In this document: positions 1 to 64,000 of the stretch, in pieces | Layout of the letters: every line of letters starts with the position of its first letter | Numbering within the stretch: position 1 is the stretch's first letter | Origin: Notamacropus eugenii | Lineage: Eukaryota; Chordata; Mammalia; Diprotodontia; Macropodidae | Direction of reading: 5' to 3' | Assembly: GCF_028372415.1 (NCBI RefSeq) | Contig: NC_092878.1 | Coordinates: 2,011,501 to 2,075,500 of the forward strand | Length of the DNA stretch: 64,000 bases | The notes under the pieces: generated by a model | Databases searched by the model: none | Told to the model about the DNA's origin: nothing | What the model saw: the letters and a program-made list of their open reading frames with translations, nothing else | Made by a program: the position numbers and the translations under genes

Positions 1-259
1 GGCTACTCTTAGCCAAGTGCTTCCTAATGAGAGTGGCAGTATAGCTCTCCATCATCCCAGGAACAATAGGCAGGTGGAGATGTGATTTTCTAAGGAAAGG
101 TAGCTTGGGAATCAGTTAATGGAGGGGGGAAGGGCAGGGTATTTGGGAGGAACGTCAGAAATGGAAAGTTCCTATGTGTGAAGGTATAGGTTGAAGTGCA
201 AGACTGAACCAGGTACTGAACTTAAGAAAGGAGGAAAAATTGCCTGAGAACTAATAGGT

Positions 260-566
260 GTGTTCGTCCTTTGTTGCCGAAGAAGACCATGCCATCAGAG
301 AAATAATGATATGCACTTGACTTTGTTTTGAGTGCAGACTGTGCAGGTCACCAGCCTCACTTCTCTTCCAGAGCAATCTGAATCCAGTGACCAGATATTC
401 ATTAGGATGACTGGAGATGACCCAGGATGAGGCAATTGGGGTTGTGACTTGCCCAAGGTCACATAGCTAGTAAGTGTTGAGTGTCAAGTGTCTGAGGTGA
501 CATTTGAACTCAGGTCCTCCTGACTCCTGCCCTGGTGCTCTATCCACTGCACCACCTAGCTGCCCC
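260..566 (+). mobile_element. WSINE-type marsupial SINE
   Basis: It contains TGTTCGTCCTTTGTTGCC, AGGTCACCAGCCTCACTTCT, GATGACTGGAGATGACCCAG and the tail ending CACTGCACCACCTAGCTGCC. It is almost collinear with the copy at 17.94 kb. Confidence 0.8.
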
Positions 567-1929
567 AGGCAGCTCATGCTGAGAACTAACAGGTAACAAC
601 AGCCAGGATATAGATAGAGTGACAGATGGAGGAAGAGTGATCTTCCAAGGAGAAGTTGCTAAGTGATGGTGTTATAGAGAGGGTCTAAAAATAGTAATGA
701 AGGGCAAAGAATATATCTTCTCCTCATCCTGGCCTATTATATCAGAAATATGAAAGAAGGAACATTCAGCACTGCAGAGAGTGGTCAGGAATTCAGCTCT
801 TCCTGAGAGGAACCAGTTTTCTCTAAGTGCAAAAAGATGGTACGATGAAGATATTTAAGACAAAGGGAAATTTAATAGAAGATTTGGTCCAGGTGATGCA
901 GAAGAAAAGAGCCAGAAATGTGTCCTGAGATAGAGGAGAAAGTGGATAAGGAAGAAGACTTGGTAAGTGGTAGCATGGAAGGGGAATTTTCACCTAGTCT
1001 AAAAGAGAATTCATAACCTTTGAAGGACAGATTTCTTCCCCATACTCTATCCTCCACCTTTAATAAACAATGTGCCCCAGTGAATGGAACTCCTAGTTAT
1101 AACTCAGGTTAGACCCCACTGCTATGGAAACAGGGACTTATTAGGGATAATAGCTGTACTCAGTGCCCTTTATTAACCTCTTCCAGAGCCAGAGGAAGGA
1201 GTGACAAGTCCCAGGACTCACCCCCACCTTTGTTTCTCTGGCAAAGATGACATCACTGGCTGCAGGGTGCTGGGACCTTGGGAGTAGGATTCTGCTCTTG
1301 GTCAGTGTCAGGAAATGTTGCTCTGTCATACTAGACAGGGAAATGTTACTCTGCAACCTCAAAATGTTCCATTTTCCCTTGCGTGAGACCAGCATTAGGC
1401 CCTAGCTCAGGTTAGCCAGCTGTTCGATGACCTGGAAATAGTTGGGAATTTTTAACAAACTGAACAAAACAGTTACCTGGGACACAACAGTGCCCTTTCT
1501 CATCTGCGTGTACGCATATCAACAACAGTCTCCCCATTACACACACGCGCACACACACGCACACACTCCAATTCTCCAAATGAACGGGTTTCGAAAATTA
1601 GTTTGAAAGAAGGAAAGGGTATATCTTGTGTTCCTACTAGCTGCTGAACCTCAGGAATGTACCTGCCTTCTTGACCTTGTCCATGTCCTGACACATGGCT
1701 GAATTCAGCCTCACTTTTGTTTTAGTATCGTGGACCTCTCTGGCAGTCTGACCAAGCCTATGAACTCCTTCCCAGAATAATATTTTTAAATACGTAAAAT
1801 AAAATAGATAAGGTTATAAAGGAAGCCAATTACATTAAGATAGTCATCAAAAATGCTTTAAAAATAATAATCGCTATCACATTCTTTTAAAGCTGACATT
1901 AACAAGGAAGGGCTTTTAAACTCCTTATC
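567..1929. other. Intergenic, nothing assigned
   Basis: I see no gene or clear repeat except a short CA-rich run (1,540-1,566). The 61- to 84-codon minus-strand frames have no recognisable domain. Confidence 0.5.
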
Positions 1930-2215
1930 TTCTGCCTCTGGGCTTCCTTCAAATCTCAACTAAAATCCTACCTTCAGCAAGAATCATTTCCTGGTCCTCC
2001 TTAATGCTACTGCCTTTCCTCGGAGATTATCTCCAATTTATCCTGTACATATTTTGTTTGTACAGAGTTCTTTGCATATTGTCTCCCCCACTGAATCACG
2101 AGCACTCTCAGGGCAAGGCTGGGTTTTGTCTTTCTTTTTATCTCCAGTGTTTAGCATACTACCTAGCACATAGTTGGCACACACTTGATAAATGCTTGCT
2201 GACAACTCAACTTGA
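1930..2215 (+). mobile_element. L2 3' end
   Basis: CTTCAAATCTCAACTAAAAT and the late phrase ACCTAGCACATAGTTGGCAC, then TTGATAAATGCTTGCTGAC, as in the L2 3' end. The 115-codon open frame here is an artefact of the repeat. Confidence 0.6.
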
Positions 2216-2777
2216 CCAACTCCCCTATTTCCTGGGACTGGTCAAAACTATGTTACCTACCTCCAAAACAACGAATTCAGTTCCACATTTATCAAGCACC
2301 TATTACGTAGATGGCACAGTGATAGGCTATAGGTATGATGCAGACTGGTAAGATTATTCCCTCCACCCTGAAGAGGGAGATGGGAGATGAAGGGAGAAAT
2401 GCCCAAAGTGACTGGAGAATATCCACATGTGCAGCTGTGGTTCCTAAAAGAACTCTCTCCTCTACTGGGATTAGCTGCTTATCCTAAGATTGGTGCACTT
2501 GTAATACAGCCTTCAGCACCCAGTGCTGTGTCTGCCTCAGTATAAAGCTGCCCAGGATGCTCATATCTGCACACCATCCAGAGGGCGTCAGCTACCTGGA
2601 CGGAGCTGGTTTCCTGGAGTTCACCTACTTTGCATCTTCATTTTCCAAGTGAAAAGGCCAGGTCAAACAGGGAACCTAGGCATGACTGTGTATGAGTGAA
2701 GATAGTCGCTAAATCACTTTGTCTGCTATCAGGTCATCCTGCAATTAGTGTGCCTAGATGCCTTAAAATCACCAAGC

Positions 2778-3040
2778 CTAATAATAACGGCTCACATTTA
2801 CGTAGCACTTACTGCACATGAGGCACCGTATTGAGAGCTTGGTAAGTTTGATCTCATTTGATCCTCACAACAACCCTGGGAGAGAAGAGCTATGAATTTT
2901 ACAGATTAGAAAACTGAGGTAAACAGAGTTTAAGTGATTTGCCCAGGGTAACACAGCTAGTGAATGTCTGAGGTGAGATTTGAACTCGCATCTTCCTGAC
3001 TCACAGCCCAGGACTATTCACTGTGCCAGCCTGACTAGCA
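2778..3040 (-). mobile_element. MIR-type SINE (minus)
   Basis: CTCACATTTACGTAGCACTT, TTGATCCTCACAACAACCCT and GGTAACACAGCTAG, then TTCCTGACTCACAGCCCAG, are the reverse-complement MIR pattern. Confidence 0.75.
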
Positions 3041-3689
3041 TAGAGTACAAAGAAAAAAGCTGATACCACCCTGCCCTCAAGGACCTTACAGTCTAAGAGG
3101 GAGGATACAACACCATACAAACAAGCACAATACAGGGTAGGACAAGAAAGAGCACAAGAGAAATCCAGAGGTTGTTCAGTGGAGGAGGAGAACAGGCAGG
3201 GCTTTCAAATAATGGGATTCATCTCCAAGAAAAAAAGTCACACCAACTCTCAGGAGTGACTTTTAGGACTTTGCCACACTCTGTAACTTCAGGTTTGCTT
3301 CTCTACCGCCACCATTACCTTTACTGCCATCCCCACTAAAAAAAAAAAGAAAAAAGATTGGGAGAGGCACAGAGTAAGGGCATGGTGATCCTGGTAAACA
3401 CAGAAATAAAGGTAGAAACAGATGATAGACAGAGTTAGACAGATGTTAGAGAAAGACAAGGATAATAGAAATAGATGGAGGACATACATATTTCCAATCC
3501 TGAGCCTTCCTCATCTTAGGAGACAATTTAATGAGACACCATGGCCAACAATATTCATCATATGGTGTCCATCATTCTGGTGATGAACTTAGCTTAGCTA
3601 GTCCGCCCTTAGATGACAGTCTACTGCCTGGCCCATTTCCAAAGCCTTTTCAGCTTGATAGGACCTGCCAGAACTTCTAGTGGCTGTAG

Positions 3690-3895
3690 TGTGGAATGCG
3701 ACATCTGGATTTGAACTCTCTCTTAAATATTTACCAGCTAGAGGATCTCGGACAAATCAGTTAAGCATTCTGAGGATGTTTTCACATCAATAAAATGGGA
3801 ATAATACCTGCGTGACTGATCTCACAAAGTTGTTGTGAAGGAAGGCTTTGCAAACCTTCAAAGTGTTACATGAGTGTTAGTTATTATAATCACTA
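3690..3895 (+). mobile_element. MIR-type SINE (plus)
   Basis: GAATGCGACATCTGGATTTG and ACTTGT-like MIR phrases, ending CAAAGTTGTTGTGAAGGAAG and TGTTAGTTATTAT. Confidence 0.6.
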
Positions 3896-3941
3896 GTTTT
3901 TCATTGTTATTATTTCTTATTTTGGCTTATACAAGCCAAAA

Positions 3942-4024
3942 TATTGGTTTTAATTTAAATTTAATTTAATATTGGTTTTAATTTAAATTAAATTTAATTT
4001 AACAAAGTATTGGTTTTAATATTG
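3942..4024 (+). repeat. AT-rich tandem repeat
   Basis: ATTGGTTTTAATTTAAAT-type units occur three times with variable TTTAA spacers. Just upstream a small hairpin (TTTGGCTT ... AAGCCAAA) is present. Confidence 0.8.
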
Positions 4025-4084
4025 AAAACATCTTAATAACTTTGGCGTGGCTCATCTTGAACCTATCCAGGGAAACGAAGGGAA

Positions 4085-4320
4085 CATTAGGCAGCTAGTG
4101 CCACAGTGGTGCTGGACTTAGAGCCTGGAAGTTGGGAGTTCAAATCTTCCCTCAGATTAGTAACTGTGTGGCAGTAGGCTAGTTAGTACCTTATCTTTTC
4201 AGCCTCAATAATAGTGCCTTCTTCATAAGGAAGTGAGGCCCAAAAAAGATCATTTCTGTAAAGTGTTCTGTAAATTCTAAAGCATGTTGTAAATATTAGC
4301 TGTTACTATCACTGCCTCTG
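4085..4320 (+). mobile_element. MIR-type SINE (plus)
   Basis: GGCAGCTAGTGCCACAGTGG, GGGAGTTCAAATCTTCCCTC and GTAAAGTGTTCTGTAAATTC, ending AAATATTAGCTGTTACTAT. Confidence 0.6.
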
Positions 4321-4379
4321 AGCCCTCCCTGGCCCTTGTAAGCACTCTACACTGTTTTCAACAGGTTTATTAAGAACTT

Positions 4380-4615
4380 GCATCTGGATTTGGTTCTATT
4401 ATTACACAAATCTGGCTTTATTACTATACATTGACTAGCTGCATGACCCTGGGCAAGTTATTTAACCTCTACTTGCAAGTTTCCTCATTTGTAAAATAGG
4501 GATAAAAGCACCTGCCTCTCCAAGTGGATGTAAGAAAGTGAGAAGATAATTGTAAAGCACTTGGCAGTAAGTGCTACAAAAATATTAGCTACCCTTATTA
4601 TTATTATTACTTTTG
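4380..4615 (+). mobile_element. MIR-type SINE (plus)
   Basis: TGACTAGCTGCATGACCCTG, GGCAAGTTATTTAACCTCTA and CCTCATTTGTAAAATAGGGA, ending in ATTAGCTACCCTTATTATTA. Confidence 0.75.
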
Positions 4616-5084
4616 GGAGTAATAATAAAAGGAAATAAAAATGGCCCATCTCTCAGGGAGCACTTATCTGTTCCTTCTTTCAAGGTCTGCCCCTCTACCT
4701 AAACTCAGGGCGACAATTACTCAAGCTCCTGCCTCGCACACAGTTCCTTGAGCACATCTAGCGTCAGTTATATTTCTCCTTCACTGCTCGCCTGCTTCCC
4801 CATGAAATCGGCTCACTGCCTTGCTCCAGAATCCATTGCCTTTATCTTGGCTCCATGTTGCTGCCACCCTCTCTTAGTTGGGTGCCCCATCCGTCTAGTT
4901 CCTGCAGTTCCCAGCTTGGCCCAGGATCCTATCGGCACTCCTCCCAGCAATCAGGACCACCACTGACTCCCATGCTGCATTGAGGACTCAAGCCCTGTTC
5001 TGGCCAGTACAGCCAGGAAGGGAGGGGTGACCCAATTCCTTTAAGGTCTTTTTGGCACACATCCTCTTGGCACCTACTTCCTAC

Positions 5085-5290
5085 ATAATGGTAATAATAG
5101 CTAACATTTACACGGCACTTTAAAGTTTGCAAAAACATTGATTATCTCATCTGGGCCACACAACTGCCCTGGGAAATAGGTACTACAGGCATCATTGTCA
5201 TCTCTTTTACTTAGGAGTAAACCGAAGCCCAGAGAGGTTAAGTGACGTACCCCATGGAGACACACTAGTGAGTGTCAACACTATCCACCA
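5085..5290 (-). mobile_element. MIR-type SINE (minus)
   Basis: GGTAATAATAGCTAACATTT, GCACTTTAAAGTTTGC and GCCCAGAGAGGTTAAGTGAC. Confidence 0.72.
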
Positions 5291-5349
5291 AGACCAACTT
5301 TTGTAATCCCAGGACCATAGCAAACATTGGAATAGGTTCTTAGTGCAGA

Positions 5350-5605
5350 TTCCTCCTATGGCGCAGCTATGTGTCCCAGTTGGGAAGATCTGAATTCAAA
5401 TCCAGCCTCAGACACTTACCTGCTATGTGACGTTGGGTGAGTTGTTCAACCTCTATTTGCCACAGTTCCCTCATCTCTAAAATGGGGATAATAATACCGC
5501 TACGTCTCAGGGTTGTTTTAAGAAAATGAGATAATAATTGGAAAGCTCTTAGTACAGTGCCTGACACACAGTAAGCATGACATAAATGTTAGTTATCATT
5601 ATCTG
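5350..5605 (+). mobile_element. MIR-type SINE (plus)
   Basis: CTGAATTCAAATCCAGCCTC, CACTTACCTGCTATGTGACG and TCATCTCTAAAATGGGGATA, ending TAAATGTTAGTTATCATTAT. It overlaps a spurious minus-strand open frame. Confidence 0.8.
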
Positions 5606-5884
5606 TTATTACTGCTTTTGGTAACTGAGTCAACCAATTGAGGTGCCAGGCATCTCCCTATACACAATGAGTTTTGACAGCATAAGCAAGAGATATCTGA
5701 ATTCCCAGTTCATCAGACATTCGGATCTTTTCATCTTGAATTACAAAGGCAACAGAAATCCTGGGTTTCAAATATTAAATTTGGAAGTTACTCTTTTATG
5801 CTCTCTTCCCCCTCCTCACCTCCACCATGTAGTTTATGTGTTAATGATCTCTTAGCTCAGGATAACCTTAGGGTAGGTTAGCTG

Positions 5885-6125
5885 GCTGTTTGGTTTAGTG
5901 TCCAAGATAAGCACTGGACTTGGGACCATGAAGACCTTAGTTCAAACCTTTCCTCAGACAGTTAGTGGCTCTATGACCCTGAGTACCATTTAACATCGCT
6001 CAGTTTCCTCATCTGTAAAATGTAATAATACCTAAGCCTCAGGGTTGTTGTGAGAATCAAGTAAGGTAATATGTATGAAGTGCTTTGGAAACCTTGAAGC
6101 ACCATGTTAATAATTATTGTTGGGA
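5885..6125 (+). mobile_element. MIR-type SINE (plus)
   Basis: AAGACCTTAGTTCAAACCTT, CGCTCAGTTTCCTCATCTGT and CTCAGGGTTGTTGTGAGAAT, ending ATGTTAATAATTATTG. Confidence 0.75.
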
Positions 6126-6459
6126 TTGTTATATTCCCAAGAGGTGCTAGCTTTGGAGTGTTTGAAGGAAATAGCTATTCATTAAGTATTCCTCTTGAGC
6201 CTTCCCTCCCCCCGCCCCTTATAATACCCAGAGTAAAAATCCTAACTGAGGAATAGGATTTCCCATCCTAGTCCCAGCTGAAATACAAACAAGTCGATTC
6301 TCCCCCTCTCACTTTATTTCAGTCATGGGAGACTTTGGACTCCTCCACTAGAAAGCTTTGGTCCCTTGCCAAGTCTCTTGCCTCAGCACAATAGCTGCAG
6401 GACCTCACTCAGTTCAATGTGTTTAGAAAAGCAGTGTGTTTGTGGCATGTGAATAAGGG

Positions 6460-6720
6460 TGCCAGCCTTGGGAATAGTCCTGGGTCCTCATTACTCAGAG
6501 CCAACTCTTTTTCCTATTGAAGGTTTTGATATTTACCTTTATATGGGTCATCTTACCCCCTATGATACTGTAAGTTTCTTGAAGAGGCACTATGTCTTCT
6601 TCCTTCGTGAGCTCTCATATTCCAGTGTACCGGGTATATCTCATGTACCCAGTACGTACAATTACAGTCATCAATTGTTATTGTGTGATTCTTGTCCGTG
6701 TCTTTCTACAAATCCTTCCG
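6460..6720 (+). mobile_element. L2-like fragment
   Basis: ACTGTAAGTTTCTTGAAGAG, GCACTATGTCTTCTTCC and the following sequence resemble the end of L2. The signal is weak and decayed. Confidence 0.4.
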
Positions 6721-7782
6721 AAAGGATATCCTTTAAGCTCTTTTCTGACAACAATCTTGAGATAAGTTATGATCACATCCAATGTATAGATGAAGAGACT
6801 GAAGATTACAGTGAGTAAGAGACTGCCAGGAAGCGTCAAAGCTAGAATCTACCCAACAGGCTAGAAATCTTTTTCTGAGTGTTCCAATATCATATGGCTA
6901 CAGTGTGCCGCTCAGACAGTTCATCTGTTATCTCTCACTACATGATCATCCCATCTCTTTTCCCAGTCATATTTGTCTTGGTTGACATCTTCAGAGTGTC
7001 TAGTAAAATGCCAGGAACAGAAGGAGTTAATTTCATTTGCGTTGAGACTAGGATGAGAGAAAGCAGACTTATTGGCAGAAAGGATTTAGAAAGAAAACAG
7101 TCAGGTGTGATAGCAACACCTGGAATGCCTGCTACTGGGAAGGCTGAGAGGGATGGAGTTCTGAGCCACAGTCGAACTAAGGCCAAAATGGTGTTCACAC
7201 TATGTCTGGCAACAATAGGATGAGGCTCTGGGTATGGAAGGCCACCAGGCTCTCCTGAACCAACCCAGGTTCCAAACGGGAAGGTCAAAACTCCCATTGT
7301 TCAACAGTGGGGTTGGGCCCATCAGTGATCATTGTATTTCCAGCCTGGGAGAGATAGGATGACCAGCTCTCAAAAAAGCAAAAACAAAAAATAGAAGAAA
7401 AACAGAATTGCAAGTCATTGACTGCACTAAAGTGTGATTAAAGAGTCTTCTGAAATTGAATGAGTATTCTTTTTATCCATCTATCTTTTGATAGAATGGG
7501 TGGATTGTAGCCTTTCCTACAGATAAGAGATGACAGTCTACAAGTTTTATCTCCCTCAAACTATGTATCTCAAAACAAATTCCACACTTGTCTTCTACCA
7601 TCCCCCAAAGTAATAAATATGAAGTATCAAAGAAGCATAAGAAAGAGACAATTGTTTGAGGGGCAACAGCACAGAGTATGATTTGGGTCATCTAGGTAGG
7701 CAACAATGCCAACCAAGGTAGGTAACAATTTTGTTTTGTAGTTTTTAAAAAAGGAATTTATAGTCGAAGAGCCTATACTTCT
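6721..7782. other. Intergenic, nothing assigned
   Basis: Overlapping frames of 114 and 119 codons on opposite strands (6,879-7,297) mirror each other and show no family motif. They are probably chance. Confidence 0.45.
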
Positions 7783-8300
7783 GATCATAGAATTTCTGAG
7801 CTGGAAAAGGCCTCAGAGCCTACCCCTACCAGTACTGGAAAACAAATTCTACAACATATCCAAGAAAGACCTGAGGAACCCACTGGTGGTAGGAATGGTA
7901 TCCTAAGGTCCTATTCATGCAGGTTAGGCTAGTTTTTTCTTTAAAAGGTGTTCAAAGCACTATGGAGACAATTTTCCAAGGGGACAAATCAAACCATAAG
8001 AAGTCAGGAGCTCCTCCCTCAGGTTTACTCACCAGAATGGCCAACACAGAGACAGGGAAGCTGATCCCAAATGCCTCAATGATATATCCTCACTGAACAT
8101 CCTTTCTATGTTATAGCTAAGTAAAATTCTTTTTGTTAGCTGCTAGATGACACAAGTGTCTCGTTTCATTCCAGGCCTGAATCTGAACTACCAAACCATC
8201 CTGAGTCAGGCCTGGTACATACCACCATTCCACTTTTGGACAAGTGTTAAGAAATTTTTTCTTATATCATGCCTAAATCTTGTAACTTCCATCCACTGGA
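7783..8300 (-). mobile_element. CR1/L3 LINE fragment (minus)
   Basis: ATCATAGAATTTCTGAGCTG at the left is the complement of a CR1/L3 3' end. The right part (TAAGAAATTTTTTCTTATAT, GCCTAAATCTTGTAACTTCC) matches the same LINE further 5'. Confidence 0.6.
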
Positions 8301-8430
8301 GGATCATGAAGCTACAGCTGGAAGTGACCTCAGAGATCACCTAGTCCAACCCCCTCATTTTACAGATGAAGATTTGAAGCCCAGGGAGGTCATGACTTAC
8401 CCAAGTTCACAAAGAGAGTAATCATCAGAG
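8300..8430 (-). mobile_element. MIR-type SINE core (minus)
   Basis: GAGATCACCTAGTCCAACCC, CCTCATTTTACAGATGAAG and GCCCAGGGAGGTCATGACTT. Confidence 0.55.
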
Positions 8431-8564
8431 AATCACAGATTTAGAGATAGAATAACAATAATTATAAGTATTCTACCCACCGTGCTACCAGCCGTCTCAT
8501 TTTACAGATGAGTTACAATGAATGTTTTGTGAAACAGTGAATTTTTAGCTTTTGGCAGTGGATC

Positions 8565-8815
8565 CAAGGAGGTACAGTGGATGGAGTGTGGGGCCTGGAG
8601 TCAAAAGACCTGTGTTCAAATCCAGCCTCAGACATTTACTAAGTATGTTACTTTGAGCAAGGAAGTCACTTAACCACTATTTGTCTCAGTTTCCTCAACT
8701 GCAAAATGGGACTCCTAATAGCACTTACCTCTCAGGGTTGTTGTGAGGACCACATGAGAAAATCATTATAAAGCACAGTATCTGGCATATGAATGTTAGT
8801 GACTATTTTTGTAAC
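8565..8815 (+). mobile_element. MIR-type SINE (plus)
   Basis: AAGGAGGTACAGTGGATGGA, CAAATCCAGCCTCAGACATT and CTCTCAGGGTTGTTGTGAGG, ending GAATGTTAGTGACTAT. Confidence 0.8.
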
Positions 8816-9547
8816 TCAGGTTATGGTTCATGCCCAGGGCCTCTCAAAAGGGCAAGTAGAAAGGGACTCAATATGGGATAGTCATTTATTTCCTATACAC
8901 AAAAGAAATGCTAAATAAGCAACACACACACACCCAAGACAGCAGGCATCTGACAGAAAAAAACAAGGGAGCGATAGTATTAACTCGCATCACGCGTACT
9001 CTGCTGGAAGGCTGCTACTTAAAGCCATCTGAACATAGAGGCATTTATAGGACGCTAGCTAAGCATTTCATATTTCACCTCAGCTCTATACTGTCTCTCT
9101 CTAAATCCCTGGCAAACCAAGCCAGGGGTTAAGCCCCTTCCCTGCCTAGGATATCCTCTCCTTCCACCAAGTCAGCTCCACGCAGTGAACTTCTTCAATT
9201 CACAAAGCAGCCTCCAAGCCCAGACACACCCATCTTGGGATGGACAGATGAGCTTTCACATGATGCTACTTAGGGCTAATGAAAGAAAGACCAGGGATAG
9301 AATCATTCCTTTAAAAAGTTTAAAAAATGTTTTTATTGATGTTCTTTTGCTTTTTTGACATCACCATAATTTCTTCTAGTATCCCTTTCCCCCTCCCCAG
9401 AGTCATCTTTTAATAAATATTATTTTTTTAAGTAAAAAAGGAAGCAAAAGGAAGGGGGAGGGTAGAATCAACATAATCAGCCAATATATTGAGAAGCCTA
9501 AAATGCATGTACCCCAGCAATCCAGTCCTATAATCCTCTGGAAGCCA

Positions 9548-9760
9548 AGTCTCTGTTGCTTCCTTCTCAAAGAGGACCATGACATCAGGGAGATGATGAC
9601 ATGCCTTGCAGTTGGCTTTGTTTTGAGTGAGGGAGGGCTGTGCAAGGTCACCAGCCTCACTTTCTCCTCCTGAGCCACCTGCGTCCAGTGGCCAGATATT
9701 CATCAGGATGACTGGAGATGGCCCAGGATGCAATGGGAGACCTTGGCCCTTTAAGGTCTT
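9548..9760 (+). mobile_element. WSINE-type SINE, 3' truncated
   Basis: It has the same core (GACTTTGTTTTGAGTG-like, GTCACCAGCCTCACTTTCT, GACTGGAGATGGCCCAGGAT) but stops after CAATGGGAGACCTTGGCCC, without the MIR-like tail. Confidence 0.72.
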
Positions 9761-10189
9761 TTCAGATTCTCACTTTGAGTGAGGTAACGCCCATCCAGTG
9801 AACAGGCCTCTTTAAGAAGTGAGTCAAAAGATGGTCCCTTTGATTACAGTTACCATAATAACCAATCCTATAAAATTTTAAGATTAATCAGAGTATTCCA
9901 TAGTGCACTTTGCTCATGACCTACAGAAATTCCTGCGGATAAAATGTATTTTCTATTTCTAGTGAGCTAACACTGCATAGAGTCTTAGCTGTTTGTCTTC
10001 ATTTTCATCATCAAAACCTATAGAGAAATAAAACACCATTTATATTTCCACTGAACCACATGTGGATGCTGTAATACAAAGACAGAGATTAGTACTTGAC
10101 TTAAGTATCTATTTTTGTTTCTTTTTATTTGACTATTTAAATTTTATGGTTTATTAAAAAATCAAATTTTAAAAAATGTATGTGATTTT

Positions 10190-10770
10190 CTACATCTGTG
10201 GACCTCGTACCTCTACAAAAGAGTGAGGGGAGGTGCCTTCTCATATCTCTTCTTCAGAACCATGCTTGTTCTTTGCAATTTTGCAACACTCTCTTTTGGT
10301 TATTTTGTGGTTGTGGGTCTTTCCATTTGTATTGCTTTCGACAATATATATTGCTTTCTTGGCTCTGCTTGCTTCATTCTATATCAGTTCACGTAAGTCT
10401 TTCCATACTTCTCTGTATTAGTCACATTTGTCATTTCTTATAGAACAGTAACATCACATTAAATTAATGTACCACAATTTGTTTAGCCATCTCCTAATAG
10501 ATGGGGATCTACTTCATTTCTGATTTTTTGCGATCACAAAAAAAAAAGTGGCAACAAATATTTTGTTGTACATGAATTCTATCTTCTTATTGAGAAACTC
10601 CTTGGGGTATATGCTTAGCAATGGAATCCCTGGGTAAAAAGGCATGGACATTTTAGGTATGCTATGTGACTAATTTCAGTTATTTCCAAAATGGTTGTAC
10701 TGATTTATAGCTTCACCAACAATGCACTAGCATGTTTTTCTTCCCACAAACTTCCTGCAAGTCAATTTTT
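10190..10770 (-). mobile_element. L1 3' end (minus)
   Basis: It contains ACCACAATTTGTTTAGCCAT, CTCCTTGGGGTATATGCTTA and CTTCACCAACAATGCACTAG, phrases shared with the L1 3' ends at 23.6-23.9 kb. Confidence 0.72.
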
Positions 10771-10964
10771 TTCTTTAAAGATTCATGGAGTCCTTGACTC
10801 TTCCTGCTTAGGAGTCAAAAAGTGAAATACTTCATTGTCTCTGAAGGTCCCAAAATGCTGAGTCACACATGGCTGACAGGAAGCAGTCAGGTTGTTTGTC
10901 GTCCTTAAAACACCAAGCCTCCCCAATGCTAAGTCATTCAAGGTCTGCTAGAAACAGAAAGGTC

Positions 10965-11130
10965 GTATTGGTGCACACTCTGTTCAACCCCATTATCTAA
11001 TTCCAAGTTGTTTATAAAAATGTTAAACAGCTCAGGAACCTGAGGTTCTCCATCTCAGGGGGCATCAAGACATTAACCATTTTTTTGTGCGTCTAGCCAT
11101 TCAAACAATTCTGAACCCCAACACACTAGA
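10965..11130 (-). mobile_element. CR1/L3 LINE fragment (minus)
   Basis: TTTATAAAAATGTTAAACAG, CTCAGGAACC and ATTCAAACAATTCTGAACCC are CR1/L3 phrases in reverse orientation. Confidence 0.6.
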
Positions 11131-11939
11131 AACTCTTACATTGGGCAGGGGTTTGGTAGAAGGGGAGGAGGAGGAAGAGAGAGTTTGATTCAGAAGTGAG
11201 ATTGGAACACACAATACAACCTTCATACTATCCATTATCCCACTGGAGCCAAACGAAAATAGAAAGGGATCCCCTGCAGGCTGTATGTTGACTTAGAAAA
11301 CTACAGGTTAACTGTTGTATTATATTTTTATTTTATTAAACATTTCCTAATTACATTTTAGTCTGGTTCAGCAGCACTCAGGAGGGAGACTTTGACATCT
11401 CTCTCTTACACCATCCAGCTATCCTGACCCTAGTTTGCCCAGATGGACGTCAGAATCAAGGAGGAATTGTTCCCTCTTCTTTCTACAATCCCTAGAGCAT
11501 AGAGGTCTGAAGCCCAGAGCTGTTGAGAAGCAATTACACACTTTATATTATTTTACGATTATTATGCCACCCATTTTTAGACCTTGCAGCTATGACAGCA
11601 GTTTTTCAATTCAACTGATTTTCTATTTTTCTCTGGTTCCTACAGACTTCATTACTTAAATAAAAGCCTTCTGACCCTTAACTCCCCAAATCAGGAATCC
11701 TTTGTTAATCAGACCTCCTTGTCCAAATGTCTGTATGATTTTTCTCTCTTATTTGACTTTTACTCTTTGGTAATAAAAGTAATTTATTTGCAAATGAGTG
11801 GAGGTATCATAATTCTCTACTTCTCTAAAGTCTTTCTGAAAAACAAAATTTCTTTCCTGGCCTCTTTAAAACATCAAACAAATAAGAATGTCACCATTCC
11901 AATTTTTATCTCCTTTCTGTAATTTGGTAGATAAGTTTT

Positions 11940-12025
11940 AGAGATCTACATGGGGCAGGATTTGAACTCAGGTCTTCTCGATCCCAGGTCCAACACCCTC
12001 TGCACTACATTAGGCTGCCTCCCTT
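11940..12025 (-). mobile_element. MIR-type SINE tail fragment
   Basis: GGATTTGAACTCAGGTCTTC, then CCAGGTCCAACACCCTCTGC and a GGCTGCCTCCC end. Confidence 0.55.
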
Positions 12026-12329
12026 TCACAGTTCAGATCTATTCCTTTACAAAACCATACTACACACATTGAACAGAGTTCTCATATTTCAATTATGGGA
12101 GAGACTCTGTAGTAAAATAATATTTTCAGTTGCCATTTACGGAAACAACAGTGACTTCACAGCAATAAGGGTCTATGTACACAAAGGCTTAAATGCTAGT
12201 ATTTTAAGATATAGCTAAATGCTATTTATTTATACATTTAGGAAGCACTGAACTGGAAAAAGTATTATTTTCAAAGAATTTATCCTATTTGTATACCTTA
12301 TTTATTCATCCATTGCTTTTATGAAGGTG

Positions 12330-12490
12330 GCAACTTCATCCAAAATCTCTCTAAAATATATAAAGAATCTTGCCAAATCTATAAGAATACATGTCATTCC
12401 CCGATTGATAAGTGGTCAAAGGATATGAACAAGCATTTTTCCAATGAAGAAATCAAAAAATTTATAATCATATAAAAATGCTCCAAATCC
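12330..12490 (+). mobile_element. L1 ORF2 C-terminal fragment (plus)
   Basis: It contains GATTGATAAGTGGTCAAAGG ATATG and a CCAATGAAGAAATCAAA stretch, the complement of the sequence at about 24.0 kb in the minus-strand L1. Both ends are truncated. Confidence 0.65.
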
Positions 12491-12510
12491 CTACTGATTA
12501 GACTACTAAG

Positions 12511-12612
12511 CAGGGTTGGGGAACCTGTAGAACAAAGATTCACATGTTCTGTGAAGTTTGGATTCAGCCAAAGGGCCGCATGTGACCTCAAGGCTGCAGG
12601 TTGCCCTGCCCT
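12511..12612. mobile_element. Palindromic hAT-like element, internally deleted
   Basis: It starts CAGGGTTGGGGAACCTG and then jumps to the centre (AACAAAGATTCACATGTTCT) and the right arm (TTTGGATTCAGCCAAAGGGC), ending in a CAGGTTGCCCTGCC region. About half the length of the other copies is missing. Confidence 0.55.
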
Positions 12613-13267
12613 GCCTACCATCTGGGTCTGATCCCCACCCACCTCTTCCCTTCTTTCTCCTTTCTCTCCCTCTTCATGGACTCAGCCCAGTCTCTCCACA
12701 GGCATAGAGATAGCATCCTTTCTCTTCCTCTGCCCTCTTGGGGTACTCAAAAGACAGTCCTATGCAAAAGCCAAGACAGGCTTCTTCTTTTCTTCTGAAT
12801 GCAGAGTACTAGTCTTTCCACATCTTATTTCAAACATATCTTCTGATACCCAAATCCAGAAGCTCTCCTCTGTCCCTTCTTCCTTTGTCTCAGTGCCAAT
12901 TCCTACATGTCTACCCATGGCCAGTTGCCCAGGTAGGCTGGACCACAAGGATGCTTGCTGCAAACCCTTTAGCCAAGGGAGAAGGGTGTAGATCCAGGAT
13001 CTGGTCTGAGTGGGATAGGGAATGTAACTTTTGAGTGAATGAACCAAGACTGGAAAAGCAACAGGTGCAGAAGCAGACTGAGAGTAACTGAGGAGAATAA
13101 GGGACACAAAAATTAAAATACAAAAGCAAGAGCAGGGAGAGTCCAGGAAGTGGAAACAAAAAGAACCTGAAGAAAAGACAAGAGCTTTATTCTGTCAGTA
13201 CCCAGAGAAGCATTCAAAGTGAAAGGCCAAGGCTAAAATAAACAAATTGCAGGGTTTGGCCGGGGGG

Positions 13268-13960
13268 TTGTTTTTTTTTTTTAAATCAAGTTCTCTTTTT
13301 TAAAAAATAAATTTATTTTTAGTTTTCAACATTCACTTCCACAAGATTTGGAGTTCCAAATTTTCTCCCCATCTCTCCCCTCTCCCCGCCCTAAGACAGC
13401 ATGCATTCTGATTACCCCTTCCCCCAGTCTGCTCTCCCTTCTATCACCGCCCCCTTCCCTTCTATTTTCCTGTAGGGCAAAATAGATTTCTATACCCCAC
13501 TGCCTGTAAATTTTATTTCCCAGCTGCATGTAAAAACAACTTTTAACATTGGTTTTTAAAACTCTGAGCTCCACTTTCTCTCCCTCCTCCTTCCCCACCC
13601 ACCCACCTTTGATGTAGGTTATACAGGTGTAGTCATGCATACACTTCCATGACAGTCCTGTTGTGAAAGACTGACTATATTTCCCTCCATCCTATCCTGC
13701 CCCTCCATTTATTTTATTCTCTCTTTTGTCCCTGTCCCACCTAAAAAAAAAGTGGGCTTCTGATTATCCCTCCCCCATTTGCCCTCTTTTCTATCATCCT
13801 CCACTCTCTTATCCCCTTCCCCCCTACTTTCATGTCGGGTAAGACAGATTTCCACACCCAACTGAGTATATACGTTTTTCCCTCCTTCAGTCAAGTCTGA
13901 TGGGAGTATGCTTCACTCATTCCTTCTCACCTCCCCCCTCTTCCCCTCCAGTATAAAAGC
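13268..13960 (-). mobile_element. L1/HAL1 3' ends (minus), probably two pieces
   Basis: A T-rich start (13,270-13,320) leads into TTTCAACATTCACTTCCACA and pyrimidine-rich blocks. The phrase (TAGGGCAAAATAGATTTC / CGGGTAAGACAGATTTCC) occurs twice, at about 13,475 and 13,838, as expected from two related 3' ends or an internal duplication. The minus strand is purine-rich like the HAL1 tail at 42 kb. Confidence 0.6.
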
Positions 13961-14399
13961 TTAAAATTAAAGGCACTATTTCTTCAGGCATTTGGACTAT
14001 ACTTAAGATAGAGAGGAAGAGAAACTAATCAGAAATAATTTGTAGGGTGGATAAAATTATTTAAAAATATTCATTAAGTTGTTTTTTAAAAATAAAACAG
14101 ATGAAGGTCTGTGTTAAATTTAAACAAGAGGGAAGTGCAGTGTTGGAAGATGTAGGCTTGAATCTATCACTTACTCTCTGTATGACTTAAGGCTAAGTCA
14201 CAGCTTCTCAGGGTCTCAGCTTTAGGTGATGGACAAGATGACTTCTACCATCCCCTTCTAGATCTAAAAAAATGACTGATGAGCATTGAATCCAACTTGC
14301 TAACTTTACAGATGAGGAAACCGAAGTTGGTCTTGGTGAAGTAACTTTCCCATGTGGATAGAAAGTGGTGGAGGTGAAACTTTCAGGTCTCCTCAATCA

Positions 14400-14738
14400 A
14401 TGAGCATTTATTAAGTACTTGCTTTGTGCCAGATCTTAATTCTGGGAATACAAAGAATAAAAATAATGATGGTTGCTAACAATTTATATAGCTTTTACTA
14501 TGTGCCAAGCACTGTGCTAAGTGCTTTGCAATTTATCTCATTTGACCTCACAACAGTCCTGGGAGAGAGGTGCTATTATTATCCCCATTTTACAAAGGAG
14601 GAAAACAGAGGCAAACAGAGGTGAAGTGACTTGCCCAGGGTCACACAGCTAGTAACTGTCTGAAGCCACATTTGAATTCAGACCTTCCTGACTCCAGGTC
14701 CAGCACTCTATCCAATGCACCACCGAGCCAAACAAATA
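14400..14738 (-). mobile_element. MIR-type SINE pair (minus)
   Basis: A first part (TGAGCATTTATTAAGTACTT, GCTTTGTGCCAG) is followed by a full copy: AGCACTGTGCTAAGTGCTTT, GTCACACAGCTAGTAACTGT, TTCCTGACTCCAGGTCCAGC. Confidence 0.78.
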
Positions 14739-15839
14739 AATAAATATAATAAAACCAGACAAAGTCCTTGATCTCAATGCGCTTACATTTCTAATGCGGA
14801 AGACAACATATAAACATCTAGGTACATACAACATCTACCCAAAGTACATGGAGGTAATTGGAAAGGGGAAAGCATTAGCAGTTGGGGGGACTGGGAAAGA
14901 GCTCCTGCAAAAGGTGGGATCTGAGCTGAGTCAGAGACAGAGATGAGTTACCAGAGCATTCCAGACATGGGAGATCACCAGTGCAAAGGCTCCAAGATGG
15001 CAGAGTTCTGAGTTCAGAGAACTGCTAGTCTCCTGCCTCCCAGACCTTCCATTCCATCACTGTGCTCCAAGCTATCATCATGGAATAAGGATTAAACCTT
15101 CTAATTACATGGAAACAATATATTCAAGCAACATTTTTAGAAGAGTTTTATAAATAGATTAGGAAGCCAATCCCACTCAGGCCGAGTGGGAAGCCACTTC
15201 TGTGGCATGATTGGAAGAACAAGATGAAACACAGGATGTCAAGATCTTCCCCCCCACCCCAGATGGCCATTTTCTCAAATTCTACTTTGAAGAGTCCTTC
15301 TCTGGGTTAAGGCGGCAGGATTCCTGTTAATTTCTTGTTAAAGCAGGAGTTTCCTGATGCCTCGGAGAGGCAGCCATTGACAGCTCAAACAGATTGGTTT
15401 ATCAGGGTACGTAGCTGTCACCTTGAGTGACAGCATCTGATGCTTACGCTGGGTAGTGGGGTCAGAGGAGAGAGCTATGCCTGTGTTACAAAGGAGGCCC
15501 AGCTGTCTCCAGAGGGAGCATTGTAATGAGGGGACTGACTCTCGGTAGGGGAGGAAAGTCTGGGAGCTGGGGAACAGGGAACAGAAAGGGAAGATCGGGA
15601 GGTGTAAAGAAACCTGGACCCACTCCAGCACTTTTCCCACAGCCAGACTTGCTTCTGGAGTTCCACAATAGGTTGATTATAGAATGATTATCAGCAAATC
15701 AATACTCAGTCTTGATCTTATCAAAGCATCAAAAAGATACTTGGTCCATCTCCCAACAAGACAGACAGAGAAGGGAAGAGGAAAGAGTCACCTTTATAAT
15801 CCAGTATCTAAAATGGCTCATAGCTAAAATGCTTCATTT
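14739..15839. other. Intergenic, nothing assigned
   Basis: Three short minus-strand frames overlap at 15,338-15,668 without a recognisable domain. The T-poor segment near 15,500 is locally GC-rich. Confidence 0.45.
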
Positions 15840-16065
15840 TGATACTGCTGTCCAGTCATCTCAGTCACGTCCAACTCTCCATGACCCCAAAAGATGCTGC
15901 AGTAGTTTGCTGTTTCCTTCTCCAGCTCATTTTAACGGATGAGGAAACTGAGACAAACAGGGTGAAGTGACTTGCCCAGGGTCACACAGCTAGTAAGTGT
16001 CCGAGGCCAGACTCATGTCTTCCTGACTCCAGGGCCAGTGTTCCATCCCCTGTGCCACCGAGCTG
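15840..16065 (+). mobile_element. BovB/RTE-like SINE
   Basis: It contains TCCAGTCATCTCAGTCACG, CTTCTCCAGCTCATTTTA, GGTCACACAGCTAGTAAG and TTCCTGACTCCAGGGCCAG, the order seen in the other copies in this window. Confidence 0.72.
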
Positions 16066-17375
16066 TATGTCCCAAGTGATTCCTTTAATTTGGGGAGTTT
16101 TTTAAATCACAATTTATACTTATGGTTAATTTTTTTTAAGCTTTCATAGAAACAGAAGAGGATCTGAACCTTTGATTTCATCAGCTACCTATGTGGAAAC
16201 TTCCCTCCTCCAACGCAGATCAGTAACTCCTCTGTATGTATAGTATTAGAAAGTTGTATGTGGCACTGAAAGGTTAGATGACTTTGCTCGTGTAACAGTC
16301 AGGAGGTGTCAGAGGCAAGGCTCACAACCAGGTCTTACTGGCTACAAGTCGGTCCTTTGTCTACTGTGCCATGCGAGTAGACATAAATGCATATCTTAAA
16401 AATATTTATTTTATTAAAAATAATTGAACATGTTTTATTGCTTAAAAATATCCAGAATACATAAGCTGGTTGTTTTAATTAAACCAAACAATTTAGATGT
16501 TTGTTTATGCTGAAGATTATCCTCCTCCTAATACAGCATGGCAAAAAATAGCCATAAATAGCCAACTCCCCACAATTAAGTTGTTCAATTGAGGATGATT
16601 CATCATGCAGTGCCTTCATAAGTACGTGTTCCAATTAGTTTGGTAAACACAATAACTAAATCATTATTCCATTTCATTCTCTAGACGCATAATTGATTTT
16701 TTAATGTACACATATAATACTTTTTAGGTTGCCAGTTGCCTGGTACTCCGTCTCTTCTTTCCTCTTTCTCCTTCCCCAGCCCTCAGCCTCAAAACACTCT
16801 ATGGAAAGCAGAAACCCGGAGGTGAGCACAGCTGCCCACAACTTAGACAGGCTAGAGAGTAAACATTGTGTGGGGATACTAATAACTACACGATAAATTT
16901 CATATGTAACCCTGCCATGTACCACTATGACCAAGCATCTACAGGAAGGCACTACCACGGCCTTCCAGGTCCACACACATCTTTTTAACCAAAATGCATA
17001 CTCAGAATGTACCAATGTGGGCTCTAACCTCTGAATTTATCCTTACTTACTGACCACAATCATTATTTCTCCTTCCATGCTCTAGCACTCACTGCAACTA
17101 AGTTGGCTCTCAGCTGCCCCTTGCCATATACCCTAGTTCTCTGCATATGTCCTGATGCCCCGTTATCCCGTGCAGATCTGCAATCATTCTGTTTCCTAGC
17201 CCCCTGAACTGGAAGGAGGTTTGGAAATAATTCTTATAATTGTGGCCATCTCAACATCTGTCCAATCCTTTTCAGTCTTCCTATGTCCTAATCTAACAGT
17301 AACATTTCAGTTATTGTGAAACAAGATTTCTGGCATCATAAAGAATGTGGAACAGTGTAAAGTATAGAAGGAAAA
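16066..17375. other. Intergenic, nothing assigned
   Basis: The sequence is AT-rich, with a possible MIR tail near 16,265-16,380. The 104-codon minus-strand frame at 16,701-17,015 has no motif I recognise. Confidence 0.45.
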
Positions 17376-17600
17376 TTGGTGGAAGCAAGGAAGTGGGAAG
17401 GAAGGAAAGAAAGAGAAGGAAGGAAAGAAGGAAGGAAACAGAGAGGGGAAGGAAGGAGTGGAGAGGGGAAGGAAGAAGGAAAAAGAAGAGGTAGAAATAA
17501 GGAAGGGAAGAATGGAGAAGAGAGAAGGAAGGGTGAGGGAAGGGGGAAGAGGTGGGAGGATTAGGGAAGAAAGAGAGGAGGGAAGGGAAGGGATGATCTA
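17376..17600 (+). repeat. Polypurine (GGAA-rich) tract
   Basis: About 220 bp of almost pure G/A with GGAAGGAAAG-type units. Open frames on both strands here are low-complexity artefacts. Confidence 0.9.
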
Positions 17601-17700
17601 CCTCTGTAATCTGCACTGGTGAAGCTGATTTCTGGAACCCAAGTGTAAATTTTACATTTTCCCCTGTTGAGTTCATCACACATCTACTAACTAGATTCTG
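17590..17700 (-). mobile_element. CR1/L3 LINE fragment (minus)
   Basis: GGAACCCAAGTGTAAATTTT ACATTTTCCCC resembles the internal CR1/L3 segment that also occurs near 62.7 kb. Confidence 0.45.
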
Positions 17701-17739
17701 CCTCATAATTAATCATTCTGTCTAGAGCATGTGGCAACA

Positions 17740-18350
17740 AATGGACCTACTGGGAAGACCTCAAAATTGGTGCTGGGGAAACACAGAGCAGGCCTAGATG
17801 CTTACTTGATGTAAATTTCTATACCCTCTACACTTCGGTCTCTTGAGGCAAAGCCCCTGTCAGCCTAGCCTACTTACAGTTCAACTGGAATCATTCTATT
17901 GTTCTAGGTTATTGAGACCTAAAATATTAGTACATGTTAGACGTGTGTTCGTCCTTTGTTGCCAAAGAAGATCATGCCATCAGAGAAATGATGACACAAC
18001 TTGCACTTGACTTTGTTTTGAGTGAGCGAGGGCTGTGCAAGGTCACCAGCCTCACTTCTCCTCCAGAGCCATCTGGATCCAGTGACCAGATATTCATCAG
18101 GATGACTGGAGATGACCCAGGATGAGGAGATTGGGGTTAAGTGACTTGCCCAAGGTCACACAGCTAGTAAGTATCAAGTGTCTGAGGTGAGATTTGAACT
18201 CAGGTCCCTGACTCCTGCACTGCTGCTCTAGCCACTGCACCAATCCTCCCCTATGTGTGAGATAGGACAGATTTACAATAAGAGAGTTACTGAGTGTGAT
18301 CCCAGCCCTGACATTATAACCTTTAGGCAAACCACTTCATTTTGTGGGGT
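17740..18350 (+). repeat. Unclassified dispersed repeat, copy A, split by a SINE
   Basis: 17,760-17,940 and 18,250-18,290 match 19,746-20,000 in order. Shared phrases include CTACACTTCGGT/CTACATTTTGGT, CCCCTGTCAGCCT/CCCTGTCACCCT and GACAGATTTACAATAAG/GACAGATTTGGAACAAG. The WSINE at 17,941-18,245 interrupts it. Confidence 0.65.
17941..18245 (+). mobile_element. WSINE-type SINE, inserted into another repeat
   Basis: A full copy (GTGTTCGTCCTTTGTTGCC to CCACTGCACCAATCCTCCCC). It splits the unclassified repeat at 17,740-18,350. Confidence 0.8.
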
Positions 18351-18540
18351 CTTCGTTTCTTTATCTGAAAAATGAGAGGTTTGGCCTCAATTCCCTCGGA
18401 GTTGTTTTCTGTCCATACATCCAGGATCTCTAGTAATAGCAAGTACCTTACAGGGCTGTTGTGTCAAATGAGATAATCTATGAAAAGTGCTCGCAAACTT
18501 GGAAGCGCTAGCTAAATGTTAGCAATCTCCTCACTTAGCG
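18290..18540 (+). mobile_element. MIR-type SINE (plus), partial
   Basis: ACCTTTAGGCAAACCACTTC, CTTATCTGAAAAATGAGAGG-like and CAGGGCTGTTGTGTCAAATG, ending GCTAGCTAAATGTTAGCAAT. Its start overlaps the end of the split repeat. Confidence 0.6.
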
Positions 18541-19384
18541 TGGAGCTCAGCTACATAGGAACCATTTCTGCTTTCTCCAGCTTAATCTAGAAATCATCCC
18601 CTTTAGCAATTAAAAACAACAACCCAGAAACAAAGCAAGAGTTCAGCCGTTCTGCTTTTTCCTCATCACCACCTAGACATGGTCTCACTCTTCCTTAGAT
18701 CTTCCTTTTGCCCTCAACATAGACTTTTAAAGCAGACTTAATTCACGATGTTTCTCTCTTCGGGTTCTGTTCTTATTCATTTGGACATTAGAACAATACA
18801 TTTCTCCCTATGTACCAGGTTGGCAGCTTCTCATACACTTTGATATACGGTGTCTCTGTTCTAGTCATTTTCAAAATATTTTGTTACTGTTTTGATTTCC
18901 TTCCTGACCCCAGGCCATATTTAAGATGGTAAACCATTTTACTGTGCTGTTTTCTAAGAATGTAGAACATGGAATTTCTACCTTTCTGCATTCTGAGCAC
19001 ACTAAGGTTTTTGTGGTGGTTGTTTTCAAATGACAAAACCAACTCCCCTTTTCTATTCACTTCCCTTCTATTCACTTTCCCTGTAAGCCATCTCCATTAC
19101 CTTTTATTTCATACAGTTTTATTTATGTTGGGGGAAAGTCAACAAGGGGAAAGTTAATAGTATTTTAACTCCTAGTTTGCAAGGCATAGATTTGCAGTTA
19201 GGATACCAACAGTTAATATGTTTCAACAGTCTAAAAGCTGTATGACTATAAAAACAGAGGATGCCAAAATGTATCAAGTAGGAAACAGAAAGCATGAATT
19301 GACCAGTCATTAACAGAAGAAATGGAAAAGGCATAAATAAATTATCCCCCAAAAGGGTCCCTAACCCTGAACACACTAGAGAAT

Positions 19385-19670
19385 TTTTTTAATTTCAGAT
19401 TCTTACATGTATAAAACTTTCCAAACTACAGAAAAGAATGAAATGATATCCAACTCATTTTATAACAAATATAGCTTTGGCCTCCAAACCTGAAAAGGAC
19501 GACCCCAATAAAGAAACCACAGGCAATTTCACTCACAAGCATGAATACAAAAGTAAACAAAATCTTAGCAAACAAGGCAATAACACAGTGGATAGTCATC
19601 CAGTAGAATTGATCCTAGGAATAGGATATAATACATTGCATTAACAGAACGATAATTTTAAATTCATTAT
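19385..19670 (+). mobile_element. L1 ORF2 fragment (plus)
   Basis: The sequence resembles the ORF2 block around the PIxLxN region (CCTCCAAACCTGAAAAGGAC onward, then AAAATCTTAGCAAACAAGGC). It is short and decayed. Confidence 0.5.
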
Positions 19671-19684
19671 TATCTCCAAAACTG

Positions 19685-19745
19685 CTCAAGAGGCACCATA
19701 GCATAGTGAATAGAGAGCTGGTCTTGGAGTCAGAAAGATCTGTGA
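19685..19745 (+). mobile_element. tRNA-derived SINE fragment
   Basis: AGGCACCATAGCATAGTGAA, TAGAGAGCTGGTCTTGGAGT and CAGAAAGATCTG match the 5' end of MIR/tRNA-type SINEs. It is truncated and leads into the repeat at 19,746. Confidence 0.5.
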
Positions 19746-20045
19746 TCCATCAAGGCTAGTGCCAGACAGAAACAGAGTAGAGTTAGATGCTTATTGGGTG
19801 TATATTTTTATACCCTCTACATTTTGGTTCCCTGGGGAAAATCCCTGTCACCCTGCCCTGCTTATAGCTCAGCTGTGTTCATCTTTTTGTTCTAAGCTAT
19901 TGGTATCTTTTTTACCCTGCCATCTAATATATTAGTTATGTGTTAAATAAGACAGATTTGGAACAAGAAGGTTACCCAAGTTTGATTCTAGCTCTGCTAC
20001 TTACTACCTTGGGCAAGTCATTTATCCTTTCAGTGCCCTCAACAA
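19746..20045 (+). repeat. Unclassified dispersed repeat, copy B
   Basis: This copy is collinear with 17,740-18,290 without the SINE. It contains TAGATGCTTATTGGGTGTAT and ATATTAGTTATGTGTTAAAT. The family is unknown to me. Confidence 0.65.
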
Positions 20046-21839
20046 CTCTTTTAAGGCAATAAGTTACAGGAAAGGTGCTGATTTGCATTGGTGAGGGAAT
20101 TTCCATATCATTTTACCAATACTAATTCAATCACAGGTCCAATCCCTATCCCTATAATCACCTCAACAGAAAATGATAAGATATCTGATCATCTAAACTC
20201 TATGGGGACTGTTTGAGATTAGCCACTGGTAGCATCTGTGGGCTACTATGGTATCCTGATAATAAGGCCAATGGCACATGGGTTCAAATCTGAAGCTTTC
20301 TTATTGGTCCCTTTGATTTTCCCCTTCCTCTTGGAAGTTATGCTTTTATTTGAAATCCAAAAAGAGCCACGACAGTCACCAAATTGATCTCAGGCTAAGT
20401 GGCCGTGTCTTCAGCTACACTTTTAGCCTGACATAATGTGTGCATGAGGTGTCCATCTCCCCTATAGCATCTACCCTATAGCACTTGTAACCCAGGAGTG
20501 TAGACACCTACACCTTAGTAAGAAAATGGATTTGGACAGCACTTCTCTTTAAGCCAAAGAACTGTAAAGCTCGTCCTTAAGTTGGCTTGTTTAACTCCAA
20601 CCTGCTCTCATACTTATCAAAGGACATCACTATATGGTTACAATCAAATTCTCTTATGGATCTAGGGATAAACCTGTTATGAGGAAATACACTCCTCTAC
20701 TTACCACTTTAGCTCTTGAGTCCCAACTGATATATTTCCATTTATACTGATCATTCACAATAATGATACTTTTAGATCTTAAAGATAGCCATTTAACTTA
20801 GCAAAAACGCAAAAGAAAAATGTCATACATATTAAAGGAAATACGTTATAATCTTCACATAAATCTGGGTAGCATTGTCCCACCAATGCATTCAATTTCT
20901 TTGGGGGAGATGAGCACACATTTATAAAAGTTTGGCAAAGAAACACACTAGGAAGGAAAATCCATGTGATTTTGCTAACTCTGGGCTGCAGGCTTTGATG
21001 TCACTGATCCATTGGAAAATATTTACATCACACAAAGCAGCTTCTCTGCTAATTGACTATCTATTGGTCCTCACTGTTCTCCAATGTGCCAAATTCTCTT
21101 CTAGTCTCAAGAAGATATAGTATTTACAAGCTCTTTCAACGTATGATCACCATTAAAAGGGCATTAGAAAAAAAAAGTTATTCTATTAATTTGGATAGCA
21201 CTTCTGTTTAAGCCTAAAACTATACAGCTCATCTGGCTTGTCCTTTCACCTCTCAGAGCCTTAGCGCAAGTCCTACCTCTCTGCACTAAAGACTAGACTA
21301 ACCAGCAATTCACTTACTAGGATGCTGGTTGGTCCGTTCAAACTGTAACACATATAATGTAGCAAAACAGCTCCTTTTTTACTCTCTGAGCAAGAAAGAC
21401 CATCTTCACTCACCAGGATTCTACGTCATCCGATTAAATATCAGCATGTCTTCCAAAACAACAAAGAAACTGGTGTTTTTCCTCTAGATTTTTCATTCTC
21501 AAATGGAGAGGGACGTTTCTGAGAAGCTTCTGTCTCTTAAGTTCTAGGTGGCGCTGAAGGGTAACAGCTAGATTTAGCCAATTAGGAACTAGCCGTCCAA
21601 GTCTACTTGTCAATGGACTTTTATTACTAATCTCTTCAAACAGTTAACATTCTCAATCTTCATCTGTCAGGTTCTTTATTCTCTAAACTCTGCCTTGCCT
21701 CTTTCCTTCAGCAGTTTAAATACTGAATGCTTCCTGGAGCTCAGTGACTTACACTCAGAAATTTCCTCTATAAAATCAATAGACCTTATTAAATCATGTT
21801 ACTTTCAAATTAGTCCTATTTCTCACTTTTTAGTTTTAT
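20046..21839. other. Intergenic with a diverged internal direct repeat
   Basis: 20,530-20,590 and 21,189-21,240 share ATTTGGAYAGCACTTCTSTT and AAGCCWAA, then AGCTCRTC and TGGCTTG. No gene is visible. Confidence 0.5.
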
Positions 21840-22860
21840 CATTTTAAGTCTTAAAATAGTTCTGTACAGGTTCTGGTTCTGCTCACTTCACTTTTTGTCA
21901 ATTCATACTATCCAAGATTATCTGAAATTATCTTAAAATTTCTCACACCTCAATAACATTCCATCATCTTCACAAAACACACTTTGTTCAGCCACCACCC
22001 AGTGTCTAACAGGCAATGTAAAATGTAAAGAACCCCCTTAGATTCTAATTATTTTCCTTTCCTCCCCTCCCTCTTCATTTCTTCCCTTCTCTATCAGGTT
22101 TGGGAAGTTTGTTTTGCTCATGGTATTATTTCCTTCCCAGTTATCATCCTCCCCCTTACCTGCTCCTGCCACCCCAATCCTCATTAGTTTCCCAGCTGAG
22201 TTTGATGTATTTCTATACCAAACTGCTTGTGTGGGTGTGCAATTCCCTTGTGTCTGTTTCAGATAAGACGGAGATTCATTTGATACATATTCCCCTCATC
22301 TCTCCTCTTCATGTTTGTATATGATCAAACATCCAAATTATGAGGCATGGTCCATTAAATGTGCATTTTTTACTTGTAAGATTATACCTAACTTTGCAGA
22401 GTTTATTCTTGGTTGTAAGCCTGTACTTTTTGCCTTTTGAAATATATATTCTAAGACATCTCATTCTCAGTAGAACTTGTCAGAATTTGTATGATCCTGA
22501 TTGTAGCTCCCTAGCAGTACTGTTTATTTATGGTTGATTGTAGTATGTTTTTTTCTTTAATGTGGGAGCTCTGGATTTTGGCTGTAACATTCTTGGTAAA
22601 TTTCCTTTCTGGGTTCCTTTAAGGTGGCTAGTAGATTCTTTCAACCTTTACTTGGCCTTCCTCTGGTTCTAGTCAATCTGGACTACTTTTATCTAAGATG
22701 TTCTGAAATGTATCTTGGCATTGGGAGTGGGGGTGGGGAGGGACTCATGGTTTTCAGGTAATCTAATGATGTAAATTATCTCTCCTTGACCTGTTTTCCA
22801 GGCTGGTTTTTTTCTGAGATGAGAATTAATCCAATTTCGTTCCAGTATTTCTTCCTGTCT
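21840..22860 (-). mobile_element. L1/HAL1 remnants (minus)
   Basis: An L1 3' end (21,840-22,020: GTTCTGCTCACTTCACTTTT, AACATTCCATCATCTTCAC) is followed by pyrimidine-rich sequence (22,050-22,330). An ORF1-like block comes next (22,370-22,860: GGTAATCTAATGATGTAAAT, CCTTGACCTGTTTTCCAGGC). ORF2 is not evident, so this could be a second, older HAL1. Confidence 0.55.
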
Positions 22861-22864
22861 CAAA

Positions 22865-23070
22865 GCTGAGGTGTCAAACCCATGGCTTGCTTACCTCAAC
22901 ACTCTCAAGTGGAGCCCAAACCAGACTAAAATGTAACTGGGAAACATTAAATAAAGCTTTAAAAATACAATAAAACAGCATTACATTTTTAAAACTAAAT
23001 CAATATACAGCTCATAGGGATCCTTATGAACAGATCAGCGGCATCTCTTAAGTCCCATGTAGTCTTCGAT
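22865..23070. repeat. Unclassified dispersed repeat (GTGTCAAAC type)
   Basis: It starts GAGGTGTCAAACCCATGGC and includes AACACTCTCAAGTGGAGCCC and AAAATGTAACTGGGAAACAT. This resembles a hAT-like nonautonomous element seen in mammals, but I cannot name the family. Confidence 0.4.
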
Positions 23071-24983
23071 TTGTGTTTGGTCTAGTTGAGTTTTCATAGT
23101 TTCCATTTCTTTTTTCTTCTGAAATAGTACTTTTTTTCCAATTACATGTAAAGGTAGCTTTCAATATTTATTTTTTTATAAAAATTTTATGTTCAAATTT
23201 TTCTCCCTCCCTCCAAAAGGTTATATATATATGTGCAAACATAGAAACATATTTCCACATTAGTCATGTTGTGAAAGAAGAACTAGAATAAAAGGGAGAA
23301 GCCATGAAAAACAAAAACTGAAAACAGTCTGCTTTGATCTGCATTCAGACTCCATTGTTTTTCCTCTGGATGTGGACAGCATTTTCCATTTTAAGTCTTT
23401 TGGGATTGTCTTGGATCATTGTATTGCTAGGAGCTAAGTCTATCGAAGCTGGTCTACACAATGTTGTTGTTACTGTGTAGAATGTTGTTCTGGGTCTGCT
23501 CATTTCACTCAACATCAGTTCATGTAAATCCAGACTTTTCTGAAACCCACCTGCTCATCATTTCTTGCAGCACAATAGTATTCCATTATATTCATATACC
23601 ACATCTTGTTCAGTAATTCCCCAACTGATGGACTTCCCTCAGTTTCCAATTCTTTGTCACCATAAAAAGAACTGCTGTATTTTTGTACACATAGGTCCTT
23701 TTCCTGTTTTTATGATCTCTTTAGGATACATACCTAGTTGTGGTATTGTTGGATCAAAGGGCATGCACAGTTGGATTGCCCTTTGGGCACAGTTCCAAAT
23801 TGGTCTCCAGAATGATTAGATCAGTGCACAACTCCACCAACAATGCATTAGTGTTCCAATTTCCTCCATCTTCTCCAACATTTATCATTTTCCTTTACTG
23901 TCACCTTAGCCAATCTGATAGGTATGAGATAGTACTTCAGAGTTGTTTTAATTTGCATTTCTCCAATCAATAGTAATTTAGAACAGTTTTTCATAAGACT
24001 ATAGAGAGCTTTAATTTCTTCATCTGAAAACTGCCATATCCTCTGACCGTTTATCAACTGGGAAATGACTTACATGCTTATAAATTTGACTCAGTTCTCT
24101 ATATATTTAAGAAATGAGGCCTTTATCAGAAACACAGGCTGTAAAAATTGGTTCCCATCTTTTTGCTTTCCTTCTAATCTTGATTGCATTGGTTTTGTTA
24201 TATGCAACACCTTTCTAACTTAACATAATCAAAATCATTCATTTTGCATTCCATAGTGTTCCTTAGTGCTTTTTTTGGTCATAAAGTCTTCCCTTATTAA
24301 TAGATCTATCAGGTAAACTATTCCTTGCTCTCCTAAGTTGCTTATGGTATTACCCCTTATGTCTAAATCATGTACCATTTTGACCTCACCTTTGTATACT
24401 GTGTGAGATGTTTGTCTGTATCTAGTTTCTGCCATACCATTTTCCAGTTTTCCCAGCAGCTTTCGTCAGTAAATGAGTTTTCCTCCCAGAAGCTGGAGTC
24501 TTTGGATTTATCAGTATTGGGGTTTAACAGCACATTACTATAGTCACTGACTACTGTATCTTACGTACCTAACCTATTCCACTGATTCACCACTCTGTTC
24601 CTTAGCCAGTACCAAACAGTTTTGATAATTGCTGCTTTATAATAGTTTTAGATCTGGTAATGACCAGGCATTTTTCAGTAATTCCCTTGGTATTCTTGAC
24701 CTTTTGTTCTTCCAGATGAATTGTTATATTTTTTAGCTCTATAAAATGATTTTTTTTTGGTAGTTTGCTTGGTATAGCACTGAATTAAGTAAATGAATTT
24801 AGTTAGAATTGGCATTTTTGTTGCATTAGCTCGGCCTACCTGTGACAACTGATATTTCTCCAATTGTTTAAACCTAACTTTGTGTGAAATGTGTTTTGTA
24901 ACTGCGTTCATACAGTCCCTGGGTTTGTCTTGGCAAGTAGAATCCCAAATATTTTATATTATACAGTTATTTTAAATAGAATT

Positions 24984-25007
24984 TCTCTCTCTCTCTCTCT
25001 CTCTCTC
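24984..25007 (+). repeat. (TC)n microsatellite inside L1
   Basis: A pure TC run of about 24 bp within the decayed L1. Confidence 0.9.
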
Positions 25008-25200
25008 GATGCTGGGCTTTGATGGTAATATACAGAAATGCTGATGATTTATATGGGTTTATTTTGTATCCTGTGACTTTGCTAGAGTTAATTATTTCAA
25101 GTAGTTTTTTAGTTGATTCTCTAGGTATACCATCATATATTTGCAAAGATACAATCAATTCTACTGTTATTTGCTCATTGGCTATTTCAATTCCTTCAGT

Positions 25201-25569
25201 TTATTTTGCTTCTCTTATTGCTAAAGCTAACATTTCTAGAACAAAATTAAATAACAATGGGCATCCTTGTTTCACCCCTGATCTTACTGGGAAGGATTCT
25301 AGCTTATCCTCGCTACAGATAATGCTTGTTGATGGTTTTGGATAGATACTACTTTTTATTTTAAGAGAAGCTCCATTTATTCCCATGCTCTCTAGTGTTT
25401 TTAATAGGAATGGGTGCTGTATTGTATCAAAAGTTTTTTCTGCATCTATTGAGATAATTATATGATTGCTGTTGGTTTTGTTATTGATATGGTCAATTAT
25501 GCTAATAGTTTTCCTAACAGTGAACCAGCCCTGCATTCCTGATATAAATTCCACCTGGTCATGGTGCAT
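25201..25569 (-). pseudogene. L1 ORF2 reverse transcriptase fragment
   Basis: A 122-codon open piece holds [20 protein letters not shown] and [19 protein letters not shown], the fingers/palm blocks of L1 reverse transcriptase. It ends before the FADD motif, which is degraded downstream. Confidence 0.9.
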
Positions 25570-26621
25570 TATTCTGGTGATAAATTGCTGTAAGCTTTTT
25601 GCTAATATTTTGTTTAAAATTTTTGTATTAACATTTATTAGGTTAATTAATCTATAATTTTCTTTCTCTGTTTCATCCTTCCTGATTTAGGTATTAGTAC
25701 CATATTTGTGTCAAAAAAGGAATTTAGTAGGATGCCACCTATTTTTCCAAATAGTTTATATAATATTGGAATTAACTGTTCACTAAATGTTTGGCAGAAT
25801 TCACCTTGTAAATCCACCTGGCCCTGAAAATATTTTTCTTAGAGAATTCATTGATGGCTTGTTCAATTTCTTTTTTCTAAAGTGGGGTTAAGTATTTTGT
25901 TTCCTCTTCTGTTGATCTGGGCAATTTATACTTTTGTAAATATTGTTAACATTTCACTTAGATTGTCAGATTTATTGGCATACAGTCAAGCAAAATAGTT
26001 CCTAATCATCGCTTAACCAAAAGTTTCATCGTTTTTTTCACAAAACCAGCTCTTAGTTTTATTACTTTAAAAAGTTTTCTTAGTTTCAATTTTATTAATC
26101 TCTCCTTTGAGTTTCAGAATTTTGTTCAATTGGGGGTTTTTACTTTGTTCTTTTTCTAGCTTTTTAAATTGTATACCCAATTCATTGATCTGCTTTTTCT
26201 CTATTTTATTCATGTGAACATTTATTTAGAGATAAATAATTTCCTCTAAGTATTGCTTTGGCTGCATCCCATGAATTTCGGTATGCTGTCTCATTACTGA
26301 CTTTGTTGTTTGACTCACTCATTCTTTAGGATTATTTAGTTTCAAAGAGACTTTTAATCTATCTTCCCATGACTCTATATTACATGTAATTTTTTATTGC
26401 ATCATCATCTAAAAACGATGTGTTTAATATTTCTGCCTTTCTGAATCTGAATGTAAGGTTTTTATGCCCTGACACATGGTCAATTTTTGTGCAGGTATCA
26501 TGGACCACTGAGAAAAAAGTATATTCCTTTTTATTCCCAGTTTTCTCCAGAAGTCTACTACATCTAACATTTCTAAAATTCTATTCACCTCCTTAACTTC
26601 TTGTTTACTTTCTGGTTAGAT

Positions 26622-26969
26622 TTATCTAGTCCTGAGAGGGGGAAGTTGAGGTCCCCTACTAGTACAGTTTTTGCTATTTCTTCCTATAATTAACAAATTC
26701 TCCTCTAAGAATTTGGATGCTGTACCACTTGGTGCATATATGTTTAGTATTGTTATTACTTCATTGTCTATGGGACCTTTCAGCAAAATGTAGTTTTCTT
26801 CCTTGTCTCTTTCAATTAGATTTTTGCTTTTGTCTTGTCTGAGATCAGGACTGCTGCCCCTGTTTTGTTTTGTTTTTTTTACTTCAGCTGAAGCATAATA
26901 TATTCTGCTCCAGCCTTTTACTTTTACTCTGTGTGTCTCTGCTTGAAATGTGTTTCTTGTAAACAACAT
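26622..26969 (-). pseudogene. L1 ORF2 endonuclease fragment
   Basis: The translation contains AETHRVKVKGWSRIYYASAE, NLIERDKEENYILLKGPIDN and ILNIYAPSG, all typical of the APE-type endonuclease of L1 ORF2p. Frame breaks separate it from the reverse transcriptase piece. Confidence 0.88.
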
Positions 26970-29344
26970 AATGCAGGATTCTGGTTTTTAATCCACTCTT
27001 CTATCTGCTTCTGTTCATCCCATTCACATTCAGTTATGATTACTGTATATTTCCCTCCATCTTCTTTTTTTCTTGTTTACACTTTTCTCTCTCATTTCAC
27101 CCTGTCCCTCCTCACTAGTGTTTTGCTTCTGATCACCACCTCCATCCTATCCTCCCACCCTTTCTTTTCCCCTTCTCCTCCTACTTCCCTATAGGGTAAA
27201 ACAGACTTGTCTACCTAGCTAAGTATTGCCAAATCCAATAAGAGTAAGGTTTAAACAATGTTCACCCCCCTTCTTCCTTTGCCACTACTATAATAGACCT
27301 TTCATGTAATATAATTTTACCCCATTATGCCTCCCCCTTTCCTCTTCTCCCAGTACAATATTTTACTCCTTAATTTTTTTATCATCACATCAAAGTCAAC
27401 TTAGATCCCCACCCTCTAAATATACCCCTTCTAACTTCCCTAGTAGAGATACAGTTTTTGAGAGTTACAAGTATCATCTTCCCATGTTGGGATGGAAACC
27501 TCATCGAATACCATGGTTTTGTTTATTTGTTTGTTTGTTTATCTTTTTGTGTTTTTCTTGAGCCTTGTATCTGAAGATCAAATATTCTGTTCACCTTTGG
27601 TCTTTCCATCAGGAAAGTTCGAAAGTCCCCTATCTGAGTGAATGTCCATCTTTTACCCTGGAAGATTATGCTCAGTTTTGCTGGATAGTTGATTCTTGCT
27701 TGTAATCCAAGCTCCTTTGCTTTTCTGGAGGATCATATTTCAAGCCTTCAGATCCTTTTAATGTAGCAGCTGCTAAGTTCCATGCAATCCTGACTGGTTC
27801 CTTGATATTTGAATTGTTTCTTTCTGGCTGTTTGAAGTATTTTCTCCTTGACCTGACAGTTCTGGATTTTGGCAACAATATTCCTTGGGGTTTTCATTTT
27901 ATGATCCCTTTCAGGAGGTGATCAGCTGTTTCTTTCAATGACTACTTTACCCTCTGGTTCAGGGATATCAGGTCATTTTCCTTGATAATGTCTTGAAAGA
28001 TGCTGTCCACGTTTGTTTTTTTGATCATGGCTTCCAAGTAGTCCAATAATTCTTAAATTACCTCTTCTGGATCTATTTTCCAGTGAGGTATTTCACATTT
28101 TCTTCTATGTTGCCATTCTTTTGATTTTGTTTGACTGATTCCTGATGTCTCATGGAGTCATTAGCTTGTACTTGTCCAATTCTATTTTTAAAGAAATTAT
28201 TTTTCTTCAGTTAGTTTTTACACCTCCTTTTCCATTTGGCCAATTCTACTTTTAAAGGAGTTTGTTTTCTTCAGTGCATTTTCCCCCCATTTTGCCAATT
28301 CTATTTTTAAGGAATTACTTATCTTCAATTTTTGCACTTTTCCCAAGCTGTTGACTCTTTTTCATATTTCTCTTGCACAACTCTCATTTCATTCCCCAAT
28401 TTTTCTTCTACCTCTCTTACTTGATTTTAAAAATTCTTTCTAACTCTTCTAAAAGAACTTCTTGGCCTTGAGACCAATTCATATTTCCCTTTGAAGCTTC
28501 ACATGTACACATTTTAACATTGTCCTCTTCCACATTTGTGTTTGGATCTTCCCTATAGCCACAGTAACTTTCTATGGTCAGAGCTCTTTTTTTGGTTTTT
28601 GCTCATTTTAAAAGTTGAGCTCTGCTCCTGAGACAGGGGGCACTGTCCGAAGTTTCTTGCACAGGGATCTGGTCACTGGTTTTCTACACCAGGGCCTCTG
28701 GGGTTGGAAGCTTGCCCACTGTACTAAGGTGACCCAGCCTAGTCACGCATGTTGTGTCCTAGGTTACAGGGCTGGCAGTTTGCCTGCTGTGCTGGGGTTG
28801 GAGTCCTCACAGCTGGCCTGTTGTACTATTGGCCTGCAAAGTCAGGACCATGGAGCCTCAGGTGCTGATATGTACAGTGTCTGAGAGCCTCCTGCTCGTT
28901 TCCCCAGACACCGTCTGCATTGAGCTCCATTCCCCTTTACCCAAGTGAGACAGACATTTCCTGAAGTTTTTCTATGTTATCTTGGGCTAGAAAATTATTT
29001 TATTCTCTCTTTTGTGGATTCTGTTGCTCCAAAATTCTTGCAGAAGCTTAATTTCAAATTGTTTCTGAGGGGCACTGAGGAGAGCTCAGGCAACTTCCTG
29101 GCTTCTCTCTGCCATCTTGGTTCTGCACTCATAATTCACATTTTTTAAGTAAAATTTACTACTTTCTCATCAAAGCTACTCATTTTCCTTTCAAATCTTC
29201 CCTTCAGAGCTGTCATTTCATTTTTTCTCTTTCTTCACTTCTTCTAGGTATTCATGTATTACTTATGGAAAACCTACTTTTTTCCTTTGAATCCTGTTTG
29301 CAGTTTTTATGAAAGTGAATTTGTATACTGATGGGCACTTTTTG

Positions 29345-29990
29345 GATTTACTTTTTAAAAAATAGTTCAACAAATATTTTTAAAGTTAATCTATCTTCCC
29401 ATTACTCCCTTTCCCACCAACTCTGCAAAAAATAATCTGAAAAAAATCCCTCTTAATAGTCTAGAAAAATAAATTCCCACATGAGCCATGTCCAAAAATA
29501 TATTTCTTTTACATTTCAAGTTCATCACCTGTGTCAGAACATGAGTGATGCATTTCCTATTCATTCCTTTAGAAGTGTACTTAATCATTGTGTAGATCAG
29601 AATTCTAAAGTCTTTCTAAGTCGTTTTTCTGTTATCATAGTGTAAATCATTCTATTTCTGCTCATTTCACTCTGCACCAAGAGGTCAGTTTCCTCTGATA
29701 TAGTCCATTTCACCACTTTTATGGCACAATAATATTCCACTACATTCACATACCACAATTTTTTTTGGCCATTCCTCAATAGGATACCTTTTTCGTTTTC
29801 AATTTTTGGCTACCACAAAGAATTGATATAACTATTTTTGTACACAGAGATCTTTTTCCTTGATTTCTTTGAATATTATAATGGATTCAAAGGATATTAA
29901 GTTTAGCAACTTTCTGGACATAATTCCAAACAATTATGAGTTGATTTACCATATCACGGTCTTTAGTTCTGGGACTGGGGTTTGGTGCCA
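29345..29990 (-). mobile_element. L1 3' end (minus)
   Basis: It contains CTGCTCATTTCACTCTGCAC, CACAATAATATTCCACTACA and CCATTCCTCAATAGGATACC. It sits just upstream of the 6-kb L1 and is a separate, older copy. Confidence 0.68.
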
Positions 29991-30736
29991 CAGTCAGGTT
30001 CTGTTGAATGAGGTGGTTGGCCTTCTTTGGTTTTACCCTGGTTCTTACATTGACTTCTACCTCCTAAGATTAATCTCACTTGATCTTTGAGGTTTAGTGC
30101 TAGTTTTAGGGAGAGGGAGAATATGTCCGAGAGATATGAGATAAGGAAGAGAAGAGGGAGCTCAAAGCAAATGACCTCAATTTTTTTTTCACAAATTATG
30201 ACATGAAGTTCTCTGCTGAGAGGGTGAGAGGAAGAGCTGCTATGGGAGGCTTGAGGAGAAATAAGATTTGAAACTACAACTATAGAGAGTGGGAAAGTGA
30301 GTACCTTAGAGAATAAAATGATTCACCTGCTGCAGTGAGGGTCCAGTTGAGAGAGATTATGGATTATTTGTAGTGAACACAGTCAGCTCGCTGGAATGAC
30401 TTCTTCCAGCTCCTTTCAACAAGGAGTAAGCAAACAAGAGCAAAGGGGGTAGACAGTAGGAATAATCCAAGGTTAGGGCTTCCCATGTGAGAATCAAGTA
30501 GGCAGAAAGGGAAAGAGATGTGAGAGTAGAGAACAGTACAATGAACTATTAACTAGAAGACTGAGCTTTCAAAAGGAATAAAATTAAATTGGAGTCGAAG
30601 TGACAGCCAGGGAGAATGCTAAGTGATGAAGGGACTGGAGTTCCTCAAAAAATAAGTTCAGGAATGGTAAGGTAAAGGAAGAGAAGATGTAAGGTTCTGA
30701 TCTGATAAAAAAAAAATTGGAGTTATTAATTGTTGA
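29991..30736. other. Intergenic, purine-rich, unclassified
   Basis: G/A-rich sequence with no open frame of note. Similar sequence continues after the provirus (32,200-32,690), so the provirus may sit inside an older unclassified repeat. Confidence 0.4.
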
Positions 30737-30783
30737 ACTGGAACACTACTGGGTGACAATAAGATACTGGAACACTACTGGGT
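30737..30783 (+). repeat. 29-bp tandem duplication at the provirus insertion site
   Basis: A 29-bp unit (30,737-30,765) is followed by 18 bp of a second identical copy (30,766-30,783). The missing 11 bp of that second copy continue after the provirus (32,030-32,040). The tandem pair therefore predates the insertion, which landed in copy two. Confidence 0.9.
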
Positions 30784-31395
30784 TGCTGGGGATGGAAGCT
30801 CAATTCCATGTGGACAGTCTCGGGCGGGTAAAGGTGGGAACTTCTAAATCTTAGAGTTCTCATGAGGCCCCCCATAAACACCAGGGAATCGAGGAGTGAG
30901 ACCGAGCAATCTCGTGTATTTCTACCTCTTCCCGTGAGAAACGTGATGGGAGAGAGCTCTCCCCGCCCTCGAGATTGTCCCGGATCTGGGCACACCTATT
31001 GTTATCTAACAGGCACGGTATTCAGGTGCAAACTATGCGGCTGGAGAGCTTAATTAGGATCAGGAAAGCCTGAAAGCGCTCTTAGCGCGGGAGGGGCGCG
31101 GACAGGACAGAAGGCTCCGTTTTTCCTCTCTTCGCTCTCCCCTCCCCCTCTCTCCCCACTTACACTTCTGCTTCCAATCTCTTATTGTAAGATCTTTGCC
31201 TCCTTGGGAGATTCCTCGCTCCCTCCTAAGGAAGAATTCCCCCTGCACTTGTAACCAGGACCCTGAATAAAAGCCTAACCCTTGTTCGACTCCGTAAAGT
31301 CTCTTCTCTCATACGTTTATCCGGTTTGGCCAGCCGAAGACCTGCGATACAGGTAAGGTAAGACTCGGGTAGCCCACAGGCCTCTAGGCCTGGCA
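30784..31395 (+). repeat. Endogenous retrovirus 5' LTR (612 bp)
   Basis: It starts TGCTGGGG and ends GGCA, two bases before the primer-binding site. AATAAA at 31,266-31,271 is the expected poly(A) signal at the end of R. The downstream part (about 31,290-31,395) is U5-like. A consensus splice donor (CAG|GTAAGG, at 31,352|31,353) lies in U5. I could not place a clear TATA box: the left U3 copy has CTTCTAAAT where the inverted copy keeps CTTATAAAT, but that spot is too far upstream to be the obvious core promoter. Confidence 0.88.
31266..31271 (+). promoter_or_regulatory. LTR poly(A) signal
   Basis: AATAAA inside the LTR, followed by AGCC and a T/C-rich stretch, at the place expected near the R/U5 border. 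Confidence 0.6.
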
Positions 31396-31397
31396 GT

Positions 31398-31415
31398 TGG
31401 CGCCCGAACAGGGAC
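31398..31415 (+). promoter_or_regulatory. Retroviral primer-binding site, tRNA-Lys(3) type
   Basis: TGGCGCCCGAACAGGGAC lies two bases after the LTR end. This 18-mer is complementary to the 3' end of tRNA-Lys3, the primer used by several betaretroviruses and lentiviruses. It supports the LTR boundary and the sense of the element. Confidence 0.93.
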
Positions 31416-31504
31416 AGGAGCGCAGATATCCTGGGTGGTTGGGAACACCCGGAAGGCTGTGAAAGACACGAGTCCCGAATCCTAGATTCGGAAGGAGAGA
31501 AAGA

Positions 31505-31510
31505 GTGAGT
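31505..31510 (+). promoter_or_regulatory. Candidate splice donor in the retroviral leader
   Basis: GTGAGT preceded by AAAGA, between the primer-binding site and the gag start, where a major splice donor is usual. No acceptor or env remains in this copy. Confidence 0.35.
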
Positions 31511-31541
31511 AGCTTCCCACACCCATGGGAAAAGGGCAGGG

Positions 31542-32042
31542 ATGGGGAATCAATTGCCAGTAATAAAGCCAGAGGAACAGGAGGTCTGGGCTGAGATACT
31601 TTACAGGGAATGCAGGGAGGCGGGGGTCACTATAGAGTTAAACGACCTCCGAGAATTTTGTAAAAGGATTTGGAAAGTTTCTCCTTGGCTCGAGCAGACC
31701 GGAATATCAAGAGAAAGATGGGGAGCGGTCGGAGAACAAATGACCGCTTATGAGCAACAATGCCCCGGGGAGCTGGAGGATTTAGATTTCCTGATATTCG
31801 GTGTGATTAAAAGTCTTTTGGAAGGGCCGGAGAGACCAGGGCGGGGAGAGCTCTCTCCCATCACGTTTCTCACGGGAAGAGGCGGAAATACACGAGATTG
31901 CTCGGTCTTACTCCTCGATTCCCTGGTGTTTATGGGGGGCCTCGTGAGAACTCTAAGATTTATAAGTTCCCACCTTTACCCGCCCGAGACTGTCCACATG
32001 GAATTGAGCTTCCATCCCCAGCACTGGGTGACAATAAGATAA
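31542..32042 (+). pseudogene. gag: Truncated gag (matrix region) fused in frame to antisense U3
   Basis: An ATG 126 bp after the primer-binding site opens a 166-codon frame starting Met-Gly, as in myristoylated Gag proteins. The first about 98 codons look like a betaretroviral matrix domain: a charged helical region with spaced Trp residues. At 31,838 the sequence switches to inverted U3, yet the frame stays open for about 60 more codons and stops just past the provirus, within the duplicated target sequence. Capsid, nucleocapsid and all of pol are missing. The last part is antisense LTR and not a viral protein domain. The matrix call rests on position, the Met-Gly start and overall character, not on an alignment. 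Confidence 0.75.
31838..32023 (-). repeat. Inverted copy of the first 186 bp of U3
   Basis: This is the reverse complement of 30,784-30,969 with five differences, ending in CA directly before the target duplication. It stands where a direct 3' LTR should be. The junction with gag at 31,837/31,838 shows at most two or three bases of ambiguity. Confidence 0.93.
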
Positions 32043-32053
32043 AAGGTGTGAGG

Positions 32054-32195
32054 GCAGCTATGTGGTACAGTAGACAGAGCACTGGTCCTGGAGTCAGGAG
32101 AACCTGAGTTCAAATCCAGCCTCAGACACTTGACTCTTACCAGCTTTGTGACCCTGGGCAAGCCATTTAAACCCCTCCGCCCCCCAAAAAAGGTC
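32054..32195 (+). mobile_element. tRNA-derived SINE
   Basis: It starts GGCAGCTATGTGGTACAGTA, with an A-box/B-box-like region (GAGTTCAAATCCAGCCTCAG) and the tail GTGACCCTGGGCAAGCCATT, then a C/A-rich end. It lies 30 bp after the provirus. Confidence 0.75.
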
Positions 32196-32199
32196 AAGT

Positions 32200-33230
32200 G
32201 TGTGACCATTTCTGAGTGGAGATTTAGGCATTCTAATGCCCAATATTCCAAGATTAGAGTGCCATCAGTATTGAAAGCCCCTAATGTATAAGGGCAGGAG
32301 TGTGGATAGACAGGAAAACAGGTACTAAATTTGGGAAATGAGGGAGAATGTTCTGAGGGTCCACAGATAACTGCTACTAGAATCTTATATGGGTTATAAA
32401 TTTGAATGGAGTGAACCTCAGAAGAGGAAAGGCTGCTGAGTTGAGAGTCTAGGGCCTCATGGGGGAGAAAGGAGTATTCCAGCTTCCTCCAAGAAGCAGA
32501 ATTAGGAAGTATTAAGGAAAGTATACTCAGTACCTAAAGAGTTGGCAGATCTGGGCATTAAGGATTAAGGAGGGGTACGGTTTACTCTTACATAGTTCTA
32601 ACTCATCCCAGGGATTAGGAGACATACAGGAGGAATGAGTTTGTTAGTCATAAAGGGACAGTCTGGGAAGAGGCCATTTGGACCTCTTCATACCCTGTGG
32701 TCTCTACTGGTGATTCTCAGTGCCTCAGTTCTACCTCTTGGGGTCTCTGTTCCACCTTGAAACTCCATGGTTTGCTTTGTTGGGGACTGAAGGAAAACAC
32801 TGATAAAGTCAGTAGTTGAATGAAAGGAGACATTTCCTTTGCAGGATTTCTCTAAGGTAAATACCCATAACAATGAGATATTTTGAATTTCTTGGCATCC
32901 TACTTCTCTTTTGTATCAGTCCAGAGGGCTAGCTTCTCTGCTAAGTGTAAAGAAACTACCTGGCACAGTCACCACAAGAGCCGAATCATTTCATGGAGAG
33001 AGCAGAGAAAAGATATAGAAAAATTCAAGTTGTATAATGCAAGAAAGTCACACTAAGAGCCAAGATTCTTGACTGGACAGCACAAGCTTGAACAAGGCCC
33101 CCACAATGTTGGAGCTGGAGCTGTGTGATCCAGCTGCCCTCTGTTCTCAATAACACTGTCATCATCTAATTGAGTAATGTGAATTTACATTCTACTTGAG
33201 TAGCACGTCATAGTCATCTGATCTGTTGTA
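32200..33230. other. Intergenic, nothing assigned
   Basis: Purine-rich at first, then mixed. No gene or named repeat recognised. Confidence 0.4.
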
Positions 33231-33232
33231 TG

Positions 33233-33305
33233 GTCTCTCTCTCTCTCTCTCATCATATATACATACATATATATACATATATATGTATGTATATATATGT
33301 ATATC
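33233..33305 (+). repeat. (TC)n followed by an AT-rich palindrome
   Basis: A TC run (33,233-33,250) adjoins alternating purine-pyrimidine sequence. Arms of about 20 bp (ATACATACATATATAT / ATATATATGTATGTAT) are separated by two bases. Confidence 0.85.
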
Positions 33306-33861
33306 ATCCACTCATTTTGATGTGTTCCAAATGGAGGACAGGTGACGTTGGAGTATTGTGTGTGAAGTTCTTAATTCCAGGCTAAGAAATATTCTAAATA
33401 ATCAAACTAATAAAATTTTATCTCCCTGTCATATTTGTTTTCTAAAGCTGTCTCTCTATATACTCCTCGTCCCCCCCTCCCCTCCATCACTAAAGCCCCT
33501 ACAGCCTCTGAGTGTATAACTGCTATCCCAACAAGATTGACTACATACCTTGCTACCCTCACACTCTCAATCAGCTCTCCAGAAGCTGAATCTTGGCAAA
33601 TGACACTGAAAAAGGCTCTATCCATTCACTACAGTGTGGTATGAATTCTTGGCTCAAAGCCATTTCACCTACAAAGAACTGCACATGGTGGGGTAGTTGC
33701 TAGATAAGCCTGAGTCCTTTCTGTCTTTATTTTCACTAGATTGTAGCTCAAATGGAGACTTCTGTCTCATCTCAGTTTCACAGAGCCTGGTGAAATAAAA
33801 GGTTGGAGAGTCATGGAATAAGGCATGAGAGAGGCAAATGAGTCAAAGTCAATATTTGTGA

Positions 33862-33934
33862 GGAGCCGTTAGGTGGCGCATGATTAGAGCACTAGCCTGG
33901 AGTCAGGAGGCCCTGAGTTCAAATCCGGCCTCAG

Positions 33935-33937
<3 letters not shown>
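33862..33937 (+). mobile_element. tRNA-derived SINE, truncated into a CA microsatellite
   Basis: GCCGTTAGGTGGCGCATGAT to GTTCAAATCCGGCCTCAGAC matches the 5' half of the tRNA-derived SINE. It then passes directly into (CA)n, which seems to have expanded from the SINE's CAGACA. Confidence 0.7.

Positions 33938-33995
<58 letters not shown>
33938..33995 (+). repeat. (CA)n microsatellite
   Basis: A pure CA run of about 58 bp, adjoining the truncated SINE. Confidence 0.97.
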
Positions 33996-33998
<3 letters not shown>

Positions 33999-34912
33999 TT
34001 ATTATAGTAAATGTCAATAACTTAATACTGACTCCTAATCAAGTTCTCGTTCTACTATATTTCTCAGTATACCTTGATTTATACTTCCTTCCGTCTTTGA
34101 ATATGATGATGGCACTAAATGAATCACCATGAATTTTTCCCCATCCCTTGAAGAGGGAATATGGGACTAAATTTACAATCTAAATGGTCTTTCTCGAGAA
34201 CAGTAAGTTATACCGTTGCAGTGGCACAGCAAGTTAGACATTCCTACCTACCCTGCTCTCTATCGCTTCCCCTCTCTTAGTCAATACCGCCAGTGTCACT
34301 GGTGTTATTCATCTCTTATGTAACAGCTTACAAAATAATAAAAGACCAGAAGTAATCAGTATGGACAATTTTATGCCAGTTGTACATTTAATTGAACTTT
34401 TCCAAATTAGAGAACCCAACTCCAAAACGTGAAAATTACTGCCTGTTAAGGTACATTTCATTTTCTCTCCCAAAAGTTTAACACAGTAAAATACTTATAA
34501 ATGAGGAATTCAGTGCACTTTCAATAACTATCTGGCTGATAATAAGGAGACAAAAATGGCTTCCATCCATGAAAAAAGATAGTTCCACAAAAAAGACAGC
34601 CCAACATTTTCAAAATATTAACATTAAATAAATGAGGGTGAGGGGAATAAAGCGCTGCCTTTCCACCACACAGAAACTTTCCTAGACAACTTTGTTTGAA
34701 ACAGGGCTTTGCAACATTTGACATGCCAAGCACAGACTGGCATCTCAGTCACTACTTGACCACCATCTGTAACTTGCACTGCAGTGTTCACTCCTTCCTC
34801 TCCCACCTTACGGGATGCCTCTGCTAGGCCAGCAAAACCTTCCCTTCTACACACGTCCCTCCACTGAGGATCACACCATCTTACTTCCCTCTACCACCAC
34901 CGTACTTAGATC

Positions 34913-34918
34913 TTTATT
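34913..34918 (-). terminator. Candidate AP4E1 poly(A) signal
   Basis: The minus strand reads AATAAA with a GT-rich element shortly downstream. It is the best polyadenylation context found below the AP4E1 stop. Confidence 0.45.
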
Positions 34919-36649
34919 GCCTTTCCTTACATTCATTCCAAACATACATTTGTTGCCACAGTGAAGGGGCCCAGTGTGACTACCAAGAGTGAAGCATGTT
35001 CATACTGCTGAGCGCCTGGCACCATTACTGGCCCAACATTCTCAGCAGTGTCCCTAAACCCAGCATAGAAAGCTGCCTATGCAGCAGTGAGATTGATTCC
35101 ACAAATCCCACATGAAATCAGTCTCATCCTATTATAGTCAAACTGAATAAAATGTACAGAGGATGATCCCTGATTCAGAATTTAAACATTCAATAAAAGT
35201 AAGCATCGTATGCCCTGTTACTGAATACTTTAAAATCTAATTAGTTCTGTTCATAAGTTGTATTTGTAACATTTGGTTTTGAAATCACACATATAAAAAG
35301 AAGTAAGTCTTAAAGCAGAGTTGAAGTGATTAGATTTAGCTGTTCAATGAGGGAAAGCATGTCTCCTATGGAAGAACTCCAAATAGCTCCATCAGCAATG
35401 GTGTGACTGTAGACCTCCCTCTACTCACTGGTTTCTGTGCATTTAGGGTTAGAATTGGAAGCATCCATCCCTTGGCTTTACTCCTGTGGCAACAACTTCT
35501 GGAGCAAGGGAGGGACATACCCCCCTTATAACCAAGGAGAGAAGAAAGGAGCTTGCAGTGTTCCTTCCAAATAAGCCACTTACCTACCCACTTGAGGAGT
35601 ACCCCAAACACTGATCCCAGATGGATTCAAGAGCACAAGCTTACCCTAGGAAGTGGAGGAAGGGATGGAGCCCAAGTTCCCGTATGGCACTCCATGCTTT
35701 TGCACCGTGACAGAGGGATGTTCCTTCTCTATTAATGGCTGCAGCAGCAGCAGAAATAGCATGGAGGGCAGGATAAATATATCACTGACTAGGGCAGGAA
35801 TGGAACAGAGCCTAGGGAGAGGTTGCCATGCCACTGCTGCCTCGTAGCCCAGAAGCAGAATATCATAGCTTTCTCTTCCCTTGCTGAGGGATGGGAGGGA
35901 TGAGTGTAATCGCCCTCATCACAGCAAGGAAGTTCAGAATATCGAAGATTCTTTTGTCCTTTAACACTGTTGCTGTAAGCAGGGTTCTACTACAGGTTTA
36001 AATGAACGGGTCACAATAAAGCATTACTTCAACGAGCAACTTAAAACTGGCGATGAGAAAATACTGCTCGTTGCTGGGAAGGCACACTCGAGCAGAAACA
36101 CAACTAACTCAATCTGTCAGTCTAGGAAAACCCTTTCACATTTTCATCAGCTATGATCAGGTGCTTCTGACTTGAGTGAGTGACCACATAAATTAACTGC
36201 TCACTAATTCATTGCAATCTGTGATTTGACATGGTACTGCTTGAAGAATCTCCATTAAACCGTTTGAAAAATGAGATAACTTCAGAAAGTACATAAGACT
36301 GTAAATACTATCCCAGTTCTTAACATTAATCTACCATTTGAAATTCTGGAAACATTAACTCAGTTTAGCATCAAGTTCCTCTTACTGGTTGAAGCTGCAG
36401 TTCTGACAGTGACTTTCAGAGGCTGCCGGCTACCTACGTAACAGGTGAGGGGAAAAAAGGGCCAGACGTGAGAAAACAGCATCTTCACTGCAGCCCACAA
36501 AGGTCGTCTGCGCCACTGCTACTCAGGCGTGTTCAAAGAGCATCGTGCACCGACGCCATTTTACTCCTAAAGTAACATGACCTTCAACGTCGTAGGTATC
36601 AAATGATGCCGAGATGTTACCATAATGAGGGGTACGCCCAATGAGGGAT

Positions 36650-36655
36650 TTTATT
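36650..36655 (-). terminator. Alternative, weaker AP4E1 poly(A) signal
   Basis: The minus strand reads AATAAA about 725 bp after the stop codon. The downstream sequence is not clearly GT-rich, so use is uncertain. Confidence 0.25.
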
Positions 36656-37379
36656 TCCATAATAATGTTGAAGTGGTATTTTTTAAAAATATAGCCCACA
36701 CAGTGACTAATTTTCAGCTTAAAAAAAAGTAACTATGTGAGAAAGGGACAGATTTTGTGCTCACTTCTCAGTCATACATGTATGGATTAAATGTAACACA
36801 GTTAAGGTCAAGATGGCTTCCTCTTGCCACCCCACATGCTTCTGCATCCCCAACGCCAGTATCAGTTGGTGCGGGCTCCAAGAACTCATTTTAATACCAG
36901 TTTCATCAAAACATAAATTAGGAAGATAAGAAGTATAGAAAAAGTCAGACAATGCATTTCAAAACCCAATACTAATTACACTTGGGATTATCCACTTACT
37001 CCTCTCTCCACTGGTGCGGATAACTGGGACTTAACCGTATCTCCAAGTCCACTAGTCCTGGAGTAAATGTGCTAGCTAGAAAACTGCCTATTACAAAATA
37101 AATATTTTCCATCTCCCTACTCGAGGTCATGTTAAACCATTAACAGTTCTAAAATGCTAACATAGGTCACTTTTGGGAGGACACAAAATAGTAAACAATC
37201 CTGAGCAAAGTGATAAAGGTACAGTTTCTCGGAGCTCTTCCTTATCTAAGAAGTCCTTTAAGAAACACCTATAAGCCAAATTATTCCCCTTTTCATTAGA
37301 TGTACCATGAGTTCATTTTACTTTGGTAAATAATTTTATCTATGTAAACCTTTAAAGTAGAAAACAAGCAGAGTTTGGA

Positions 37380-37540
37380 TCAGCATTCCTCCATCACCTT
37401 TTGACACTGATACAGTAAATAATCTGGAAGGGAGGAGCACGAGGATCTGAACCACAGAGCAACCGTTCCTTCGTGAACCCTCAAGTGCAGTAAACAGGGA
37501 ACTGATGGAAGTAGGTGACAGGCCAATATTCCTTCATTTC
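37380..37540 (-). CDS. AP4E1: AP4E1 last coding exon with stop (161 bp)
   Basis: After acceptor TTGTTTTAG the minus strand encodes NEGILACHLLPSVPCLLHLR and LWFRSSCSSLPDYLLYQCQK, and stops at TGA (37,380-37,382). This is the recognisable C terminus of AP4E1. A start-like ATG at 37,571 lies in the intron and is not used. Confidence 0.97.
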
Positions 37541-40500
37541 CTAAAACAAAACAAAAATTATATATCCTCATTCTTAATCAGTTCAGCAGCATAAGAATCC
37601 CAAATACATGACATGAAACAAAGTTCAAGGCTACCATTAAAGGTTCACTTGAGCTCATGTAAGCCCCTTTCTGTTCTCCCAAACAACAGTTGCTTATTAA
37701 GTATCTCCTCTGGGCAGGATGCTCAGCTAACCCTAAATTCATCAAACATTAAAACTCTAAAATTTATTTTCAAGAAGAAAAATAATGATGAAAAAAATTA
37801 TTTTTAACTAATAATGATCAAGACAAATGTCATTGTTTTGAATGGAAAATGATCCAAAATAAATGCCACTGTTGTAAAACAATATCTGTATATGTGGCAC
37901 ATACATGCCACACCAATGCTTTCAATGATTTTACTGCTATGTAAGCAACCATGAATTCACTGAGATTGCAATGCTTTCATTAATCAGATAACTTTTCTAA
38001 TACTTGGTGGATGATCCATGAGACTGACTATGGTCAATGATCTTTTGGTCAATGTGGTAACGATCTCATATTTTTTGCCACAATAATATAAATTTGTCAT
38101 TATAATGTTCACTTCTACAATATGCATTAATTTATACCTATTTCTTTATTCTGTGGGTAGAAAAAATAGAATTATATATAAAATCATGAAATGCATAAAA
38201 ATAATTATGTAAAAAATACTAAATTTGATTTTTTCACAAATAAAAATAAAGTGATCATAAGCAAAATAAAAACAACAAAGTGTTTACTCTCAAAAGTAAG
38301 AATGCCCTAGACATTACTCTACAACAAAATGTTCAAAGTTGAGTGTAATAACATTCTTAATGGAACAAATCTTTTTTTACAAAGTCAGGAAGTAAAAAAA
38401 AATTTTTTAAAGCATTACAATTTATTTAAAGTGTGTCATGAGTCCACCTGAAAGAGGTGACCCAAGTTGCAAACCAAGATACTAATTTTCTGACACAGAA
38501 AATATAGAAACTAATTTTGCTTGTCTTTGAATTTGTTATAAATGTTTTGTTTTAGGAAAAAGGATTTCAGAGAGGAGATCTAGGGATAGAATTACCTCCC
38601 TCTCCCCCCGCCAAGAAATTACTCAAACATGTTATTTAAATGCACAGAAAAGAACAGAAGGAAAACCAGAAGGAATCACAGACAAGCAGGTCAGCTTTGA
38701 AAGTAACTTCTCCTTAAGTAACTTAACCGAAAAGCAAGCTATTTATTATAGAGATTTGCAGTTTTTTCTACTGTGCATATGGAAGTGCTCATTTTACTTC
38801 ATGTTTGATAAGCTCAGAATTTAGGAAACAGAAAAACAAAACCAAATGTAAATGGGGCCATGGATACATGTGAGTAATAACCATACAATACCACTTTTCA
38901 AGTACCTGATAATGGCTAATAAATCAATATGCTTTTAAGACACTTCAAAACTGATCAATTATGTACCTATTTCTTCTAAAATATTAATTGAAAAGCCATA
39001 AAAGTATATCTCTGTTCACAAAAAGCTATACCAGTTCTAAGCAATTCAGCCAGGAGTTCCAGTCAGCTGCTAGAGGTTTATGATGACCAGCGGTAATCTG
39101 TGGGCAACCTGACAAGATGTAAGTGTTCAGTGTAGAATGACAGGTGTTTCTTTGTACGTGGTATGAGAGGGCAAAGGACCAAAGGAAAAGCACCGTAAAT
39201 AGAAGGTTGTTTGTTTTTTTAAAAATTATTCTACGAACCTATAATATCAACGATGTGTAGTCTTAGTCTCTGCTGCAGGATCTTCAGGGCAAAAGGCAAA
39301 TTAGCTTGAGAATCTGACATTTTTACGTTTTGTTTCACATCGTTTGCAAAAGAGAGCCAAAGTTTGCCAAAATCTTCAGTACAAATCTTCATTGGTCTGA
39401 AATTATTTTTTATTAGCATATTTCCAAAAGAGTTAAATTATTCTAAACACAAAAATCTTTCAAATGTCAGAGATATAAATAAAAACAAATATCTTAACAA
39501 TCAGTATAAAAACAAGGCAACCATGCTCCTATTAAACTAATGATAAGACATAATTTCAACTTCTAATTCAATGTAAAAAAACACTGGCACCAGGAACGTG
39601 CTACTCAACTCCAAATACACAGTTCACACTCCACGTTGAGTCATCAGAGAAGGGTTTTACCTCTTAATTATACTGTATCAATGTGATTTCAGCAGTGTAA
39701 GCATCCCCTCTAACAACGCAAGTAACAACCCATCTATTCCTTAGTAGCCAGTCTTCCCGAGTTGCTGTGGCCAAAACAACTTCTCACTTGATGGCCAGCC
39801 TTTCGGTGGTAAATGCCTCCAAAATGAGTTAAGATGGTGCCTTTGATGACAAACACATGATCCATGACAGGTCTTTACTGCAGGCACAGCAAACTGACAA
39901 GAACCTATCAGAGTCTGCACCCCAATGAACGTAAGTTTATTTGGGTTTCTCAATGACTCAAAGTGTGATCTTTATATTATTCTATGATTAATATTATTAA
40001 ATTATTATTAATTCTGTGATTAATATTATTTTCCTTCAGATGTGCTTGCATTTTAATACTTAAACACGATCCATACCAGGGATTAGCCAGAGATGGGGAG
40101 CTTGCAGCCACAAGGCTACATGTGGCCCTCTAGGTCCTCAGAGGCAGTCCTAGGACTGCATCACAGAACAAACTCCCTTAAAAGGATGTGTCCTATAAGG
40201 CTTGGATTCAACCCAAAGGCCGCACTCAAGGACCTCGAGGCCCATGTGGCCTCCAGGCGGCAGGTTCCCCAGCTCTGGATTAGGCCAAAAGTAAGTCAGA
40301 ACTTTTAATAAAGCACGACTATGTTCGCTGCTCTCTGATGTACAATCACGGACAAAGACTCAAAGCTCTTTGAAGCCAGGGACTGTATCTTATCATTTTA
40401 TTTTCCCCATAGGCCTGACTCAGGTAGGCATCTGATAAGTATTACATACATGTTTACCATAACATTTTAAAGACAGGAGAAAAAAATGTAAGAACCAAGC

Positions 40501-43500
40501 AAAACCATAAGTCTGAAGTTTTTAAAGTTTTGCTTTTTGTTTTCTTTTATGGAATCCTTGGTGATTCTTTCTTCTCTGCCTTCAGATATCCTTCATAAAA
40601 GAATGCTAACCTGAATGGTACATATGAAAAACTGAAAAGAATTGTGAATTTGCCAGAGTTCTATCTTTTTGACTTTCCTTTACAGCTTCCCACATTACCC
40701 AGAACAGGGTTCTGAACACAACAGATACCCAGCGTTATTTTTTCTCGTTGATAATGAATTAAATATTCTATAAGAAGAGATTCTGCCATAAGAATTAGCT
40801 GGATCAAAGAGCACTTAATGAGATAAATGAATTATACATAAAGAGAAAAAGTTGCTGTAAAAGAAAAAGGAACATGAGAAATTTTAGAGTTCAACAAACC
40901 CAGTTAAACTGCTATCCCAAATGATGAGAAATCAATTACCTGATGAAATCCAGTAGTGATAAGGTTACTGAAAATTCTAACTGAATCTGTGGATCCTCTT
41001 CCACCTGATATTTAATAAAACCAGAAAGAGCCTCCTCTGTGAAAGGTTTTTCCATTTGTACCCGCTGCTGGATGCTTTTGGTGCTTTCTGCTTCTATGAC
41101 AGGAAAACAGAAGCCAGGATGCTCAAGGATCTGTAAAGCAACATAACGCTGTGCTGAAAATCTTTGGGAAAAACTATCAACAGAATTAACACGGGATAGC
41201 TGCCATTTTCTTTTTTTGAAAATTGGAAATTTCCCCCTCTACAAACAAAAATAAGCAAGAGAGAATGTTACTGGGATTAAATTCTATAATAAAAATAGTA
41301 ATGTATCAAGGAAAACTGCCCTGAGATTCTAGAACCAGAGGGCAAAATAAATATTCAAGAAATCCACAGAACACCGCCTGAAAGAGATCCAAAAAGAGAA
41401 ACTCCTAGGAACATTGTGGCCAAATTCCAGAGTTCCCAGGTCAAGGAGAAAATATTGCAAGCAGCTAGAAAGAAACAATTCAAGTATTGTGGAAATACAA
41501 TCAGGATAACACAAGATCTAGCAGCCTCTACATTAAGGAATCGAAGGGCATGTAATAGGATATTCCAGAAGTCAAAGGAACTAGGACTAAAACCAAGAAT
41601 CACCTACCCAGCAAAACTGAGTATAATACTTCAGGGGAAAAATTGGTCTTTCAATGAAATAGAGGATTTCCAAATTTTCTTGATGAAAAGACCAGAGCTG
41701 AAAAGAAAATCTGACTTTCAAACACAAGAATGAAGAGAACCATGAAAAGGTGAACAGCAAAGAGAAGTCATAAGGGACTTACTAAAGCTGAACTGTTTAC
41801 ATTCCTACATGGAAAGACAATATTTCTAACTCTTGAAACATTTCAGTATCTGGGTACTGGGTGGGATTACACACACACACATGCACACATGCACACATAC
41901 ATAGAGACAGAGTGCACAGAGTGAATTGAAGAGGATGGGATCATATCTTAAAAAAAAAATGAAATCAAGCAGTGAGAGAGAAATATATTGGGAGGAGAAA
42001 GGGAGAAATTGAATGGGGCAAATTATCTCTCATAAAAGAGGCAAGCAAAAGACTCATTAGTGGAGGGATAAAGAGGGGAGGTGAGAGAAAAACATGAAGT
42101 CTACTCTCATCACATTCCACTAAAGGAAAGAATAAAATGCACACTCATTTTGGTAGGAAAACCTATCTCACAATACAGGAAAGTGGGGGATAAGGGGACA
42201 AGCAGGGTGGGGGGGATGATAGAAGGGAGGGCATGGGGAGGAGAGTGCAATTCGAGGTCGACACTCATGGGGAGGGATAGGATCAAAAGAGAATAGAAGT
42301 AATGGGGGACAGGATAGGATGGAGGGAAATATAGTTAGTCCTATGCAACACAACTATTATGGAAGTCATTTGCAAAACTACACAGATTTGGCCTATATTG
42401 AATTGCTTGCCTTCCAAAGGGAAGGGGTGGAGAGGGAGGGAGGTAAAGAAGGTGGAACTCAAAGTGTTAGGATCAACTGTCAAGTAATGTTCTTGCCACT
42501 AGGAAATAAGAAATACAGGTGAAGGGGTATAGAAAGCTATCTGGCCCTACAGGACAAAAGAGAAGACAGAGACAAGGGCAGAGAGGGATGATAGAAGAGA
42601 GAGCAGATTGGTCATAGGGGCAATTAGAATGCTTGGTGTTTGGGGGGGGGAGGGGATAAAAGGGGAGAAAATTTGTAACCCAAAATTTTGTGAAAATGAA
42701 TGTTAAAAGTTAAATAAATAAATTTAACCAAAAAATAAATAAATAAAATAAATAAATAAATAAAAATAGTAATGCAACTAATTTCTGTAAAAGATTATCA
42801 AGTCTTAGCCAACGGTCTAAGCTATATTCAAAACAAACAAACGAAAAACAACTGCAGCTCCACCTCTCAGCTGGTCCAATATAATCAGCTCTATATTCTA
42901 AATTACTTTGTTGTAACAGAAAGGACACTACTATAGATCACAAAGAATAAACAAAGACACTACCAGTCATTTAATGCAAAGCAATGAATAACCAGATTAG
43001 AAGAAGTGCCCTACATGTACGACTAAGGAAAGCATCAGTATCACTCACATACCTGTCTCTCAGTAAAGTGCCTACTAGGTGTCAGAAACGTTGTTCAGGG
43101 CTTTACAGATATTATGTCATTTGAGCCTCACAACAACCTTGGGAGGTAGGAGCTATCATCATCTCCATTTTACATCTGAGAAAACTGAGGACGAGGTTAC
43201 GTAATTTGCCCAAAGCAACAGTAAATATCTGAGGATAGAAGTGAACTCATATCCTCCCGACTCCAGGTCCAGGGCACTGTGTCAGCGAGCTGCCTCACCC
43301 ACTTGGTGCCTGAAATTCTCAGATTTTTAGTGCATGTTTTGTTCTGTTTCGGCAGGCAGTCAGGTAGAAGATTTTCTGGGTTTTTCATAACAACGGTGGG
43401 GATATCTGAAAGTAACTATTAAAGACATGGCACCAATTTAAAAGTCATTTTAATACTTCTCACTTTTCCCATTAATCTCTTGATTAAGTCATTCACTTCC

Positions 43501-46500
43501 CTAACTGGGTCTCCTGAACTAGAGACAATAAGTGAGTTTCATTTTCTTATAATGTTCTCATTCTCAACTTCTTCAAAGTATGGAAATTACGACCATTCTT
43601 TTCTTTTTTAATTTTCTGTAGAGGAGTAAGAATTGGTGTTGGAATAAGTTTCTGGGCCAGCACTATAGCCAATGAGAAAAATACTAATAAGCAAAAAGCC
43701 TCTCTTCAAAGCTAGAAAAGATGAACCATCACTTTCCTTACCTTGAAATTTTCTGTAGGTGTAATTTCTAAATTCATACTCTTCAGTTCCAAACTGCTCT
43801 TGTTGGCAACCAACCAAACCAGCAATAAGCAGTCATCTTTCCAAATTTTGCAAGAAGATACTTTTAACATTTCATTGTTACAAAGTTCCACTAAATCGGA
43901 ATGTACATGTTCATTTAGCTCTTCTAATAAGGAAGAAGTTAAAGAGATTTCATTAGCAAATGAGGACAGAGTAGGATGAGGAGGGTGAAAAATCTCCATG
44001 CTGTTATCTTCAAACAGAGAAGGGGGAGACAGGCTGCAAGCGGAGAGATTCTCAGCCAAATGGAGTTCAGTGAGTGACTCAGATTTTAAACCCGATTCCA
44101 AAAATTCTGAACCAAGGGAACATTGCTTTAATCCTGTGTCTCCTTTGTCCTGAAAATTGTTCAGATGATCATTATCTTCATAAGGTGCATTTGACAAAGG
44201 ATTGAAAGAAGAGCAGTTAACGTCATGTGCACTGGATACTTCTCTATTTTTGACATCATTAACTTTTGATTTTCTTCGGAACTTGTGAGAGACAGTATCT
44301 GTTTTTCCCAGCTGCAGAAAAAGAAAAAAAGAAACTATGCCACCGCTCGTGAGTTCTGACATATTCTAACAAATTAAAGGCCTAAAATCTAAGAAGGTTC
44401 AAATGAACGATTTCATTGGCCTCGTGAGGGTCTGCACTGCAAAGCAGAAACTGCAAATCACAATACAGAAAACTAATAAGCCCAGAAATTTATTCTTGCA
44501 ACTGCAGAGCTTTGAATAACTTACTAATTTTTTTTTGTTATTTTCAACTATTCAAAATTAGAAGTGAAGCCACAAAGCCAACATTAACCTAACTTGAAGA
44601 TCTCTTGGATTCTGAAGCATTAAGACTCTAAAACTAGACAGTCCAGTGAAGAACTCTACCATAAACTGAAGGAATGGCTGAAATGAACCTTGTGAAGGGG
44701 TATCTTGTGAAGGGTAAGACATGACACTTCTTCCTTACATTTACAATCCTAGTAAAGGACACAGCAGAAGCCAAGTCAGGGATGCAAATCACTAGGTTGT
44801 AGGACACATGAAAAAAAATTCCCAGAATCCAAATGATACCAAAAGGAAAAATAGTTAAATGAGGAGAAGCTATTATAATTACGATTAAAACATTAACTTT
44901 ATCTCTGATTATTTTTTAAAATGTAACACAAAGTATATTAGAAATTGGCATAAAAATCATGCCCAGAGAGAATCCATGTTAAAATAGAAACTAAAACAAA
45001 ATGCAATTAATGCAAATGAAGAATCTAACATTTAAAACACTGAATTGCAAACATAATCAGGAAACACGGTGAAACAATAAAAAAGAGTTGAACTTGAGAG
45101 TAAGGAGACAGGAGCTTGGCCGTGACATTCACTAGTAGTATGAATCACTTAATCTGAAGCCAACAGTGTTCTCAACTATAAACTAGAAATAATGCTTGCA
45201 CTAAGCTACAGCATGACTGTCAGCATACTGAAAACGTTAAAATATTATATGTAAATATAAACTATCCATATGCAACATACATAGAACATATGACACACCT
45301 GGCTCATTCTCAATTCACATCACTAAAGACTTCTCATCACATCCAGCCCCTTCCTCCTTCCTTCAATCATTCCCTCTCTATTAAACTGCTTTTTTTGAAA
45401 TTCAATTTCACTTTATTTTCAGTTCTAAATTCTCCACCTTCTACCTCCCTCCCCCACTTAAGAGAAAGTGAGAAAAATGAAGCCTCCTACAAATAAGTAT
45501 AGTCAAGCAAACAAATCCTATCACGGATGATGTCCAAAAACAAACAACGCTTCAGTCTACATTATGGGTTCATCATCTCTTCTGGAAGTAGACCATGTGT
45601 CATCTCCAGTCCTCTGAGAGGATCATTATACTAATCAGAGCTCCTGGCTCTTTCCAAGCTGTTTATGTTTACTGTGTTATTATTACTGTATACGTTGTTC
45701 TTTACACCGTGGATCAATTCAAACAAGTCTTCCCAGGATTCTCTAGCATCATTCTCATGATTTCTTATAGTATAATGATATTCCATCCAACTCACTGAAC
45801 ATAATTTGTTCAGTCTTTCCCTAACTGATGTCCCCCGATCCCCACTTTCCAATTCTTTGCTACCCAAAAGGAGCTACTACGAACATTTTTTAAATCTATG
45901 ACTCCTTTTCCTATTTCTCTGATCTCTTTGGGACATAGGCCTGGTCTTTACTAGGTCAAAGGGTATATACAAAATTCAATAGTTTTTTGGGTATAGTTCT
46001 AAGTTGCTCTCCACAACAACTGGACCAATTCACAGCTCTATCAATAGTGCATATATGTAGCTGCTTTCACAGTTCCTTCAGCATTTGTCTTTTTCTTTTT
46101 TTCATTTCAGCCAATCTGAAGGATGTGAGGTGCTACCTCACAGTTGTTTTCATTTGCAACTCTCTACTTATTAGTGATTTAGAGTAATTTTTCATAAAGC
46201 TGTTGATAACTTGGATTTTTTTTCTGAAAACTACCTATTCATATTCCTTTTCCATGTATCAACTGAGGAATAATCTTTATTCTTATAAATTTGACTCAGC
46301 TTCCTTTATATTTTAGAAGTGAGGTCTTTATTAGAGAAATTTGATGGGGTTTTTTTCCCATTTACCTGTTTTCTTCTGGTTTTGTTTGAGCAAAAACTTT
46401 TTAATTTTATATTAAAAAATTGTCTTGTGAAATTTTTTAACTCGTTTGGTCATGAACTCTTCCCATATCCAGAGATCAGACAGATAATTTCTTCTATGCT

Positions 46501-49500
46501 CTTTTAGCATTTTGTTTATGATACCACCCTTTATGTCTAAATTACATACCCATCTGGCCCTTGTCTTGCTACATGTTGAGATGCTGATCTGGACAATAGT
46601 TTCTGCCAGCTTGCCTTCCCAACAGTTTTTTGTTCAGTAGTGAGTTTTTGCTCCATACTTGGATCTTTCACTTTACTAAACACTAGATTAGTATGTTCAT
46701 TTGCTTCTAAATTGTAAACTTAACTTGTTCTTAGCTAGCATCAAGCTGCTCTGATGATGACAATTCTGTAGACTACTCTGAGCTCCAGTATCTCGAGGAC
46801 CCTTTCCTCCCCACTCATGAACTTGTTTCATTAGCTCCCTTGACATTCTTGACCTTTCGTTTCTCCTGATTAATTGTTATTTTTCTAGTAATTTTTTGAC
46901 AGTTTGATTGGTATGGCACTGTAAATTAATTTAGGAAGTATTACCATTTTTATAGTAGCTCATCCTATTCATAGTAACTAATGTTTCTCCAGTTATTTAG
47001 ATGTGTCTTCATTTGTGTAAAAAGTGTTTTATAATTGTGTTCATATAATTCTTGTGTATGTCTTGGTGAGTAGATTCCCAAGTATTTTATATTTTCTGCA
47101 ATTATTTTAAACGGAATTTCTCTATCTCTTCATACTGGATTCTGCTGACAATATGCAGAAATGCTAACAATTTGTATGAGTTTATTTTATATTTTGTAAC
47201 TTTGCTCAAGTTGTTTACTGTTTCAATTAATTGATTTTTTGTTGACTAAAGGATTCTCTAAGTAAATAATTTTGCGTATTTCAATTTAGATACATACTAT
47301 CATTTTGAGAAGACACTCTACTAGTATTTTTAACAGGAATGGTTGTATCTTTTCAAAAGCCTTTCTTGAATCTACTGATACAACCACATGGCTTTGTTAC
47401 TAACATGGTCAATTCTGTTTACAGTTTTCCTACTATTGGACCAGCTCTCCATTCACGGTATAAATCCAATGCCGTCAAAGACATGCTGCTGTCATATCCT
47501 TGCTAATACTTTATTTAAGATGTTTGCTTCACCATTCGTTAGGGATGTTGGTTGATAGTTTTCCTTCTGTTCTGGCTTTCCCTGGTTTAAGTGTCATGGC
47601 TATATTTGTATTATAGAAGGAATTTCACAGAATTCCTTCTTTTCCTATTTTTAGAACAATTTGTATAGTACTGGAATTATTTGTTCTTTAAATATCTGTT
47701 AGTATTTTATTGTAAACTCATCTAGTCCTGTAAGTTTTAATCTGGGACTTCATTTATGGCTTGTTTGATTTCTTTCTCTGAGACACAGCTATTTAAGTAC
47801 TATACTTCCTATTCCATTAATCTAGGCAATTTATATTATTGCAAATAGCAATCCATTTCATTTCGACTGTCACTTTTATTGGCACACAGTTGGGAAAAAC
47901 AGCTCCTAATAATTTCTTTTATTTCTTCTTCATTGTGAATTCATCTTTTCCCTTTTTTTCCCTTTTCTTCTTTTTTCAAAATTCAAGTTAGCTCATGGCT
48001 TGGCTATTTTACAGACTTGTTTTCTCCCAAAAAGCCAGCTCCTAGTTTTTAATTCAATGGCACTGGCGGGGGTTGTTTTCGATTTTATTCTCTGACTTCT
48101 GCTTGTTAGGATTAAGCTATTCAGAGCGCAGTTACCTTTCACCGTGCTCCAAAGACCCTTCATTTAATGCAGTCCTCGTTCCACGGCCGCTGATTTTAAA
48201 AATTCAAACTGTTTTTGCTTTCCTTCCTTTTCAAGTTTTTTACGTTCTCGCGCATATGTACTCCTATAAAAGCACCATATATTGTTTGGAGATAGATATG
48301 TCTCTTTCTAGATCTGTCACGTCTAACTCTTCAGAAATTCCATTTGGCTCCAGTTTCTTCATCAGGAATGCGTGGAAGGCCTTTATCTCATTACAGATTT
48401 CCTTTTTCCTTATAGGATCATGCTCAGTTTTGCTGCGTAAGTCATTCTTGGATAAGCCAAGATTTGGTCTTCTGGAATATCACGTTCCCAGCTCTCCATT
48501 CCTTTAAATTGACGGCTAAACGCTGCATGACACTGACTGCAGCTCCTCCATATCGGAATTCTTTTCTTTTCTGACTGCTTGCAGTAATTTTTCTTTTACC
48601 TGAAAACTCTAGATATTGACTATTAACTTCCTGGGGTTTTTTGGGGGGGGGTTCCTCTCAGGAAATTTGGTACGGATTCTTTCCATTTCTACTTTGTAAC
48701 TGTAAGAGATCGGGACAGTTTTCTTTTACGATTTCTTGAAATATGATGTCCATTTTTCTAAGCCATGGCTTTCAGAGAGCAGTCCAACGATCCTCATATT
48801 ATCTCTCCTCAATCTGTTTTCCAGGCCAGTTGTTTTTGTCAAGATTTTCTATTTTTTCAGTGTTTTGTTGTTCAGTTATTTCAGTCATGTCTAACGCTTT
48901 GTGACCCCATTTGGGCTCTTCTAGGCAAATATAAAAAAGCAATACTAGAATGGCTTGCCATTTCCTTCTCCAGCTCATTTTACAGACGAGAAATTGAGGC
49001 CTAAAGGATTAAGTGACTTGCTCAGGGTCACACAGCTAGGAAGATGAGTCTTGCTGCCTTCAGGCCTGGTATTCTCTCCACTGCACCATCTTCCTACCCT
49101 TTTCTGTGTTTAAAGTTCCTATTGATGTCTCATGGAATCATTGCTGTTTTTCTGTGGTTCAGTCACATTCAGCTGTTCACGACCCTGTAGACCATGGCGT
49201 ACCAACACCGCACATGGGTTCTTGGCAAAGATACTGATATAGTTTGCCATTTCTTTATCCAGTGGATTAAGGCAAACAGAGATTAATGACTGACCTAGGA
49301 TCACACAGCCAGAAAATATCTGAAGCTATATCTGAACTCAGGTCTTCCTGACTCCAGGCCCAGAGCCCTATCCACTGAGCCACCTGGCTACCTCTCATGA
49401 AGTCATCAGCTTGTTCTATCTGAAATTTCAGAAGATTATTTTGTCATTCTTGGCATGTGTTCTATATGTATCTGCAAAGTCAGGACTAATTTCATTTATC

Positions 49501-52500
49501 TTTTTCTCCCTCCTAACATCTAATATGATGCTCTGCACTTAAATATTGGGTGACTTCCTTGACTTGTATTTAGGGATGTTGGAGCAACAGCGTGAATGGG
49601 TGAACTAAGAAGTTTCACTCATCTGTTTAGAAATACCCTTTGTGCCCACACTAACTACATCACTGACTCTAACCTACAACAAAGAATAGAGTTCAAGTGA
49701 ATCAACAAACTGGACTGAGATTGGCGTATTAGTCTGCAGGGATTTGGTCAGCGTAACATTTTCTATTAGGGTCTGATGACCTTTGGTGGGACTGACAGCT
49801 GAGTGCTCGGCCCCAGAACTGAGTGACCAGAGCTTGCAGCTATATGATCTACTTACATGGACATGATCAAACGAGATAATGTTTATAAAGTGCTTAGCAC
49901 AGTGCTTGGCACAAAGCAGCAGCTCAACAAATGCTTGCCACTTCCCCTTCCCCATTACAGCCTACCTTATGTCTAGATGGGTGTGACTTGAACAGCATTG
50001 GAAAAATAATCTCTCTCACCAAAAATAACTCAGCCCTGGCCTAACTTGGTGTTTGAAATTTCCACAATTAGTCACTCTTCCTTTGTGCTAAAGCACTGAA
50101 AGTAGTTGTTATGCTGCAGATGTTATGTGGAATAACATTAAGCCATTATCATCTATTAATACTTTAGTTTGAAATAGTTTGTAAAATCCCTAGCAGTGAG
50201 CAAGGCCCTAAGAAAATGGATTCCAGATTAGTAACTTCCTTTTTAAAGGAGAGGCAAATGGAGGGGAAAAGCTGGGACTGTAGGTTACTGTTGCTGTTCA
50301 AGAGATTTTCAGTCATGTCTGACTCGTCATGACCCCATTCCGGGTTTTCTTGGCAAAGATACTGAAATGGTCTGCCATGTCCTGCTCCAATTCATTTTAC
50401 AGATGAGGAAACTGAGGCAAAGTGACTTTCCCAGGGTCACACCACTAGTAAGTGTCTAGAGGCTGAATTCAAACTCAGAAGACGAGTCTTCCTGACTCCA
50501 AGGCTGACGCTCTATCCACCACGCCATCCAGCTGCCTCCTTGGTCCCTCACAGCACACTGCAGTGGGGAACTATGTATCTCAGTAGCAGGGGTGGGAAAC
50601 CTACAGCCTCAAGGCCCCATGAAGCTCTCTCTAAGTCCTCAAGTGCAGCCCTCTGATTGAATCCAAACCTCACAGAACAAATCCCCTTAATAAAAGGATT
50701 TGTTCTATACAACGTGGATACAGTCAAAAGGCTGCACCCAAGGACCAGAAGGCCATATGGGGCCTCAAGGCTGCAGGGTACCCACCCTTACAGTAAAGGG
50801 GAACACCACCTCACAGGGTGGTTCATAAAAATGCAAGTATGAGAACAGAAATGGTGAGAAGGCTTACAAAAATTTTGCTCACTTTAAAATTTTTCTTGAA
50901 GCAGGCCCTTCACTTCATTATCCAGCCAAGTCCCCTAACTGGGGATTCCAAGGGCATTCTCCTGGATGGGCCTTTGTGGCCCATTCCAACATATTTTTTA
51001 AAGTCGTATAGAAAAATAAAGTAGTAAACTACACAGGGAAGTGTCAGTGGGAAGCACCGAGTCATGTCAATAAGTATTTATTAAGCACCAAGTATGTGTC
51101 AAGCACTATTTAGACTAGAGATAAACCTAGAGAAGGAAAGTTCTCTCCCCTTTATAGCCCCAGGGAGTCTGTGATATGGAAAGCACTGGACTAAAGGAAA
51201 TCCTAATGACATGTCAATTCACACGGATGTGTTGCTTCATTAAGTTTACAAAGTATTCTCTCAAAATCACCCTGTGAAGTATATGGTGCAAATATTATCA
51301 TCATTCCCATTTTACAGGTCAGAAACTGAGGCTCAGAAAGGTTTAAATGCCTTGCCAATGTGCCTGATCACACTCAGCAAGTCAGTCAGGCTTCAAACCA
51401 AGGGCTCCAGACTCTAGACCCATTTCTCCTTCCACTACACCATGCTCGATCTCTAAGTAATCTCACTGACGGTATACACTTAATTCAATTGCACAGTCTT
51501 ACTTTTTTGAGGGTTCTTGGTGTTTTTCTCTGGACAGTAACTAAGTAAATTCTTACTATCCTTAATATTATCAGTCAGAAAAATTACAGGATGTGGTATC
51601 TTGGTTTTATACACAAAGTACTACACAGCACCACGTGCAGCCACGAATTACTTGTTGGCACAGGTTTAGGGTGAATGAATGCAACAGTCCTATAGCAACG
51701 TCTCTGGCTGAATGGCAAGCAGTGCTAAGTTCTCTCAAAAATCCCTATTTTGCTTCCTTCGCAGACACAGCGATACTGTGGTTTTAAGCAAATTGATAGG
51801 AAGTTCAGTGAGACAAGATTGCAAGGCCCCTCCGTTCCTTAAGAGAATGCAAAAATGTGGCCTATCCTGAAGATGTCCCTGCTTACCATTTCTGCTGTTG
51901 CAAGCATCTCCTATCTTTTTCCTGGGCAGTCAGGGTCCTGAAATACTATTTCTTCTTTTCAAAGTCTACTGCAACAGCTAATACCTCTTCTATTGTTAAT
52001 CATATTCCTTACTGTCAGTCTTATTCAAACCTTCCAGGTCCCTCTCACTTTCCTCAGCATCAACTCCTTCCATTCATGCCCCAGATGGCATGTCAGTGTT
52101 TGTGTCCCTCCATGACCACCACAGAGGATGGTGTTTCTGCCCAGTGTACGGATAATACAGACACAGAGAGAAATGTAACAGACTACTTACCAAACTGACT
52201 GCACTTTCTGATCCCAGCCCAACAAATAATGTTGAAGCTAGACGCTGTTTTTCTGCCTCTTCCTCTGAATGATGAAAGGCCTGGGACTGATCCTTCTTTG
52301 TCATCATCTGATCCACCTTCTCCACTAATGTACTGTCCTGAGCAACAGGCTGAAGCTCAGGGTTGTTTCCTGCTTTGTGTTCCTTTTTTGGAAGATAGCC
52401 TTCTTTTCCCCATAATTTTTTCACACCCTCCAGCTTCAGGCTATTTGTCCTAAGGAAATGAATAATGAGCCAAGTCAATTCAGGACCAAAGAATTACTTT

Positions 52501-55500
52501 CCTAAGATATTCTTCTAAAAGTATCCATGCTCCTATAGCTTTCTTGAAGTAGCTTAGCGCTAACATCACGAGGCACGAGAATAGCCAGCCAGCCAGAATA
52601 AGACATAGGATTCTCGACATCAGCCACTATGTCTACTCTCATTTTAATAAGTAAACATATTCCTGAAGGTTTCAAAAATGAGATGATTCACTACCAACAT
52701 TCCATCCGTTATACGACAGCTTCGATCTCATTTTCTTTATCGTATCAGTAATGACCTTTAATCCAAAATCTGAGAAACAATGAGAAGCAGACAAAAGGAA
52801 TGACCTTGGAATTTAAAATGCACGGATTTGGTCCTGCCTCTGACACACATCTGTGTGACCATGGACAGCTCACTCAAACCTGGTGTCCCAGAGAGCTGTC
52901 TAAGGCTGGGTTACACACAAGGTACTGACTGATCTTCACAAAAGAAGGAAGTTTCCACACTAGGAATGCTCTACCAATGAAAGCACAGGGCCGACCAAAA
53001 CCAAAATCGCCACAAATTACTAAAGGAATCGTTTTGAGAAAGAAAATGCGCAGCTTGTTCTTAGGTTTAGTTGTAGTTCAGAGGGCTTTCTTAATGAGAA
53101 GTAAATAATATACTGTCAACTAATTTATGTGTATTTTGAATAAATGAAAGGCCTGAGGATCATTTTCTAAAATAAACATAACTTCAAAACATTTTTTTTT
53201 AAAAAATAAGCTCTTTGAAAAGAGTTCTATGAACGGATGCTGAGTGAGGAGAGCAGAACCAGGAGAACACTGTACACAGTTACAGCCACACTGTACAATG
53301 ACTAACTTTGATAGACTTGGCTCTCCTCAGCAACGCAAGGTTCTATGACAAGTCCAAAAGGCTCATGATGGAAAATGCCGTCCACATCCAGAGAAAGGAT
53401 TACTGAGTCTGAATGAGGATCGAAGCAGACTACTGCTCTGTTCTTGCTTTGTTTCTTCTTTCTCACGGTTCATTCCATTGTTTGTAATTCTTCTTTGCAA
53501 CATGACTAATGTGAAAATATGTTTAATGTGAATTTTTTTTGTAGAGCCTATATCAGATGGCAAGCCATCTTGGGGAGGTGGGGAAATTTTGAAACCTAAA
53601 AGCTTGTGGAACTGAATGTTGTAAACTAAAAATAAACAAATAAATTAAGTTCTTAAGAAAAAGAGATACTCAGGAAGGATGCACAAGAGTAGCTTTTTAG
53701 GATATCTAAGATACATTTCTCCCCCAGATCAAAATAGCGATAAAGCAGCGTGAGAATGCTGTTACTCTTTCCCATTTCCTATCCCCTGGCTAGCAAAAGT
53801 AACATTCACCTCGCCTGTGGAAGAGCTAAACTCAGGAATCAGCTCTGGCACTGGACGTACTTAGCATCCCCAGGACAAGAAGAACAGAACGAGCAAATGT
53901 AGATGTTGCCGTTTGTGGCTGACGTCATCATGATGCCCTCCTTGCTTTGGTAGAGGTGCACTGCTTTTGGCTACAATGATTACCCACATTGCCTGTTACA
54001 TAGTGAATGCTTAGTAAATGCTTACTGACAGATGGATTACACTGTTTCTAATCCCAGCTGCTGCCTCTTCCTCACTTGTAGATTTAAAAAAGTCAGGAAG
54101 ACATACAGAGTTGGTAGCCTTTGACATGCTCCACACAACACATATTATTTATTCACCAGGCTGGGGTTCGAATGTCAGGTTACTTCCAAATCAAATTCAA
54201 ACACTTCCCACCACCCAGCCCCACACATATACACACTTACAACAGAGAAACAGAATGGGCCAGGAGGAAGGACACTTGTTCTGAAAGTCAGAAAACTTAG
54301 ATCAGCTGTGTGACCCACAGTGGTGCAAACCACCACCTTTATCTCATTTTGCTCATCCTTCAACTGGACATGATGCTATTTGCACCGATTACCTCACATG
54401 ATACTGTAAGGAAAGCACTTTGCAAGCCTTAAAATTCTATGAAAATGTGAGTTATCAGTATTATTATTCAAAAAAGAATATGTCAAAGGCTGAAGGCAAC
54501 CATGCAGATACTCTGAAAACATTTTAAACTCTAGCATCACTTGAACAAGTACTGCTGTGTCGAAGGGCCATGACTCTCACTTGACAGGAGTTATTTATTT
54601 TTTTAAAAGTCCTATTACTGATTTCATCTTATACATTTAGCGTACTGCACTGAAACTGGACATGAAACATTTTGAAAAACTAATTTTCTAATCATGTATA
54701 TTCCAAGGACATTTTTTAATTTAATTTAATTTAAGTCATTAAAATGAAATGTGCTATATCAGATGTTACTAGACCTTTGGAAATTATCTGAAGATCAGAG
54801 AAATTATGAGAGTCTTAGAATTCATTCTAAACCCAATAAAATAAGCCAAGAACATAAACAAGTGGAAAATAAACAGCACACTGGAAGACTGACATTTAGA
54901 CATGTACATATTCTCACCTAGCATCGAATTTCAACAAGAAAGGAACTTACTCCTTCTGTCCGGTTTCAGCGCTATTCCCGGATACATCAGAACTAAGAGA
55001 GATGCCAGCTGGAGACTGTCGCCCAGTGCAACCAGAAGACATAGTTGAAGAAAAGGATAGTCCATATGGTTCAAAATTGAGGACTGGAATTTTAAAGACA
55101 ACAGGGGATCAAATTTAAAACAAAGCAAAAAAAAAAAAAAAGGGGCAAAATTACCTTTAATAGCTTAGTTATTTCAGAAACAGAGAGGTTATAGCAGTAA
55201 TTCTTAAAACTTTTAGGATCCCTTTACACTTTTAAAAATTACTGAGGACCCTTCCAAAAAGCTTTTGCCTATGACAGTTACAGCTATCAATATTTATCAT
55301 AATGGAAATTAAAATTAGTGTTCTTAATCTTAATATTATTATGAAGAGTTTTGAATCTTACATCCCCCCAAAGAGCGTACTGGGGATCTTAAGGGTCTCT
55401 CGACCACTCTTTGAAAACCACTGGGTAACAGGATTCATGGCACACACTACAGCTATGCTCCCCACTCTTTTAGAATATCACTTGCATCCCAAAGGAATCA

Positions 55501-58500
55501 CAACTGAGAACTTTGAAATCTACATGCTGAACTTATTAAAACTTTAAAAGAAAAAGCAAGTTCTACGTAACAAAGATTCAGTTTCATGTACAATCCTCTC
55601 CTGTCCTACAATGGAAATGGAAATGCTCATGATTTGGTATTTAAGTTCAGAATAAGAAAATTAAATGAAACTTTTTTTTTTTAAAAACTATTACTTATAT
55701 TCTGAAAATGGTCAACATAGATTCCTTCTCCATGTGAATGGTCAAGTCTCCAGTAAAAGGCCTAATCATCTCCAAACTAATAGGAGAGATGTCCCATGCG
55801 TCAATACTGAAGTTGTTCTTTTTCCCTATACTGTTGCCTAAAGTTACTGTTCTTTCATGACTATGAAAATGTGCTGTATTCTAAGATACATTCCAGTTTC
55901 TCATCTTCTAATAAAAGGGCCTTCACCAATATCTCCCTACTGTCATGTTCCTTCTTAGAGTGATGGATTTGGAGCTGAATAGGGCCTTAAAGATCACTGA
56001 ACCCAATACCCTCATTTTATAAATGAGGAGATTGGGGCTGAGAGAGATTATATGACATGACTAGGGTCACACAGCTGGTAGATGTCAACAGCAGGATTCA
56101 AAACTGGGTAGCTCTGGTGTTCTGCCCAGGGGAAGGTGCTGCTTTTTGTCCTTTGGGTTTCCTGGCTACGTTCTTGCTCAAAGATCAGGCCTCAAGCCCA
56201 ATTCACTCTGGAGCTCACAGACTGGAAAACAAGTCCCCACCCACCTAACAGTAATGGCTTCTCTTTTGCCCAGGAACCCTGAGGGTCTTCCCCTCCCAGT
56301 TTGATTTTTTTTTTCTTTTTCTGATTAAAAGGGTCATCCATTGAGTAACTTAAAGAAGTCTAGTTATGAATGGGTGAGAACATGATAAGACTTAGCCAGG
56401 GCCAGGGTCTCCCATTGCATCCTGGGCCATCTCCTGTGTCCTGATGTATTAGGCCACTGGACCCAGATGGCTCTGGAGAAGAAGTGAGGCTGGTGACCTG
56501 CACAGCCCTCCCTCACTCAAATCAAAGGCAATTGCAAGTCATGCCATCCTCTTGATGCCATGGTCCTAAGAACAACAACTGCAGACTAGGTATGACATCT
56601 TTTTTAAATCCACTGCTCTCTCTCTCTTTCCACTATACTATGTTTCCTCAACTGATAAAATTCTTTTCAACACAGAATTTATCTAGTCTTAAAAGAACCC
56701 CCACCTATTTCTTTGCTCAACTGATTCCTTCCTGTTTTTCAAATATTAAAAAAAAGTTAATTAATATGACTTTATTGATTTGGAATGGTAAATCAGACAA
56801 CATATTAGCTATGTGACCTTGGGCAAGTCATTCAACCTCAACTGCCTCTAAAAGAAATTTAAAAATTTTTAAAAGGGGCAGCGAGGTGGTTCAGTGGATA
56901 GAGCACCAGCTGTGGAGTCAGGAACACCTAAATTCAAATCTTGTGACGCTAGGCAAGTCACCTAACCTGATTACATCCCACCCCCAAAATTTTTTTTTTG
57001 AAAAATCATTATCCTTTATTTGCAATTTAATCATGGAACATGGACTTTTGGCTATATTGATAAAGCTCAGTCAAGTTTAAGCAACCCATTGGCTAACACT
57101 CAATCTAGTTAATGTTTGTTTGGGGACTAATCCCTTTCTGTTACTGGCTTATCTTCCAGGGCCACATTAATTTTCCTCATTTCTAGCTGCTGTGTGTACG
57201 TGTGATTCTGGACCCAGTCCTCCTTTATTCAGTGCTCAGGAGCGAGCTAGCCGCCCAAATCACAAATCTCCTATATCTCTGGTACTGTTCTGCTTACACT
57301 CTGGCCTCAGTTTATAGCGCAGTTGGAGGAAAACAATCAGATGAAATTTTGTACAAAACTCATCCTCCCATTTTCCTAACCTGGCCCTCATTAAAAACAA
57401 CACAAAAAAATATTTGTTAGGCATGGACACTATATGTAGGACACAAACAGGCAGCTTTCTTTTTGTTTTAATTAACTTTGTTTTCAATTAGCCAGTATTT
57501 TTCCCTTCCTCCCACTCTTGTACAAAGCCCAGAGTCAGTCGTGCCCATAAATGCATGTGTGCACACTGAGTCAGGATCTAGGCTTCTCCTGATTCATCAG
57601 AAGGGCTCTGGAACCTCTGGTTGCTCACTGCACTGCTCAGAGATCTTCAGTTTTTCCAACTTGTCTGTCTTCACATCATTGTTAAAGTGTAAAGCATTCT
57701 CTCGGTTCTGCTCACCTCACTCTGCATTAGTTCATAACAAACCTTTCCAGGTTTCTCTGAAACCTTTCATTTCATCACTCTTAAGCGACAATAGTATTCC
57801 ATTATTTTCATAAATGGTAAGCTATTCATCCATTCCCCAACTGATAGGATTCCCTACAAAAAGAGTTGCCCAAAACAGTTTCATACACATACATCCTTTT
57901 CCTCTTTGTTTAATTTCAGTAAGGGTCTAGCAGTTATACAAAGCAGCTAGGTGGTGCCATGGATAGAGCTCCGGGCCTAAAGTCTGGAAGACTCATCTTC
58001 CTGAGTTAAAATCAACCCTCAAACACTTACCAGCTGTGCAATCCTGGGCAAGTTACTTAACCCTGTTTGTCTCAGTTTCTTTCCATCTATGAAATGAGTT
58101 GGAGAAGGAAATGGCAAACCACTTCAGCATCTTGGCCAAGAAAACCCAAATGGGGTCACAAAGAATCAGACGAGACTGTATGACTGAACAATTAACAGTG
58201 ATACAGGCAGACCAAAGGATATGCACTGAGTAACTCTGCAGACACAGTTCTAGGCTGCTTTCCATATTAACTAATTCATAACTCCCCTAACAGTATATTA
58301 ATGTGCCAAACAGGAAATTTTCTCAAGAACCTTTTCATCTGTATATGCCTCTCCAGTCAAAATTCAATGACTGCCTTCTGTGCCCATCTCTTATTTCTTT
58401 CTCTCAAGAAGCATACTCAACCTGAGTCAATGGGAGCTAAAAGAGTTCCTAAAATCCTAGGCAGTGTGTAGGAACAGAGAGGTACTGGCCTAGTGTACAT

Positions 58501-61385
58501 CTGGCCTGGTTGGTTCTGGGTGCCACATTTTAAGAAAAGCAATCATGAGGTGAAGTGCTCCAAAAAAGGACTCTGAGCCGGAGTCTATGAACCTGTTTTA
58601 ACATTTTGATTTAATCCTATGTGTTTTATTTTATGCATTTAAAAAACATTACTCAGAGAAGGGATCCATCTGATTTACCAGACTGCCAAAGCGAGCCATC
58701 CATAGTGGGGGAAAAAATGCTTACGAAACCCCAGCCCAAAGAAAAGCCATGAGGATAAATGACTGAATGAAAAAACATTTGTTGGGTGCTTACTATCTGA
58801 AATCATTCCTGTTCTCAAGAAAATAATGTTCTAAGGAGGCAGATAATATAGCATACATTCTAATGGGGGGAGATTTCAACTGCAAGTCACACAGAAAAGA
58901 CTGATAGTCCTCGGGATGCGATGGCAAACAGATAGAAATGTACCTTTTATAACAATACTTATATTGATAAAATCACATCTGCTTATGATTTTGAACCATG
59001 TGACAGTGCCAACGACTTGGGTGTCAAAAATTTTATTTTCTTATTCTTTGGTATTTTCTGATTCTGTGGCTGCTGAGGAGGCAAAGACTTCAGATCCTAC
59101 AGAAGCAACAGACAGATTGTACATCCACGGAGGTTTCCTCCAGGAAGATGGCTACAGGAGCTAGGCTGGAAGCAGAACAAGCAGTCTGGGGAGCCCTGGT
59201 GTCCTCAGGACTTTTGAGTTTACCTGCCCTTTGGTAGTAACTGGTGAGTAGTTGTTGAAAGTGGCAGGGAAGATGGGCCCCTTTTCCATAGTGACTGCTT
59301 CCCTCAACGATAAGTACAGGGGGTAGGGCAAGGATTCCAAGGGTCACTGCTCTTCCCAGGGCTCCTCCTGTGTTCAGGGTCCTAAGGTTCAGGGCCTCCA
59401 TCAAGGTCTGAAAGGAGGTGGTGTTTAATGTGTGCTACTAGTGGTCATATGACCTCAAGATTATGCTTTATGATTATTAGTTGAAGGAACTGAAGATGTT
59501 ATAACTGAAGATGTTATGACTGAAGACGTCATGACTGAAGACGTCATGACTGAAGATGTCATGACTGAAGATGTCATGACTGAAGACGTCATGACCTGGG
59601 AAGCAGGACAGCCACCTTCAAAGATATGAAAGGCTGATACTTCAAAAAGGTATTAGACTTGTTCAGCTTGGCCCCAGGGGGCAGAACTGGATGCAGTACG
59701 TTGATATTACAAAAAAGCAAATTTAGCCTTGATTTAAGGGAAAACTTCTGAATGATTAAGACCCCCAAAAGTGAAATGGGCTGCCTCAAGAGGTAGTGAG
59801 CTACCTCCTCCTTCAGTGAAGTTCTTCAGCAAAGGCTGGATGACCACCTGTCAGGGACATTGTGGAAAGAATTTCTGTTTAGGTGTGGGTTGGACTGATT
59901 GGAGTCTGTGAGGTTCCATCCAATTCTGAGATTCTGCATTTACAAGTTACTTTATAATCTGTTCAGCATTTGAGAGCAGGAAAATTTTCGTTTTAAAAGA
60001 TATTCTATTAACAAAGAAGTCTTCGTTTTCGAATAAGCTCTCTAAAGGCACACTATGTGAAGGTATCACTTTGATCCATCTATAAATCATCCTTTGAAAG
60101 ACCAAAAGCTATGAAATGGGGGTCCTAAAAGTGACCAAATGTTCAGCCTGAACAGCTCAAAGCTGCAGCTTCATGGGGTTCTCTTTAACACTTCAATTCC
60201 TTGCTCGCAGTTTCCAAAACCATACAATGTTACACAAGAAATTCAGGTTAGTGGGAGTAGAAGAATCCCCTTCCCCCAAGCCCCTATACTAGACCAAGGG
60301 GATTTCTTTAACAAGATGAGAAGTGAAGGTATAATAAACTAAAATACCTGTGGCAAACCTAAAATACAAGTGAACATCCTTTGTAGCATGCCACACCAAA
60401 GTCACTAAGAAAATAGATACTAGAGAATGGAGAAATTGGGTCTCTTTTCCAAATTATACAGCTATATAAAAATGTTTGAGAATATTTGAAAGGATAGCCC
60501 TATTCTGTTCAGCAAATCACTGTGAAGAACACTGACAGCAGTCGGGTGACTTCAACTTGGAAGTCTCCCTTATGGCCCCAGAGAGTCAGTATCTCTGGTT
60601 CCTAAGTTCTGAGACTGCCAAACCAACTAAAATGAATCAAAGACCATGAAAAGCCATTTTAGCCATGTTATCATCCTTTTGGACTATATGGTTCATGACT
60701 AGATTCAAGACAAAGGTCCTTTTCACATCCAGAGTACGGACATAAAGTGGCCTCTCAATGACTTGAATGAAAGCATGTTTCGCAAGATGACTATTTAATT
60801 CACGTGGTAAGAGGGTGTGGCTTTTAGAAAGAATTCTAGATGCCTAACAATATCTTTAATGGATATTACTATGGCAAAGATCCTGAAGTATGATGGACCT
60901 ATAATTTCCTCACTTGTTGGGTAACATGAAGCCTGTTAAGAAAATTTCAATTTAGATGATCCAAAAAGAAACTCTTAAATTACACTTGATTTTAGAGTGA
61001 TTTTTACAAAAATGAGTATGGAGTTATTTGGGAAAACAGAAAAATAAGAGGTCACAAGAAGCTGGTCTCTTTACGGTGTCTGATAAGAACAGAAGTAGGA
61101 ACAAAAAGAATAAAAACTGCTAAAAATGTTTACAAGAAAACTAAAGAGGAAATGACAAATAAACAATGAGCAAATCAAAATTGATGCAATAATCAATTCA
61201 ATAGTTGAAAATATTTACCAAACATTTGCTTTGTGCCAGAAACCATGCTAAATGCTAGGAATAAATAAATCAATTATTAGGCTAGTAATCTAATATTTAA
61301 ATGAATATTTAAAGTTTAATAGAAACCAGGGGAAAAATGTATACTAAAACAGTCTATCTGAAGCTACACTAACACACACACACGT

Positions 61386-61422
<37 letters not shown>

Positions 61423-63354
61423 GGGCAAGTTCCACTGGAGAAAGTGACACTAAAAGGTATGCAGTTAAGAATCATAGTGAGAATTAAATGCAACTAAGAT
61501 ATTTAAAAATGACATAATAAAAAAACTTTTAAAAATGCAAGACAGCATGGAATGAACCCAAAAGTACAAGACTACAATCTCCCTACAACTTGTTCATTTT
61601 CTAGCAGACAAAACTGAGGCCCAAAGAGCCACAGAATCTCAGGGTTGAAAGGGCGCTCTTCAATCACAGAACTTTAAAGGGTATATCCTGGGCAACATTT
61701 CCGTTGTCACTTGTCAGAGCGGTCGTCCAACCTACATCTGAAGACCTGCAGCAAATGGAAAACCTACGACTTCCTGAGGAAGCTCATTCCACTTCTGTTA
61801 AGCTCTAATCATTAAGAAAGTTTTCCACACCTCGGGTCAAAATCTGCCTGTACAAATTCTACAGGTTCGGGTTAACTCTGCCCTCTGGGTGCGAGCAAAA
61901 CCAGCCTCATCCCTCTACCACATGACAGCCCTTCAAATACACAAAGAGAGTGATCACGTGTCTTTCCTAAGCCTCTTCTTCTCCAGACCAAGAATTTCTA
62001 ATTCCTTCCACAAGACCCTCAAATAACACTATCTCCGGTGCCCTTACAACTCTGCCCGTCCACTTCTGGATGTTCTCAAGCTTGTCCCACTCCTTTCAGA
62101 GACATGCTACGTCCAACATATCCCAAAGAGGTCAAAGACGGAAGAAGGTCTGCCCATCTGCGAAAATATTTAGAACAGTGCTTTTTGAGGTAGCAAAAAA
62201 CTGAAAACAAAGTAATGATCCATTGATTAGTGGACAGCAGAACCAATGGTGACATATGAATGTGATGGAATGTTACTACATGTGATAGGACATGGTGAAT
62301 ATGAAGAATTCATAGACATACGGACTCCAGTGGCTTCCTATCATCTGCTGACCAGTAGGGGACAGGACCAATGAGTGGTCTCTGCCCTTAAACGGGAAGA
62401 GGAGGATAAAAAGGAGGAAGGAAAGGAAAGAGGAATGGAGAGAGAGCAAGAGAAGAGTGAAGGAGAAAAGTTGGGGGAAGAAGGAGATGGCCAGAACCGA
62501 AGAGAACGTCTGAGTTGTGGGAACGTAATCTCCCTTGCTATGCCTGTATTAACGTAGCATAAAATCACATTAGTTTTTCTGAATGCCATGGTACACGGCT
62601 GGACACTCTGACAGGGCTTGCTGTCCACCAAAACCTCCCGATCATGTTCCATAAAACTGTCTTAATCATGAAGAAGCTATTTTTTTTTAGCCACAAGTGC
62701 AGGACTTTCTTTATTAGATCTGGTCCAATCTTCTTGCCAACAGAAATCATTTTTGTTCTCAACTCTGTTATCCAGCACATTAGCTATTCCTCCCAGCTTT
62801 GGGACATCTGCCAATCTGATCAGCATGCATCTGTGCTTTCATCAGAATCACTGAGGAAGTGCTGAACAGCGTAGGATGCAGGATGTCTAACTGTAACCAC
62901 AGAGATACTCTAATTATCAACATCAAGTAAAACATAAATCAGGTAGACATATCTGAAGGCTCCCCACCTTCACAGAGGTAACCTACAAAGTTCAAGACAG
63001 TGAGGCTCGCCACCTTCTTCTTTTCACAAATGATGTCATATTGACTACATCAAGCCTCAGTACACTTCAGAATAAAATTCAAGAGCATGCAAGAGACCAG
63101 CCTAACATCCATACAGATAAAACAAAATGGAAGAAAAACTCCTATTAACATACAGATGGATGGCAGGTCTATGAGTCAGGTTATCAGCACGTCTTGAACA
63201 GATGTGCAGTGAGATCCGAAGAAGACAAAGAGAATGAGCCAGAGGGCATCTGGTAAAATACAACTCACTTTCAACAGTTTCAGGTAGCTCCCCAATACAA
63301 AAATCTATCGTTTTAACAGAACATTCTTTTGGTGATGCTGTACAGGCAAGGATT
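37380..63354 (-). CDS. AP4E1: AP-4 complex subunit epsilon-1, 3' half (7 exons, partial gene)
   Basis: AP-4 is a heterotetrameric adaptor at the trans-Golgi network that sorts cargo such as ATG9A, with tepsin as accessory protein; epsilon is one of its two large subunits. Joining 63354-63269, 55083-54951, 52449-52191, 44311-43742, 41130-40940, 39396-39239 and 37540-37380 on the minus strand gives 1,558 bp. This is one open frame of 518 codons plus TGA, with GT-AG borders and matching phases at all six introns. The translation ends with LPDYLLYQCQKVME followed by EC, which I recognise as the AP4E1 C terminus. GKLWLSFANDVKQNVKMS and KKLWGKEGYLPKK are further family landmarks. The human protein is about 1,137 residues, so the N-terminal half (most of the adaptin trunk) lies beyond position 64,000. 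No frame breaks were seen. Gene identity is very secure; the 63-kb exon is the least certain member. Confidence 0.95.
39239..39396 (-). CDS. AP4E1: AP4E1 coding exon (158 bp), appendage platform
   Basis: The minus strand encodes RPMKICTEDFGKLWLSFAND, then VKQNVKMS and LQQRLRLHIVDII. The acceptor is AATTTCAG. The donor is TAG|GTTCGT, a weaker +3 to +6 match than the other introns of the gene. It begins by finishing the split Arg codon and ends on one G, completed by GA of the last exon to give Gly. Confidence 0.95.
40088..40277. mobile_element. Palindromic hAT-like nonautonomous DNA transposon
   Basis: The left arm (CAGAGATGGGGAGCTTGCAG) and right arm (GGCAGGTTCCCCAGCTCTG) are inverted repeats, and the whole element is close to a palindrome. 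GATTAGCC lies at the left edge and GATTAGGC at the right, an 8-bp duplication with one change and typical hAT size. There is no coding capacity. It is the only repeat noted between 34.9 and 41.3 kb besides an L2 tail. Confidence 0.65.
40360..40445 (+). mobile_element. L2 3' tail
   Basis: AGCTCTTTGAAGCCAGGGAC, TGTATCTTATCATTTT and GCATCTGATAAGTATT match the L2 3' pattern. It lies in an AP4E1 intron. Confidence 0.5.
40940..41130 (-). CDS. AP4E1: AP4E1 coding exon (191 bp), appendage
   Basis: The minus strand encodes ILEHPGFCFPVIEAESTKSI through QIQLEFSVTLSLLDFI and ends with AG of a split Arg codon. The acceptor is TTTACAG and the donor is CAG|GTAATT. The alternating hydrophobic pattern fits the beta sandwich of an adaptin ear, which recruits accessory proteins. 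A HAL1 element starts about 190 bp upstream in the intron. Confidence 0.95.
41320..42770 (+). mobile_element. HAL1 (half-L1): ORF1 end followed directly by an L1-type 3' UTR
   Basis: The plus strand carries the C-terminal part of L1 ORF1 (41,416-41,733: AKFQSSQVKEKILQAARKKQ, IRITQDLAASTLRNRRA, PRITYPAKLSIIL). It is followed by a purine-rich tail and an A-rich end with (AAAT)n near 42,720-42,770. There is no ORF2 between ORF1 and the tail, which defines HAL1 elements. The start is 5' truncated. It lies in an AP4E1 intron, antisense to the gene. A small (AC)n run is at about 41,868-41,905. Confidence 0.82.
43065..43300 (-). mobile_element. MIR-type SINE (minus), in AP4E1 intron
   Basis: GTGCCTACTAGGTGTCAG, GAGCCTCACAACAACCTTGG and CATTTTACATCTGAGAAAAC. 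It lies 440 bp upstream (in window coordinates) of the large AP4E1 exon. Confidence 0.72.
43742..44311 (-). CDS. AP4E1: AP4E1 large coding exon (570 bp), hinge to start of appendage
   Basis: This is the largest AP4E1 exon here, with 190 whole codons and phase 0 at both ends. It starts LGKTDTVSHKFRRKSKV after acceptor TTTCTGCAG and ends TPTENFK before donor AAG|GTAAGG. The first about 140 codons are low-complexity acidic and Ser-rich hinge. The last about 45 (SSCKIWKDDCLLLVWLVANK onward) look like the first beta strands of the appendage domain. The open frame continues into the upstream intron, so an apparent ATG at 44,362 is not the exon start. Confidence 0.96.
44312..45384 (-). other. AP4E1 intron part, no repeat recognised
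   Basis: AT-rich intron sequence upstream of the large exon. Nothing further seen. Confidence 0.6.
48858..49100 (+). mobile_element. BovB/RTE-like SINE with MIR-like tail, nested in L1
   Basis: The head reads GTTGTTCAGTTATTTCAGTC and then ATGTCTAACGCTTTGTGACC, resembling the Bov-A/BovB (RTE) 5' sequence. The body contains CTCATTTTACAGACGAG and GGTCACACAGCTAG, as in MIR-type SINEs. L1 sequence continues on both sides. Confidence 0.7.
49137..49394 (+). mobile_element. BovB/RTE-like SINE, second nested copy
   Basis: This has the same family layout as the copy just upstream: a GTTCAGTCACATTCAG head and a GATCACACAGCC, CTTCCTGACTCCAGGC tail. The L1 target TCTCATGGAATCATT before it and TCTCATGAAGTCATC after it look like a target-site duplication with two changes. 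Confidence 0.7.
49860..49955 (+). mobile_element. MIR-type SINE 3' fragment
   Basis: ACGAGATAATGTTTATAAAG, TGCTTAGCACAGTGCTTGGC and CTCAACAAATGCTTGCC. Confidence 0.6.
50285..50540 (+). mobile_element. BovB/RTE-like SINE
   Basis: It starts GTTGCTGTTCAAGAG, then TCAGTCATGTCTGACTCGTC, with the long shared tail (GATGAGGAAACTGAGGC, GGTCACACCACTAG) and the end CTATCCACCACGCCATCCAG. Confidence 0.72.
50587..50790. mobile_element. Palindromic hAT-like nonautonomous DNA transposon
   Basis: It starts CAGGGGTGGGAAACC and ends with CCCACCCTTA. The centre is ACAAATCCCCTTAATAAAAG followed by GATTTGT, and the arms are mutually complementary (AAGTGCAGCC / GGCTGCACCC). The 8-bp duplication is not clear. Confidence 0.62.
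51060..51435 (-). mobile_element. MIR-type SINE pieces (minus)
   Basis: AATAAGTATTTATTAAGCAC opens one piece. The second (51,240-51,435) has CATTTTACAGGTCAGAAACT, GAGGCTCAGAAAGG and a TTCCACTACACCATGC end. Confidence 0.6.
52191..52449 (-). CDS. AP4E1: AP4E1 coding exon (259 bp), hinge
   Basis: The minus strand encodes TNSLKLEGVKKLWGKEGYLP and later QRLASTLFVGLGSESAVSL. It is bounded by an acceptor (TTCCTTAG) and a strong donor (TTG|GTAAGT). It holds one base plus 86 whole codons, so the next intron is phase 0. The composition is charged (E, K, D, Q), typical of the hinge. Confidence 0.95.
53218..53650 (+). mobile_element. L1 3' end (plus)
   Basis: It contains GAGCAGAACCAGGAGAACAC, CTCATGATGGAAAATGCC, CATGACTAATGTGAAAATAT and an A-rich AAAATAAACAAATAAAT end, the marsupial L1 3'-end pattern. 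It lies in an AP4E1 intron. Confidence 0.75.
54230..54475 (+). mobile_element. MIR-type SINE (plus)
   Basis: CTGAAAGTCAGAAAACTTAG, CAGCTGTGTGACCCACAGTG and CACTTTGCAAGCCTTAAAAT, ending GTGAGTTATCAGTATTATTA. Confidence 0.65.
54951..55083 (-). CDS. AP4E1: AP4E1 coding exon (133 bp), hinge
   Basis: The minus strand encodes LNFEPYGLSFSS, then TGRQSPAGISLSSDVSGNSA. The acceptor is AATTCCAG and the donor is GA|GTAAGT. It starts with two bases of a split codon and ends with GA, completed by G in the next exon to give Glu. It is rich in Ser and Gly, as expected for the flexible hinge of a large adaptin. A longer frame overlaps it in another phase but lacks this match and fits no splice phase. Confidence 0.92.
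55960..56115 (-). mobile_element. MIR-type SINE core (minus)
   Basis: GATCACTGAACCCAATACCC, TCATTTTATAAATGAGGAGA and GGGTCACACAGCTGGTAGAT. Confidence 0.6.
56395..56572 (-). mobile_element. WSINE-type SINE (minus), partial
   Basis: It contains CATCCTGGGCCATCTCCTGT, CAGATGGCTCTGGAGAAGAA and GAGGCTGGTGACCTGCACAG, the complement of the WSINE core. Confidence 0.72.
56876..57000 (+). mobile_element. tRNA-derived SINE
   Basis: GGGGCAGCGAGGTGGTTCAG, GATAGAGCACCAGCTGTGGA and GGCAAGTCACCTAACC, with an A/T-rich tail. It is somewhat shortened in the middle. Confidence 0.7.
57460..58320 (-). mobile_element. L1 3' end (minus), split by a SINE
   Basis: The sequence contains the L1 3'-end phrases TCTGCTCACCTCACTCTGCA, CAATAGTATTCCATTA and CCATTCCCCAACTGATAGGA. 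It resumes after the SINE at about 58,200 with ACAGTTCTAGGCTGCT. Confidence 0.7.
57950..58200 (-). mobile_element. BovB/RTE-like SINE, inserted in an L1 3' end
   Basis: This is the reverse complement of the family: GCAGCTAGGTGGTGCCATGG at the left and GTTGGAGAAGGAAATGGCAA near the middle. The right part (AATGGGGTCACAAAGAATCA) is the complement of the BovB-like head. L1 3'-end sequence flanks it on both sides. Confidence 0.75.
59490..59594 (+). repeat. 15-bp minisatellite, 7 units
   Basis: Seven consecutive 15-bp units of the form ACTGAAGAYGTCATG span 59,490-59,594. The first two carry GTTAT instead of GTCAT. C/T at one CpG is the main variation. It lies in the 8.2-kb AP4E1 intron. Confidence 0.95.
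59600..59945 (+). mobile_element. CR1/L3 LINE 3' end (plus)
   Basis: GGGCTGCCTCAAGAGGTAGT, AGGCTGGATGACCACCTGTC, GGTTGGACTGATTGGAGTCT and the end CCAATTCTGAGATTCTGC are a typical CR1/L3 3' terminus. Confidence 0.75.
61371..61420 (+). repeat. (CA)n microsatellite
   Basis: ACACACACACACGTGCGCAC and then a pure CA run, about 50 bp in all. Confidence 0.95.
61617..62110 (-). mobile_element. CR1/L3 LINE 3' part (minus)
   Basis: AGAATCTCAGGGTTGAAAGG at the left is the complement of the 3' end. GGAAGCTCATTCCACTTCTG, CTTCTTCTCCAGACCAAGAA and TCTGGATGTTCTCAAGCTTG follow in order. The rest of the same LINE continues at 62,565 after an L1 fragment and a purine-rich tract. Confidence 0.75.
62165..62335 (+). 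mobile_element. L1 3' fragment (plus) inserted in CR1/L3
   Basis: It contains TTGATTAGTGGACAGCAGAA and GATGGAATGTTACTACATGT, complementary to the 3'-end phrases elsewhere in the window. Confidence 0.5.
62395..62505 (+). repeat. Purine-rich tract
   Basis: About 110 bp rich in GGAAGAG/GAGGAG units, lying between two parts of a CR1/L3. The 60- to 103-codon frames here are low complexity. Confidence 0.75.
62565..62880 (-). mobile_element. CR1/L3 LINE internal part (minus)
   Basis: CACCAAAACCTCCCGATC, AAGTGCAGGACTTTCTTTAT, TTAGCTATTCCTCCCAGCTT and TGGGACATCTGCCAATCTGA match CR1/L3 upstream of the piece at 61.6-62.1 kb. Confidence 0.7.
63269..63354 (-). CDS. AP4E1: AP4E1 coding exon, first in window (86 bp)
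   Basis: The minus strand reads ILACTASPKECSVKTIDFCI and then GELPETVE. It is bounded by an acceptor (TATTCCAG) and a donor (A|GTGAGT). The exon carries 1 + 84 + 1 bases: it finishes a codon begun upstream and leaves one base, which joins the two opening bases of the exon at 55083 to make an Ile codon. The acceptor tract is only moderately pyrimidine-rich. I assign it to AP4E1 by strand, phase fit and position rather than by recalling the exact residues. It would encode the end of the trunk or the start of the hinge. Confidence 0.75.
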
Positions 63355-63854
63355 CTGGAATACCACAATCACCAAAGAATTAAAATTGTAAGTGACTAAA
63401 GAAATATATGGGGGTACATGTAAGCTGTAACGTATGAAGAAAAGAGACTTGGGCCTAAAAAATAAAGTAAAAGATAACATCCAGGAAATATAAAGCCACA
63501 AAAGGAGGTGACAACAGATGAATGGACAAAGGGATGCACTAGTACCCATGGGAAGTAAAAAAATCTGTAGAGATGACAGGCTCTAATGCATTGCGTAGAG
63601 CCTATATGAAGGGGTTATGGAAAGACACAGGATGCAAAGGCATGAATGAACTGTGATATCAATGTAATCATGAATCCAGTGAAACATGACGTGTTTACTA
63701 TCTCTAAGGCATGGTACTAAGGTCTGGGCATACGATGAAGAAAAACAAGACAATGTATGTCCTCAAAGATCCCTTTATCTCAAAGTATATTAAAACCAAG
63801 CACATTAATAAGTACGATACAAAATGGAACATGTACCAATGGAAAGGTCTAGAC

Positions 63855-63967
63855 CAGCGGTGGGAAACCTGAGGCCTCGAGGCCACATGTGGCCCTCTAG
63901 TTACTCAAGTGGGGCCCTTTGACTGAATCCAAACTTCACAGAATAATCCCCTTAAAAGGATTTGTTA
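63855..63967. mobile_element. Palindromic hAT-like element, left half
   Basis: It starts CAGCGGTGGGAAACC and runs to the centre (AATCCCCTTAAAAGGATTTG), where L1 3' sequence begins. The right half is either deleted or lies beyond the window after the L1. Confidence 0.58.
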
Positions 63968-64000
63968 CAGCACAATAGTGTTCCATCACATTCATATACC
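63968..64000 (-). mobile_element. L1 3' fragment at window edge
   Basis: CAGCACAATAGTGTTCCATC and ACATTCATATACC match L1 3'-end phrases. The element runs out of the window and interrupts the hAT-like repeat before it. Confidence 0.5.

Follow-up and report, generated by a model that had tools for sequence, protein, structure and literature searches.

A canonical provirus or solo LTR has one U3 and one U5 outer end. In the 64,000-nt stretch of Notamacropus eugenii DNA analyzed here (hereafter the window), one insertion has U3 tips at both of its outer ends. How can a provirus come to be joined to its host in this way? The reading that we favor, with a probability of about 0.7, is that the insertion is a defective provirus that arose through a strand-switching error in reverse transcription and was then integrated normally, and that the same kind of error has recurred in its endogenous retrovirus (ERV) family.

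The element measures 1240 nt between its target-site duplications (Table 1). Its left outer end is TGCTGGGG and its right outer end is CCCCAGCA, and both are exact U3 tips. An earlier note on this DNA had described 186-bp terminal inverted repeats, and alignment of the two arms bears this out: 181 of 186 positions are identical without gaps, leaving five mismatches, and the blastn E value is 3e-88 in a search within the window. The same search returned the inverted arm alone, with no second direct LTR and no right-hand U5 end. The earlier outline was likewise accurate in giving a full left LTR from TG at 30,784, a right end with CA at 32,023, and CTGGGT on both sides (6/6). Exact U3 tips and a 6-bp duplication agree with its proposal that integrase made the insertion by joining a U3 end on each side. 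Among the five sites that differ between the arms are positions 80, 140, and 141, all three of which vary in the family (68 blast hits). The arms may therefore have come from two different templates, and the 5/186 differences give no age because three of the five sites are family-variable.

Table 1. Features of the two-U3 element and its immediate flanks (positions in the window)
Feature	Positions	Strand	Basis
Host flank with 29-bp tandem repeat (first copy full, second copy 18 nt)	30737..30783	+	Repeat search
Left target-site duplication, CTGGGT	30778..30783	+	Direct comparison of flanks
Complete LTR, 612 nt, TGCTGGGG...GGCA	30784..31395	+	Tips as in seven other family LTR loci
Left arm, U3 positions 1-186	30784..30969	+	Inverted-repeat alignment
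AATAAA within LTR	31266..31271	+	Read from sequence
Primer binding site, tRNA-Lys type (presumed)	31398..31415	+	Read directly; also in L010 with one change
gag 5' part (matrix region), open, MGNQLPV..., ended by junction	31542..31837	+	Pfam Gag_p10 PF02337
Junction microhomology AGGGCGGG, common to ordinary gag and inverted U3	31838..31845	+	Alignment to L009, L010, L011
Right arm, U3 positions 1-186 reverse-complemented, ending CA at host	31838..32023	-	Inverted-repeat alignment
Right target-site duplication, CTGGGT	32024..32029	+	Direct comparison of flanks

The insertion lies in the second copy of the 29-bp tandem repeat of the left flank, a repeat absent from the earlier note, and a SINE-like stretch is located at ∼32050, to the right of the element. 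Farther away, the window holds LINE-1 remnants at 25201-26969 (-) and 41416-41733 (+), with Pfam matches to RVT_1 (25204-25569) and to an L1 dsRBD-like domain (41416-41730); a Pfam scan of 26625-26969 gave no match. A 216-aa open frame at 43712-44362 (-) looks by eye like an adaptor-subunit exon, which we take to resemble AP-4 epsilon, and it found no support in Pfam or PDB. A 15-bp tandem array of seven copies with 94% matches occupies 59489-59595.

The element is a betaretrovirus-like (class II) ERV, as judged from its 612-nt LTR and from three marks of that class: a betaretroviral gag (matrix) fragment, a tRNA-Lys primer binding site, and a 6-bp duplication, which is the target duplication size for betaretroviruses. 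The Lys type of the primer binding site is our assumption, based on its motif. A scan of 31542-31835 matched Gag_p10 (PF02337) with an E value of 3.6e-6 and 27.2 bits, compared with a curated cut-off of 23.9, and pol is absent. MMTV primes with Lys-3 (PMC12789967).

Relatives of the LTR were sought in the whole genome (3.445 Gb, 254 contigs). The best 40 of 4044 candidates were scored, with identities of 95-100%, and seven of the 39 other scored loci (L002 to L008) were fetched. All seven begin with TGCTGGGG and finish with GGCA, as does the window LTR. Five are solo LTRs with U3 and U5 ends, with a 6/6 duplication at L003, L006, L007, and L008 and a 5/6 duplication at L004. The remaining two, L002 and L005, are 3' LTRs in which the polypurine tract (PPT) immediately precedes TG, and the outer TG in this family can therefore be taken as a PPT-defined U3 tip. 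A scan of viral contigs for the U3 start gave no match.

The inner junction, which we call junction 1, was compared with ordinary 5' ends of the family. The leader and gag of the window element (31396-31837) are 96.6-97.3% identical to those of L009, L010, and L011, the last from its ninth base. Past the breakpoint, gag in these three loci reads GAGAGACC-AGGGCGGG-ATTGG and the inverted U3 reads CTCG-AGGGCGGG-GAGAG, and the window sequence is GAGAGACC-AGGGCGGG-GAGAG. Because AGGGCGGG is present in both gag and inverted U3, the switch could have taken place anywhere within this 8-nt perfect match. The earlier note had set the switch at gag position 31,837. A gag/U3 switch it is, but the exact base does not stand, since 31838-31845 is also ordinary gag.

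Are such matches more frequent than expected? When the L009 leader/gag piece is compared with the inverted window LTR, a fraction of 1.7e-4 of all position pairs has a match of at least 8 nt. For L009, 13 LTR/gag matches of at least 8 nt were observed; 30 shuffles of the LTR averaged 8.6, and a reversed-LTR control gave 17. A longest match of at least 11 nt was reached in five of the 30 shuffles and in the reversed control too. LTR/gag matches of junction length thus occur at about chance expectation; they are present by chance and were then used. Junction 1 is thus only one among many sites at which a switch could have occurred, which leaves its re-use unexplained.

Autointegration, in which a viral tip attacks viral DNA and a short stretch of the target is duplicated, was considered and rejected as the source of this junction, which lies near U3 position 186 rather than at the tip and coincides with the 8-nt homology.

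The position of the outer ends bears on whether the structure could have formed in the host chromosome after integration, by inversion, gene conversion, a replication template switch, or opposite insertions into neighboring 29-bp repeats followed by deletion. A tandem repeat does flank the site, and short inverted gag/U3 homologies exist. However, inversion between gag and a 3' LTR would put U5 at the outer end, and a host fold-back would run on into the left flank. Moreover, the inverted U3 ends exactly at its tip beside the duplicated hexamer, both in the window and at three other loci with 6/6 duplications (described below). We therefore consider rearrangement after integration very unlikely; the earlier note had called an inversion less likely on the same ground. 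Inverted repeats are also a known class of artefact, and a fold-back chimera formed during assembly or library preparation might produce them. In the window element, however, the arms disagree at five sites, the junction connects U3 with gag, and beyond the inverted arm the sequence passes into right-hand host DNA that bears a duplication of its own; comparable structures, with different junctions, are present elsewhere in the genome. Such an error is also very unlikely, and is the least probable of the explanations considered here.

Junction 1 is found at a second locus, in another LTR subfamily. The junction-1 pattern, with up to three mismatches allowed, occurs at seven places compared with eight in a reversed control, and is informative only through the later alignments. 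One of these matches, L013 (C23:83933498; also sliced as L022), aligned with the window element over its whole structure, from the LTR and leader through gag to the same base and then the inverted U3 from position 186. A 201-base query across junction 1 was fully spanned only by the window element and L013 among the best 40 of 1689 candidates, and the count of two loci rests on this query and the three-mismatch pattern. The L013 LTR is 96% identical to that of the ordinary locus L016 but 84% identical to the window LTR, and the L016 LTR and gag contain the same two complementary 8-mers as junction 1. Segmental duplication was rejected as the origin of the second locus, in that the L013 flanks are unlike the window flanks (28001-30783 and 32025-35000).

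The search for other copies of the LTR and for insertions with U3 at both ends, which had been suggested earlier, thus yielded solo LTRs and also four further complete two-U3 cases. The five complete insertions include four with a 6/6 duplication and one with 4/6. The latter is L013 (1239 nt), where TTTTGA/ATTTTA agree at four of six bases in place, and at six of six only on the assumption of one inserted base. The others are L032 (1433 nt, CTACAC, 6/6), L072 (1425 nt, GTTCTC, 6/6), and L044 (2102 nt, ACCATA, 6/6), in which a short forward U3 stretch at the right end snaps back into inverted U3. The proposal that the window element is a one-off event falls with junction 1 at L013/L022 and with the two-U3 insertions L032, L044, and L072. 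In the four elements measured, the right U3 arm is 97.3% (window), 96.8% (L013), 95.7% (L032), and 98.7% (L044) identical to the left U3 arm of the same element. As yardsticks, the LTRs of L009/L005, a probable pair, are 96.3% identical and those of the L071 pair 98.9%.

A second junction, between a gag purine tract and a U3 CT tract, occurs in the complete insertions L032 and L072. These junction-2 tracts hold the longest exact gag/inverted-LTR matches, which are 11 nt in L009 and 14 and 11 nt in L018. Among the best 40 of 2334 candidates for a query across the L032 junction, L032 and L017 matched its whole length, and L064 and L072 matched 191 of its 201 bases. The junction-2 pattern occurs at seven places and at none in the control; two of the seven are ordinary gag, and the rest are L032, L064, L072, L092, and L093. 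Right ends related to junction 2 are present in L064, L092, and L017. Two of these loci have a right U3 tip and junction 2 but begin within the LTR. L064 (C14:420257690) has its left end near LTR position 436, possibly the RNA 5' end, and a possible 5-base duplication, ATACC. The left end of L092 (C1:126300413) is truncated near position 337. In L093, a copy made up of LTR and gag, the sequence makes a short excursion into inverted LTR at junction 2.

Other members of the family are rearranged in related ways. In L017 (C14:94872910 region; GCTTAT, 6/6) and L015 (C2:330494974 region; GAAGAA, 6/6), the outer ends are U3 and U5 and antisense gag lies between two LTR parts; L015 additionally carries an inverted LTR stretch, 393-245. 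In L026 (C23:189496871 region), the 5' LTR is replaced by inverted LTR from 612 to 93, followed by TCGACTC and 15 A residues and then by LTR from position 476. Its left outer end is a U5 tip, and a search of slices L061 and L094 for its right end was negative; L026 could be a two-U5 insertion. By its letters, TCGACTC with 15 A looks like the end of R followed by a poly(A) tail, which, if so, supports an RNA template.

The presence of one junction at more than one locus raises another explanation, namely a nonautonomous element with U3 terminal inverted repeats that was mobilized and copied as a unit. The same structure does occur at several loci: junction 1 is at two loci, junction 2 is in L032 and L072, the right ends of L064 and L092 are related to junction 2, and the same letters lie inside L093. 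Common descent was examined with a maximum-likelihood tree of 65 LTRs, for which the constraint groups were set by junction, with the LTR identities already known at that point. On this tree, five changes are required to account for the five two-U3 rows. A single clade of the window element and L013 (junction 1) is rejected with an AU p value of 1.1e-7, and a single clade of L032 and L072 (junction 2) with 4.7e-72, such that neither tested junction pair traces to a single founder. L013, L072, L016, and L093 form one four-row clade whose inner order is open. The separate origins of L013 and L072 therefore rest on their differing junctions together with the tree. Among L072, L064, and L092, which belong to the old subfamily, only the L072 LTR is complete enough for the tree, and copying among these three is thus possible, although L064 has five G residues at junction 2 compared with four in L072 and L092. 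Copying is also hard to reconcile with the greater similarity of the L013 LTR to that of an ordinary locus than to the window LTR, and such an element would not have the 3' R needed for ordinary reverse transcription. On the criterion of the earlier note, recurrence of the junction might have marked a copied nonautonomous element, but common descent is rejected by the tree. We give copying as a unit a slim chance. Two-U3 elements that share a junction look like separate accidents rather than copies, and because common descent is rejected for each junction, recurrence at microhomologies fits better.

How frequent are these accidents? Inverted LTR sequence was present within 1.5 kb on either side at three of 37 gag-only matches to the junction-1 query (L026, L032, and L044), and two of these loci, L032 and L044, are two-U3 insertions. 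Another 13 gag-only loci, taken from the L032-junction query, showed no inverted LTR. The combined rate is 2/50 gag-bearing loci (∼1 in 25), in a sample drawn from the gags that best match the two queries, where U3 ends >1.5 kb past the gag match escape detection.

We propose the following route to the window element. Plus-strand DNA would start at the PPT, which would fix the exact U3 tip, and would pause after ∼186 nt. In plus-sense gag, AGGGCGGG is the complement of the nascent 3' end, ...CCCGCCCT, which may have paired with it. The paired strand would then be extended as a minus strand through gag, the primer binding site, U5, R, and U3 to a second PPT-defined U3 tip, whether or not the usual R jump took place. 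The DNA produced would have U3 tips at both ends, as the element does, and integrase would join both with a 6-bp duplication. Accidents of this type would have occurred repeatedly in the ERV family, and four of the five complete cases lie at two stretches of LTR/gag complementarity. An origin before integration with template switching as the leading mechanism, as proposed earlier, is supported by these data.

Several observations speak for this route. The gag junctions that were dissected (1 and 2) join plus-sense U3 to antisense gag through plus-strand complementarity between U3 and gag. The outer tips are exact, as PPT priming would give. Priming of a minus strand in plus-sense gag by a partial U3 plus strand is the simplest history. 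L015 and L017, which pass from U3 into antisense gag and back into the LTR, read naturally as the outcome expected of a nascent U3 strand that leaves and returns. The U3 snap-back of L044 and the structure of L026 do not fit the simplest form of the mechanism. Which template served, RNA or DNA, and which way the switch ran are both inferred.

The switch could also have run in the opposite direction, with a plus strand growing in gag that switched or folded back onto plus-strand U3 DNA and copied it to its 5' tip. This would yield an identical window product through the same 8-nt pairing, and copying off a PPT-defined 5' end also gives an exact U3 tip. However, L015 and L017 are simpler as excursions of a nascent U3 strand, and the left end of L064 inside the LTR is not expected. 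We regard this direction as possible, though unlikely. A further scheme has two viral DNAs that each supply one U3 end and whose broken inner ends are joined by host microhomology-mediated repair. There is microhomology at the junction, and integrase can accept two U3 ends in vitro. Nevertheless, two cDNAs and two breaks would be required, at the same pair of sites every time, and identical junctions recur across different subfamilies. Joining of two cDNAs therefore appears decidedly unlikely. Returning to priming by a nascent U3 strand, we see about even odds that it reflects a standing side pathway of betaretrovirus-like reverse transcription, in which a second minus strand is started by incomplete plus-strand strong-stop DNA on the 5' part of the plus-sense genome at a few complementary LTR/gag sites, and two PPT-defined U3 ends are integrated with normal fidelity, at ∼1/25 of the sampled gag loci.

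Two-U3 insertions with an exact duplication provide natural evidence that integrase in the cell can complete its reaction with two U3 ends, so that nothing beyond the U3 tip is needed on either side of the integration. Their recurrence makes a rare intermediate, a plus strand that primes on a plus-sense template, countable and mappable genome-wide. Such insertions would probably escape LTR annotation that relies on direct repeats.

The window element shares the LTR, Lys-type primer binding site, Gag_p10, TG...CA ends, and 6-bp duplication of ordinary class II ERV proviruses and solo LTRs. Those are joined to the host by one U3 and one U5, whereas the window element lacks a 3' LTR and is joined by a U3 end on either side. 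A search of the literature on inverted-LTR, two-U3, and rearranged proviruses, in which older retrovirology is thinly covered, gave no two-U3 provirus with intact duplications among the matches listed. Circular MLV DNA with an inverted segment was reportedly described by Shoemaker in 1980. These circles are unintegrated, and the usual explanation is autointegration, in which integrase attacks its own DNA. They share an inverted viral segment with the window element, whose inner junction differs in that it falls at an 8-nt homology and involves no viral tip. Twin priming of LINE-1 is a target-primed mechanism without LTR or integrase. It is nonetheless similar in that an inverted piece arises from reverse transcription and is flanked by target duplications (PMC2837659). 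In aberrant integrations with one end joined by host enzymes, larger flanking duplications, deletions, or inversions are reported (PMC5041404); abnormal joining of viral ends is common to both, and the window element differs by its exact 6-bp duplication. HIV-1 proviruses rearranged by inversion or with asymmetric LTRs are likewise integrated errors of reverse transcription, put down to misalignment or a switch of template (PMC9278108). The HIV-1 rearrangements described in the excerpt of that source are genome inversions and 3' LTR deletions, and not replacement of an outer U5 by a second U3. Set beside these systems, the window element is a real, well-formed, and unusual product of reverse transcription and integration that is recurrent in its family.
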